Shown: piece by piece, positions 1 through 64,000 of the stretch
How the letters are laid out: each line of letters begins with the position of its first letter
How positions within the stretch are numbered: position 1 is the stretch's first letter
Source of the DNA: Populus alba
Taxonomy: Eukaryota > Streptophyta > Magnoliopsida > Malpighiales > Salicaceae
Direction of reading: 5' to 3'
NCBI RefSeq assembly: GCF_005239225.2
Contig: NC_133298.1
Location: 3,286,001-3,350,000, forward strand
Length of the DNA: 64,000 bases
Program-made: the position numbers and the translations under genes
Notes under the pieces: generated by a model
Told to the model about the DNA's origin: nothing
The model's database searches: none
Seen by the model: the letters and a program-made list of their open reading frames with translations, nothing else

Positions 1-1060
1 TTAATTTTTATTATTTTTTTATATTTGATGATTCCAATATAATGAGTTTCTCTTAAGCTAACAAGGAAACCCAGCCATGGAAGGACTTGAAGGTAAAATG
101 CTTATTATTTTATGTATGTTATAAAAGCTACTTATAAAGGCCTTATTAACAAATCGGGCTTCTGTTTTTTTATGGGCGGTCTCGTGTTGATGATATTAGA
201 ATATGTGTTGACGATATTAGAATATGTTTGGAATTGGGATAATAATTATAATTAAATTTTTTTTTTATTTAAAAATATATTGAAATGATATTTTTTTTAT
301 TTTTTAAAATTTTTTTTGATATCAATATATAAAAAAATAAAAAAAATTATTTTTAGAAAAAAAAATTAAAATTTAAGAGAATATAATTTGGATCATGTTT
401 CTAAATAGACCTGAAAAAAAAATTATTTACATGGGTTGTTGCGTGACACTAATTGATGCAAGTCAATGATGGTGTGAGTTTGTTTAATTTTTTTTTTTTT
501 TTGGAAATTTTTTATAAACTTTTAATTTTCGCCTTTCTATCATTTAACTAAAATATTTAGTTTTTCCTAAAAAATAATTAAATTTTTCCCTTACCTCTTG
601 GATGTTTTTTTTTTAAATTGTTTTGAAAAAAATTGATTCTTCTTATTAATTTAGCCATTCAATCCAAAATTACCCTTTTTTTTAATTTAAATTTGGTTTT
701 TAATTTTTTTTGTGATTTAATGTTTTTTTTTTCAATTTCATCATTTGACATTTTATTTTTTTAAAGTTTAGACTTCATGGTTTTTTGATGTTTGATGCTT
801 CTAATTAAATGACCCGAGTCACAAGTTTTATGAGCTAACATGGATTTCCATCTTTTTTATTGACATATTTTTTTTTTACTCTTATTACTTGGTGTTGATT
901 TAAAAAAAAACAAACAAATAAAGAAATGTTTCATTATTTTCTTTGTGTTTTTTTATATAGTTATTATGTCTCATGACATGACATGGCCTGAATTTTGGAG
1001 TAAATTTCCTATTTGTGTGTGTTGGGGTTAAATTTGCTCATCTAATTCTGTATAGGAAAG
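1..1060. repeat. Duplicated AT-rich segment, copy 1 (no gene)
   Basis: No gene is visible. Bases about 1-150 recur at 5944-6100 and, from base 66 on, at 6497-6610. Bases about 430-1000 recur at 5310-5930 and 6860-7390. The segment at 245-400 is a copy of an AT-rich fold-back repeat family seen in many places in this window. The window edge cuts the repeat, so its left limit is unknown. Confidence 0.75.
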
Positions 1061-1364
1061 ACGGACTGAAGCTACCTCCGTATTTCATGATAATATATAT
1101 AAAATAAGGTAAAATAATACTATGTCAAGAAAAAATTACAGAAACTGAAATAATTCATTATAATAATAAAAAAATACAATCACTCAAGTTTTTTAATGAA
1201 CTTAAGTATTTATTATAATACAAACTACCTTTTTAAGTAATTTTGTCCCATCATGAAACTCTAGAATATATGAAATATTAGGTATGTTTATTTTTTGTTT
1301 TTTAATCTATTTTTTGAATGAAAAACATATTAAAATATATTATTTTTCATACTTTTCAACCTAT

Positions 1365-1390
1365 TATATATATATATATATATATATATA
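1365..1390. repeat. (TA)n microsatellite
   Basis: Uninterrupted TA run inside the duplicated segment. The matching place in copy B (about 7774-7802) has an interrupted version, as expected of a fast-changing microsatellite. Confidence 0.85.
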
Positions 1391-1589
1391 ACAAATTGAC
1401 TAGCAAAAACAAATCGGAGTACTTAATTTTTTTTAAAGTTCAGTGTTAATGCGAGATCAGTATCTTAAAACCTAAAAATCAATGCTAAATTAAGTTCTAA
1501 TATACTGAACACTAAAAATCCTTACTTTATTTTCTGCTCTGTCAATAGGCAAAATCTCAAGGAGAACATAATTTTTTATTATTATTATT

Positions 1590-1790
1590 CTTGGTACTCT
1601 CCATGGCAGCTTCTCTATATAAGAGAATTCAATTATGTTATACATATAACCAATTGTTTACTCTTTCTTTCTTCGTTTTAACACTCCACATAAACTAGCT
1701 CACACTCACGATCTGCCCTTCAATTTCCTTTCCTTTTCAATTTTATCCTTTTCCTCATTTATATCTTCATAAACTCATGAGTTGGACTAT
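1590..1790 (+). promoter_or_regulatory. Core-promoter-like block without a downstream gene
   Basis: A TATA-like CTATATAAG at about 1614-1622 is followed by a pyrimidine-rich stretch and a leader-like sequence, but no ORF follows before an AT-rich transposon remnant. The same block is conserved at about 7985-8170 in copy B. It may be the promoter of a lost gene or a distal part of the promoter of the membrane protein gene starting at 2758. Function is inferred only from composition. Confidence 0.25.
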
Positions 1791-2757
1791 TAGCACACAC
1801 CAAACATTTAGTACATTTAATATGATTGAGAGTGTGTAGTAATTTTTGTTTGAAAATTTATCAAAATAATTTTATTTATTTATTTTTTAAATTTTATTTT
1901 TAACATTAATACATAAAAAAAACATTTTAAAATCTTTTTTTTAAAAAAAATCAAATTGCAAAAACACGATCACTATCTAGATTAGATTGCCTCACTCTAA
2001 TGTGCTTACTCATTATATCGATCTGATATTAAGATTGATATTAAAAATATTAAGATGATGTAATGCTAAGTGAGGATTTGGGTATTTATTGGCTCTACAG
2101 TCTACATCAAAATATCTTGACCAGTCTTGAATCCAAATATCATGAGACTTGTGTTTGATATCTCTACCAATACTTTATACTAATTGGATAAATTTAATAA
2201 AATTTATACTTAACATATTCAGATCTGAAAACTAATCATTGAAAAAAATAGAAATAAATCTTGGCATTGATGATATAGTTAAGTAGGAAGTACTACACAA
2301 GCTGAAGCAACTATTTTTTAAATCTCAACAGTAAAATGAAAGTATATTATGTTGTGCTGATCAAATTTTATTAAATTAATATATTTTTTAATTTAATTTT
2401 AAATTTTAAATTTTCAGTCAACTTGAATAGTCAACTTGAATAGCAACAGCGGGTTTAATAATCAAGATATAAATACATAAACATAAAAAGGAAAATACTA
2501 CTGAATATATTATGGAAAGTATTTGATACAGCAAATAAAAATAATGCAACAAAAACCACATCTTTTATACCAAATAATCAGGAGAATAAAAAACAAAAAA
2601 CCCAAACTCATCAAATCCAATAAATCAATAATATCCAGCTGCCTCCGGTCTTCCTTATAATTTCCAGAATCCACCCCTACCTCTCTCCAAGCTCCTCTGT
2701 TTCTCTCTCTAAGAAGCCTGGATTTTTCATTTACAAGAAACACAGCAAAAACCCACC

Positions 2758-3093
2758 ATGGATTTTGAAACAGAAGAGCTACAATTCTTTACCATACCAG
2801 AAATCTCGAAAGAATCCATTTCAATCCCAAAACAATCACCAAAAACTTTTAAACTAATCACCCTTGCTTTAATCTTTCCTTTATCTTTAGCAATCTTGGC
2901 TCCCTCTCTTTTTACTCATCCTCTTTTATCGCAAATTCAAGATCACCCATCAAGGCAACACACTCATCAATGGACCCTTGTTTTAGTTTTTCAATTCTTT
3001 TATCTAATCTTTTTATTTGCCTTCTCTCTTTTATCAACTGCTGCTGTTGTTTTCACTGTTGCTTCTCTTTACACTTCAAAGCCTGTTTCTTTT
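2758..3093 (+). pseudogene. Multi-pass membrane protein, 5' fragment (copy A)
   Basis: This is the first 112 codons of a gene of the plant membrane protein family sometimes annotated as polyadenylate-binding protein 1-B-binding protein (Arabidopsis At4g19950/At1g31130 group). The start ATG sits in a CACCATGG context. The visible protein has the conserved N-terminus with a TIPEI motif, a KSPKTF-like stretch, then two hydrophobic membrane segments (about residues 36-56 and 75-108). Coding identity ends abruptly at 3093, in the conserved SLYTSKPVSF region, where the sequence jumps to DNA that in copy B lies 0.9 and 8.2 kb downstream. The frame then runs only to a stop at 3160-3162. Unlike copy B, the frame up to the break is undamaged. 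About two thirds of the protein is missing, so function is very unlikely. Confidence 0.8.
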
Positions 3094-3115
3094 GTGTTTG
3101 GGTTAATCATTTGTG
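3094..3115 (+). other. 22-bp retained island at a deletion junction
   Basis: These 22 bases match 10508-10529 of copy B exactly. To the left the sequence matches copy B up to 9593, to the right from about 17804. Three bases (GTG) are shared with the right-hand junction. This marks either two deletions that left a small island or a templated filler inserted during end joining. Confidence 0.8.
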
Positions 3116-3867
3116 CCTTTGTCCATCTCATCCCAGAATGCTCTTTTCATGCAAACATATAGGAACGCTACATGCTGAAAATAACAACTATATAGGCCTA
3201 ACAAGCATGTCAATATGAATTGGATCGTCATGAGAACAGGGTATTTGCAGGCAAGGGGATGGAGTATATATAATTCTTCAGGAGAGGGTAAATAAGACAT
3301 ACTAGTTCAAGATATGTATTGCGTTCCTGACGCAGCTTTTCCCTTGAGCATTCCGGATGATTTACTGTTTTTCCATCGCCAACGTCCAACCTCCAATTCC
3401 AAAGGGAAATTTGAAGTGTAGAAGAAGAACGAGAAACGAAGGCATTTATCCACAGGTTTAATAAACAAGGATTATAGAATTCATTAGCACTTGTTACCAG
3501 TAGAAGAAAGGTTGGCCACCACTGCTGGTCATCCACATCTGAAAGTAAAAGTTTAAATTGCGTCCAACCCGATGGCGTGGATCAATCTGTAAAATAACAT
3601 TGTTTTATAAATGGTCTTAACCAAAAACTCTATGATTTTACTTATAAATTTAAATTTCATGAGGTTGAAAGAAGAAGCTTTTCGTGCTTCCTATAAGTTG
3701 ATTTAGACAGATCAATTTAATTTACTCGTGAAAACTCAAGGAAAACAGTTAACTTTAGTAGAATAATTAAGGTTTTCCACAAGAATGTATGAACTCACAA
3801 CTTCCAGCCAACGTGGCAAGGCTCCTTTCCAGGTGGTCCAAGCCTTCGTAAGCTCAGATATCCAATT
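3116..3867 (-). pseudogene. IQM-like calmodulin-binding protein, exon cluster (copy A)
   Basis: Three consecutive minus-strand exons keep their splice sites and phases: 3867-3799, 3586-3498 and 3390-3303. Joined, they read a core of the IQM family (IQ-motif calmodulin-binding proteins): ...ALPRWLEV, then IDPRHR, a QPFFYW motif split by the second intron, then LDVGDGK. In known IQM proteins these blocks occur in the same order (ALQHWLEAIDPRHRYGHN... QPFFYWLDIGEGK). A fourth possible exon starting near 3170 does not match the usual IQM sequence and ends at a stop close to the deletion junction. No IQ motif or start exon is visible. Copy B at 17942-18506 is nearly identical. It is probably a remnant, although the exon phases are intact. 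Confidence 0.6.
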
Positions 3868-4760
3868 CTGCAAAGCCAACACAAGAACAATAAATGAAAG
3901 TAAACAAAAAATATCCTAGCAAAAGCACCTTTACACTATTTTTTTAATTTATTTCTGAACAAAAAATATTTTAAAACATAATCATTAAAGACAATTTACT
4001 TCCTTGCTATACCGTTTACGGTGGCGGAGGTGCCTTCCAATCACACAAAAAAATGAGAGTGAGGGTAGCCAGTCTATCTCAAATAAAGGGACAAGGTGAC
4101 ACCTCTCTAGTCCATTGGTTAGATGAATGGAGGAACTAGTTCCATGCCTAAAAGGCAATGGAGGAATTTAGAGAGCCGGAGTGGGTTAACAGGAGGTCCA
4201 GAAGGATATAACCGATCTGGAATATATATAATTAACAAAATACAGATTGGACTTTCGAATTCTAAAAATATTTATAAATAACAAGAATAATCAGGTGTAA
4301 AGACAAGACTCTTTTAAACAACAAATACATTACTAGAAAAAATCTAATACCATTAGTGAAGTATGGTTATGTACTACAAGATATATTTTACTATAATTAC
4401 TATATTCCCCCTCCATCATTTAATCTTTTAACTTGGTTCATGGGCTAATATAGTCTTTTTTACTATGATATAAATATAATTAAAAAAAACTTGGTAATGC
4501 CATGCAATTCTGGCGGAATGTAAAGGGCTATATTGCCACCTAACGCCGCATTCTGAGATGGTATTTGAAAGGTCTCAGCGTCTCCGACCTAGTAAGGTAG
4601 CCCAAGTCACATTATTTACGGCGGTTTGGTATTGACAACCTTTCCCCCCCCCCCTTCTTCTCTCTCCCCTCCTAGATTTTTGTGTTGACTTCTTGAAATT
4701 TTAAGAATAACCCTTTAATTTGTTGGTTCTTCATAGTTGATTCCTTTTTTATTATTATTT
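3868..4760. repeat. Duplicated flank of copy A (matches 18507-19760)
   Basis: No gene. Bases 3940-4000, 4260-4380 and 4496-4760 match copy B at 18895-18960, 19003-19100 and 19505-19760. About 230 bases at 4010-4245 have no counterpart in copy B, and copy B has its own extra segment (18580-18780) absent here, so each copy gained or lost separate pieces after duplication. Confidence 0.65.
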
Positions 4761-5102
4761 TTTCTCTTTTCTTACTCATCCCTAGATCTTCTTTGTTGGG
4801 ATATTTGAGTATTAATCCTTACTCTTTTTATTTGTGATTTGAACTCTTATTTTTTTTGTTGGTTTTTTTTATGAACTTTTGTTTTGTTTTCAATTTAATT
4901 TTTTAATCTAAATTTTTTATTTTTATAAATTTCATTCTAGTTTTTTTTCTTTATTTTTTCGTTTTTTTTTTTTTTATAAACTTTTAGGTGTTTTCCTTTC
5001 CATCATTTAATCAAAATATTAAGTTTTTTATAAACTTCATTTACATGACTGTAACAATCACCCTTTTTTGACTATAGCCACCATAAACTTCATTTTCAAA
5101 TG

Positions 5103-5309
5103 GACCTAAGATTTTTTTTTTTTTTTTTGGTAACCTGGGGTGTCCGGGCTAGCTTGCGCGCACCACAACTAATCCCTGGGCTCACTGAATATCCTGCAAG
5201 CCCAGTGAGCATGTAAGGCACCGCAGGGGTGACAGACATATACAAGTGAGGCTTGAACCCTGATGTGGAGGAAGGGCACAAGTTCCTTCAACCACTAGGC
5301 CACAACCTT
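5103..5309 (-). mobile_element. tRNA-derived SINE, reverse orientation
   Basis: Read on the minus strand this is a about 200-bp element with RNA polymerase III promoter boxes: box A TGGCCTAGTGG (5292-5302) and box B GGTTCAAGCC (5250-5259), ending in TTACC followed by a poly(A) tail (T-run at about 5111-5129). That is the structure of plant SINEs. Box spacing fits a tRNA-derived head. The two sister copies of the surrounding repeat (about 405-435 and 6835-6862) lack it and show the approximate empty site. Clear target duplications could not be made out. Confidence 0.8.
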
Positions 5310-6115
5310 ACATGAGTTGTTGAGTGACACTAATTGGTGCAAGTTAATGATAGTGTGAGTTTGTTTAATGTTTGTTTTTTTGTTTGGAATTTTTTATAAA
5401 CTTTTAATTTTTTTCCTTACGTTTTGGAAGTTTTTTCTTTCGATTCTTTTGTAAAATTGATTTTTCTTATTAATTTAGCCCTTCAATCTAAAAATTACCT
5501 ATCTTTTTTTTTTTTTTTAATTTGATTTTTATTTTTTTATTGTTATTTTATGTTTTTTGTGATTAAATGTTTTTTTTTTAATTTTATCATTGACATTTTT
5601 TTTTTAAAGTTTGGACTTCATGATTTTTTGATGTTTGATGCTTCTAATCAATTGACCTGGGTCACAAGTTTTATGAGTTAACATGGGTTCCATCGTTTTT
5701 ATTGACTTATTTTTCTTTCCTACTCATGTTACTTGACGTTGATATAAAAAAAAGAAAGATATGTTTCATGATTTTTTTTGTATTATTTATATGGTTATCA
5801 TGGTATCATGACATGGCCTATGAGTTTAGTAGGTTAACCCGGATAGACTTATTTCTTTTCTTTTTCCCTTTAGTTACTTTTGTTTCTTTGGGGTTCTTTT
5901 GTGTTATTGATTTTTATTTTTTAATATTTGATTTATTGAGAATTAATTTTTATTATTTTTTTATATTTGATGATTCCAATATAATGAGTTTCTCTTAAGC
6001 TAACAAGGAAACCCAGCCATGGAAGGACTTGAAGGTAAAATGCTTATTATTTTATGTATGTTATAAAAGCTACTTATAAAGGCCTTATTAACAAATCGGG
6101 CTTTTGCATTTTCTT
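5310..6115. repeat. Third partial copy of the duplicated segment
   Basis: Bases 5310-5930 match 430-1000 and 6860-7390; bases 5944-6100 match 1-150. The order shows the duplicated unit extends to the left of the window start. No gene is visible; the small ORFs are T-rich chance frames. Confidence 0.7.
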
Positions 6116-6129
6116 TGGGCGGTCTAGTG

Positions 6130-6490
6130 TTGATGATATTGTTCATGTTCACGTGAACAATGCGAGTAAAATCAATTAATTGTACTATTTTTTCAAAAAA
6201 AAAAAAAACCTAAACTTCTTGCAATGTTTTTTTTTTTTAAAAAAAAAAAAACTATAACAATGCGAGTGAATTAATTCACTCACACTGTTGCAACAGTGGA
6301 GCATGGCTCCACTGTTCTGCTTTTCTACCTCACGAGAAGCAGCATTTTGCTTCTCCAAAACATGTGGCGCGGCTGAGAATTTGATGGGTCTCACCATCAA
6401 AAAGCAGTTTTTTTTTGTTAACCAAATGGTATTTGGTGTGGTTGCGGGTTAACCTCACCCGCAGCCCGTTACCAAACGGGCACTTAGTGC
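6130..6490. mobile_element. Insertion-like segment with inverted motifs
   Basis: This stretch separates two copies of the shared repeat and has no counterpart in copy 1. It contains several short inverted repeats (for example TTCACGTGAA near 6153-6162, and CAGTGGAGC/GCTCCACTG around 6293-6314) and ends near a GGTAACGGGC-type motif on the minus strand, a common end type of small non-autonomous DNA elements in this genome. Exact ends and target duplication are not resolved. Confidence 0.35.
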
Positions 6491-6496
6491 CTTGGG

Positions 6497-9272
6497 AAAC
6501 CCAGCCATGGAAGGACTTGAGGGTAAAATGCTTACTATTTTCTGTATGTTATAAAAGCTACTTATAAAGGCCTTATTAACAAATCGGGCTTCTGTTTTTC
6601 TTTGGGCGGTCTTGTGTTGACAATATTAGAATCTGTGTTGAAGATATTAGAATGTGTTTGGACCGTGAGTGATTATAATTTAAAATATTTTTTATTTAAA
6701 AATATATTGAAATTATATATTTTTTTTATTTTTTAAAATGTATTTTTGATACCAACATATAAAAAAAAAAAAAAATACTTTTTAATAAAAAAATAATTTT
6801 TTTTTAAAATAATTTGGATCATCTTTCTAAATAGATCTAAAAACACTTATTTACATGGTTGTTGAGTGACACTAATCGATGCAAGTTAATGATGGTGTGA
6901 GTTTGTTTAATGTTTTTTTTTTTTTTGGAATTTTTTATAAACTTTTAATTTTTTCCTTTCTATCATTTAATCAAAATATTTAGTTTTTTCTAAAAAATAA
7001 TTAAAATGTTCCCTTACCTTTAGGATTTTGTTTTTCAATTCTTTTGTAAAATTAATTTTTCTTATTAATTTAGCCATTCAATCCAAAATTACCCATTTTT
7101 TTTTAAAAAAAATTGGTTTTTAATTTTTTTTGTGATTGTTTTTTTTTTAATTTTATCATTTGACATTTTATTTTTTAAAATTTAGACTTCATGGTTTTTT
7201 GATGTTTGATGTTTCTAATCAAATGACCCGAGTCATAAGTTTTATGAGCTAACATGGTTCTCATCTTTTTTATTGATTTATTTTTCTTTTTTACTCTTAT
7301 TACTTGATGTTGATTTAAAAAAAGAAGAAGAAATGTTTCATGATTTTTTTATGTTTTTTATATGGTTATCATGGTTGGTTTCATGATATGGCCTGAATTT
7401 TAGAGTAAATTCCCTATTCGTGTCTGTTGGGTTAAATTTGCTCATTCTAATTATGTACAGGAGAGACGGACTGAAGCTACCTCCGTATTTCATGATAATA
7501 TATATATATAATAGGGTAAAATAATACTATGTCATGAAAAAATTACAGAAACTGAAATAATTCATTATAATAATAATAAAAAAAAATACAATCACTCAAG
7601 TTTTTTCATGAACTTAAGTATTTATTATAATACAAACTACCTTTTTAAGTAATTTTTATCCCATCATGAAACTCTAGAATATATGAAATATTAGGTCTGT
7701 TTATTTTGTTTTTTAATCTATTTTTGAATGAAAAAATATTAAAATATATTATTTTTCATACTTTTCAACCTTTATATATATAATATTATATATATATATA
7801 TAAACAAATTGACTTGCAAAAACAAATCGGAGTACTTAATATTTTTTAAAGTTCAGTGTTGATGCGAGATCAGTAGCTTAAAGCCTAAAAATCAATGCTA
7901 AATTAAGTTCTAATATTTTCTGCTCTGTCAATTGGCAAAATTCTCAAGGAGAACATAATTTTATTTTTTTTATTATTCTTGGTACTCTCCATGGCAGCTT
8001 CTCTATATATAAGAGAATTCAATTATGTTATACATATGACCAATTGTTTACTCTTTCTTTCTTCGTTTTAACACTCCACATAAAAACTAGCTCACGCTCA
8101 CGATCTGCCCTTCAATTTCCTTTCCTTTTCAATTTTATCCTTTTCCTCATTTATATCTTCATAAACTCACGAGTTAGACTATTAGCACACACCAAACATT
8201 TAGTACATTTAATATGATTGAGAGTGTGTTGGAAATTGTGATAGATATTGTTTTTTAAAAGTAATTTTTATTTTAAAAATACATTAAAATAATTTTATTT
8301 ATTTATTTTTAACAACAATACATAAAAAATATTTTAAAATCTTATTAAAAAAAAAAACAAATTGCAAAAACACAATCACTATCTAGATTACATTGCCTAA
8401 CTCTGATGTGTTTATTCATTATATCGATCTAATATTAAGATTGATATTAAAACTATTAAGATGATGTAATGCTAAGTGAGGATTTGAGTATTTTATTGGC
8501 TCTACAGTCTACATCGAAATATCTTGAATAGTCTCGTATCCAAATATCATGAGACTTGGGGCTTATTGTCTTACTGTTTGACATCTCTACCAATACTTTA
8601 TACTATTTGGATAAATTTAATAAAATTTATACTTAACATATTCAGATCTGAAAACTAATCATGAAAAATAGAAATAAATCTTGGCATCGATGATATAGTT
8701 AAGTAGGACGTACTAGAGAAGCTCAAGCAACTATTTTTAAATCTCAACAGTAAAATGAAAGTATATTATAATTATCAAACTTGTTGGGAGATTAATCCTC
8801 AAAAAGACTTAAATTATTAGGTTAAACCATGAGTTGAATCAATTATTTTAAAAAGATTTTGCTGGGCTGATCAAATTTTATTAAATTAATATATTTTTTT
8901 TAATTTAATTTTTAAATTTTAAATTTTTTGAGTCAACTTGTAGTCAACTTGAATAGCAACAGCGGGTTTAATAATCAAGATATAAATACATAAACTTAAA
9001 AAGGAAAATACTACTGAATATATTATGGGAAGTATTTGATACAGCCAAATACAAATAATGCAACAAAAACCACATCTTTTATACCAAATAATCAGGAGAA
9101 TAAAAAACAAAAAACCCAAACTCATCAAATCCAATAAATCAATAAATATCCAGCTGCCTCCAGTCTTCCTTATAATTTCCAGAATCTACCCCTACCTCTC
9201 TCCAAGCTCCTCTGTTTCTCTCTCTAAGAAGATTTGATTTTTCATTTTCAAGAAACACAGCAAAAACCCATC
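6497..9272. repeat. Duplicated upstream region, copy B (matches 66-2757)
   Basis: Nearly collinear with 66-2757, including the TA run, the promoter-like block (7985-8170) and an AT-rich fold-back repeat (about 8225-8390). Small indels separate the copies. No gene is visible. The last 300 bases are the leader and proximal promoter of the membrane protein gene. Confidence 0.75.
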
Positions 9273-10207
9273 ATGGATCTTGAAACAGAAGAGCTACAAT
9301 ACTTTACCATACCAGAAATCTTGAAAGAATCCATTTCAATCCCAAAACAATCACCAAAAACTTTTAAACTAATCACCCTTGCTTTAATCTTTCCTTTATC
9401 TTTGGCAACCTTGGCTCACTCTCTTTTTACTCATCCTCTTTTATCGCAAATTCAAGATCACCCATCAATGGACCCTTGTTTTAGTTTTTCAATTCTTTTA
9501 TCTTATCTTTTTATTTGCCTTCTCTCTTTTATCAACTGCTGCTGTTGTTTTCACTGTTGCTTCTCTTTACACTTCAAAGCCTGTTTCTTTTTTCCTCTAA
9601 AATGTCTGCCATCCCTCGGGTTTTCTTGTTTATGACTTTCTTGTGGGTTTCTCTGTTAATGTTGGTTTATTATTCTGTTTTCTTTCTGTTCTTGGTGATT
9701 TTGATTATCGGTATTGATATTCAGAATGCCCTTTTGGTTTTGTTCTCTTTGGTGGTGATTGGTGTGCTTTTCTTGGTAGTTCATGTTTATATTACTGGAC
9801 TTTGGCATTTGGCTATTGTGGTTTCTGTTTTAGAGCCAATTTATGGATTTGCTGCTATGAAAAAGAGTTATGAGTTGTTGAAAGGGAAGATTCGTGTGGC
9901 TGGTGTTCTTGTTTTCGGGTACTTGGCTATTTGTGGATTGGTTTCTGTGATTTTTTCGACTGTTGTGGTTCATGGTGGAGATAATCATGGAGTGCTTACA
10001 AGGATTATTGTTGGTGGGTTTTTAGTTGGGGTTTTGGTGATTGTGAATTTGGTGGGATTGTTGGTGCAAAGTGTGTTTTATTACGTTTGCAAGAGCTATC
10101 ATCATCAAGGGATTGATAAGACTGCCTTACATGAGCATCTTGGTGCGTATCTTGGAGAGTATGTGCCTTTGAAATCCAGCATTCAGATGGAAAATTTGGA
10201 TGCTTGA
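9273..10207 (+). pseudogene. Multi-pass membrane protein (copy B), frameshifted
   Basis: Full-length counterpart of copy A and of the plant family of about 300-330-residue membrane proteins (At4g19950/At1g31130 group). The N-terminal frame starts at 9273. The C-terminal part reads openly from about 9515 to the stop at 10205-10207 and holds the conserved LEPIYGFAAMKKSYELLKGK block, four or more hydrophobic segments, and the signature VFYYVCKSYHHQ...LGEYVPLKS at the end. Two lesions break the frame. First, 17 bases present in copy A are missing after 9468, between two CATCAA repeats. Second, one extra T lies in the T-run 9588-9593 and puts a stop (TAA) just before the conserved AMSAIP-type region. 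No intron rescues the frame. It is probably a pseudogene; a short C-terminal product is possible. Confidence 0.75.
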
Positions 10208-11080
10208 GGTGGTGGAAACAGAGAGAAAGGGAGAATTGGTGTCATGAGTAAGTTATTATGTATGGAGAGAGTTGGCATCATGTGTAAGTTATGTTTGTAA
10301 TCAACTTTTTTAAATTTGTCTTCTTCTCTTGTAATAAAACTGGAGAAGTACTTTTTTTTTTCCTAGTTGTTTGTAATTAAACTATCAATTTAACAATGAT
10401 TCTATGTTGTTAAATCTACTGGTTGTCATTGCTTCACATAGTTCCTCTTGAATTATATATTTAATGGTTGACATTGCTTTAATTGATACTTTGTGGCATA
10501 TAGTTCCGTGTTTGGGTTAATCATTTGTGTTCAGTTTATAGTCTTAATAAGAAACAGGTTATGCTTGTCTCTTTTCATGTTGAAATTTCCATCTTTTGGA
10601 TTTCTTCAATAAGAAGTTTTACACTAGCTCGACTTGTTGACACTCTCGTGATTGGCTTGTTGATGATTAATGATAATTTTATATTCTTGGACACGACGAG
10701 GTTGAAAGACTTTGCAAATATTTTGTCACGCTCATTTTCATTGTTTGTAGATGTCAGTATTATGGGTTATGTCTATAAAGACAGAATTAAACTTTGATTG
10801 CTTCAATAGTTTTGTGGCTTGAAAGCTGATTGATGACTGTTAGACAAACGTTTAGTCTTTGGAATTGGAGTCTTTTAAATGTTTTCTCTCACGAGCCAAG
10901 ATATATAAGCTTGCTTCTGTCCTCTTGTGTATTGAAGGTACATGCTAACATGCATCTTCGGTCTTATGTGGCATTATGAATAGTTTACTTAATATACCTG
11001 AACTAATATAGTGCTCTCTCTTTGGGGAACGTCATGTTCTGATATCCTATTTCTTTGTTTTGAATTCATGCATGTTTCTC
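10208..11080. other. 3' flank of membrane gene copy B, no gene seen
   Basis: Contains a possible AATAAA-type signal (AATAAAACT at about 10332) shortly after the stop codon, and the 22-bp sequence 10508-10529 that survives as an island in copy A. Otherwise unremarkable AT-rich DNA. Confidence 0.5.
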
Positions 11081-11198
11081 AGTGACATGTTGGTTTTCCT
11101 TTCACGATTGAGCTTAGCATCTCAAAGAAACATCAATTTAGTGACATGTTGGTTTTCCTTTCACGATTGAGCTTAGCATCTCAAAGAAACATCAATTT
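11081..11198 (+). repeat. 59-bp tandem duplication next to a transposon end
   Basis: Two adjacent, essentially identical 59-base units (11081-11139 and 11140-11198). The second unit abuts directly on the terminal inverted repeat of the element starting at 11200. Confidence 0.85.
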
Positions 11199-11199
11199 A

Positions 11200-12237
11200 G
11201 GCTCCGTTTGTTTGCAGGAAAGTGAATTCCTTTTGGAAAGTGAATTCCGGGAAAGTATTTTCCGATGTTTGGTAGTGTTATGGAAAATGAACTGGAAAAC
11301 ACTTTCCAGTGTTTGGTTATGTCATGGAAAATGAGCTGGAAAATAACTTATTAATATTTTATTTTTCTCAAGTTTATTAAAATAATGAGGAACAAATTTT
11401 ACAAATTAAAAAGTTATATGAGAATGAAATTGAAAAAAAATATATAATTTCATAAATTATCTCAAATAAAACAAATAATAATCAAAATAATAGGGATCAA
11501 ATCTAAAAAATTAAAAAAAATAATAAAAAATAAAGAAATTAAAATAATAATAATCAACATTTCATAAATTATTTCAAATAAAATAAGTAACAATAAAAAA
11601 AATGAGGATCAAATTTGATAATAAAAAATTTCAATAAAAAAATGATAAGGAAAAAGCAAATAGCAATTATAAAAATAAGGACCAAAGTTAATATAAAAAT
11701 AAAATTTTAAGAGATGAAATTGAAAAAATAAATATTCAAAACAAAATATATGTAGCAATCAAAAGTTTGAGGATCAAATTTGATATAATCAGCAAATAAT
11801 GATATTTTTAAATTTTCACAACTTCCGGAAAGTGTTTTCCCCTCAAATTTTTCAGGAAAACACTTTCCAGAAAACCAAGCCAAATTTTCCTTTTACTGGA
11901 AAGTGTTTTCCATTGACCAACTTTCCTACTGGCAAACAAACACAAGAAAGTTTGGAAAGTGATTTCCCGGAAACCACTTTCTGGAAAACAAACACAAGAA
12001 AGTTTGGAAAGTGATTTCCCGGAAACCACTTTCCTGAAAACCAAGTCAAATTTTTTTTGACTAAAATTGACTGGAAAGTGTTTTCCGTTGACCGGAAAGT
12101 ATTTTCCGTTGACTAGAAAGTGTTTTCCGTTGACCGGAAAGTGTTTTCCGCTGACCAACTTTCCTAATGACAAACAAACACAGGAAAGTTTGGAAAATGA
12201 TTTCCCGGAAACTACTTTCCGGGAAACAAACAAGGCC
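11200..12237. mobile_element. Non-autonomous DNA element rich in GGAAA...TTTCC palindromes
   Basis: About 1.04 kb. The ends are inverted: GGCTCCGTTTGTTTGCAGG on the left and, on the minus strand from the right, GGCCTTGTTTGTTTC. The 150 bases at each end are dense in GGAAAGTGTTTTCC-type palindromes; 12073-12154 holds about four units of a 21-bp tandem repeat with one palindrome each, and 11934-12050 holds two units of an about 60-bp repeat. The middle (11345-11810) is A-rich and non-coding. No transposase. Target duplication is unclear. Confidence 0.6.
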
Positions 12238-13560
12238 AGTAGATAGTAGCTTAGTAGGGCAAGTCATTCCTTCGAGTTCCACCCTAGTTTTCTTTTTGAC
12301 TCATGTAGTGGATGGAAAATGTGTGTTCTAAGACTGTCTAGTTGATCATCAAAGGGTGGTGATTTTTACTACTGTGTGGTTTTTGGGAGGCTAGACACAG
12401 GTGGTCTGCTAATTCTTGAGCACTTGTCTGTTCAATATGCCTCTTTGGGTTTGGATTATCAAAATCTGATCATCCCTTGTACTCTCTTTTGTTTTTATGC
12501 CTAGTAAATGATTTTATTATTTTCTTTGCATGTCACCTACTTCTTGGGGAGTCAAATCCCTTGTTGTGGACAGTATGAAAATATGCATGTTACTTTTTTT
12601 CTAGCAAGTGAAGGAAACATAAACAGGGATGCTAATTCTATTGCGTTTCGCCTCTTAGGCTTCTATGTTTGCCACTATCTCTATTTCTCTGCAACATCTT
12701 TGAACTCCCTTTTCTAGCTCGTGCTTCACAAACTCGTGCAAAATCGTTCCTTTTCTCAGTCTGTCATTGATAGAGTAAAAGGATTTGTTAGAACACTCGT
12801 TCTCTAGATATCTTGGTGATTCATCCTAAGGTGTAAGAGATTTAAATGTCTTCTATCTCCCAAATATAAAATAAGGATGATAAAACCACAACAATTGATT
12901 TATGATTCTCAAATACTATTATTCAATGGTATGACAATGTATTAGTAGTTTCTCATTCAATCTTGTTTCTTACTGCTGCTCTTTGTTTCTTGTTACTTGC
13001 ACGGCTGATGTGTTTATATATATATATTATCTTTTATATTTATTTTTAATGAATTTTATGAAACTTGACTTCTTGATCTTTTGATTTCAAATCTCTTAAA
13101 CACATTCTTTCAGGTACCCTCCTAACGCCATAATTTAGTGTTTGCATGATTTTAATGTATTTTCTGCCTGTTGTTTTGATTTCCCATTCTGAAGGTGTTT
13201 TTGAACACATGAATCATCAAAAACTGCTAGAGATAAAGGTGCCCATTCTGAATGATGTGTTAGATAATTGTCACCCACAATTGTACTTTTGTCAATTTCA
13301 TTCCATTTCAGAAAATTAGAATAAATTTCATCTTGTTATCTCACATCATTCCAGATTTCTCATTCAAATTCCAACCAAGAAGCTCCAGATTTATTTTGTT
13401 CGTTTCGTTCTGGATAAAACTTTAACAAAACTTATTTGTTACAGGATTCAACAAAAATAAAATATATTAATATTATCTTTTAATAATAATATTTAAAAGA
13501 ATTATTACTATTTTCATTAATAAGTGTTGTTGTAAGGTGCCCGAGTAATCGCTTAAGAGC
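12238..13560. other. Intergenic, no gene seen
   Basis: Apart from a block at about 13125-13215 that recurs at 16050-16145, I see no coding signal, no long ORF and no RNA gene here. Confidence 0.5.
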
Positions 13561-13599
13561 TGGAAACGAGGCGAGTCCAAGACACCTTTAAAGAGTGTA

Positions 13600-13745
13600 C
13601 GTGTGTTCTGAAAAAATTTATTTATTTTTATTTAAAATAATTTTTTTTATATTTTTAAATTGTTTTGATGTATTAATATTAAAAATAAATTTTAAAAAAA
13701 TATTTTAAACTGTCATTATTATTACAATTTAAAATAAACCCTAAC
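13600..13745. mobile_element. AT-rich fold-back repeat
   Basis: Shares the core ATATTAATATTAAAAATAA followed by TTTTAAAAAA with the family described at 40700-40895. Confidence 0.5.
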
Positions 13746-14079
13746 CTAATATGGTAGAGTTTGAAAAGGCGTTACCTAGACAGCGGAGGCAGTGTTGGAG
13801 ATGGAAGAGGCACTAATGAAAAAGGCGTCCCCTAATGAAATATATTTATTTTTGTTGAAAAAAAAAATTTATGTTTTGTCTTGTTTTTTATTTTTGGATC
13901 TTATATATATAAAAAAATTAAAGGTATTTTTATAAATAAAAAAAAAACATAAATTAGGGTAAATAAAAAAACACCCAATGTGTGAAAGTAAAAAAAAAAA
14001 TCAAGAGTGAAGATCGAAAAATAACATGAATATTTCCTTTTTTTTTTCTTTTGTAATCTTATCTTTTTGTATCCTAGGC

Positions 14080-15120
14080 GTGTGGAATTCACTTTCCTGC
14101 TTTTTCTATGTTTGGTGACAACAAGGAAAAATAGTCAAAGGAAAATGAATTCCAGTCAACCTAAAAATAATAACGTTGCTAAATGAAAGTGTTTTCCTTC
14201 TATAAAGAAAGGAAAACACTTTTCTTTTTTCTACACACCCTCAGTTATTCAACGAGAATACAACTGGGCTAATGAATTATTATTCACTTGTTACAGTAGC
14301 AAGTGAATTATAATTCACTGCTATTGTAGCAGTGAATTAAAATGTAAAGGGGAGATTACATGTGGTCTGCTGCTCTTGAAGATGAGGAAGAAGTCGGTTC
14401 TCTCGGGTGGTTCTTCTTTTTATTGTCACTGTTCGTCCTCCATTTTTTGTGGTTCTTGGCATGTTTCCCCTACCCTTCTTCCTCTGTTTTGCTGGTTCAA
14501 GTGCTGTGGCGAAGACGATGATTGGCAGGCTTTATGTTTCTACTTTTCCTCTACTCTTCTGGTTCTGTTTCGTTTGCTTCTCTGTTATTCTGGGTTTTTT
14601 CTCTGATTTTCGGCTCCCTTTAATTCCTCTCCTCTCTGTTCGTCAACTGTTGTTCTTCCTCCTCTTGCGTCTTCTGCCTCTGTTTCGTTCTGGTCTTCGG
14701 TCACTCGTTCCTGGTTTTTGGTTGCTGGCCTCTTCCCCGAGTTTTTCTTCTGTTTATGATGGGTTTTTTTTTTTTTGGTGTGCTTGCGTCCCCCCTTTTA
14801 TAGAGAAGCTTCCCCTCAACCAGTCCTCCATTTTCAAGACTGTTATGGAATCCACAAACGAGATCGTGGGCAAGAGATATGGTCCATGACCAGATTTGTT
14901 GCAGCAAATTTCCCTGTTGAACAGGCTTCATTCGCGCAAGCGTAGGAGACGATGAACAATGCTTCCAAAACGGCGCCGTTGTGTCCTTGGGCATGGCTGT
15001 TTTTCAATTTAGTCCCTAGACAGTGTAAACTTAACAATTGGGACCCTAATCAGAAATAATTGATTTCTAATTGGGACCCCTTTTCATCATTTTTTTTTAA
15101 ATAATAAAAATAAAAAAGGT
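14080..15120. other. Mosaic of transposon pieces with a GC-richer segment
   Basis: 14080-14230 is a short element with GGAAAACACTTTTC-type palindromes related to that at 11200. About 14340-15010 is clearly richer in C and G than its surroundings and holds open frames on both strands (14407-14889 +, 14701-14994 -), but neither looks like a known protein: the plus frame is a low-complexity hydrophobic F/L/S sequence. 15010-15120 has the 'no-intron, low-complexity' look of retroelement leader DNA. I cannot name the segment. Confidence 0.3.
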
Positions 15121-15149
15121 CAAAATTTGGCTTATGATAATTGTAAGTG

Positions 15150-15382
15150 ATTAAATATTTTATATATATTAGATAAACTTGAAAAAAAAATTAATTCAAT
15201 AATAAATTATTTCCAGTTCATTTTTCATAACACAACCAAACACTGGAAAATGTTTTCCAGTTTATTTTTCATAACACTACCAAACATCGGAAAATACTTT
15301 CTCGAAATTCACTTTTCAGGAATTCACTTTTCCCGGTATTCATTTTCCAAAAAAAACCACTTTCCTGCAAACAAACAGAGCC
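15150..15382 (-). mobile_element. Inverted partial copy of the element end at 11200
   Basis: Read on the minus strand this starts GGCTCTGTTTGTTTGCAGG and stays similar to 11200-11400 for about 200 bases, including the TTTTCTCAAGTTTAT-like stretch. Either it is the end of a second copy, or 11200-15382 is one nested element with about 200-bp terminal inverted repeats. Confidence 0.55.
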
Positions 15383-15729
15383 AAAGAATTTAATTCATTC
15401 TCTCTCTCTTCTGTTATAATGGCAAAATTTCTAGTCGATTATTATATCATATAGTTGGAGCTTTGTACATGACAAATCATAGATTATTATATCATAGATT
15501 AAGTTTGCTTGTATATAATAATATATATTATATTTCAAGTATACCGCATGTGCAGTTTGATTTTATATATATATAAAAGAAAGAGAGTGTTGGTAAGGTG
15601 TATTTGAATTGAAATGAATTAAAAATTAGGTTTTATTTTATTAAAAGATTTGACATTGCAAAATGGAATTGGTGGAAACACAGAGATGAAAGACATCACG
15701 TAAATAAGGAATGCACATTACACGGGCCT

Positions 15730-16295
15730 TCTTCTCCCTCCAGGTCATGAATGGGAAGGCCGAAATTGTCATTTTACATAAACCTCTCTATTACACTCTA
15801 GGACGGACCTCCAAGCAAAAACCTTGGAACGAAAATGAAAACAAAATATTTTTCATTAATTAATTTTTTAATAACAAACAAATATAGAACTTTAAAAATT
15901 CACTTTTTATAAAATAAATGGGGCTTTAATTTCAGTGTATCTTTTTAAAATGCATTTTAATTAAAAAAAATTTAAAATAATATATATTTTTTTATGGATT
16001 TTCTGCCAAATGTCTTGCATGATTTTTTATGTAGTTTCAGCGTATCTTTTTAAAATGCTATAATTTAGTGTTTGCTTTGCATGATTTTAATGTATTTTCT
16101 GCCAAATGTTTTGTTTCCCATTTTGAAGGTGTTTTTTGAACATATGAATCAAGAAGCAGCTGGTGGAGATAAAGGCCCTCCAGGTCAAGAATGGGAAGGC
16201 CGAAATTGTCATTTTATATCAACCTCTCTATTACACTCTAGGACGAACCTCCAAGCAAAAACCTTGGAACGAAATAGAAAACAAAAGAAGGAAAA
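15730..16295. repeat. Locally duplicated blocks
   Basis: Bases 15735-15840 recur at 16175-16285 with few differences. Bases 16050-16145 recur at about 13125-13215. Together they suggest shuffling of pieces around the end of the minus-strand gene at 16363. No function is apparent. Confidence 0.65.
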
Positions 16296-16362
16296 ATCAC
16301 AGCGCATACAAATGTCCACATTATTAATTAGCTTTTCTCCGAAAGCTTAACTAGGATGAAAC

Positions 16363-17229
16363 TCATGGCTCGCGTCGTATAAAACTGAGACACAACAAAC
16401 AAAAAGCAAAGGCTATAGGATAAATACAAAATTGAGCGGGATTGTTTTGGTCTCGAGACAAATAATGGTAGGCAATTATTGCAAAAACACATTGAGAGAC
16501 GGAGAAAAGCAATTCCACAACTTGAACAAGATTTCCAAAAGGCTTGTTAGATGGAGCTGGATGATAAAACCGAGGTATCCAGCCCTTCCACTGCAAACTA
16601 ACCCCTTCCTTTCCAACGGTGTGAGCAAGCTGAATCAAGGAGATGGCCATGACAGTGATTGACAGTATCATACCACTTAGCGCATACCGGGGTTGACGCT
16701 GCTGAGAAGACAAGTAATCAAGAACCGCAGTTGCAATCTCAAACAGAAGGTTCATAGTATAGAAGATTCTTCTCAATAGATCCTGCTCCGGGAGGGTATT
16801 ATTTGATTACTAAAAATCAAGATTTGTATTTGCTTTAATTGTAATATACATAGCTATATGAAGCAATATTGAGATGGTAGATTTTGACCTTTAGATTGAA
16901 TCCATCTGCCGGCCCGTTCTGTGTTCGTTGATTGTTATTTAAATCCTCTTCAACATTTATTGCTGAGAAGGATCTCTGTCTCCAGTGGATCAAGGACGCA
17001 GGGGATTGAACTGCCTCTGAATTGCTTGCCTGGTGAATGCATCAATACGTTAATTGGGAATGCCAAATTTAATGTTAAAAAACAATTTCGAGATGGTAGT
17101 TTTAACCTGTTGATCAAATCCATCTGCCCGGTCAGGTTCTCGTTGATTGTTATTTATATCTTTCTTGATGTGGCTCCCACTCTTGAGCACAAGGGACAAA
17201 AAGGATTCAACTGCCTCCAATTTGCTTAC
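16363..17229 (-). CDS. Unrecognised membrane protein, 3' exons
   Basis: Three minus-strand exons join in phase 0: 17229-17107 (41 codons), 17029-16889 (47 codons) and 16782-16363 (terminal, about 139 codons with stop). The first two are tandem duplicates of each other (shared xEAVxS...DxNNNQR...ADGF). The last encodes four hydrophobic helices separated by a conserved-looking loop (QWKGWIPRFYHP) and ends FIRREP. I do not recognise the family. The donors of the two duplicated exons are weak (GTTAAA, GTCAAA), so the structure is tentative. IQM-like exons lie 0.7 kb upstream on the same strand and could belong to the same gene, but standard IQM proteins have no membrane helices. Translation start and upstream exons are not identified. 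Confidence 0.4.
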
Positions 17230-17239
17230 CTGGTGAATG

Positions 17240-17800
17240 CACCAGCATGTTGATTGGGCATGCCAACGTTAATGTTAAAAGAAAAGGCCCCAGCAACGGT
17301 ATAGAGATCCAATACAAATTGAATCATTATCAAGGTCTGCTAAATCTCGAAACTAAATCATAAATTCATGTGCACTTGACATCTTCGAGAAACCTAGTTT
17401 TAGGTTTGGATTATCTAGACCAGGGTTGTTGTTTCGAGCTCTTATTCATTAGAGTTTTGTATCCTAAAAAAGGCTTTGAATCCTTTTAGAAAAGCTAATT
17501 TGGACAAGAACAAGGGTTTTTTCTCTCTTTTTTTCAGGTGTGCTAAGATCTCTCTAATGGAAGAATATGTTGAAATGCCAAAATTGTTTACACATTCAAA
17601 AAAATATACACACAAGTCATAGAATATGGACTCCAATATAGCCTTTGTTTCTATTCAAAATGGACGTTATATATAGGATATTAAGACTTTAAACTTATAT
17701 GAAAAAAGCACTAAATCCGAGGGATCATTTCGAGATTTGAGAGGCTCCCCCTGGCACCTCCTAGTTGTAAGGAAAAAAAACAAATCCAAACCTAAGATCT
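17240..17800. other. Between minus-strand exon clusters, no gene seen
   Basis: The interval carries no convincing exon. It ends at the point (about 17804) where homology with copy A resumes. Confidence 0.4.
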
Positions 17801-17803
17801 GAC

Positions 17804-18506
17804 GTGCCTTTGTCCATTTCATCCCAGTATGCTCTTTTCATGCAAACATATAGGAACGCTACATGCTGAAAATAACAGGGTATTTGCAGGCAAGGGGATG
17901 GAGTATATATAATTCTTCAGGAGAGGGTAAATAAGACATACTAGTTCAAGATATGTATTGCGTTCCTGACGCAGCTTTTCCCTTGAGCATTCCGGATGAT
18001 TTACTGTTTTTCCATCGCCAACGTCCAACCTCCAATTCCAAAGGGAAATTTGAAGTGTAGAAGAAGAACGAGAAACGAAGGCATTTATCCACAGGTTTAA
18101 TAAACAAGGATTATAGAATTCATTAGCACTTGTTACCAGTAGAAGAAAGGTTGGCCACCACTGCTGGTCATCCACATCTGAAAGTAAAAGTTTAAATTGC
18201 GTCCAACCCGATGGCGTGGATCAATCTGTAAAATAACATTGTTTTATAAATGGTCTTAACCAAAAACTCTATGATTTTACTTATAAATTTAAATTTCATG
18301 AGGTTGAAAGAAGAAGCTTTTCGTGCTTCCTATAAGTTGATTTAGACAGATCAATTTAATTTACTCGTGAAAACTCAAGGAAAACAGTTAACTTTAGTAG
18401 AATAATTAAGGTTTTCCACAAGAATGTATGAACTCACAACTTCCAGACACTGTTGCAAGGCTCCTTTCCAGGTCTTCCAAGCCTTCGTAAGCTCAGATAT
18501 CGAATG
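17804..18506 (-). pseudogene. IQM-like calmodulin-binding protein, exon cluster (copy B)
   Basis: Same three exons as copy A with the same sizes and phases: 18506-18438 (69 nt), 18225-18137 (89 nt) and 18029-17942 (88 nt). They read ...ALQQCLEV | IDPRHR...QPFFY(W) | LDVGDGK...; the tryptophan codon is split by the intron. In copy A the first exon reads PRWLEV where this copy has QQCLEV, and the copy A form is closer to the family consensus, so this copy has drifted. Known IQM proteins are stress- and hormone-related calmodulin binders with an N-terminal IQ motif; no IQ motif or start exon is visible here. It may be a remnant or the middle of a longer gene including 16363-17229. Confidence 0.55.
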
Positions 18507-18579
18507 CTGCAAAGCCAACACAAGAACAATAAATGAAAGTAAATAAAAATCTCCTAGCAAAAGCACCTTTTCACAATGC

Positions 18580-18780
18580 TAGAGTAAAGCGTGGTGCGAC
18601 GAGGAGGGTGATGGGGCAGGAGTTATATATATATATATATATATATCGCAGCAGAGGCTGTCACGTGCAGCCTCGGTTGGGCTGCCATCCAGCCAAATTT
18701 CCTAGCCTTGTCATCCTAGTCTCCGGTGCAAGCCGACGTGACCACTATATTCATCGCTTGTCATCACTTATCTTTAACAT
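18580..18780. other. Insertion specific to copy B
   Basis: A relatively GC-rich 200-base segment with a short AT microsatellite (18625-18647), absent from the matching place in copy A (about 3930). No gene or clear element ends. Confidence 0.4.
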
Positions 18781-18784
18781 ATTT

Positions 18785-20616
18785 TAAAAAAATATTCAAT
18801 TTTTATCTTATTTTTTTTGTTTTGAATTAATTTTTTTTTATATTATGTTAATATATTAATATCAAACATAAATTTAAAAAATTAAAAAAATATATTTTTA
18901 ATATATTTCTAAACAAAAAATATTTTAAAATATAATCATTAAAGACAATTTGCTTCCTTGCAACAACAAGCAACTTACTTTCTTTTAAATTCTAAAACAT
19001 CTATAAATAATAAGAATGATGAAGTGTAAAGATAAGACTCTTTTAAACAACAAATACATTACTAAAAAAAAAAAAAAAAATCTAATATCATTAGTGAAGT
19101 TATGTATTCCAAAAATATATTTTACTATAATTACTATATTCTGCCTCCATCATTTAATTTTTTTAACTTGGTTCATGGGGTAATATAGTCTTTTTATTAA
19201 GATATAAATATTTTTTGAAAATTATATAAGGTCATATTGATAATTGTGTTTTTTAATACACGGTAAAAATACTTATTTAACCCCTAAATAAAATAATTAA
19301 ATGCCTCCTACTCAAGAACTTTTTTGTATTTTCATTTTTTATAGAAATAATGTAATTACTGTAATATCTTTAAAAGACAACCAATTAAACTCTCACCCAA
19401 TTTTTTTTTCATTTTACTTTGTTTTTATTATAAATTTCAAGGGTACTAAAAAGTATTGTTGTAAATTACATTTATTAAATATAATTTTAAAAGGAAAACT
19501 TGTCAGTGCCACACAATTCTGGCCACATGTAAGAGGTTTTATTGCCACCTAACACCGCATTCTGAGAAGGCATTTGAAAGGTTTCAGTGTCCCCAACCTA
19601 GTGAGGCAACCTGTGTCACATTATTCACGGTGGTTTAGCGTTAACAATCATTTCTTTTTTCCCTTTCTTTTTTTTTCCTGCCTAGATTTTCGTGTTGACC
19701 CCTTAAAAATTCAAGAATAGCCCTTTAATTTGTTGGTTCTTCATAGTTGATCCCTTTTTTTTTATTACTATTTTTTTTAATCTTGAATGATCTATAAATT
19801 GGTGAGCCTCTTCAATTTCACCTCTTAATTTTTCTTATCTTTTAAATTTAGTTCTCATTCTTTTTATTGTTATTTTTTTTGTTTTGATTCATTTTTTAAA
19901 TTGACTTTGTTTTGCAATTTCACCCTTCTTTGCTTTTTTCTCTTATCAAATTTAATCCATGTTCTTTTGATTGCTAATTTTTCTGCATTGAAAAGTTTTT
20001 ATTTGGGATCATTTTTTAAATTGGTTTTGTTTTATGATTTCACCCTACTTTGTTTTTTTTTTTTTTCCATTAAATTTAATCCATATTCTTTTGATTGTTG
20101 ATTTTTTTGCTTTGACAAGTTTTTAAAATTTTTATTTTTAAATTGGCTTACAATAAATTTCTTGATTGTACTCGAACCTAAGGTTTCATGGGTTGTGAGT
20201 TTTTAAGATTTGACGACTAGGTTTAGAATGTTTGCTTGAGTTCCCTTGGTTTTTACATATGTTGTTTTTCATTTTCAACTCCTATGATTTTTTTAGTATT
20301 TAAAATCTAGTTCTTATTACTTTAATTTCTATTTATTTTATTTGAGATCTTGTTTTTTCATTAAATTGTATCCTCCTTAAGTTTTTTTCTATCAAATTTT
20401 ATCTTTATTTTTTTGTAGTTTTTTTATTATTAGTTTTTTTTATTGATCTCATTCTTTAAAATTAAACTAGTTGAGAACTAGAGTACTTCTTGATTGAAGC
20501 TGGGTAAAACAATTCATGGGATATGACTTTTAGAGATTAGATGAGGTTTAGAAGATTTGTTGGGTTTGCTTGGTTTTTTTTCCTTTTTATAAATTGATTT
20601 TTTCTTATTTTTTATC

Positions 20617-20661
<45 letters not shown>

Positions 20662-21380
20662 TTTTGTTATGTTATTTTTTGTTAGTTTAATCTATTGGGT
20701 TAACCCTCTATATTTTTTTTTATTTCACCTGCTACTATTTTTTAATCTATAAATAATCTAATATATTTCAAATGATTTTAAATTTCACCCCTTATAATTT
20801 CTTAATCTTTAAAGTTTGGTCTTAATTCTTTTAATTACAATTTATTTTGTTTGGGATCATTTTTTTTTCAAGTTTCATCTTCTTGTTTTTTTCATGTCTA
20901 TTTTTATTCTTATTTATTTTAGTTATTATTTTTTATTAATATTTTTTTATTTCACCCTTCAAAATTAAATTTGTTGAAAGTTAAGTTTTTTTATTGAACC
21001 TAAGTTCAGGATTTCTTAAGTGGCTGGTCTTAAAGATTAAACCAAGTTTAGGAGGTTTGTTTGAGTTTGTCTGATTTTTATTCTCATTTTTAAGCTTATG
21101 TTTTTTTTATTATTATCTTTTTGTTCTTTTGTTTTTGTTTTCTTATTTTTTGGGTTTGCCTCCAATGAGTTTTTTTTTTTTACCCTCTATGATTTTTTTA
21201 ATTTATAAATAATATATGAAATTAAAAATATTTTACATTTTAATTTTTAATCTTTCAAATTTAATCTCCTTTTTTACGTTGTTATTTAATTACAATTATA
21301 GGCTCAATAACGACTCTTCTCATTCATTTTTTAAATATACATAACTTATCCAAAAAAAGAGAAGAAAAAAAAACCTGAGT
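18785..21380. repeat. AT-rich repeat region, no gene
   Basis: Begins with an AT-rich fold-back repeat (18785-18960). 19505-19760 is the copy B version of 4496-4760. From 19680 on it is T-rich DNA with loose tandem units of about 115 bases (for example 19870-19990 and 19990-20110, each with TTTAATCCAT and TTTTGATTG). This rhythm is typical of decayed LTR-retrotransposon non-coding DNA, here in reverse. Confidence 0.5.
20621..20659. repeat. (AT)n microsatellite
   Basis: Uninterrupted AT run of 39 bases in T-rich repeat DNA. Confidence 0.9.
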
Positions 21381-21633
21381 TGATGATGCCGTATTCATTC
21401 TTAGTTGAACAGATGTTGGCTTTCCAGTGGTGAATATTGATTCTCTTCTCTTTAGATCACCAACTTTATATGAGTCAAACTTCGAACTACAAGCACCAAA
21501 ATCTCAAATGAATGGAACTTCCAGATAAAAATTCAAGCTTGAGATTATAGTATTGAAAGAAGGTAAATTAATTTATTTATATCACTTAATTTTAATGCAT
21601 AAATATATTTCTGGTTTTTATGATGCATGTTAC

Positions 21634-22592
21634 CTCCCCAAGAAACATTGATCGCCCCAGATCTGATAAAAAAAATGTGAATTCCAAGAATAACGAAGTC
21701 GTGGATAAATCTGTGAAAAAAAACACTGAGTTAATCAATTAATCTTATTTGATCCAATAATTTAATAAGTACGAGGTTTAATTAACACAAGGATTAAATT
21801 GACGAATTGAGAATAACACGTACAGTGCTGAATATATAAATGTATTGAAACATAGAAGTTTGCATGTTGGCTTACAGTTTCCCAACAATGTAGAAGGGCC
21901 AGTTGATCGCTGGATAGATAACCATACTGGAAGCTCAAGAAAAGTATTTTGTAAGTACAAACAAACTCCATTTTTAAACAGTGGAGAGCAAATCAAGTAC
22001 CTTTTTAAATCTTGTATCTAACCATTCCAAGAGTGACCCGATATGTTTTTCACTCTCGATGTTTACAGTTATTGCAAGTTTACCCATTTTTTGGATATGA
22101 AACAGGGTCGTTTGCCTACAAAAAGTTCACACTTAAAGTGAATAAAAGAACTCGCATCTCACAGAACAATCACATGAAAACATGGATTATATCTGCAAGA
22201 CACAAACCATAGTAACTCAGCCGCAATTATACTGTCTGCTAGGTTTCGTCTGGTCCGAAAACCTCTGTAGTGTTTTTGAATCCTAATTGCGGCAGCTAGG
22301 ATTTTGAATAGTTGTTGAATAGTTGCGACGGCATGATCTCTTTCAGGGCTGTGGCTCCAAGAATAATTCGCTGTTTTAGAGAGTAGTAGTGCCCATTATA
22401 CTTTTTGTTAGACAATTGAATGAATAAAACATAAAATTAAAGATACAGACACTATAAAAATTATGTGGCAAATGTGTGTGTAGCTGATTTTCTTAAGAGT
22501 AAAATACATAAACGAAGAATTTACCGCTAACTTCTGCTTCTTCTTGGGAGCTGCTTGTACCATTGACGATTAAAGTACTGTCTCCAGTTTCT
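21634..22592 (-). pseudogene. IQM-like exon cluster, diverged paralogue (copy C)
   Basis: Minus-strand exons at 21926-21876 (51 nt) and 21710-21634 (77 nt) correspond in order and phase to the first two exons of copies A and B. They read SSDQLALLHCWET | IYPRLRYSWNSHFFYQIW, against ALQHWLEAIDPRHRYGHNL...FYY..W in typical IQM proteins. An upstream exon candidate, 22592-22526, encodes an acidic serine-rich stretch (ETGDST...SSSQEEAEVSG) with good splice sites. The next expected exon (LDVGDGK) is not found downstream. The key DPRHR became YPRLR, and the length of the second exon is reduced, so it is likely a decayed relative. Confidence 0.5.
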
Positions 22593-23043
22593 GCATCATC
22601 AGAAATCAACAATAAATGGATATAAGTTAGATATAACAAGAATTTTCAAAACTATATATATATTATTTGGATAATATATAGCCCGTCGTTGCCAAAAACG
22701 TATTGACGTAGCTACATCCATAGCCAACAGGAAAGCGGAAAACAGCCAAGATATCATCATATTTTTCTTTATTTGAGAATCATCATATTTTTCTTTTTTT
22801 GAGAATCTAAAGAAACTGAATCTTTTTTGAAATGGAAAGGAAAGAACCAGATGCAACGCTCTCGAAAGGCATGTTGGTTCTTGTCTCCTCCAAGTCTCCT
22901 TTTCTCTTCCCTTAGCAACCTAAACTTTTGGAATCTTAAGAGTAATGCCGATCCAGTTTATTATGAAGGCTCAACTTTTACCACCCAAAAATTAAAAAAT
23001 AATAATAATATAGAAGGAAAGAGCTGAGAAAGAACGCGTAACC

Positions 23044-23226
23044 ATGGGAAATGTTACGAGCCCTTCGAAGTCAAAAAAGGACTGGCCTTGGGGACCAAAA
23101 ATTGAAAAAATAATGAAACAGAGAGAAAAAGTTGAGCAATTCATGTCCCTTGTGAAGAAAAACAATAATGCAAGAAGACTAACACAGTGGAGGAGGGCAT
23201 CTACAAGAAAGCAAGTCAATCAATAA
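23044..23226 (+). CDS. Possible small basic protein with MGNVTS start
   Basis: A 60-codon frame starts at ACCATGGGAAATG, a good plant start context, and encodes a Lys/Arg-rich protein. The N-terminus MGNVTS fits the N-myristoylation pattern MGxxxS. No family is recognised. The last two thirds belong to the tandem repeat at 23070-23400, whose other units are not open in this frame. It could equally be a chance frame in AG-rich DNA. Confidence 0.25.
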   Translation: MGNVTSPSKSKKDWPWGPKIEKIMKQREKVEQFMSLVKKNNNARRLTQWRRASTRKQVNQ

Positions 23227-23400
23227 AAAAAGATTGGTCTTTAACCAACCCGAAATTGAAATAAAAAACAAAACGGAAAGAAAGAGGTGAGCAATCCATG
23301 TCTCTTCTGAAAAAAAGAATGCAAGAAGATTGGCACAGCGAAAGCAAACACGTGAATGAGTAAAAAAAGACTGCCTTTTACCGATTGAAAATTTAAAAAT
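23070..23400 (+). repeat. Three diverged tandem units of about 140 bp
   Basis: Units begin near 23070, 23226 and 23358, each with AAAAAA(A)GACTGG/C-like starts; the first two also share AGAAAG/AAAA...GAGCAAT and TGCAAGAAGA motifs. The third unit is incomplete. Confidence 0.55.
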
Positions 23401-23639
23401 AATAACAAGACGACTATGGGGACGCACGCCTGTTGATCAGAGTACTTTTGCTCATGTGGTCATTACTGGCTGTGAGCGGTGACTACACATATAAGGCGTT
23501 TTGTTTATATATTTTGGGCAGTGTCCTCTACCTCAGGGAGATGATTACTGGCTGTTGTCGGTCCGGTCGTCAGCAATACCGGTTGCTATTTGCTGCTTTG
23601 TCGAACTCAGTGGGTCCAGAGAATGATCGTGGTTATTTT

Positions 23640-26600
23640 TTAATATGGTTTTTATTTAAAAATTAAATTTTTTTTAAAAACACATAATTCATCTATAATA
23701 AAATATATGAGATGATCAATAATAAAGACAATACACAATGAAAACAGTACGTCATTTAGGTTATAGGCAATAAAAGAAATATGGAAAGGTAAGGCGTGCT
23801 TAAAAAATGCTTAGGAGTAATGATCTAAACCCAAGGAGATTAACAACTTGTTTGTTTTTATATTTAAAAGTATTTTTTAAAAAATATTTTTTTATTTTAA
23901 AATAAACTTTGATATTTTTAATCATTTTAATATATTAATATTAAAAATAATTTTTAAAAAATTAAAAAATATATTATAATGTATTATTAAACAAAAATAC
24001 TTTAAAAAATAATCACCACTACAATCTCAAATAACCAGTAACTTTTTAGGTAAAACTTAAACAAAACAGTGAAAACATCAAAGCAATAAACCCTGAACAT
24101 AAAAAACCTCACATGATAGTGAAGTCAAATGAGGGCACCTTCTTGCAATTCAAAAGCAAGACATGTTCTTCTCGATTATATCTTGTCTATATGACAGATT
24201 TTGATGTAGCGTCAACAAGGTCCTGTTGCTGTAAATCAATGGCTTAGCAGCATGAACCGTATTAAAATTTAGGAAAATACTCCTAAGACAAGAGTAATTG
24301 AGAAAGGGACAGGATAAACTATTTATCAAACTAGGAAAGGAAAATCTCAAAAATCATAAAAATTATAAAATGAAAAAAAATAGTTGGGGTTTGAAATTGT
24401 ACCGGTAATTGAGTATCGGAAGTAAAAATAAAGTTTGAGAAAATTTTTGGGCCACGATAGAGGTTTCAATTTAAGAGGAAATTGAGAAAAAAGCTTAAAC
24501 TGATTTAATTTGGCTAAGAATGAAAAAAAATTAAAATTTAGGGATGATTTTAGAACAAATAGCCAAATTAAAAGTCAATAAAGGATTTAATTGTAGAAGA
24601 AAATTAGAACTGAGAGTTAGATTTATTAAAATTTTATAATATTGGAACGAATGATGAAATTTCAAGAGTTAAATTTATTAAAATTGCATAATATTGGAGA
24701 CCAATGATGAATTTGCAACAAGTATATTAATTTAAAGATCTAAATTGATTCAATTAAGGATGCAATTGAAAGACAAATGAGATTAGATGCAGATTCAGTT
24801 GGAAAAAAATAAAAATCAAAAACTAAATTGTAAGTGTTCGAGTTGATCCTTAATTAACTCAAGATTCAGCTTCTTAATTATCCAAAATCCTAGATGATTG
24901 TTCCGAATCAATTTTTTCTAGCCAAAATTGATTGAATACAATGAACTCTTCAGCAAATCGAGCCTAAATTAATTTCTTCAAATCAATCCCTAAAATCTAG
25001 CATGTAATTTATTTTCCATGATCCCAGCCGTTTATCTCCATAAAAGAGGCAAGGGGGAACAAAGCATTCACCATTGGAGGGAGGGGTCCATAAATTATAA
25101 GAGCATAGTGGCACAATGCATTCACGAAAAATGTTCACCAAATACTCTTATAAACTAGATGAACAAATGGAAGCTTAGTGAAAAATAGTGACGTGTGTTA
25201 AATAGGGTAGCTAACAAAAACAATCATAATTTTTTATGTGATAGTTAGATTAGATTAAGTTTTTTCAAGAATATTCAACATACCCTAATATTTCCTATGA
25301 GGTTTGTCCGCAATTGATGTGGTCGGGGTTGGGAATACCCATAAATGAGGCCTTTAATTTATTGTTTTTTAGTTTTTCATTATTCTCAATGCTATTTTTA
25401 AATTTTAATTATTTTTCTAGTTAGTTTTATTTATTTATTTTTTTACTAAATGTTGCGTCATGCATACACACAAGCTTCCGTAACAATCAATTGGAAACCA
25501 GTAAAGGGGAATTTTAAGAGTTGTCGGCATTCAAATTCATTTCTGATGAGGTTACAAAAATCATAGGAAATATTATGGGATAAATTGTTTCTAGAAATTT
25601 TTATACATCATTTACAATGAATTCTATGACCTCTACTTTGAGACCACGCTGGCTTCTCCTTTGACAAATCTTCTCAAGAAGGTATGAAACTCTTCTAGAA
25701 TAAACGCCTACACAAAGTCCCCTGGGAGTGTTGATAGGGGATCCTTCAAAGATGAAGTCAGTACTATGAATATTTGTGTAAAAAATGACATTAATGAAGA
25801 TATTAATAGGCTTTTATGAAGGTAGAGAAAAGGTTGGGAAGAAGATCTAGATACGGGGGGGAAGAAGTTGAGAATGTGTTTATATCCATGGATTTATCTC
25901 TCCCATTTCTATATATTCCTATTATCTTTTAAATTATCTGATTTGAACTGCCTCATGCAACGTAGAATAGGTAGAAAAATAATTTCACATGAGTAAGATA
26001 ATATTATCTTATTACTCGTACCATCACATCTAATTAATGTAAGCATGAGTTGCTTGTTCTTATTTAATAGAATTATGATGAACATCATAATTATTAATCC
26101 AAACTCAGAGTATGAGAGGCTCAGTGTAAAATGACCCTTCAGTCGCGGACTTAAGTTGAGAAACGTTGGGTTCAACTCACACTTTGAACCCAAGAGGAGT
26201 CAGGTCCAGCTTGTGACTGCATCTAAGAATGATCAGGAACAACTGTGTCACAACCCAACATAGAGCCTGGTGTGGTCTCATCCTTAACCTAACATGAGAT
26301 GGGGCATGGACACATCCAGACTCATCATGGAATCAGATGCATTTGCAAGCGCCCCTTTCCCAACAGAAAGTTGAGCGTAGTCATACTCCTACCCCATTTA
26401 AAATTGCACACCAAGAAATATATAATTATATTTTGGATTGTTACTTTTAGCTTTTATATGAGATTAGTTTATAGAAACCATGACCCATCCATTTCATTAT
26501 TGTTGTTGAACCCCGAATCAAAAGATCACCAATCTGCCATGAATTGTGCATCCATGATTTTCTTTTCCACATGCTTTCCTCTCCAAATAGAAAAGCCAAA

Positions 26601-28170
26601 GTATTGAACCACGTTAGCTGTGACACCTGTAAAATGATTCCTTTTACATATAATACCTTCACTAATGACAGCGCATAAAGCATAAAATTACACCGAGTCA
26701 CCGACCTCAACTAGGTAAGCATCTTTACCTTTTCTGCCGGTGCTCCTCAGTTTACCACAAACCCACAGGAAGCGGATATTCTTTTTAATTCCCATCTTAT
26801 TCCAAAGTTGTGAGGACATGCAAGGATGCAATTTTAACCGCAACAAAATTTTCCAACTTGTTTGGTTTTGTATTTTTAAAAAAAATTAAAAAAATTTAAA
26901 TTTTTTTATTTTTTTTAAATTAATATGTTTTTGGTGTTTTTAGATCATTTTAATATACTAATATCAAAAATAATTTTTTAAAAATAAAATATATTATTTT
27001 AATAAAAAATATTTTTAAAAATAACTAAAACATGTTACATACACGAGAAAAATTCTAAGAAAGATGGAAAGATACCATCCTTTTCGAGCTCCTACTTATT
27101 ACTTGTAGTGCATGTAAAACCATAAGCTCCGAGAAAGATTGATACGAAGGTGTTTATACTACAAATAAACAGTCATGTATAGTTTAATTCAGAACAATAG
27201 TTGTTTGTTATGTGTTTTTTAGCAAATTAGCCGCTAAAAACAAGGGTTGCCTATATATACACTTTCTTTACAAGTTTTTTTTGCAATTTATCACTTTTTT
27301 TTATTTATTGCAATTTATATATTTTTTTATCGTTTTGGTGTAACAAAAAATTTTAAAAAAATATATTATTTTAATATATTTTTAAATAAAAAATATTTTG
27401 AAAAACAATCATTATCACAATATCAAACATTATATTGAGAAAATTATTTTAGTTTTATGATATTTTTTTAAAATAATTTTTAATTAAAATAATTTATTTT
27501 TTATTTTGTAAAATATATTTTTAATATTAAATCAAAATAATTTGAAAATATAAAAAATTTATTTTAAATATGGTTGGACTGTAATGATAAATATAGCCTT
27601 AAGATTAGAACTTGCGATTTCATATATGAAGAGACAAGAGACAGAGAAATTGAGATATTGTTTGGTTTGGTATCGTGATGTGACCGTGTATTTTTAAAAA
27701 TTTAAAGTTTTTTACTTTAAATTATTTTGATTGTTATTTTTTAATTGTTTTAAATAAAAAATCTTTACAAAATAAAAATATTATTTTAATAAATTTTTAA
27801 ATAAAAAATATTTTAAAAAATAATTATTATCATAATATTAAATATCCAAAAAAGTTAGAGTGGGTTTGATTCAACTATAAAAGTAGAATATTTTTTAATA
27901 TTTATATTCATGGTTTTTAACTTGGTATAAATTTATTTGAATTATTTGACTTAGTTCAGTTAATTTTAAATTTTTAGAATAAAAATAAATTAAATCTTTT
28001 TTCTTCTAGGTTAATTCAGTTTCTTTTTTATTTTTTCAGCTCTATTATTTTTCGGTTTTTTTTCCTCCCAGCTATTCATAGGTCCACGTTGGATAAAACA
28101 ATTTTTAATGACGTCATAAAAAAGACAATGGAATCACTTTGGAAAAAAGTTAGTAATTCTTAAAACTGGG
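23640..28170. other. Long intergenic region of transposon debris
   Basis: AT-rich fold-back repeats lie at about 23845-24030, 26865-27040, 27310-27440 and 27690-27845. 24370-25060 has the phrase-like rhythm of LTR-retrotransposon non-coding DNA on the minus strand. 26100-26330 contains a moderately GC-rich stretch with TGTCACAACCC (about 26244), an LTR-like start, but no matching end was found. No gene is supported. Confidence 0.45.
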
Positions 28171-28174
28171 AAAG

Positions 28175-31100
28175 ATGAATGGCAAAATCATTACATCAAA
28201 AACCTCAGAATTGGAGAACCAGCAGATAAGAATCGGAGACATGTCGGATTCTCAGAACAGCACGCTAGGTAATTTCTCTTTCTGTTTCAAAAATTCAAAA
28301 TATGTTCATTCTATAAGCTGTTTTAGGGTTCCTATCTATTATAGACTTGCAAAAATACTTCCCCGGTATAAATCGAAAAAACTATGGTCTTAATAGTAAC
28401 CTTTTTCGTTATACCAGCGATGTTTATGAACTAATTCATAAGAGGTTTTTTGTCAGCCCTGGGGGTTGCATGAGTTTTGTAGTCTTAGATGCCAAGTTGG
28501 GAGTTCTGGGTTAGGCAGTTAGATGAGAGATTTTGATGAGTTTATAGCAGATCTTGATTTGCAGTAATTGCTCCTTCTAGTGAATTTAAGGAAGATGTGT
28601 GTTTAATCTTGGTTCGAGAGGTTCTATGTCATCATTTTCCTGTTGAATTTGATTCTAATTCCACGAAATGGTGCACAACTTGATGTTCTTTTAGATACAT
28701 GTGGATATCCTATCTTAAAAGTTAAGAGCTGTTTTATTTACCTAATTCTGGTTGCCCTTCTGGACAGCAACGTTTCATGGTGATGACAAGATGGAACAGG
28801 ACTCTGGATCTATGGGATTGATTGGTGAAGTTGTGGGTTTTGATGATAGAATCCAGGAAGAACAAATGCATACCGGGAATACGGAGCACTCTTTGAATAG
28901 AATCGATCCTGTAAATCATGGTCGTGAGCCACGTCCTAACATAGGTAATGTTTTCAACTGTGAACCACGTCCTAATGTATGTAATGTTTTCAACTGTGCA
29001 CGTGTTGAAATGAATTGGCTGTAGAGTATTTTACTGAATGCTATTCTGAACCAAATTGTTTTGCATTCATACTAGAGGCAACATGCTATTGAATCCCGAA
29101 TTGCACCATCTGCCCCGAAAGGTTAGCCACAAATACCAGCCATTAGAAGCGTAAATCTCCCAAGTCAAAATTCTCAAACTCAGCCCAATGGACAAAATAA
29201 AAACTAGTACCCCTTGCCTGCTAGAAGTCATTGTTAGACTGAAAGCCAGAAAACAATAGAGAACCTTCAGTGACCTATGTACCCAACTTTAGAAAGGATG
29301 ATAATCGTAGCTGAGTTCTTCACGTTCTGGTTTTATCAACCAATCTACTTATGTTATAGAGGTATAAAGTATAAGTAATAAGTATATATTGCAAGAACTA
29401 TGACAACATCATCTTTTTAAGTATGCATCAATGACTCTTAATACCTTCCAAGACCTGGATGGTCTACCAAAATTCCCACCAGACATTTTGATCAAGCTAT
29501 GATATTGATTTTCAGCCAAACATTATGCAAGTATAACATGTAATTTGTTTAATTGCATTGAAACACTTCATCTGATGGGTTTTAATTATGTACCTTGTTA
29601 TCAGTAATGTCATAAATTTTATGCTAAACTTATACCTTACTCTTGAGTTGTGGCTTAAATTGGTGAGTTGGTTTAGGATAGATTGGTAATTGCATGGTGT
29701 GGTGTCCTAAACAAGAATGTAATGTGTTGATATATTTTATTTAGGATAAGGACTTTTCTTGTTAAAGTTGGACTTGAAGTATGTTTTCTAATGAAACAAG
29801 GGCTTTATTGCTAGTATAAATAGAATGTGTTATGGGTAGTTTATGTGTACCTCCAATATTTATGGTGTGTAGTGGCAACCACAAATCCTGATAGTAGAAT
29901 TCTTTGGTGCGCCCCATGGGGGGTTTTGTGAAAGGGTTGCCCTCTCGTCTAGTTTTACACAATAGTAGCTTACAAGGCCTAGCAGTCATGTAGTGGAAGA
30001 TTGCTTGGATCTAACCGGGTTTTGGGTAGTCAAGTATGTGAGTGTAATCTCTATTTTGATAATGAATTTTTGTGGAATAGGCTTTGCCAAACTCTATTTT
30101 GATAGTGAAGTTTTGTGGAATAGGCTTTGCCGAACAATGTTATATTTCGTGTCCCTTTTGTTTGTGTTACTATTTGGTTTGCTTGGGTTTTGCACAACAC
30201 ATACTATTCCTATTGGTGGCAAGACTATTTGCATTTCAAACCAAATCCAGTACTTTAATAAATCTTACAACATTGGGGCAGCCGCATCCTGTGTAGTACA
30301 ATTAATTGGAAAGTGTCCTCAAATCCTCCATTGCATTGTAGAAGACAACCTCGACCCTAAACTCCAACTCCTTGTCAAAAACAGCATAATGCGTCACCAT
30401 CTGTGGAAGCTTTTCACATCAAATCCAGTAATTTTGGATGCTGACTTAGATTCTCAAATTGAACCCCGTGTTGAGTTCTTGCAGTACTAGAAATTTGTTG
30501 AAGCTATCAAGCGGTCAGTTGTTTGCAACTTATTTGGGTTACTCAAGAGAATTTTCATATTTGAATGCAACCACTTCCTGGCCTGGTTTCCTGTTAGTTC
30601 ATGATTTGTCCGAATAAAAGTCATTTGTTTATTTGATAAATCCAGTATTTCATTAGGTTGATTAACCAAAGAGATTCCTATTCAACATTCACACAAATAT
30701 TCCACTTTTTTTTTTCTTCTTTTATTGTCGATAATAAATTCTATATATATTTGTGCGACCTCTTTTTCTAGAAACATGTGCTAATTTTGCAATTTGAAAG
30801 GGTTCTTTGCTATCAAATATTGATTTCTTGATTAAAGATGTAACATCCCCAGTATTTGGGTACAAATTCCTTTATATTAAGTCTGAAAACAATGTAATTT
30901 TTTTTTACTGGTTGATGAAACGGTCGACAGGTTTATTTGATAGTTCAATTGGTCAACCAAATCAATCTAAAGTTATCCATATTTCTAACTTATTAAGATT
31001 CTACTAAAATTTCAACGGAGTGTCTTTTGTATTTGGATCATCCCAAGTATCGATATCAAAATCATATCATATGTAATAACTCTTTATAATCACAAACACC

Positions 31101-34100
31101 AAAAACTCATCACCCTAGTTCTGATTCATTTACCCTGGATCTCATCTCTCTGTATCCATCATTTCATAATTTGTTCTCTTCAATTCATGTCACTAAGGCA
31201 TTTATTAATTTCACATCCATCATAATAACAAAAACATCAAAACATTTACAATAAACTCCACATCAACGAACACTTGATTAAGTACATATACATAGTTACT
31301 ACTCAAATTACAATGACAAATATAATAATCATGCAAGACCTTAGCATTTATAGGTTTTAAATAACATATACATTATATCACCTAATTCATCGACGATAAT
31401 TGGTAGTTTAATTTGAGGATATGTAAATTACATTTCAAAATAGAGGATCCAAAATTACAATCCACATTACGGCTAATAATCCACAATTTCCTAAATTTAC
31501 ACAAAAGCAACAACTAATCATTACTCTGGTGAACTTCTGAGTTACCTATAACAAAGTCAGTAAGTTTTACTAAGTCAAAAGCTAATATGTCATTCAACAC
31601 TTAAAAATGAAATAATCAACTTTTTATCTAGACAATATTTGAATTCATTTTTTATTATCATCCAATTTTCTCTTTACATAAATTTAATCAACCCTGAACA
31701 AATCTTGTTATATTATAACTCAAATAATTGTTCCAACATTTCCTTATTGAAGCCAACAATTCAATACTCTCTTGAGAACTCATTATTTCAACATATCCAT
31801 CTTAATTGTCAATCGATCCGGCATTCACATTTGAAAAACAATAATTCGATATTCCTCACGAATACTAGTTTCTCCGGCAAATCCACCTTGATTGCCAATC
31901 ATTCTAGCATTCTTATTCAGAAGCCAATAATCCAGTATTCCTTAATGAATACCAAATAATTCTCTCAACTTACATATCTTTCTTTCCATATACACTATCA
32001 ATATCGCTATTCATATTTTCATGGATAGCTAATTCATAAGTAAAATTTTTGGAAAATTATAAGGAAAAGTACCATAAGGTATGATGTACTTACCTGCAGT
32101 CTGACTTTAAGAGGCTCAACCAGCTCCTTGAATCACCTCAACAGTCTCCTCTACATCGACATGTTTTATAATTATCATTATCATATAACAACATACTCCT
32201 TATTTATCGTACTATTTGTTATAATTCTATTATATTCAGGTTTTTCATCAATACATTCTAATCACTAATTACAAACAAATTTAGGATTCCTTTATCTTTG
32301 ATTAATTTTACACAATTCCATAAAATTTACAATTTTCTCTACCAATTTTTAATTTCATCCTTTTAGGCCCAACCATTCAATTATTCAATATTTCATCATT
32401 TCATTAATTCAACTCAATCAAAATCATTATTGATTGATATCATAAATGTGAAACTTCCTCCTTTTGTTCTCTTTATGGACGACCCCTATAGCTTCCCTAC
32501 CTATCAAAATTTCTTTGTTATTCTAACTTGTTTTCACTCTTACTATATCCTACAAGAATCCTAGAAACTCAATTTCTGAGAAATCCATTTTTCCCTCCAA
32601 TTTCATCTCAAGAACCCTAATTCAATTTTTTTGCTAGGTTTTACTCAAAATCAATTAACTCTTGTTCAAATTGATATAGAGGGGTTCCAAACATCTTACT
32701 TGGTTACAAGATGTATTCCGAAAATCAACCAGTTGAAATTTTCCAAGGCTTCTCTCTTTTTCCTCTTCTTTCTTCACACTCTCTCTCTCTCTCTATCTAT
32801 CTTAATTTTCCCTTTTGTTTTATCTTTCTTAATTTCTAGTATGGATGTGTTTTTTTATCTTTCAAAACCCTCTCTTTTCACTCCTAAAGCTTACTTTCTA
32901 GCCTTTCAAGGTGAAAGAAAGGAAGAAGAAATGAAAATGATATTTTCTCTCTTCCTGCACACCGTTGGGTTATAATAGGGACAATAGCCAAAAAAGTCTT
33001 AACTATTTTGAGAAACGGTCTGACCGTTTTATTAAATTACTTTAGTCGTTTCTTAAAACAGCTAGACCGTTTCTGGTTTGGAAAAATACACATTTTTAGC
33101 TATGAACTCTTCTTCTTTTACTTTTTAACCCACTTTTCTCCAATTTTTTCTTTTCATTGATTTATTTCATTTCATTACACCATAATTTTTATTATATTAT
33201 TATTTTTAATTTATCCCGAGGTTACAAAAGAGGGAGTGTCTTTTTAAACGGTTTGAGTTTTTGTGGATAGTTATCTTATCCGATTAGTAATTGATATTAT
33301 TAAACCCGATCCAAACCTAACATAAACCTAACCCGAGATATATATATATTTGTAGCATATAGATATACATGTAGAACATTTATATTTTCTTAATATAATA
33401 TAATATTTAGATATTTTAATACTGACATAGTACACACACTTATTTTATGTTAAGCAATAAATTATACTTAAATAATAGATATTCATCTAGATGCTTGAAA
33501 CTCAATGGATAAGGTATAAGGTATGAATATCTAAATTTCCTATTGTTGTATAGTGGGTTGGGAATGGATATGATGAAACCTAATCCATGGGTACCTGTCA
33601 GCATTCTGAGTTTATTTTTTCAGCTTTCACTCTATGCAAGTTTTGGCCATTCTCCTATAATTCTTGTTTGTGCTGTTTCCATCTTCTTATTGTACGTGAA
33701 TTGATCACAACGATATATCTAGATAGTAAGTCATTTATCTCTTAAAAGTGAATTAATTCATTTTGTTTCAATATATATATAATTCAAATGATACCATATT
33801 CATTATTATTATACCCTAAAAGTAAAACAATTTAATCCACCTATACTTACCTCATCTCCATGAATAAAAAAGTGGCTCTATGCTCATTTTTATTTGAATA
33901 ATTGAAGACAGACTTGCATAAGATTTGGTTATTATCCAAATCATCCCTACAGACATCTCTTGTTGTCATCTGTCATGTGGGAAAAGGGAAGCGATGGAGC
34001 TGCATGTTGGGCTTTCAATCTTATTAACCCACTAAACTACATGTCATTTTGAGTTAAAGTGACAAACTACTCAATATTGAGTTAAAATCACGTGTTAGAA

Positions 34101-35547
34101 GTTAGAACATAAATTTTATTCTCATTTCTTTTTAGATAAATAGTCTAACAAGACACATGAGGAATTTTGGCATGGTATTTGAGTGTATTGGAATATAATT
34201 AGTTCGGATTTGAGTTTATAATTATATCCAATCTGATTTTTTATATTTTATAAATTCTAAACCCGACTAACTTAGTTTTGTTTTGGAACCAGGTGGGTTG
34301 GATATATTGGATTAGGGTAAATTTCTTGCGAATATTACATATATTTTCTAGTTGAGCTTAGATTATTAATTTTTATTAGTTTGTATTTAGAAGTGGACTT
34401 ACTACATAAAATATAGATGTCATGACACCCTTAATGGTAGTTTTAATTTTCATACTTTACACCACCATTAATTTCTAGCTATCTCAACCTTCCCCTCAAG
34501 CAAAGAAACAAGCTCATTTTTGTTACGCTAAAGAAATCTCTAGAAGTCCACTAATAAAAACAAAACATTTCTAAATAAAATAAAAATAATTATTCAATCC
34601 ACAAATTATTAAATATAAATACAAAAGAAATATAGGGTATACGTGCTGGGTCGGATTGATCAGGTTTAAAAAATCTCGACCTGCCACATGACATATTCAT
34701 TTCATAATTTTTTTTGATTTGTAATATCTATATTTATTAGGTTGAGTTGAGTCAGATAATACATTTAAACACCCCCGAAATGCACGTGTAGAGATGCCAA
34801 TTTAATCACTAGAGCCAAGCTTAATCAGACCTCATTCTCCTATAATTCTTGTTTGTGCAGAACTTCTGTTCTTATCACAACGAAATGAAAGTCCTAATAT
34901 CAATGTGATGTTAAAGTCTATTGGCTTCTATTTCTTTTTTTCTTTTCTTTTTCATTGGTGGAAAATGAATGGTTAAAAATGTTTTTTTTTTATTAAAAAT
35001 AGGCATTTTTCAGGTAATGTAATGCTCAGGAATATCTTAATTTAAAAAAAAAAAATGTTTCATCTTGCATTTTTCAACTTCCAATTCTAGTTTAACTTCC
35101 CGAAATTTGGCATAACTTGTCTACTTATTACCGCATTATTCTCTTTCAGACACAACAGCGGAACCATCAACTAAGGAACCATCAACTAAGGAACCATTAA
35201 CTAAGGAACCATCAACTAAGGTCATCTCAAAAAGTTTGTCTCGGACTGACATAGAGGAAAGACTGAGCGTTCCTGCAAGTTTTCTACACTTTTTCCCAAA
35301 GCATGAAGGTGCAAGAGAAATTGAGTTCCAAGCAATCGACACTCTTGGGAAACTGTGGACCTTTAAGCTATCCTGTCGCTCTGAAGGGCATCCTAAACCT
35401 GTTATCACTGGGCAGTGGCTTAGTTTTGTGAAGGATAAAGGTGTCAAGGTAGGTGATACCGTAACAATATCTCATCAAAGTGAAGGCCAATACAGCATTT
35501 CAGTGTCCAGAAAGCTTTTCAATGTTTTGGCTACCCTGCCAGCTTGA
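28175..35547 (+). CDS. B3 DNA-binding domain protein
   Basis: Three exons join in phase 1 with standard splice sites: 28175-28268, 28768-28944 and 35150-35547, giving 222 residues. The last exon holds four 5-residue EPSTK units and then a B3 domain (about residues 115-220): ISKSLSRTDI near its start, LSVPASFLHFFP, LWTFKLSCRSEG, and GQWLSFVKDKGVKVGD near its end, the usual order of a B3 fold that binds DNA in its major groove. The first two exons encode a polar acidic region of unknown role. It is a single-domain B3 protein of REM-like size; it probably acts in the nucleus as a transcription regulator (inferred). The second intron is 6.2 kb, swollen by transposon insertions including a solo LTR. 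A partial tandem copy of the last exon lies just downstream. The long intron makes the gene model less certain than the domain. Confidence 0.65.
28925..28998 (+). repeat. 36-bp tandem duplication spanning the exon 2 donor
   Basis: Two units starting GAGCCACGTCCTAA and GAACCACGTCCTAA. The first contains the donor ATAG|GTAATG used in the B3 model, the second has AAT|GTATGT at a nearby place. An alternative donor is therefore possible. Confidence 0.7.
29640..30225 (+). mobile_element. Copia-type LTR remnant
   Basis: TATA-like AGTATAAATAG at about 29813-29823, a leader with GTGAAAGGGTTGCCCTCTCG, and an AT-rich 3' part with GATAATGAA/GATAGTGAA in two near-repeated about 45-base units (30056-30140) resemble short plant Copia LTRs. 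It ends near ATTGGTGGC (30211), where a primer-binding site would stand. The exact ends are not certain. It lies in the B3 intron. Confidence 0.35.
30236..30605 (+). pseudogene. mTERF family fragment
   Basis: The open stretch before the stop at 30488-30490 reads mTERF-like repeats: KCPQIL, then EDNLDPKLQLLVKN, WKLFTSNPVILDADLDSQI, PRVEFL. Plant mTERF proteins are organelle-targeted helical-repeat factors that act in organelle gene expression. Homology-like sequence (FVEAIKRS) continues after the in-frame TAG, so the fragment is interrupted. There is no N-terminal transit peptide and no start of its own, and it directly follows an LTR-like segment, which suggests a captured or retro-inserted piece. 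Confidence 0.6.
30839..33226 (-). mobile_element. Solo LTR (2,388 bp) with perfect target duplication
   Basis: Starts TGTAACATCCCC and ends GAGGTTACA, so the ends are inverted (TGTAAC/GTTACA). The five bases before it (30834-30838) and after it (33227-33231) are both AAAGA, a perfect 5-bp target site duplication. No coding domains lie inside. The minus strand has a TATAAC motif near 32970 and a CAG|GTAAGT-like donor near 32097, so I place the LTR on the minus strand, less surely. Recombination between two LTRs of a retrotransposon usually makes such solo LTRs. Confidence 0.85.
33240..35149. other. Remaining part of B3 intron 2
   Basis: AT-rich with no gene. A short phrase (CTCCTATAATTCTTGTTTGTGC) occurs at about 33652 and again at about 34837, so a further small duplication lies here. 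The intron ends with a good acceptor TCTCTTTCAG at 35149. Confidence 0.5.
35161..35220 (+). repeat. Four in-frame 15-bp units (EPSTK)
   Basis: Four consecutive copies of GAACCATCAACTAAG (the third has TTA for TCA), at the start of B3 exon 3, giving EPSTK-EPSTK-EPLTK-EPSTK just before the B3 domain. Length changes here keep the frame. Confidence 0.95.
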
Positions 35548-35753
35548 GCTTCTTTTCTGCTGCCTAGCACGAGCAGCTCAGTTGTGCATAGTGCCCGTGT
35601 TGTTTTTTATTTTTCTTTCTTATTTTTCTTTCGCTAAACATATTGCTATGGCTGTCATGTCAATCTCCTGCATAAGTGTGCTCTCTGCAGAGTCATCTTC
35701 TTTGAAGCGTGGCCTTGACTCTCTCAAGTAATGCATGTCCAGTATTAAACTCG

Positions 35754-36066
35754 AGTTTTGTGAAGGATAAAGGTGTCAAGGTAGGTGATACCGTAACAAT
35801 ATCTCATCAAAATAATGGAACGAATGAAGGCCAATACAGCATTTCAGTGTCCAGGAAGGTTTTCAATGTTTTGGCGACCTTGAGCTTCTTTTCTGCTGCC
35901 TAACATGAGCAGCTCAGTTGTGCAATTTGCCCGTGTTGTTTTTTTTTTTTCTTTCGCTAAACATATTGCTATGGCATTGGCTGTCATGTCTATCTCCTGC
36001 ATAAGTGCACAAGTATGGATTCTGCAGAGTCGTCTTCTTAGAAGCGTGGCCTCGACTCTCTCAAGT
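35754..36066 (+). pseudogene. Tandem partial copy of the B3 exon 3 end
   Basis: Repeats 35422-35730: the last third of the B3 domain (FVKDKGVKVGD...), the end of the CDS and 3' flank. It lacks the first two thirds of the domain. The two copies differ by an in-frame 12-base insertion (AATAATGGAACG) and a few substitutions. It is not a gene of its own. Confidence 0.85.
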
Positions 36067-36119
36067 AAATCTTTCAAGAAAAAATGCAAGTCTGATTTTG
36101 TTTGATGTACCATTTGATA

Positions 36120-37793
36120 GTGCAAGTGTAAAAATATTAGAACATGGTGTGTTTTTATGCTGAAGAAAACAAATGATGAAGAGATTTGTTACGTGTTAAA
36201 AGTCTTAAAGATTAAAAACACCAGACTCAATATTTGATTTTATTCATTCATGTCTTCACAATTATTATAATTCTTAATATAATAAAGACTATAAATCTCT
36301 AATGATACTGAATGGAAAAAAATAAATTAGGAAAATATTTTATAGTGAAAAAAAGAAACTAGAAAAGTATCATAATAAATAATAGAAAAAAACAAAAAAT
36401 ATATATTTTATTTTTCTAAAAAACCCTTCTACATTAGCCTTTCTAGGTTAGAAGAATTCATTATGGAGTTAGTCGATCCCATCGCGTGTGGTCCGCATAT
36501 TTTTTAAAAACTAGAATCCAAATGCACCTGAATTCATTATGGAGTTGGTATATGTTAGGAAAAGTTATAGTTTTCAGTTGTGGCGACAGTTTTTTTATAT
36601 AATTTATAAGTATAAAAATGCTTTTATTTTATAGAATATTCAAAAACTCAAGAGCTTCGTTCTGTATTTTTCTACTTTTGATTTTCAAAATAACTTTTAA
36701 GGTTTTACCAAATCCTTTTTTCATTATTTTTTAAGAAAGAGCCACAAAGCCAGAGTGCTCTCTTAGTTGTCATGTGACTAGATCACTAATCATAATAATG
36801 ATTAATCGGGTAAGTATCAAATTTTGTCATGCACTTTTCAACTTCTACCACAAGTTTATTTCTCTCTTCTTTTCTTTTCCGAACCATGTAACAGGACAAT
36901 GATAGCAATGGATGCATGTTTGCCGAGTTGTTGTGATATTTTGGATTATTATTATTTTTATATATATATTTTTTTAAAAATATTTTTTTAAAAAATAAAT
37001 TTATTTATTTTATTTTAAATTAATATTGTTAGATATTTTTTTATCATTTTAATATACTAATGTCAAAAATAATTTTTTTTTAAATATTATTTTATTGTAT
37101 TTATAAAAAAAAAAATACTTTTAAAAAATAACATTTACGAAACTTTCAAACACCTTTTTTTATACCCAATTCTTGACTTGTCTCTATCAACAAAGCTACT
37201 TTCTTTCTTTTAATTAATTATAGTTATTAAACTTGGTCAACTTCACATATAAATTCAATAAATTTATAATTTATAACATAATTTAATAAGATTTCAATTT
37301 AAATTAATTTTAACATTAATCTAATCAAACTTGGGTTGCATAGTAAATTAATTAGTTACCTAGTCAAAATTGATTTAAACCCACCCGATAAAATTAATTT
37401 TAAAATATAAAATAATATTGTTTTTTTTTAAAAGAATTAACTTAATTATATTTTTGAATTAATTTGATAATCCAATAACCTGAATTGTTTATGAGGTCGC
37501 CTGGAATCTCCTTATCGAGACAGTCCACTCTCTTTCCGTCCTGGTCATTGGTCTTTTTATGTAGGCAGTTATGCGTAAACAACTAGGGAAATTCTCTAGC
37601 GGCATTGCATAGATTCGGTTATTCAGTTTCTTGCCTTTTATAAATAAACTGACGTATGTAATAATAATATAATCTCAACTGAAAATTAAATAATAAAAAA
37701 AACCCAAGATGAATTAATTTACATTATTGAACATTAATTGATATTTAATATTGAAATGTTACAGTAAATTGTGTATTTGGGGTGAAAGGATTT

Positions 37794-37796
<3 letters not shown>
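36120..37796. other. Intergenic, no gene seen
   Basis: AT-rich. An AT-rich fold-back repeat is at about 36945-37150. The last few hundred bases are the upstream region of the BAHD gene. Confidence 0.5.

Positions 37797-37849
<53 letters not shown>
37797..37849. repeat. (AT)26 microsatellite close to the BAHD start
   Basis: 53 uninterrupted bases of AT ending 111 bases before the ATG of the BAHD gene, where the core promoter or leader is expected. It may serve as an extended TATA region. Confidence 0.95.
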
Positions 37850-37851
<2 letters not shown>

Positions 37852-37960
37852 CCCTCTTCAATTCCGCCAGATAAATTAAGTTGCCAATATTTTTCAACCA
37901 TTCTTCTTTTCTTTTCTGATCATTTCTTGTTTTGATATAGACCTTGAAAAGAGTTCCAAT

Positions 37961-39253
37961 ATGAACGTTCAAATCCTATCTAAAAAGTTGATAACTCCAT
38001 CATCTCCAACTCCTTCCCACCTTCGAAACTACAAAGTTTCATGGCTAAGTATGTTTCAGTCACCTCTTCTATATTTACCTAACATTTTCTACTACCCATC
38101 CAGTACTGGTGGAGACAACATTGAAAGAAGCAAGAAATTGCAAAAATCATTATCGGAGGCCTTGACAATCTTTTACCCCTTTGCTGGAAGATACATTGAC
38201 AACAATCTCATAATTGATTGTAATGACGACGGAGCTGAATATGTGGAAACCCAAGTAAGTGGCTTCCTCTCACAACTTCTTGAAGGAGGAGAACTTGAGA
38301 CCGAGCTTCGGAATCGTTTGGCTCCAATTCCACATCGACCTGCAGACGGCCCTATAGTATTAGTTCAGTTCAACATGTTTGAATGTGGTGCGGTGGCCAT
38401 TGGTGTATGCATCAAACACAGGGCGGCCGATGCCAGTTCAGTATTTGCGTTCATTAATGCTTGGGCTACTGCAGCTAGATTAGGGGTTGATGAAGTACGT
38501 ACCCCAAGTTTCCAGTTAGCTTCCTTCTTCCCACCAAGAGATATACCTACTTTTACCCCAAACTTTGGAGAGAAAAAGGTTGAGATTCAGAAGAGGTTTG
38601 TGTTTAACAGTGCAGCCATGTCGAAACTGAAGGCTGTTGTGAGTGCCAATATTAATGGATCGCGCCAGCCGACACGAGTGGAGGTCGTGACAGCACTTCT
38701 GTGGAAGGCTCTTACAATGGTGGCTCGAGCGAAACATGGTCGGTTAAGGCCTTCCTTCTTGGTACATTCATTCAACTTGCGAGGGAAGACTGCAATGTCT
38801 GTACCAGATAATTCTTGTGGGAACTTTACAAACCCGGCGATTGCACGTTTCACAGCAGATGATGATGAGAACAAAGTGGAACTTCATCACTTTGTAGATC
38901 GAGTTCACGATGGAATAAGGAAGAGGGTAACAGATTCTGCAAAGATTTCAAGTGATGATGACTTGTTTTCTTCGGTGGTCAACACCAAGACTGAGATGAT
39001 CGAAGCATTTCACAGAAGCGATGCAGATTTCTATATGTTTAATAGCTGGTGTCGGATGCCGGTGTATGAGGTAGATTTTGGCTGGGGAAATCCTGGTTGG
39101 TTTAGTGCAGTGGTTGTCCCTGGTCATAATATGTTTCATTTCATGGACACTAAAGATGGTGATGGAATTGAGGCATGGGTGAGCTTGGAAGAAGATGACA
39201 TGCTGCTTTTCCAAGAAAATCCTGACATTAAGGCCTTCACGGGCCAAGAATAA
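37961..39253 (+). CDS. BAHD acyltransferase (vinorine synthase-like)
   Basis: Intact single-exon gene of 430 residues, the usual BAHD length. These soluble cytosolic enzymes transfer an acyl group from acyl-CoA to alcohols or amines of specialised metabolites. The catalytic HxxxD motif is present as HRAAD at residues 153-157, and the structural DFGWG motif at 372-376. FYPFAGR (71-77) and NSWCRMPVYEVDFGWG-like context match the clade that includes vinorine synthase and related acetyltransferases; most members of this clade lack introns, as here. The ATG at 37961 follows a leader without upstream ATG in frame. The substrate cannot be told from sequence. A 3' fragment copy of the gene lies 1 kb downstream. 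Confidence 0.92.
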   Translation: MNVQILSKKLITPSSPTPSHLRNYKVSWLSMFQSPLLYLPNIFYYPSSTGGDNIERSKKLQKSLSEALTIFYPFAGRYIDNNLIIDCNDDGAEYVETQVSGFLSQLLEGGELETELRNRLAPIPHRPADGPIVLVQFNMFECGAVAIGVCIKHRAADASSVFAFINAWATAARLGVDEVRTPSFQLASFFPPRDIPTFTPNFGEKKVEIQKRFVFNSAAMSKLKAVVSANINGSRQPTRVEVVTALLWKALTMVARAKHGRLRPSFLVHSFNLRGKTAMSVPDNSCGNFTNPAIARFTADDDENKVELHHFVDRVHDGIRKRVTDSAKISSDDDLFSSVVNTKTEMIEAFHRSDADFYMFNSWCRMPVYEVDFGWGNPGWFSAVVVPGHNMFHFMDTKDGDGIEAWVSLEEDDMLLFQENPDIKAFTGQE

Positions 39254-39464
39254 CATCGTCATCCTAAACAAAGTCTTAGCAAAGAATAGTAATAATAATA
39301 TAGTTAAGTTTATTATTTTGAAGATTGAGTTTATATATGCTCATATATTTGTGGGTATAATTAATTTCTTGTGTTGTTATTTTAAATAATTGAATATATA
39401 ATTTATATTAATTTTGAATTTGTTGATTTTAATTTGGAATTTAATATTTTTTAATTTTAAAATA

Positions 39465-39600
39465 TAATTTGCAACAGAAATTTGATTGCAAAAATTGTTA
39501 CAAGTTGCTTGATTTGCAACCCCGAATGCGGGTGCAAATGCAAAATCGAATTTGCATCCCCGGCTGTTGGTTGCAAAATCAAATTTCCAACCATTTTTTT
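39465..39600. repeat. Imperfect palindrome downstream of the BAHD gene
   Basis: GCAACAGAAATTTGATTGC near 39473 is roughly inverted as GTTGCAAAATCAAATTTCC near 39569, with GC-rich CCCGAATGCGGG and CCCCGG motifs between. It may be a small fold-back element. Confidence 0.4.
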
Positions 39601-40246
39601 TTTTTTTTGGAAATCACGTTATTATAAGATATTCTTGTCAATTAACATGGTCTTATTTTTATTTTTTTTTCAAAATTTTGTAATTTACCCCAAGGAAGTA
39701 TGAACAGTTGATTTCCATCCTTTATTGTTTTTCAGAACATCATCCGTTTGTCTTCTGGATTGCTAGTACAAAAGGCACCATTGTATTTATTGGAGTTGAG
39801 TGACTGCTGGACTTCCAAACCACGATATGGTAGTAAAAATAAGCAATGTAAGTCTAGCAGAACAGACTTCTAAATTAGGCTGAGGCATTACTGATGTTTT
39901 GATTCTTCTTAAAACAGAATCATTTCAATTATAGGAAGTAGAAACTACTCTTCATTTGTGATCTGATGGAAAATTAAATCTTCTGATAAGAAGTCCGATG
40001 GAGTTCTCTGTGATCTGATGGGTTAGTGGAATGTATGTCCTTGGTGTTGAGATGGCTTTTTATTTATTTATTTATTTGTTAACGTGAGAGTCCGAATCAG
40101 TTAGCACGTACCTCAATTAATTTCACGAATATTGAAATTAATAATCATGTAAACCTTCAATAATTCTAAAAAAACTCGAACATGTGATTATTGAAGAGCA
40201 AACTCATAATTTGACCCGTTAAAGTAGCTTTTGCATACACTGAACA

Positions 40247-40360
40247 TAAATGGTGATGGAAACTGAGGCATGGGTGAGCTTGGAAGAAATAGCATGCTTC
40301 TTTTCTAAGAAAATCCTGACATTAGGGCGTTTTCTCTAGCCAAGAATTACAGCATCATAA
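40247..40360 (+). pseudogene. BAHD 3'-end fragment
   Basis: Matches 39150-39260, the last about 30 codons of the BAHD gene (DGxEAWVSLEE...) and its stop region, with several substitutions and indels that break the frame. It indicates an old tandem copy reduced to its 3' end, or a local duplication. Confidence 0.8.
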
Positions 40361-40699
40361 CTGAACAAGCCTCTCTTGACTATGCTCAGGACGATTACTA
40401 ATTCAATTTCAAGTCTCGGAAAGGATTCAAATTCCAATAATCCGAGTTCCAAGAACAGATCAAGTTTCTGTCTTTGGGTAGAGCAGATATATCAATTTGG
40501 TTGGTTGGTTGTGTGTTTTAGCCACATGGTATGTTTCTTCTCGTTGTCTCTCATTGATTGTTTTGCAAATTTGTTTAGGTAAATTGATAAAACAGAGGAA
40601 AGAAAAAATTGACGAGATCTTCTTTGATCAATTCCCGAAGTTTTTTTATTTTTATTTTTATAGCACTTAATTAATTGGATTAATAGCACCCAGGTGCCC

Positions 40700-40895
40700 T
40701 CAAGAACGGAGTTCCAAACAGTTTTTTATTAAAATTTAATTTTAAAAAAAAAATTATTTTTTTATTATTGTAATATACTAATATTAAAAATAATTTTTAA
40801 AAAATTAAAAAAATATTATCTTAATATACTTTTAAACAAAAATATATACTTTAAAAATAAATATTACAACACTTTTTAATCACACTTTTTAATCT
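40700..40895. mobile_element. AT-rich fold-back repeat (reference copy of a dispersed family)
   Basis: Shares with many other places the core AATATACTAATATTAAAAAT followed by TTTTTAAAAAATTAAAAAAA and TTAATATACTTTTAAACAAA. Other clear members: 245-400, 1850-1990, 6655-6830, 8225-8390, 13600-13745, 18785-18960, 23845-24030, 26865-27040, 27310-27440, 27690-27845, 36945-37150, 57900-58060, 58500-58700, 61200-61360. Both orientations occur. It looks like a MITE-type family; no transposase. Confidence 0.55.
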
Positions 40896-41119
40896 AAGTT
40901 TGATGATAGATGAAAGCTTAAAAAGCTCGTCTCATGTCTCAACCGTCGCATGCATGGACACAAATCTCCCCACGACAGAATAACCGTTCCCTTAACGTGT
41001 CCGGTGCGACTAGCCACCATAAAGAAACCTTCCAAGATAACTGAAATCCCCACCAATTTGTAGCATCCTCATCACCAAAAACAAGCCATAAACAAGGAGA
41101 GGAAGAACCCCCCAAAACC

Positions 41120-41857
41120 ATGGCAAAACAATCCTCAATGTTGCAGAAAAAACTGCGAGAACTTGAACATGAACTCATCAACAAAGTATTCTCTCTTCCT
41201 GCCGAGACTCAATTGTCTGAACTATATATTCAAGACGTCGAGCAAAGATTCTTCTTTCTGAAAAATCTCTTGTCGGCAGAAACAACATCAAGCTCTAAAA
41301 GGCCGCAGTACCGCTTGCAACAAATAGGCAAGAGGTTATCAGACCTTGAAACTGCATTCTATGACAGGAACAACAATAATAAAACAGCGACAACACAAGT
41401 CCAGTTAGAGAATGTTTCATGCTCCGCGTCTTGTCTTGATGATGATGGTGATCAGACCTTTAACGAAACGGGCTTGTGTGAATTTGAGGAGTCGGGGAAT
41501 GCTTTTCAGAGTTTGATGAAAGAGGCGACACCATTGACGGTGACAACCCAAGACCAGCTAGATAATGTTCCATCCACCGAGTCTTGTCTTGAAGAAGATG
41601 GAGATCAGACCTCTGAGGAAACGGGTTCGTTTGAATTTGAGGAGGCAGAGAATGCTTTTCAGAGTTTGATCGAAGAGAAGACACCATCGATGAAGACAGA
41701 GATGGTTAAGGTTCTTGTAAAGAAGAGATCGGGGAGGGTTTTTTGGGGCATGGCTAGTGGGGTGGTGATTGCCGTGGCTTTAGTGGGATTTATGACAGAA
41801 AGTTCAAGTGGAATCTTCCCTCATCTGAAACATAGTGTTTGTCTTCCTCCTACCTAA
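41120..41857 (+). CDS. Small plant protein with internal repeat and C-terminal anchor
   Basis: 245 residues in one exon; the ATG sits in ACCATGG. Residues 1-85 are a charged helical region (LQKKLRELEHEL, a likely short coiled coil, then QDVEQRFFFLKNLL and RLSDLETAF). Residues 91-138 and 142-189 are a tandem duplication of period 51 (TTQxQL(E/D)NV...SCL..DGDQT..ETG.FEFEE..NAFQSL). A single hydrophobic helix at about 207-225 is followed by a short tail, so the protein is probably a tail-anchored membrane protein. The N-terminal half resembles a plant-specific domain of unknown function (perhaps the DUF7610 type); I am unsure of the name. No function is assigned. Confidence 0.75.
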   Translation: MAKQSSMLQKKLRELEHELINKVFSLPAETQLSELYIQDVEQRFFFLKNLLSAETTSSSKRPQYRLQQIGKRLSDLETAFYDRNNNNKTATTQVQLENVSCSASCLDDDGDQTFNETGLCEFEESGNAFQSLMKEATPLTVTTQDQLDNVPSTESCLEEDGDQTSEETGSFEFEEAENAFQSLIEEKTPSMKTEMVKVLVKKRSGRVFWGMASGVVIAVALVGFMTESSSGIFPHLKHSVCLPPT

Positions 41858-43732
41858 TTACTACTATAAATTTGTGTTTTGCCATGTGATTTTTGTGACT
41901 ATTTGTATGTAATTCTTGATTCAATTTGTTTATTTCACGTATCTTGAGATTTTCCGAAATGAAAATTGATTGATGGAATGGTACCTTTGTTTTAGAAAAT
42001 TTAGCCTCTGACCATTTGGAATTATTAAACCGGTTTAAGGTATGGATTGTGGGTTAATCTAGATGAAAATAAAATAACTTCATTCATTTTAATTAAAAAA
42101 AAAAATTAAAATCACATGGTTTTGAAGGAAAAAAATTAGAAAAAGAAAGTCATCTAGTTTAATAAATTTTTAAAAAAAGTCAAATTGATTGAGTGGTACT
42201 AATGTTTTCTTCTTATTTTAAAAATATGCATCTTGGATTTGCAAAGCAAAGAGTGCATATATATTAATTAGAATGAAATCAAATTTTATTATGAATACAT
42301 AATATTTAATTAAATTTTAATATCTCATCTTAATTAATTCTTGAAAAGAATGTTTTGTTAACATGATACTTGTATGAATTTGTGCTGGAGATTTATGAGT
42401 TTAATTGAGGTTTGTACTATTAATTTTATTCTTAAACTATACATTTTGAGCGAACATTGTCTCTCTATTTGATTTAATCGTTATTATTTATCAAAAACTC
42501 TTATAAAAAAATTTAAATTTTTTATATTTTAAGCTGAATTTTTTCATAATTTATTAAATTTATATTTTCTTATAAGCTTAAAAGAATAGTTTCCAACTTC
42601 TGAAAATCTTGAAATTATTTATAAAAGTGAATTGGATTTTTTATCAGAAAAAAACATCAATTAAAATATTAAAATACAAATTTTTTTAGGATGAGTTTTG
42701 ATTAAATCTCAAAGTTTTATCCATTAATATAACAATCAAATCAAACAGAAATATAATATTTATCGATAATATGATAATTTAAGAATAAAATTAAAAAAAA
42801 AACCCTTAATAATATAGACCTTGAGATGCCAAAACTGATAAAGCCAGCAATTTATTAATTAACCCATCTAGAGCAGAATCAATCCCTCAAATCACGTGCT
42901 ACCAGCTGACAAGGATTTCAGACCCCACATGCTGTCATCGCACTATCAGATTCTCATGTCCCCGGTAATGTTTTATAATGTCATGGACATTTCTGTACTT
43001 TCCTCCTCCTTAATTATGCGGCGACCCTTGTTTCGAACGTTAGCCAGCTGGCTGGTTCAAATTCTACCAGCCACTAGCTCCATTTTTGTGACAGAAGATT
43101 GATTGTTTATCCTGATTTTTTTTCTATGGGCATCAATTTGGAAAAAAAGAAGGAAATGACATATTTTTAATTAATAAAAAAATAATCAATGGGTCGAAAA
43201 TAATTCTAATTATTAGAATACCATATAGTGTGAAGTGTCATTAGACATCATGATCGCTTTTTTAAAAATACTGATAATTAAATTGTTTTTTTAGTTAATC
43301 TCATGCATCAAAACTAATTTTGATTATTGGATATAAACATAGTTATTAAATCTAGTTTAAGATTTGAATCGATTGAGAAGCTAATTATTGAGTCTTCTAG
43401 TTAAATATAAAATGATGTTTTTTTTTTTTCATCAGATGAATCTATCATTTTGCCATTTTACGCTAACATGAAAGCTAACAAAAACAAAAGCAGTATCCTC
43501 GCTATCTAATCCAGATAAACATCGCAATCAACAAGCAAAATTCCCATTTTACCCTGTTATCCACATTCGACTCCCCTCCGGTCCCTGTCCCTCTAACTCC
43601 TCGTTGAACTCACACATATCCCTTACCCTTAATATCTCACCATCACCATCTTTCAAATCATCAATATCCTCTCAACTCGCCCAATAATCCCCACTCAACT
43701 CTCCGAGCCAGCCTTCAAAACTAGCCGGAGTC
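41858..43732. other. Intergenic, no gene seen
   Basis: AT-rich. Small chance frames only. The last 250 bases are C- and T-rich without ATG in frame and look like the 5' leader of the BAG7 gene. Confidence 0.5.
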
Positions 43733-46097
43733 ATGAGCCGATTTAGAAGAATCGAAATCTTCGAGCCTCACTATGCTCCTGTATTCCTCAGAGAAGCCTC
43801 CGTTTTCACTCCGAAAACACTCGCTTTCCCCTCCTTTGAAGAACCTGATGAACTATCTTTTGCTGCTCTCGATCTCTTGCACTTAAATCCTAGCTCTCTC
43901 GAGTGTTTTTATACGGCGACGGATCTGGTTAAGACGCCGTCGTTTTGCCCTTCCAAGAGTCTTCTGGACCGATTTGAGACTGACTTGCGCTTGCAGACCC
44001 TTTCTGACCGCGTCAGTGAGCTCGAGTCAAAGTTTGACCGCCTTGTCAACGCGAAGATCAACGGCGGAAGTGGTGCTGAGAGGAAATACACGTGGACTGC
44101 GGAGATTAAAGGACCGGTGACGGAGAGGAAGTATAAATGGACGGCGGAGATCAAAGGAGGAGGGGAGGAGAAGAAGAAGAAAGAAGAGCAGGTTAAGAAT
44201 TATAAATGGACGGCTGAGATTAAAGGAAAGGGAGAGGAAGAGATTCCGATGTCACGGAAGTATACTTTTGAAACATCAAGTGGATTTGCAGGTGAAGGTA
44301 GCAAAGAAGAGAAGAAGGAGAAAGAGAAGAAGAGAGAGGGTAAGAAAGAGAAGAAAGGAGCGTGCACCACGCGAACTTGTTGAAATAGAAGATTACCCTG
44401 ATCATGGAGCTGTTGTTTCTACGAAAGGTAATCCGGGCCGGATTGCGGGATTTTAGTTAGTTAAAAGTGTCCATTGGAGGGTACATTATGTTTTCTTACT
44501 GGCATTTTTTTTTCTCTTAGGCATTTGCGAAGAGGGCTGGAGTGATGGAGAAGAGAAAGGGAAAGAAGAAGGAATTGTCAGCGCAAGATGCAGCATTGTT
44601 GATTCAGGGTGACATTTAGGACTTATTTGATTAGGAGATCGCAGGCGCTTCGTGCACTTAGAGAGTTGGCGATTGCGAAAGCAAAGTTGAAGGAGCTTAG
44701 AGCGTTGTTTAATAACTTTTCGTATAGGCGTCATCTTGCCCGTGATGCTGAGGAGAGGCAGAGGTTTTTCAGAGAAAATTATTGTGCTGCTGCTCACTGT
44801 TGATGCCATTGAGGTAAATCATGTTTTATTTGTTTGAAATTATCTGCTCCGTGATTTTGCTTGAGATGCTAGTACAACATGATAGCTGCTATTGATTGTT
44901 GCATATTAGGCCTCCTGAGACATTGCATTTAATATTTGCTTGATGTTAGTGTTGGATTATTATGCTTTTCAACTGGTTTTTAGTGTAATGGTTTCTTGTA
45001 GTAATGAGTGATGCTGCTTGATTAAATACCTGAATGGGTTTCCATGGAAGATTTTTCCTTTAGTTGCGAGGTCCATAGATCCCATGCTTCATTGTGTTTT
45101 ACAGAATGAGGGGAGATAAACTTCATAGTGAATTTTATCAGCATATACCTTCACATCAGTTATTACAACAATCTTTTTCAATTGCACCCGTTCGCCCACT
45201 GGATTTTGCTGCCTTTCTATGTTTGACTGTTAAGATTAGTACTAAAAGAGTATGTTAAATGAAGAATTTATAGTGTGTTTATTTGTGTTGATAAAATCTA
45301 TCAAAATGTGGGAGAGGACGTGTTTTGGAAAATGTGAATCTGCTCCTTAACTTTGTACAAATGTTCTGTTGTGCAAATATTGAACACCAACCATCATTGT
45401 ATCAACTCACCAAGACCCGCCAATGATTTCAATACTGGCTGTTCACTTGACAAGTGTACTTTGTATGTTCTGTAACAACCAAATGAACTTGCTTTATAGC
45501 TTTGCTTAAGCAGCTACAAATTAATGAAAGAGGCTCCAACATGTTAGTTAGCTTTGTTTTTCCTCAACTGTAGGTTCTTTGCACAATCATACTTTTGTTG
45601 TTTGTAACAGTGATTTATTTTTACATGTTTTGCTCTCATTCACTTAGTCCATGACCGGGTGCTTGACCTGCTCCGCCTAATAGCTTTTGAATTGTTCACT
45701 GTCCTCAAATTAAAATTCAGCTTGTTAATTGGTTGCTCATTTTGGAATAAGAATTAATGAACTTGGAGGGTGTGAATGGTAATATAATGCTATTAGCATA
45801 TAGTTATAATGTGGTGCATTGTTTAACCTTCTACATTTATTTTTACAAGGATTACACAAATGATACAACTTTGTACTATCTTTTATCATTAATCAATTTT
45901 TATTTCTCAAGTTCACATGATAATAATTTAATTAGAACTGCTTCTTTAAACAATTTTCTTATTTTTATTTTCCTAGCTAAACCGTATATGAAGTCTGCTA
46001 GTTGCTATAGATCCTCTAAGAGCCACATGTATGATTCTGCACCTACGATGTAACTTTGCACAAATTTTATTTTTCAGCATTAGGGTTTGAATATAGT

Positions 46098-46252
46098 CCT
46101 GTGTTTGGTAGTGTGGTTGGACTAGCTCCTTCTGTTATAATAGTTAAATGCACTAATTGCAAAAGTATGATCTTGATGCTTTTGCAATGGTGTACCAAAT
46201 AATTGGGTTTGTGGCTGTAGCTACTCCCACCATACTATCAAACAAAGGCTAA
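46098..46252. mobile_element. Short MITE in BAG7 intron 2
   Basis: Starts CCTGTGTTTGGTAGTGTGG and ends CCATACTATCAAACAAAGG; the ends are inverted with 16 of 19 matches. About 155 bases, non-coding. Confidence 0.6.
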
Positions 46253-46829
46253 GACTCACGCCATGCTTTTATCGCTCAAGTCAAGGCACAATGGCTGAGT
46301 CTAGTTGATTGATAAACTTAACCAATTCAATACCTTTTTTATGTCTCCGCTTCACAAAACTGATGATGATTGTTATGGAGTGTTAAATCTTGATGTTAAG
46401 AATTGAACTTCTATGTTATAAAATTCCCTCGCATATCATTTATCTAACAAGAATATTCCTATACATTTGAGGTGCTAACTATCTCACTTTTAACTCAGAA
46501 TTTCATATCAAGTAATATTTCCTTGTCTAATTCAGTTGGTTTCCATGTAGAAGACTTATCTAAGAAAAATAAATGAAATGCTTTACATTTGATGAACCAT
46601 AAGAGAGGTGTGACCATGTTGTTTTGTTGTTTCATCCACAAATCATTGAGATGGTTATTGTGTTAGACGTTGGAAGTGTCACTCTGATGATGATGAACTT
46701 TGCTTATATAGCTGGTCTGTGTTCACAAGTTTCATCACCACATATTTTTAACATGAATATCTCATGTTGCACTCCTATTGACATGAATAAAAGAAGAAGA
46801 AAAATGAGTTCCTAGGTGACCATGTTTGA

Positions 46830-47330
46830 AGAAGTTTTTTTAAAATAACAAATAGCACAGTTCCAAAATATTTTTGGGAAAATATCACAATAGGAAATTT
46901 ATTTAGGAAAATAGCATAGTTTTTTTTTTAGTTGTGGCAATGCCAATGCCACAACAATTAAATTTTTATTTTTAAAAAAATTTAAAGGTTGGGGGATTAA
47001 CACTGCCACGACCTTTGAAATTTAAATACAATGTTATTTTCAAGCATATAAACCACATAAATTTATTTTAAAGCTTTATTGGAGGTTGCATATGATAATA
47101 AATCTGTGGTTTATATTATATGCTTGAAAATGGCACTGCTTTTAAATTTCAAAGGTTGCGGCCAGCCTTTCAAGTGTTTGAAATCTAATTGCTGTGGCAT
47201 TGGGGCATTGTTGCGATTGTTTTTTTTTTTTTAAAAAAAGTGTTATTTTTCCCAAATAAATTTCTACTGTTTCCCAAAAAAAAAAAAAACTGGGACCTTG
47301 CTACTTTGAAAAAAAAAAACTCCATGTTTA
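46830..47330. mobile_element. Fold-back element in BAG7 intron 2
   Basis: Two arms of about 220 bases are inverted copies of each other: for example GCAATGCCAATGCCACAACA (46938 on) against TGCTGTGGCATTGGGGCATT (47193 on), CAAGCATATAAACCACA against TGTGGTTTATATTATATGCTTG, and GGAAAATA with TATTTTTCCC at the outer parts. The centre is about 47060-47095. As RNA it would form one long hairpin. Target duplications are unclear. Confidence 0.7.
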
Positions 47331-47764
47331 AACGGGGAAAAGTACAGTAGCAAGATATCTTAGATCTCATTGTTAGGGCTAGTTGATGTAGAGTACTAGA
47401 ATGTTTGCTTTCAATTGTGAGAGTATGTTGGTTTTGAAGGGAGCGGCCAGGGCAGCTAAGCACCTGGCTTTCTGTCTAACATGGCATCACTTGTATTGGT
47501 TCTTGAATGGGCTCTGATGAGTTGTGCTGTTTAGGGAGCTGAGCTAATGGTTCGAACTGCAAAGAGGTCAATGGTGGATGAGCTGGGAGGCATGCTGGAT
47601 GTGATCGACCCCCAACCTGCCGGTAGATCACTTTCCATGAGAAGACGGACATTTGATATGCCTGATGGTGTCATTCATAAGGAATTGCAGAAAGAGTGGC
47701 CCAGGTTGTCCAAATGCTTGATAATGAAGAGAATGGCACCAACACCTTCGAGGCATGCTTGTAA

Positions 47765-48097
47765 GGATGTGTTTAAATTTAATAAAATAACCCCATTCAC
47801 CTCCTGGGGTTTTGGGTGTCGAAATGCTTATTTTTGCTGCTGTAAAATATGGAACAGAATTTGAAAGCTAACTTGTCATGTTATGTTTGATGAGGTTTCC
47901 CTAGCTAGCTTGATGTTCTTCTATTTTTAACGAGGACTGTGTGCTCTAATGCTCGTCCAAACGTGTCTTTGGGTGTTTCAAGTTTCTTTATTTTCTCAAA
48001 CCAGAAATTCCAGTTAATTTTTACACGGTTAAAAGTCAGAGCATGTCTCTTAATTCTTCTGCATTATTTACTTGCATTTTGATTACTCAGGGTGGAT
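47765..48097. other. BAG7 3' flank up to the gap
   Basis: Probable 3' UTR and flank. No further gene is seen before the run of N. Confidence 0.5.
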
Positions 48098-48597
48098 NNN
48101 NNNNNNNNNNNNNNNNNNNNNNNNNNNNNNNNNNNNNNNNNNNNNNNNNNNNNNNNNNNNNNNNNNNNNNNNNNNNNNNNNNNNNNNNNNNNNNNNNNNN
48201 NNNNNNNNNNNNNNNNNNNNNNNNNNNNNNNNNNNNNNNNNNNNNNNNNNNNNNNNNNNNNNNNNNNNNNNNNNNNNNNNNNNNNNNNNNNNNNNNNNNN
48301 NNNNNNNNNNNNNNNNNNNNNNNNNNNNNNNNNNNNNNNNNNNNNNNNNNNNNNNNNNNNNNNNNNNNNNNNNNNNNNNNNNNNNNNNNNNNNNNNNNNN
48401 NNNNNNNNNNNNNNNNNNNNNNNNNNNNNNNNNNNNNNNNNNNNNNNNNNNNNNNNNNNNNNNNNNNNNNNNNNNNNNNNNNNNNNNNNNNNNNNNNNNN
48501 NNNNNNNNNNNNNNNNNNNNNNNNNNNNNNNNNNNNNNNNNNNNNNNNNNNNNNNNNNNNNNNNNNNNNNNNNNNNNNNNNNNNNNNNNNNNNNNNN
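48098..48597. other. Assembly gap (exactly 500 N)
   Basis: A round-number run of N is a placeholder, so the true distance is unknown. The right edge starts inside the pol gene of a retrotransposon, while the left edge is BAG7 flank. The 5' LTR, gag, protease and most of the reverse transcriptase of the element, and the first part of the GH9 gene it interrupts, must lie in the gap or be lost. Confidence 0.98.
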
Positions 48598-50691
48598 ATT
48601 CACTGAATGTGAGTCCAGATACACGGAGATAGAAAGGCTCTGTTGTGCGTTGGTGTGGGCGGCAAAGAGGTTGCGACATTACATGTTATACTATATACCA
48701 CTTGGTTTGATTTCAAAAGTGGATCCTCTGAGGTATATATGTAATAAGCCTTTCCTCTCAAGTAGGATTGCCAGGTGGCAAGTTTTATTAGCAGAATATG
48801 ACATAGTGTATATGACAAGGAAAGCCGTAAAAGGGAGTGCAATCGCGGACCATCTGGCCGATAATGCTATTGAAGATTACGAACCTTTGGATTTTGAGTT
48901 CCCCTGATGAAGATATATTGTCAATAGAAAAGGAAGAAGAAAAGACAGATTGGTGGACCATGTTTTTTGATGGGGCAGTAAATGTATATGGTAACGGGGC
49001 AGGGGCGGTGATAATCTCTCCTGATTAAGAAACAATACCCAGTTTCGGTCAAACTACACTTCGAGTGCACCAACAATACAGCTGAGTATGAAGCTTGTAT
49101 CCTCGGTTTAGAAGCAGCATTGGAGTTGAAAAATAAAGAAGATTGATGTATATGGGGACTCAATGTTGATCATTTTGCCAGGTAAAAGGGGAAATGGCAA
49201 ACCAAAGAAGAAAAATTGAGACCTTACCAGGAATACCTATCCATGCTAGCAAAGGAATTTGAAGAAATTAGATTCACCCATCTGGGAAGGGAGGGGAACC
49301 ATTTTGCGGATGCTTTGGCCACATTAGCTGCTATGACTACCATTGATCTCAAGTGCAAGGTACAACCGGTACACATTGATATTAGAAATGATCCAGCTCA
49401 CTGTTGTTTTTAGTTGAGGGAGAGATAGACGGACAACCTTGGTATTACGATATCAAGAATCTTGTGCAGAATCAGGAATATCCGGTGGGAGCTTCTAAGA
49501 CGGATAAGAAAACCTTGAGAAGGTTGGCTATAGACTTCTATTTAGATGGAGAGATTTTATATAAAAGGTCATTTGATGGAACCTTGTTAAGGTGTTTAGA
49601 TGAGGCAGATGCTAGAAGGGCATTAAGAGAGGTCCATGAGGGGATTTGCTCAACCCATGCTAGCGGACATATGATGGCAAGAAAAATCCAAAGGGCTGGT
49701 TATTTTTGGATGACACTAGAAAAAGACTGTATAGACTATGTCAGAAAATGTCACAAATGTCAAATTTACAGTGACAAGGTCAATATGCCACCCGCTCCTC
49801 TGTTTAACTTAACATCTCCATGGCCCTTCGCGATGTGGGGAATTGATGTGATTGGACCTGTAAACCCAAAAGCGAGCAATGGTCATAGATTTATCCTCGT
49901 GGCTATTGACTACTTCACAAAATGGGTAGAAGCCGGGTCATTTGCTCATGTGACGCAAAAAGTGGTGAAGAAATTTATTGAGAGGGATTTGATATGTCGG
50001 TAATGGTCCACCAGAAAAGATTATAACTGATAATGCCCAGAACTTCAACGGCAAGATGATAAATAGAGCTTTGCACGAAATGGAAAATCAAGCATTCCAA
50101 TTCTTCGCCATATAGAACCGAAAATGAACGGGGCGGTAGAAGCTGCTAACAAGAATATCAAAAAGATTATTCAGAAGATGGTAGTCACCTATAGGGATTG
50201 GCATGAGATGTTGCCATTTGCCCTTCATGCATATCGCACTGCAGTTCGAACCTCGACAGGGTCTACACCATATTCTCTGGTATACGGTATGGAAGCAGTG
50301 ATGCCCTTGGAAGTAGAAATCCCGTCGTTAAGAGTGTTAATAGATTCTGAGTTAGAAGAGGCCGGAGTGGGCCAAAGTGAGACACGAGCAACTGAACTTG
50401 ATCAGTGAAAAGAGGATGGCTGCAATATGTCATCACCAGCTTTACCAGAAACGAATGGCTAAGGCGTATGATAAGAAGGTTAGACCGCGGATGTTTCAAG
50501 AAGGGGATCTGGTATTAAAGAAAATGTTGTCATTACCCGGAGATGATCAAAGCAAATGGGCACCAAATTACGAGGGTCCTTATGTAGTAACAAAGGCATT
50601 CTCAGGAGGAGCATTGAAGTTAGCTAGAATGGATGGAGAAGACTTAGCTAGGCCTGTGAATTCTGACTCTGTAAAAAGATATTATGCTTGA
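48598..50691 (+). mobile_element. pol: Tat-lineage Ty3/gypsy retrotransposon, decayed pol
   Basis: Remaining pol domains in order: end of the reverse-transcriptase RNase H (48598-48900), a second RNase H with a FFDGA motif and TAEYEA and FADALATL motifs (about 48950-49330), integrase with the HHCC zinc-binding region (about 49635-49770) and the catalytic D (GIDVIGP, about 49845), D (TDN, about 50028) and E (about 50132) sites, and an integrase tail ending KRYYA. Two RNase H domains in a row are known from the plant Tat lineage (Ogre, Retand, TatI). The reading frame is broken by several stops and shifts between 48905 and 50410, so this copy is inactive. It continues rightwards through the hairpin array and polypurine tract to the LTR. 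Confidence 0.88.
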
Positions 50692-51362
50692 TGTAAGCCC
50701 TTAAATCAATACAGCAAAGTTTTGGCCATTGATTTCTTTCTTCTTGCATTGATCTCACAACATTCATTTTCGTATTAATCCAAACCGTGCATGTCTTGGT
50801 GTTATTCTCATCACTTATTAAAAGGTTTAGCATCAGCTGAACGCATGTCTTCTCTATATAAAAAGCTCAGACTAGGATCACACCCCTACGTTGGGGGCAA
50901 TACAAGATGTTTTTTTTCGGAAGCTAATAGATTTGAAAACCAAGCTAAAGCATTTGACAAAAAGCATGACAAAAAGGCAATAACAAGTCATACATTTTGA
51001 GAAAGTGACTACTTGAAGAAAGTCAAAGACTTCTTCTCCAAGAATATGATCAATAAAAAGAGGCAACACGAGAGATGAATCCAGCATACAAAAGCAAGCT
51101 CGTGTTAAGAAGGAGCTTCATAAACTAGAAAAAGATGATGGGGCCTATGTTTCAAACCAGGTACGAATGCATGCATTGCATCTAATCATAAATCATTGCA
51201 TGTTTGTTTTTATGGTTACAGGAGGAGATCTTAGTGCATTCCAACAAGATTGTGGACGAAGAAAGAATCGTTGAGTTGATTCTAGAACAACAAGAAGAGA
51301 AGATAATAGCTTCCAAACCTTGCCCGTACGAAGAACGACATCAATATCAACTTTGGTAATAA
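50692..51362 (+). other. Retrotransposon 3' untranslated spacer
   Basis: Between the end of pol and the hairpin array. No conserved ORF is recognised; it contains A-rich stretches with Lys-rich chance frames. Confidence 0.5.
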
Positions 51363-52160
51363 GGAATCGCCAGATGGGATTCCAAGCTGTTTGAGATCGC
51401 CAGAAGGGATCTCGTATTTCACTATTGTGGAGGTCGCCAGATGGGACCTCATATTTCATGTTTGTTAAAAGGAATCGCCAGATGGGATTCCGAGTTGATT
51501 AAAGGAGATCGCCAGAAGGGATCTCGTGTTTCGCTATTTGGAGGTCACCAGATGGGACCTCATATTTCATGTTGGTAATAAGGAACCGCCAGATGGGATT
51601 CCAAGTTGATTAAAGGAGATCGCCAGAAGGGATCTCGGGTTTCACTATTTGGAGGTCGCCAGATGGGACCTCATATTTCATGTTTGTTAAAAGGAATCGC
51701 CAGATGGGATTCCAAGTTGATTAAAGGAGATCGCCAGAAGGGATCTCGGGTTTCACTATTTGGAGGTCGCCAGATGGGACCTCGTATTTCATATTTGTTA
51801 AAAGGAATCGCCAGATGGGATTCCAAGTTGATTAAAGGAGATCGCCAGAAGGGATCTCGGGTTTCACTATTTGGAGGTCGCCAGATGGGACCTCGTATTT
51901 CATGTTGGTTAAAAGGAATCGCCAGATGGGATTCCAAGTTGATTAAAGGAGATCGCCAGAAGGGATCTCGTGTTTCACTATTTGGAGGTCGCCAGATGGG
52001 ACCTCATATCTCATATTTCATATAGGAATCGCCAGATGGGGTTCCGATTTGATTAAAGGAGATCGCCAGAAGGGATCTCGTATTTCGATAATTGTCAAAA
52101 GAGGGCGCCAGAGGGGACCTCATATTTTCTATTTTTAGGGAATCGCCAGATGGGATCCCA
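51363..52160 (+). repeat. 111-bp tandem array made of three covarying hairpins
   Basis: About seven units of 111 bases start at 51363, 51471, 51582, 51693, 51804, 51915, 52025 and (partly) 52139. Each unit contains three hairpins with 6-bp stems around a shared loop GCCAGAWGG: stem pairs GGAATC/GATTCC, GAGATC/GATCTC and GAGGTC/GACCTC, joined by spacers of about 13, 15 and 20 bases. Stems differ between the three types but both arms change together; loops stay the same. Tandem repeats before the 3' LTR are known from Tat elements, but I do not know this hairpin design from that literature. Confidence 0.9.
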
Positions 52161-52292
52161 AAATTTGAGGCCGAAGAGGATTGTCGTAAAGAAGGAGTTT
52201 CAGATCGATCAAGCTTCGACCAGATCAGTTTCAGAAGTTCAGACTGGGTTATCTTTATAAAACTTACTACGCCTTTGCTCTGTAAGCATTAT

Positions 52293-52306
52293 AAAGAGGG
52301 GGCATC
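52293..52306 (+). promoter_or_regulatory. Polypurine tract of the retrotransposon
   Basis: AAAGAGGGGGCATC directly precedes the LTR start TGTTGTAACCC at 52307; the purine run would prime plus-strand DNA synthesis. Confidence 0.75.
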
Positions 52307-52990
52307 TGTTGTAACCCATTTTTGGGCTAAATAAATAAATAGCCGAAGAAGGTTAGAAAAAATAACAAGAGGCATAAGCGCTCAGAAAAGGGTCGAAAGA
52401 TTGGTCAAGGAGGTTAAAAAATACAGAGATTGGATTTTTGGCAGTATTTTCTTGAAGGATGAGAGCCCTGTTGAGAAGGAAAATGTAAATGTTTGAGGAG
52501 AAAAGCCCAAATTTAGATGTTTATGGACTTAATTGGATTTTATTTGAATTTTATAGAGGATTGGAGTGCAAGAAAAATTGATTTTTAAGTCAATTTGGGC
52601 TTTAATTAGAAGAAATTTAAGTTCTGGGGCCAAAATATATTTTTTAGGAATTTATTGGGTCAAATCAGGGGCTTAATCGCATAAATATTGAAGTTTAATG
52701 GACAATTAGGGGTTTAATTGTGAAAATCCGAAACCAGGGACCAATTTGGAAAAAGCGGGTAAATATGGGGGGCTGTCTTGATTTGATCCAGGGGCGTAAT
52801 TGAAGAAATTGGGAGTTTATTGATCAATTGAGGGCTTAATTGCATAAATCAGAGGCCAAGGACCAAGATGAAAAACGCGGCCAACTATGAGGGCGAGGAC
52901 CGAATTTGGCAGGGACGTAATTGAAAGAATCAAAAGATAATTGAGGGCTGAGTTGAAATTTTGCGTATTCTGGCGCCATTTTTTAAATGA

Positions 52991-53022
52991 AACGGCGCGT
53001 TTTCCCCAAAACGACGCCGTTT

Positions 53023-53065
<43 letters not shown>

Positions 53066-53095
53066 AGGACCGAACGGTGCCGTTTTGAACGGCAC
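52991..53095 (+). repeat. Two palindromes around the LTR poly(A) run
   Basis: GAAACGGCG...CGCCGTTTC (52991-53025, with inner CGTTTT/AAAACG pairing) and GTGCCGTT-TTG-AACGGCAC (53077-53095) flank a long A-run. Confidence 0.85.
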
Positions 53096-53703
53096 TATTC
53101 ACCTTTCTTCTTCCTCCCCGAACGTGCAGCAGCATGGACGAAACCTTTGTTTAATCAGGCGGTGCCCCTCTCTCCTCGCGTGCGCTGACAGACCAAGCCC
53201 ATGCACCTCGGACGATGCGAAGCCAGGAGGGCCACGCCGTGATCGACCACGCTCACCGACCAGCCGACCGGCGCTGCCCCCCACGTTGCCCCAGCTCAAC
53301 CCACCTTGTTCTGCTCCCCACGCTGCCCATGCAGCCCCGCTCCTTTGTCCGCCTATAAAAGAAGAGGAAAGATGTGAAGCACGGGAGAGAAAGGAGACCG
53401 AAACCAAGAGAGAGAGAGAAACTGAAGGAGAGAGAAACAGTGGACCTAAAGAAATAAACACCTAAAACTCAAGAAAACGAAACTGAAAAAGGGAGAAGAG
53501 GACAGAAGCCGTGGGAGAGTTTAAAGAAAACGTTAACCGAACACGACCCGAGAGGATACACCCGAACTGTGGGGAACCGTCGTTCTGAGCCGCCGATCAC
53601 CGCTGCAACACCGTCAACCCGTACGTTCGACCAGCAGCCTCATCTCCGCCGTGCCAGGTATTTTTTCTTTCCCCCCCTACGTTTTCATTTTTATATTTGT
53701 TAT

Positions 53704-54098
53704 CCTCCTGCATGCAGAATCGTTCTGCATGCAGGAGGTAGGGGAAGGGAAAATAATTCCCTTCCCCGTGGGTTTTTTTTTTTTTACACTGGGCCGGGTT
53801 TCCGGCCCAGTTTTGTTATTATTTATTTTGGGCCAGACCGAGTCTGGCCCAGTCAAAAGAATTTTTTGTGTTGGGCCGAGATCGGCCCATCCTCCTTGCG
53901 GGCCGAGATCGGCCCATCCTCCTTGCGGGCCGAGATCGGCCCATCCTCCTTGCGGGCCGAGATCGGCCCATCCTCCTTGCGGGCCGAGATCGGCCCATCC
54001 TCCTTGCGGGCCGAGATCGGCCCATCCTCCTTGCGGGCCGAGATCGGCCCGATTCTAGCTAGGTTGGGTTCGGCCCATTCATTTGGGCCGGCCCAACC
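53704..54098 (+). repeat. Chain of consecutive hairpins in the LTR
   Basis: Perfect inverted repeats in a row: 16-bp arms CCTCCTGCATGCAGAA (53704-53738, loop TCG); 11-bp arms GGGGAAGGGAA (53741-53767); 10-bp arms ACTGGGCCGG (53788-53811); 10-bp arms TGGGCCAGAC (53829-53851); then seven units of a 27-bp repeat from 53873 to about 54050, each with GGGCCGA-GA-TCGGCCC; finally GGTTGGG...CCCAACC (54062-54098). Confidence 0.9.
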
Positions 54099-54214
54099 CG
54101 ATTTGTTATTATATATATATTATGAATTATAGTATATTGTAATATATATGTGTGTATATTGTGTATATATTTTTTCTACTAAAAAAAAAAATATTTCAAA
54201 AAAATCTAAAAAAA

Positions 54215-54560
54215 ATATTGATGATTTTCCTGCATGTTTTGGTCAAAAGTGTTTAATGTTGGTTTGTATTTTTATACCGTAAAGATACAAAACCAGTGTT
54301 AAAAATACCCGGTTTTCGTCAAAATATCAAAGATTTTCAGAATAAAAAATGTTTTTGCTTTCAAAAAAATTCTAAAAAGTCCCTAAAAATGTTGTTGATT
54401 TTTCTGCATATTTTTATCAAAGTGGATTAATATTGGGTTGTATTTTTATACCGTAAGAATACAAACCCAGTATTAAAATGCCCGATTTTTGTTAAAGCAT
54501 CAAAAAATAAATATTTTCCAAAAAAAAAAGGTTTTGTTTTCATGCATACGGCCTAGTCTC
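54215..54560 (+). repeat. Two tandem units of about 170 bp in the LTR
   Basis: Units beginning near 54219 and 54389 share GATTTTYCTGCATRTTTT, TTTTTATACCGTAA and AAAATRCCCG. Each holds an inverted pair (GTTTGTAT / ATACAAA). Confidence 0.75.
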
Positions 54561-55187
54561 TCCAATATATATATATAAATATTATAACATCATATTTTCA
54601 CACAACAAAGAAAATTTTCAAAACAATATATGTATTAGCATGCATTTTGGCTTTAATAACCAGTTTATTTAAGCCATGAGAACTAGGCCAATATTTCAAA
54701 AAAATCAAAAATCTTTTTTTGTTTTCTTTTAGTATTTGGGATTACGAATTTATACGTAAAACGTATTCCTAAATATTATTAATGAAATTTTGGTATGGAC
54801 GTTAGAACGGTTAGGATTTTACCCGATAAGATAAAGCCTTTCTTACCGAGGAGGATTTTTCTTGAACCATAGACAGACCAACAACTAGAAAAACACGAAA
54901 AAATACCTTAGATTTTATCAGACAATAAAACAATGCAGCTTACCTTAGGTAGGGCGTATTTGGGTTGCTAATACCTTCCCTTTACGCAACTAGTCCCCGT
55001 ACCCGATCTTTGAGACCAGTTAGGGTTCCTAGTGACCAAAATACTAGGTGGCGACTCCCTTTCCATTTTCCACCCATAAAAGACAGTATTTTCTTGTATC
55101 CCCATAGATATAGATAGATTTACATTGTAGATAAGAAAATGGAACAAACAATACATTTTTTCGCCGCGACGCCGCACACGTGCGACA

Positions 55188-56956
55188 GATACTATGATGC
55201 TGGCGACAATGTCAAGTTCAACTTTCCAATGGCGTTCTCAACAACAATGCTGGCATGGAGTGTATTAGATTTTGGCGATTTCATGGGTCCAGACCTGCCA
55301 CATGCACTAGAAGCTATTAAGTGGGCAACCGATTACTTCCTTAAAGCCACAAGCATCCCTGGCTTTGTATTTGTTCAAGTTGGAGATCCTTATGGTGATC
55401 ACAATTGCTGGGAGAGGCCTGAAGACATGGACACACCTAGAATCCCTTATGCAGCTAGTAAACAGTTTCCAGGCTCGGAGGTGTCAGCTGAGATAGCAGC
55501 TGCCCTTGCAGCATCTTCCATGGTGTTTAGGTCTAGCAATCCTGCGTATTCTGCCAGGCTTCTCAAAAGAGCTGCAATGGTAAATGAGATCGATTCGTAT
55601 TTCATATGCACTTTGTTCTTAAACTATTGGTTAAACATACTTAATCACTGATAAAAAAATGGATTAGGTGTTTGAGTTTGCAGATGCTAACCGTGGTTCG
55701 TACAACGATACCCTGGGACCGTGGGTGTGCCCCTTTTACTGCGATTTCAGTGGCTATGAGGTACTCATCAGAACATTCAGAACCTGTCATTATGAATTAC
55801 AATAAATCTCTGCTTCCATTGCAAAATCATATTCTCAAATTAAGTATGATTATCAATGGTAATGTCTTTACAGGATGAATTGATCTGGGGGGCAGCATGG
55901 CTATATAAGGCGACCAAAGCACCTAATTACTGGAGTTATATTGTGCAAAACATAAGCGATTTGGAAAAAAATGCTGCAGAACACACTGATCGAGTCGGCT
56001 ATGGCGGTGGCAGCTTCGCTGAATTCGGATGGGATACTAAGAATGCTGGTATTAACATACTTGTTTCAAAGGTGACTATATATCGAACTTGATTGCAGCA
56101 TCTCTGTTCGTTGTTATAATATGCTCTTCTCTAAACTCTTCTTGTTGCTTTCTTTTCAGCTGTTGCTTTCAAACAACACTTCTGATGTAGGTCCATTCAT
56201 TCCCAACGCAGACAAGTTTGTTTGCACTGTGTTGCCTGAATCACCTACTGTCTATGTCTCATACTCTCCAGGTAGCCCTAACTTGTTCATGAATTTCTTT
56301 CGCAATTCATTCTGTGATGGAACTGCAAACAATTCAAATTGGTTCCAAAATTCTTTTCAGGTGGACTTCTGTTCAAACCAGGAGGAAGTAACTTGCAACA
56401 TGCCACAGCTTTATCCTTTCTTCTTCTTGCTTATGCTCGCTATCTGAATCAATCCAACAGAGAAATTCATTGCGGTAATGTCGTTGCCACTCCTGCTAGG
56501 CTTATTCAATTCGCAAGAGGGCAGGTAGGTCTACATCCTTTCTCCATCCTTGGTTACGTCATCAATCTTGTCACCGGTCTTGTACATTAGCAAAGGAAAT
56601 GTTACAAAATGGTGAAATCTACGCAGGTGGATTACATACTGGGAACTAATCCATTGAAGATGTCATACATGGTTGGATATGGCAGCAAATTCCCTCGGAA
56701 GATACACCACCGTGGCTCGTCTCTGCCTTCTGTTGATCAGCACCCTGCCAGCATCAATTGTCAAGGTGGAGCTCCATACTTTCAAAGCAATGATCCTAAT
56801 CCTAACCTGCTAATAGGAGCTGTTGTTGGTGGACCTGATAAAGAGGATTCCTACTCTGATTCGAGAGCAGATTTTGTACACACAGAGCCAACCACATACA
56901 TTAATGCACCTCTTGTTGGCCTCCTGGCTTACTTCAGATCACATCCGCCCTTGTAG
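55188..56956 (+). pseudogene. GH9 endoglucanase (cellulase), 5' end lost to the LTR
   Basis: Endo-1,4-beta-glucanase of glycoside hydrolase family 9, the secreted plant class acting on cell-wall glucans. Remaining exons: 55188-55579, 55668-55760, 55874-56071, 56160-56271, 56361-56524 and 56627-56956, with good splice sites and matching phases. Catalytic motifs are present: YYDAGDN at the left edge, the HHRGS region, and the C-terminal block YSDSRADF...EPTTYINAP, which fits the GH9 signature. Signal peptide, exon 1 and the start of exon 2 (up to VGG) are missing: the LTR ends directly at GATACTATGATGC. The remaining frame is open throughout, so the insertion is young compared with coding decay, or the copy is recent. 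Without a signal peptide it should be non-functional unless the missing part exists in the gap and is spliced across the element. Confidence 0.85.
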
Positions 56957-57084
56957 AATCCCCGCCCCCCATCTTGCTGATATTCTGTTCCTCATGTTTT
57001 CTTTCTCTCCTGAAAGGGGAAGAAAGGGAATTAATTACAACTGCAATTATAATTATATTCTTTGCCAATGAGTTGGTAGCATAG

Positions 57085-57345
57085 TTTTGAAATTCAGCCT
57101 GGCGGGTTAATCCGGAACCAGCTAATCCGAGACTAAAACTAAGCCGGATTGAATAAAAAATAAAAAAAGAAAAACCCGGTGTGATTCGGCTGACCCGGCA
57201 AGACCCGGGTGCAAACCCTTTAACTTTTATTATTATTTTTTTTTTTTACTAAACTGACGTCGTTTTGATTTTTTAAAAAAAAAATTGACCCGACTGACCC
57301 GGTTAAAACCTGGAACCAGGACCTTGGACCGGGCCGGCCACCAGT
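57085..57345. repeat. Interspersed repeat with CCCGG-type phrases
   Basis: A GC-richer block with repeated GACCCGG/CCGGGT phrases (GCTGACCCGGC, AAGACCCGGG, GACCCGGTTAAAACC) in otherwise AT-rich DNA. Such blocks are typical dispersed repeats; no ends are clear. Confidence 0.4.
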
Positions 57346-60300
57346 AAAATAGGGGTTATTATACTCTATATTATTATTATATCTCCAAATGCGATAAGAT
57401 TCATATTCTATAGTTTGAAAACTTTACCTTAAAACTAATGCCATGTTCATTAGTAAAAAACCCAAGTTCTCCTAGCATTATCCTAAAATTAAGAAAAAAA
57501 CAGAGATTTTCTAAGCTCGTTCACCGCACCACTCAACTCCTCTACACAATCTTTCATGGCGGCGACCTCCCTAGGCTTCATGCCATGGGTTTGAGAGATC
57601 GTCGAGACAAATGTTAGACATATTGTAGTGCACGCTCATATTTACATTTTCTCTTCAATCCAAGCAATGGATCGTTTATAATTCATTCCCTTTTAAAAAT
57701 CTACCTCAATTTCTTGATTTGCATTTATTTTTTCATCGTTCATAATTCTCTTACTTTTAATTTCTTTTTTTACATTTTATAATTTACCCCCTCTTACAAT
57801 TATACCTCTTGTGGGTTGTGTATATATAGCTTGAGTGACTTTGCAACGTTCTTCTGGAACAAAGCTCTCATTCTCTTTATCTCGCTTTGCTTTATTGTGG
57901 TTTAATTATATTTTTAATTTTAAATTAATTTTTTATATATTTTTAAATTGTTTTTAAATGCTGTTATTAAAAATAAATTTTTTAAAAATAAAAATAAAAT
58001 ACTATTTTAATATATTTTTAAATAAAAAAAATATATGTTTCGTAGTTACTAACAAGCATTTATTACTGACAAGATTAAGCACAGGGTTTTCAGTTTTTTC
58101 CAAAATCCGCTAACAAAGGCCGATGTAAACTTCATGGACGCTAGCTACTACGGAAAGTTATCTCACATGCTGAGAAAATCCTAGAATTTATTCTCCTCCC
58201 CTCTCTTTAATTATACATATTTTATTTAATTTCTGTAAGAGTTTCTCCATTAATACTTTATATTAACTTAAATATTAAGAGTCTTCCTAGCTACTTTTTT
58301 TTATTATTATTATTAGTATTTTCTAACTCAAACCCACACTTCTCTCAACGCATAACTATTTATCTCTCTCTCTCATAACTTTCTCTCTCTAGATTAGCAC
58401 CTCTTGTTTTTTAGTTTCTAGCTAGCTAAGCATGCTTGGGTTGACTTCTTTGTACTAATTTTCTAGTGAGTTTAGATGGTCTGAGCATATATTTTTTAGG
58501 TGAGGGTTTATGGTTGAAATTATATTTTTTAAAATTATTTATTTTAATAAAAATTATAATTTTTTTATGTTTTGAAATTATTTTAATTATTTTTATAGGC
58601 TGATTTTAAAAATAATTTTTTAAAAATAAAAAAATATTATTTTAATATATTTCTAGATAAAAATATTTTAAACCATAACCATTATTACAATCCCAAATAT
58701 ACCTATATACACGCATGAGAACAGAATTGTGTATTGTTTGGCCTTTTCAAGAAAGGGGTGTGGGAAAAAAAAATGGTGGCCCAAGTCGGATCAAAAACAT
58801 GAAGAAAAGAAAATAAAAATTGTAGAAGGCATGCTGAAGAAGGACATTATTTAAAACAATGCGCCAAAATGATGTTATTATGGTGCATTTGTTTTTTTTT
58901 TTTTTTTAATTTCTTTTTTGAATTAAAGCATGAAACAACTTCATTTTGCCTAGAAGACTTCATTTCATTTAATTGGAATTTTCATATTTGCACCTTGGTT
59001 CCTCAATTTTGACACCCTTCTGAATTTGATTCTTGACTTTTTTTTTTCTTTTTTTTACCAATTCCAACCTTTTCTCTTAATATTTCTTTCAATTTTGCCC
59101 ATGGTTGCATTTCAAATGATCCATTAATATTGACGTTTTTTCCAACTCAATTGGTTTTACAATTCAATCTTTTATCCAATTCCAACCCTTTCTCTTAACT
59201 TCTCAATTTCATCTCTCATTACATTCAAATAGTCCCTCAATATTTGTGGCTTTTCCAACTTGGTCCCTGACTTTCTAATTTTTAATTATTTAGCCAATTT
59301 CAATCATTTTCTCAATTTTTCTTCACAATTTTCACCCATAATTGTATTTTATTCTTCTTTCCTTTTTTTTTAATTAAATTTCTTGAATTTTTTGAAATAT
59401 TTATTTATTTATGAAACAAATTATTTTTTTTCCTGTTTTTTTTTTTTCATATGTCAGCCCTTTTGGTGGATATTTGAGAGGGGTTAAAAATTAGATTATG
59501 AAAAACTATACATAACAATTAACTACTAGAAATCAATGAGCTTTAGTACATGTTTTTTATGTCTTCCAACCAAAAATATTAGAAATTATTGAGCTTTAAT
59601 ACACATCATGTACATCCTCTAGTCAAAACCAATAAGAATTTTTGGGTTTTGATACTAACTAATGCAAATGAAAATGAAGTATAACAATGTTTATTATAAG
59701 TAAAAGCCCTCAAGAACAAAGAACACAATTTGTAAAATTAGAAAACCCTAGAAATATTAAATAGAAAAAATAGAGTGCAAAAACTATTCCAATTAAATAG
59801 GGAAAAAAAAAACTAAACAAGTATAATAGCATTGAAGAGGAAAACATCAAATTAAATTAAGAAAATATTTTATTTTTCTAAAAAAGCTCATGTATCAATA
59901 TTTATATGATATAAATGTGTGTGTACTATGTGTGATAATATTTATATATTATTCATTACTCATTAGATAAGATAATTATTCAAAAAAAATAACCCATTTG
60001 TGGAAACTTTTACAGTGCATTATAAGTAATTAATGACATTCTATTAATTAGTCATAGGGTGCACATTGAACAAAAATACAGAGATTAATATAAGAAAGAT
60101 AATAAAATCTATGACCCACTAAAAATAATAAGAATATTTCAACTTGTAATTTTTCTCTCACATTTATTTCTATTTAATTATTTCTTAAAAATAAATCTCA
60201 AAAAATAATTAATACGGTCTCACTAATTATTTTTAATATAATATAAAAATTACTTTCCATTTAAATCTGTATATGAAATTGTTACCCGTACGCTACACTA

Positions 60301-60836
60301 GATAATCCTCCTAAGACAGATAGACAAGCAATGTGATTAGAATCTTCTCTGGAACGTATCCGTCATGTCAAAATATCCATAAAGAGATTTTGAACGGTCC
60401 ATAAATTGGTAGATATATATGACATTTATATTTTTTTTTATAGTAAATCAACAAATGCAGGAACAATAAAGGGAACTGGAACTGGAAACAAATCATCCTG
60501 CAACTTCCTTTTTAGAAACATCAATAAAACAAAGTAAAAAGTATCAAGCAAAGACGGTAATAAAATGACAGAATCATATGATGCACTAAACTTAACTAAA
60601 CCTTAGTAATTAATTAGGCTTTAAAAATATAATTAACAACAAAACCATAGTGGGAAATTGAGTTAATGCTTTCCTAACAAGCTCATACCGAGATTAACAT
60701 CACAATGGTAAAAGAACATACGGCTTCCTCGTCAGCATTCAGCCCTTAATTTGTATATATATTAGTGCATCGAGAGCTGACAATTATGCCTGTTAAATTG
60801 ACTGGTAGAAGAGGAGAATTGGAATTGAGAGAAAGA
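57346..60836. other. Intergenic region between the GH9 paralogues
   Basis: AT-rich fold-back repeats at about 57900-58060 and 58500-58700. 58960-59400 has C/T-rich phrases of the kind CAATTTTGACCC... found in decayed LTR elements. A short frame at about 58085-58185 (NPLTKADV...) recalls a Copia pol end but is too short to call. No gene is supported. 60700-60836 is the GH9 promoter and leader. Confidence 0.45.
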
Positions 60837-63481
60837 ATGGGTGGCAAGAGCACGAAGAAGATGGCTGTGCTGATGTTGTTGGTAGGGGTAACGGTGGTGA
60901 CAGCAGCCATGTCACATGATTATGCAGATGCGTTGACTAAAAGCATTTTGTTTTTCGAAGGGCAGAGATCAGGGAAGTTGCCTCCTAATCAAAGGATGAA
61001 TTGGAGGAAGGATTCTGCCCTAAGAGATGGATCTGATATTGGTGTAAGTGGCTATGTCTTTCCAATGCATATTCAAGCACGCAGTTCACAAATTTGCTCA
61101 ATGGTTTTGTATGCTAGACTTACAAATTAACGTCTGATTTGCTTTTGTACATGCTCGATTGGCTAAATTTTTATTGCTGTCAAAATTTTTTATATGTAAA
61201 TTAGTTCATTCTATTTTTATTTTTTTTTTAAATTATTTTGATATTAATATATCAAAACGATAAAAATATAAACTTATAAAAATAATTTTAAGCAATTTTT
61301 TTTTAATTTGTGAAAAATATTATTTTTGTTAGCAATGTCAAAACCCGTTGTTAGAATTAGCTCTATTTTCAATTATATTACTATTTTTTTTTAATTATGT
61401 GTCTTTTTATGATCAATGCGTTCTGATCAATCCTTTTTATGACTTTCTTTATATCATATCATTTATTACATAAATTTTAATAAAATTTGAAGTATAATGT
61501 TTTCATTTTCTCAAGAAACACTGCTTGTTTTATTTAATAGAATGGACGCACAAATACAATACATAATAAAGTCCAACCAACAACCCAAATTTTAACACAT
61601 TTATGCCGGCCCGATTGAAATCTATATAGTTATGTGCTTCCTGTTGACAAGAAACTATGATGTTCTTAACATTCTTGTAGATGAATATGGTTGGTGGGTA
61701 CTATGATGCTGGTGACAACGTAAAATTCCATTTTCCAATGGCATTCACAACAACGTTGTTGGCGTGGAGTATAGTAGAGTTTGGTGAATCCATGGGCTCA
61801 GATTTGGAACATGCGTTAGAGGCTCTACGATGGGGTACAGACTATTTCCTGAAGGCCACAAGCAAACCTGGCATGGTTGTTGCCCAAGTCGGCGATCCCA
61901 TCAGCGACCACACATGTTGGGAGAGACCTGAAGACATGGACACTCTCAGAACTACTTACGTTGTTAATCAAACCCATCCTGGATCAGAAGTTTCAGCCGA
62001 GATTGCTGCTGCTCTAGCTGCCTCTTCGATCGTGTTCAAGAACAAAGACAACCGGTATTCTAGGGTACTTCTCCAGAGGGCATCCCAGGTAATTGGTAGT
62101 AGCTAGTTCGATAATGTTAATAACAATTGTGGGCATCAAAAATTGTTAAATTATAAGGCAATGCACTTTTGATCTCTAATTAGTTTCTTCTCTCCTCTAA
62201 TTATGCTATACAATAATGTCTTGATAATCTTTCAGGTCTTCGACTTTGCAAACAATTATCAAGGATCTTACAATGAGAGTATCGGACGAGGGGCATGCCC
62301 ATTTTATTGCGATTTCAATGGCTACCATGTATGTATTTGATCACAATATTAACGAAAGTTATGGAGTTGCTAAGATTTTATAACCTATAGTACAATATTG
62401 GTAATGATTCATCTATCCAATATCTAAAATTATCATATATATATATGATGAATACATTTGTCTTACAGGATGAACTAATCTGGGGAGCAGCATGGTTATC
62501 CAAGGCAACTCAGGAACCCAAGTACTGGGATTATGTTGTAAAGAACATGGCAACTCTAGGAGGCAGTATTTTTGAGTTCGGATGGGATTCAAAACATAGT
62601 GGGATTAACATATTAGTTTCTCCAGTAATCTCTCGACCCCATTTTTTCTCTTCTAATTATCATTCGTGAATATTTTAGCTTAATCTAAGATTTATTTCGA
62701 TCCACAGAAGGTGATGAGCTCCTCTGTAGCTCCTTCATTACCAATGCTGACTGTTTCGTGTGTTCCTTGTTGCCTGAGTCACCAACCAAATCAGTAACAT
62801 ACTCTCCAGGTAGCATTTTCTGACATCGATCTTTCTGGATAGCTTGATTTACCCCATTTGATGCCAACGTTTCTGTATATATGTCGATCAGGCGGGCTTA
62901 TGTTCAAACCAGGAGGAAGTAACTTGCAACATGCAACGGCTTTATCGTTTCTTCTTATTGTTTACTCTCGCTATCTACAAGCTGCCAACCGATCAGTTCA
63001 TTGCGGTTCTGTGGTTGCCACCCCGTCGAGACTCGTCGAGGTCGCCAAAACCCAGGTATTAAATATCTTATCGAGTCCACTTCTAGTCCATTGAGAAAAT
63101 CGTAGCCATTAAAATTAAGAAAAGAAAAGAAAAGTAATGGCGCATTGCTTGACGCAGGTGGATTACATACTAGGAAGCAATCCATCAGGGCTGTCGTACA
63201 TGGTTGGATATGGCCTAAAATTCCCACAGAGAATTCATCACCGAGGATCGAGCTTGCCTTCCATCTCTACTTTCCATGGACATATTGGATGTCATGATGG
63301 TAACAGCTATTTGGCGACCAAAATGCCTAACCAGAACGTCCTTGTCGGGGCTGTTGTCGGAGGACCAAACAACAACGATCAATTTCTTGATAGTCGTCTC
63401 AATATTAGTCAATCAGAACCAGCTACATACTTAAATGCACCTTTGGTTGGAGCCTTGGCTTTCTTCAAAGGTGGAAAATAA
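60837..63481 (+). CDS. GH9 endoglucanase (cellulase), complete paralogue
   Basis: Seven exons give 480 residues: 60837-61043, 61681-62088, 62236-62328, 62469-62624, 62719-62809, 62892-63055 and 63158-63481. I chose the ATG at 60837 because it gives a standard signal peptide (hydrophobic [14 protein letters not shown]); an in-frame ATG at 60786 would add 17 residues. The protein should be secreted and cut beta-1,4-glucans in the cell wall. Motifs: [43 protein letters not shown] (GH9 histidine region) and DSR...[10 protein letters not shown] with the catalytic Asp and Glu. In the last signature an Ile replaces the usual aromatic residue. Exon 5 needs the acceptor GATGAG|CTC at 62719 for a correct frame; the nearer-looking CACAG at 62707 leads to a stop. 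There is no carbohydrate-binding domain after the catalytic domain. Confidence 0.82.
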
Positions 63482-64000
63482 AACTTTTCATTCTTTATTT
63501 TGTTTTTAGTAAGGTTTTGTTTGGTTACGGGATACAAGAGATAAAAATAACTGTATCTCATGTTTGTTTCTTTCTTCATTATTATTATTAATTTTTTGTT
63601 ATAAGATAGTAACTAAACGTTACTTAATGATATAATAATTAAATAATTATATTGGAGAAATATTGTATAACATCTTGATCACAGGAGGTTCATGTCTCCC
63701 TGCACCAACTACTTTTTTTAGTTATATTTATTATTTATTCAAATAATAAATTGCTTATACCATAAGAACGAATTAAGTACTGTCAGGGAATAAGTTATAT
63801 TTGCCTCTATTCCACCTGGAGTGGGTATTTCAGCTAAATAGTAAAAGTTTATGCCGTCAAAATAAAAAATCTCAAATTTATAGGATTATTTAAAACAAAA
63901 ATCTCCATTTTTTAACCCAAAAATTATTAATTTTGAACAATCAAACTCTCCCATATCCCCAGCCAGTGACCAAAGAAAGAAGAAAAGATGCAGCAGAGTA
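63482..64000. other. 3' flank of GH9, no gene seen
   Basis: AT-rich; no ORF or element with clear ends before the window edge. Confidence 0.5.

What the first reader, a model, noticed from the sequence alone, without database searches (positions are those of the whole stretch)
51363..52160. Array of three alternating hairpins with covarying stems and one invariant loop
Each 111-bp unit has three hairpins. The stems are GGAATC/GATTCC, GAGATC/GATCTC and GAGGTC/GACCTC, while the 9-base loop GCCAGAWGG is the same in all three. Both arms differ together between types, so pairing is kept while sequence changes. That is what selection on an RNA (or cruciform) structure would give; it could also come from one ancestral about 37-bp hairpin that mutated with arm-to-arm correction and was then amplified in threes. 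It lies between pol and the polypurine tract of a Tat-lineage element, so up to about 22 hairpins would sit in the 3' UTR of its RNA. Packaging, dimerisation, export or protein binding are conceivable roles; none is shown.
Basis: seen in the sequence. Interest (0 to 1): 0.82.

Follow-up and report, generated by a model that had tools for sequence, protein, structure and literature searches.

The report
Conserved RNA hairpins in poplar retrotransposon
A family of poplar jumping genes carries, just before its end, a row of small RNA hairpins whose shape and loop have been kept while the DNA between them drifted, which suggests that this supposedly meaningless repeat does a job for the element's RNA.

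Summary
In detail: 22 hairpins lie at 51363-52159 in A-B-C order, 18 with perfect 6-bp stems. The '9-base loop' is better read as a bulged G, 2 more bp (CC/GG) and an AGA(A/U) tetraloop. The genome is Populus alba. Of 67 stretches taken from it (one the window's own copy), 65 hold such an array; in 59 of the 65 the same 3' LTR start follows.

On a tree of 320 distinct units, inherited changes per column are 1.4 in stems, 0.9 in loops and 3.7-5.4 in spacers, while private changes are similar (3.2-4.6; held-out trees). Arrays of a deeper subfamily carry the G.U intermediate (GAGGTC/GATCTC) between types B and C; the mirror A.C form occurs as 6 scattered copies. This favours pairing in sense RNA, though other strand tests are neutral.

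Tandem arrays here are known for Tat/Ogre elements; constrained hairpins in them did not turn up in my paper searches. Most likely role, inferred: protein-binding sites on the full-length RNA (export or packaging). Compensations within types are few.

The parts
51363..52159 (+). array of 22 hairpins, types A-B-C repeated 7 times plus a final A
51363..51383 (+). hairpin 1, type A GGAATC/GATTCC
51393..51413 (+). hairpin 2, type B GAGATC/GATCTC
51430..51450 (+). hairpin 3, type C GAGGTC/GACCTC
51471..51491 (+). hairpin 4, type A
51505..51525 (+). hairpin 5, type B
51541..51561 (+). hairpin 6, type C, loop ACCAGATGG
51582..51602 (+). hairpin 7, type A, one mismatched pair
51616..51636 (+). hairpin 8, type B
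51652..51672 (+). hairpin 9, type C
51693..51713 (+). hairpin 10, type A
51727..51747 (+). hairpin 11, type B
51763..51783 (+). hairpin 12, type C
51804..51824 (+). hairpin 13, type A
51838..51858 (+). hairpin 14, type B
51874..51894 (+). hairpin 15, type C
51915..51935 (+). hairpin 16, type A
51949..51969 (+). hairpin 17, type B
51985..52005 (+). hairpin 18, type C
52025..52045 (+). hairpin 19, type A with a G.U pair (GGAATC/GGTTCC)
   Evidence: the same variant is in 32 of 65 arrays
52059..52079 (+). hairpin 20, type B
52101..52121 (+). hairpin 21, type C, one mismatched pair, loop GCCAGAGGG
52139..52159 (+). hairpin 22, type A, one mismatched pair (GGAATC/GATCCC)
   Evidence: the same variant is in 26 of 65 arrays
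52293..52302 (+). polypurine tract AAAGAGGGGG
   Evidence: sequence; AAAGAGGG stands in the 20 bases before the LTR start in 54 of 59 arrays
52307..52317 (+). start of the 3' LTR (TGTTGTAACCC); its 3' end was not determined
49392..50003 (+). integrase piece (H2C2 zinc finger; weak rve)
   Evidence: PF17921 E 9e-9, PF00665 E 0.04
48599..48904 (+). RT-RNase H piece at the edge of an assembly gap
   Evidence: PF17917 E 1e-11

Best explanation
The array is a set of RNA hairpins in the 3' untranslated region of a Ty3/gypsy retrotransposon family of Populus alba. Each hairpin is a 6-bp stem, a bulged G, two C-G pairs and an AGA(A/U) tetraloop. Shown here: the hairpins (stem pairs 2-5 and loop) were kept during the replication of the family while the spacers drifted. 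Supported but not proved: the pairing that matters is that of the sense RNA, because G.U and not A.C intermediates form arrays. Inferred: a protein that reads the loop, with the stem as scaffold, binds many copies of the hairpin on the full-length RNA; the likeliest use is to mark this RNA for export or for packaging by Gag. The array seems to grow and shrink mostly by whole A-B-C triplets, through unequal exchange or reverse-transcriptase slippage (inferred), so copy number varies while hairpin identity is kept.
For: Constraint: full tree of 320 distinct units, private changes per column 3.2 stem, 3.9 loop, 3.6-4.6 spacers; inherited 1.4, 0.9 and 3.7-5.4 (Fisher p 3.6e-7 stem, 2.6e-12 loop). 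With the tested block left out of the tree, inherited 1.25, 0.52, 5.90 (p 6.5e-6, 9.1e-11). By region: stem pairs 2-5 0.50, AGA of the loop 0.11, spacer 6.3. Position: an LTR start follows in 59 of 65 arrays, 141-158 nt after the last hairpin in 42 of them. Pairing: B (A-U), C' (G.U) and C (G-C) all occur as arrays at pair 4; the mirror A.C form has 6 scattered copies in the genome, against 24 hits, 15 of them in three arrays, for a G.U pattern. Compensated variants: AAGGTC/GACCTT (C, 10 arrays), GAAATC/GGTTTC (B, 4 arrays), GAAATC/GATTTC (B, 1), AAAATC/GATTTC (A, 2; outer pair broken), GAAATC/GATTTC (deep array, 1). Inner pairs 2-5 of 320 units: 3720 WC, 82 G.U, 22 A.C, 16 other cells. RNAalifold on one random draw of 62 units, one per array: -18.6 kcal/mol sense, -3.4 antisense, 100 column shuffles -3.2 +/- 2.0, best -8.4. 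Translated relatives, 167 proteins: pairs 3/4 WC 318, G.U 36, A.C 2 (sense frame) and 90, 6, 1 (antisense frame); pair 2 WC 185, G.U 48, A.C 1, ambiguous 5 of 239.
Against: No expression, probing or binding data. Stem sequences are conserved, not only their pairing; the canonical types are the commonest in the ABC family throughout. In the P. alba tree, G.U-keeping against pair-breaking changes is 28:17 on internal and 58:47 on terminal branches, no significant shift (p 0.47). One 111-nt unit folds on both strands (sense -35.3, z -2.6, 2 of 200 shuffles as good; antisense -33.0, z -4.8, 0 of 200), and mean hairpin energy is nearly the same on both (-8.82 and -8.61, 1649 sites). The whole-array fold has long-range pairs between type C arms. 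Some G.U forms come from C-to-T change at a CpG (stem position 6) and a CHG site (loop C3). The deep arrays were found by searching for the G.U form, and the G.U types may rest on one or two ancestral events, so counts overstate independence; the two genome patterns differ in width. Double changes on one pair are 13 of 86, where about 1 in 11 would fall on one pair by chance; multi-change hairpins are fully paired in 7 of 15 shared and 10 of 46 private forms (p 0.10). Held-out trees give spacers more private changes too (8.2 per column against 2.3-3.9, but 9.3 at the outer pair), so the equal-clock argument rests on the full tree. Units with unrecognisable hairpins were not counted: 84 of 1569 neighbouring hairpins break A-B-C order. 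Export or packaging is untested.
Confidence: 0.48

Rival explanations
1. Neutral history: one ancestral ~37-bp hairpin was amplified in threes; arm-to-arm correction (template switching at a quasi-palindrome during reverse transcription) made the stems change together, and homogenisation keeps units alike.
For: All three spacers are forms of one sequence; hairpin number is 3n+1 in 37 of 65 arrays; compensated doubles exist; homogenisation by gene conversion is suggested for the soybean Gmr9 arrays (PMC3305785).
Against: Homogenisation should treat spacer and hairpin alike, but inherited change is several times lower in hairpins. The AGA of the loop, which arm correction does not touch, is the most constrained part. 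Arm correction gives no reason for G.U over A.C.
Confidence: 0.2
2. DNA-level palindromes: the inverted repeats bind a protein, or form cruciforms, in the integrated copy.
For: Arms are inverted repeats, and DNA constraint would give the same low substitution rate; the wobble shift between branches is not significant, and single units fold on both strands.
Against: A DNA-binding protein would want fixed arms, yet three stems share one loop. G.T on one strand is A.C on the other, so DNA gives no strand preference; counts prefer the sense strand.
Confidence: 0.14
3. Selfish array maker: the hairpins stall reverse transcriptase and cause strand transfer, so that arrays persist because hairpins breed repeats, without use to the element.
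For: [quoted passage not shown] hairpin number varies from 8 to 45 per array.
Against: Does not explain constraint on the AG of the loop while position 7 is free.
Confidence: 0.1
4. Coding: the array is part of a protein (it is open in one sense and one antisense frame of the window).
For: ORFs of 147 and 110 aa cross part of the array; databases hold many such 'hypothetical proteins'.
Against: Spacing patterns give unit lengths of 113 beside 108, 111 and 114, and relatives are open in three sense frames and antisense.
Confidence: 0.02

Closest known systems
Hypervariable 3' UTR tandem repeats of Tat/Ogre LTR retrotransposons (Macas et al. 2009, recalled and as cited in PMC7004042; Retand survey PMC11963269)
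   Same: Tandem array between pol and the 3' LTR, variable unit number.
   Different: In the passages and sections that I read those arrays are described as variable in sequence and length and as a source of satellites; no conserved hairpin is described there. Here hairpins are constrained and the spacers vary. The window copy's pol-3'LTR region is about 1.6 kb against 2.9-6.6 kb in the Retand survey.
Soybean Gmr9/GmOgre interleaved minisatellites [ABC]n, [ABAC]n (PMC3305785, parts 1-2 of 3 read)
   Same: Same place; units A, B, C of 26, 38 and 37 bp interleaved, among others as ABC; up to 149 repeats per locus.
   Different: Reported without similarity among the repeats except nine of the last 11 bases of B and C, and with no hairpin in what I read; here A, B and C are one hairpin with three stems.
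Retroviral and retrotransposon export elements near the 3' LTR (CTE of MPMV, place recalled; RTE of IAP and MTE of musD as described in PMC12786077; MER11 CTE in PMC11379458; passages only)
   Same: Structured RNA that acts in cis on unspliced RNA; MER11 lies between env and the PPT-bearing end. A works-like comparison.
   Different: No sequence or fold similarity tested or claimed; not described there as arrays of 8-45 small hairpins.
AGNN tetraloops bound by the yeast RNase III Rnt1p (recalled; title of Wu et al. 2004 seen in the reference list of PMC4351826)
   Same: Loop A-G-A-N; first two positions without inherited change, last one free.
   Different: Stem of 8 bp with a bulge is shorter than Rnt1p substrates (recalled); no plant protein is known to me to read it.

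Membership tests
Ty3/gypsy LTR retrotransposon | integrase with H2C2 zinc finger downstream of RT-RNase H, then PPT and LTR | tested here: met
   PF17917 and PF17921 in order, rve only E 0.04; LTR start in 59 of 65 relatives, AAAGAGGG before it in 54 of 59
Tat lineage (Ogre, Retand) | second, archaeal-type RNase H between RT-RNase H and integrase (recalled) | tested here: inconclusive
   a 40-aa open piece at 48906-49025 hit no RNase H family; the frame is broken there
Tat lineage (Ogre, Retand) | tandem repeats between pol and 3' LTR | tested here: met
Tat lineage (Ogre, Retand) | RT phylogeny | not tested
   RT lies in or beyond the 500-base assembly gap 48098-48597
[quoted passage not shown]
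   no family scan of antisense frames of 50691-52300 was run
Retroviral CTE-like export element | export of unspliced RNA in a reporter | not testable with these tools
   bench assay
AGNN tetraloop hairpin | tetraloop with A then G at positions 1-2 on a closed stem | tested here: met
   predicted folding; inherited changes at the A and G of the loop 0 and 0, private 8 and 15
AGNN tetraloop hairpin | recognition by an RNase III double-stranded RNA-binding domain | not testable with these tools
   binding assay
Any Rfam family | gathering score reached | tested here: not met
   50700-54200 against 4227 families: 8 matches at E up to 1, none reaching its gathering score

The most novel reading that the evidence does not exclude
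The 'hypervariable' 3' UTR arrays of Tat-lineage retrotransposons are not by-products but multi-copy RNA recognition elements: a loop-reading protein, encoded by the element or the host, binds tens of like tetraloops on the full-length RNA to export or package it. Rotating three stem sequences keeps next neighbours from pairing with each other. If so, other Tat/Ogre arrays (soybean [ABC]n among them) should hide their own hairpins.
Probability: 0.26. Interest if true: 0.82.

Novelty: new variant of a known kind. Interest (0 to 1): 0.62.

Why it matters
Why Tat-lineage elements keep a tandem array before their 3' LTR is an open question, and the arrays are known as a seed of satellite DNA (PMC7004042 Discussion). 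Evidence that the repeat unit is a constrained RNA hairpin turns this into a testable case, with natural three-state variants (A-U, G.U, G-C) and a free and a fixed loop position to guide experiments. To my knowledge (recall) no cis-acting RNA signal of a plant Ty3/gypsy element has been mapped; a review dated December 2025 says that direct studies of plant LTR-retrotransposon RNA export have not been conducted (passage of PMC12786077).

Tried and rejected
Coding function: rejected, see rivals. Known RNA family: none reached its gathering score. Copies in other collections: viral contigs and genome contigs pattern scans gave 120 (80 listed, scan stopped at its limit), 2 and 12 stretches; virus and bacterial or archaeal records with one or two matches each, read as chance from the listings and not examined further. 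Kissing-loop dimer signal: considered by eye only; the loop is not self-complementary. Wobble-versus-break shift between private and inherited changes in the P. alba tree: tested, not significant. Single-change table: private forms 0 wobble and 17 breaking, forms in 2 or more arrays 15 wobble and 11 breaking; not used as proof, because most private ones are transversions, which always break. Literature (search listings); no hit on hairpins in Tat 3' UTR arrays seen, in a library without most subscription journals. Papers: PMC11963269 abstract, section 3 and part 1 of 2 of section 11; PMC3305785 parts 1-2 of 3; PMC7004042 passages and Discussion; PMC4351826, PMC12786077, PMC11379458 passages only. 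Macas 2009 recalled. Not answered: genome-wide counts of GAGGTC..GATCTC, GGGATC..GATCTC and GAGATC..GATCCC.

Full report
What is there. The window carries an array at 51352-52161 (111 bp x 7.3). It holds 22 hairpins at 51363-52159, in the order A-B-C seven times and then A. Stems are A GGAATC/GATTCC, B GAGATC/GATCTC and C GAGGTC/GACCTC. Eighteen of 22 pair perfectly, one keeps pairing by G.U and three have one mismatch. RNA folding of single hairpins of types B and C gives -10.8 and -12.8 kcal/mol with 0 of 200 shuffles as good; a type A piece cut one base short gives -6.3 with 16 of 200. The nominal loop GCCAGAWGG folds as a bulged G, two C-G pairs and an AGA(A/U) tetraloop. The whole array has z = -6.1 against 20 shuffles, but its best fold pairs several type C arms across units. 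One 111-nt unit forms the three hairpins on either strand (sense z -2.6, antisense z -4.8).

Where it lies. Downstream are a polypurine tract (52293) and the start of the 3' LTR (52307). Upstream are integrase and RNase H pieces, beyond which the assembly has a 500-base gap (48098-48597). No second copy of the LTR was found in 38000-60000, and the pol frame is broken, so this copy looks dead. The genome (416 Mb) is Populus alba: contig lengths C1 54,846,348 and C8 20,300,730 equal those of named P. alba proteins.

The family. The pattern loop-plus-GACCTC occurs 1407 times in the genome against 2 for its reversed control. A BLAST search with the array and flank gave 77 matches, the first 35 rows 88-100% identical. 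I took 67 stretches (L143-L209; L170 is the window's own copy); 65 hold an array. The first 57 (55 used) gave 1339 hairpin sites: 1171 without a mismatched pair, 137 with one, 31 with more. All 65 gave 1649 sites, 1218 of them canonical, 1414 with the loop exactly GCCAGAWGG. A-B-C order holds in 1485 of 1569 neighbouring pairs. Spacing varies (30/42/42, 34/36/41, 30/37/41, 38/32/43). 34 of 65 arrays begin and end with A, and 37 of 65 have 3n+1 hairpins. The LTR start follows in 59 of 65: 141-158 nt after the last hairpin in 42, 159-240 in 10, and 675-1001 in 7; in 6 it was not found in the stretch taken. Some stretches are near-duplicates of each other (for example L165 and L166).

Origin. The A-B, B-C and C-A spacers are shortened or lengthened forms of one sequence close to RTATTTCATGTTTGTTAAAG (read by eye).

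Is the structure kept? I cut 455 A-B-C units, 320 distinct, aligned hairpins without gaps and spacers by MAFFT, built a FastTree tree and counted changes by parsimony. Mean pairwise difference is 0.049 in stems, 0.036 in loops (0.130 at free position 7), 0.17-0.25 in spacers. Changes on terminal branches, mostly after insertion, are alike per column: stem 3.2, loop 3.9, spacers 3.9, 3.6, 4.6. Changes on internal branches, inherited through replication, are not: stem 1.4, loop 0.9, spacers 3.7, 5.4, 5.0 (p 3.6e-7 and 2.6e-12). With the block under test left out of its tree the contrast stays (1.25, 0.52, 5.90). It holds for BLAST-retrieved arrays alone; for C1 arrays alone it is weaker (stem pairs 2-5 p 0.009, AGA p 0.07, outer pair and pair 6 not different). 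The profile is informative: no inherited change at loop C2, A4, G5 or G8, one at A6, five at position 7; the outermost pair is loose. Limits: held-out trees also raise spacer terminal counts, C1 arrays were found through the type C arm, and units with lost hairpins are not counted.

Is it RNA, and which strand? An A-U to G-C exchange in RNA can pass through G.U; A.C is the blind alley. B, C' and C show A-U, G.U and G-C at pair 4. C' (GAGGTC/GATCTC) runs through three deep arrays (L212-L214: 32 C' of 50 hairpins, 22 exact, none nearest to the A.C form). In them type A is followed by a different spacer of about 44 nt. These arrays were found by searching for the G.U form: that pattern has 24 hits in the genome, 15 of them there. 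The search for the mirror A.C form found 6, each alone, and no array. The two patterns are not of equal width. Translated relatives give the same picture: pairs 3 and 4 show 36 G.U and 2 A.C in the sense frame, 6 and 1 in the antisense frame; pair 2 shows 48 and 1 (my reading takes S as TCN; 167 proteins, being 39 of 39, 36 of 36, and the 92 new ones among the 120 listed of 257; many share descent). In P. alba units inner pairs show 82 G.U and 22 A.C cells, and RNAalifold on one draw of 62 units finds the structure on the sense strand only. Against this: branch counts show no significant shift towards wobble (28:17 internal, 58:47 terminal, p 0.47), mean hairpin energy hardly differs between strands, and some C-to-T changes are at methylation contexts.

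Covariation inside the types is real but sparse: AAGGTC/GACCTT in C (10 arrays; in the tree a clade of 6 goes from G.U to A-U), GAAATC/GGTTTC in B (4 arrays), AAAATC/GATTTC in A (2 arrays, outer pair broken), GAAATC/GATTTC once in a deep array. Of hairpins with exactly two arm changes, 13 of 86 (3 of 34 distinct) are same-pair compensations. The stems are therefore conserved in sequence too, which a pure scaffold would not need.

Mechanism. A constant loop on changing stems is what a loop-reading protein would leave. The place, after the last gene and before the PPT, resembles that of export elements of some retroviruses (PMC11379458, passages; MPMV recalled), and Ogre elements of Medicago have a functional intron (PMC12786077, passage). 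I therefore rate export or packaging of full-length RNA as the likeliest use, without direct evidence. The three rotating stems may keep next neighbours from cross-pairing; this is speculation, and type C arms do cross-pair at a distance in the whole-array fold.

Known or new. Tandem arrays here are a known trait of Tat/Ogre elements (PMC7004042, PMC11963269), and soybean Gmr9 even has [ABC]n (PMC3305785). A constrained hairpin as the unit did not turn up in my searches.

Noticed in passing
window 53873-54050: A 27-bp repeat (6.6 copies, 100% matches) in the 3' LTR; each unit contains the perfect palindrome GGGCCGAGATCGGCCC. Other inverted repeats lie around it.
   Followed up: no
L144, L154, L157, L159, L161, L205, L208, between the A-B-C array and the LTR: A second, unrelated ~38-nt tandem repeat with a GGGT-N5-ACCC hairpin whose N5 varies, followed by a last block of A/B/C-like hairpins before the PPT (by eye).
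   Followed up: partly
G000 C1:53627332-53628268: A copy given as 100% identical (rounded) to the window's array and flank over 937 bases, on another contig: recent transposition or duplication.
   Followed up: no
window 48098-48597: Run of 500 N (assembly gap) in the element, hiding RT and any 5' part.
   Followed up: no
window 41389-41687: 153-bp tandem duplication, 2 copies, inside an open frame at 41045-41857.
   Followed up: no
proteins P0039, P0098, P0136 and others (sequences): Translated arrays whose stem I infer as GGGATC/GATCTC (G.U at pair 2), with other spacers: a further, deeper array class whose DNA I did not obtain.
   Followed up: partly
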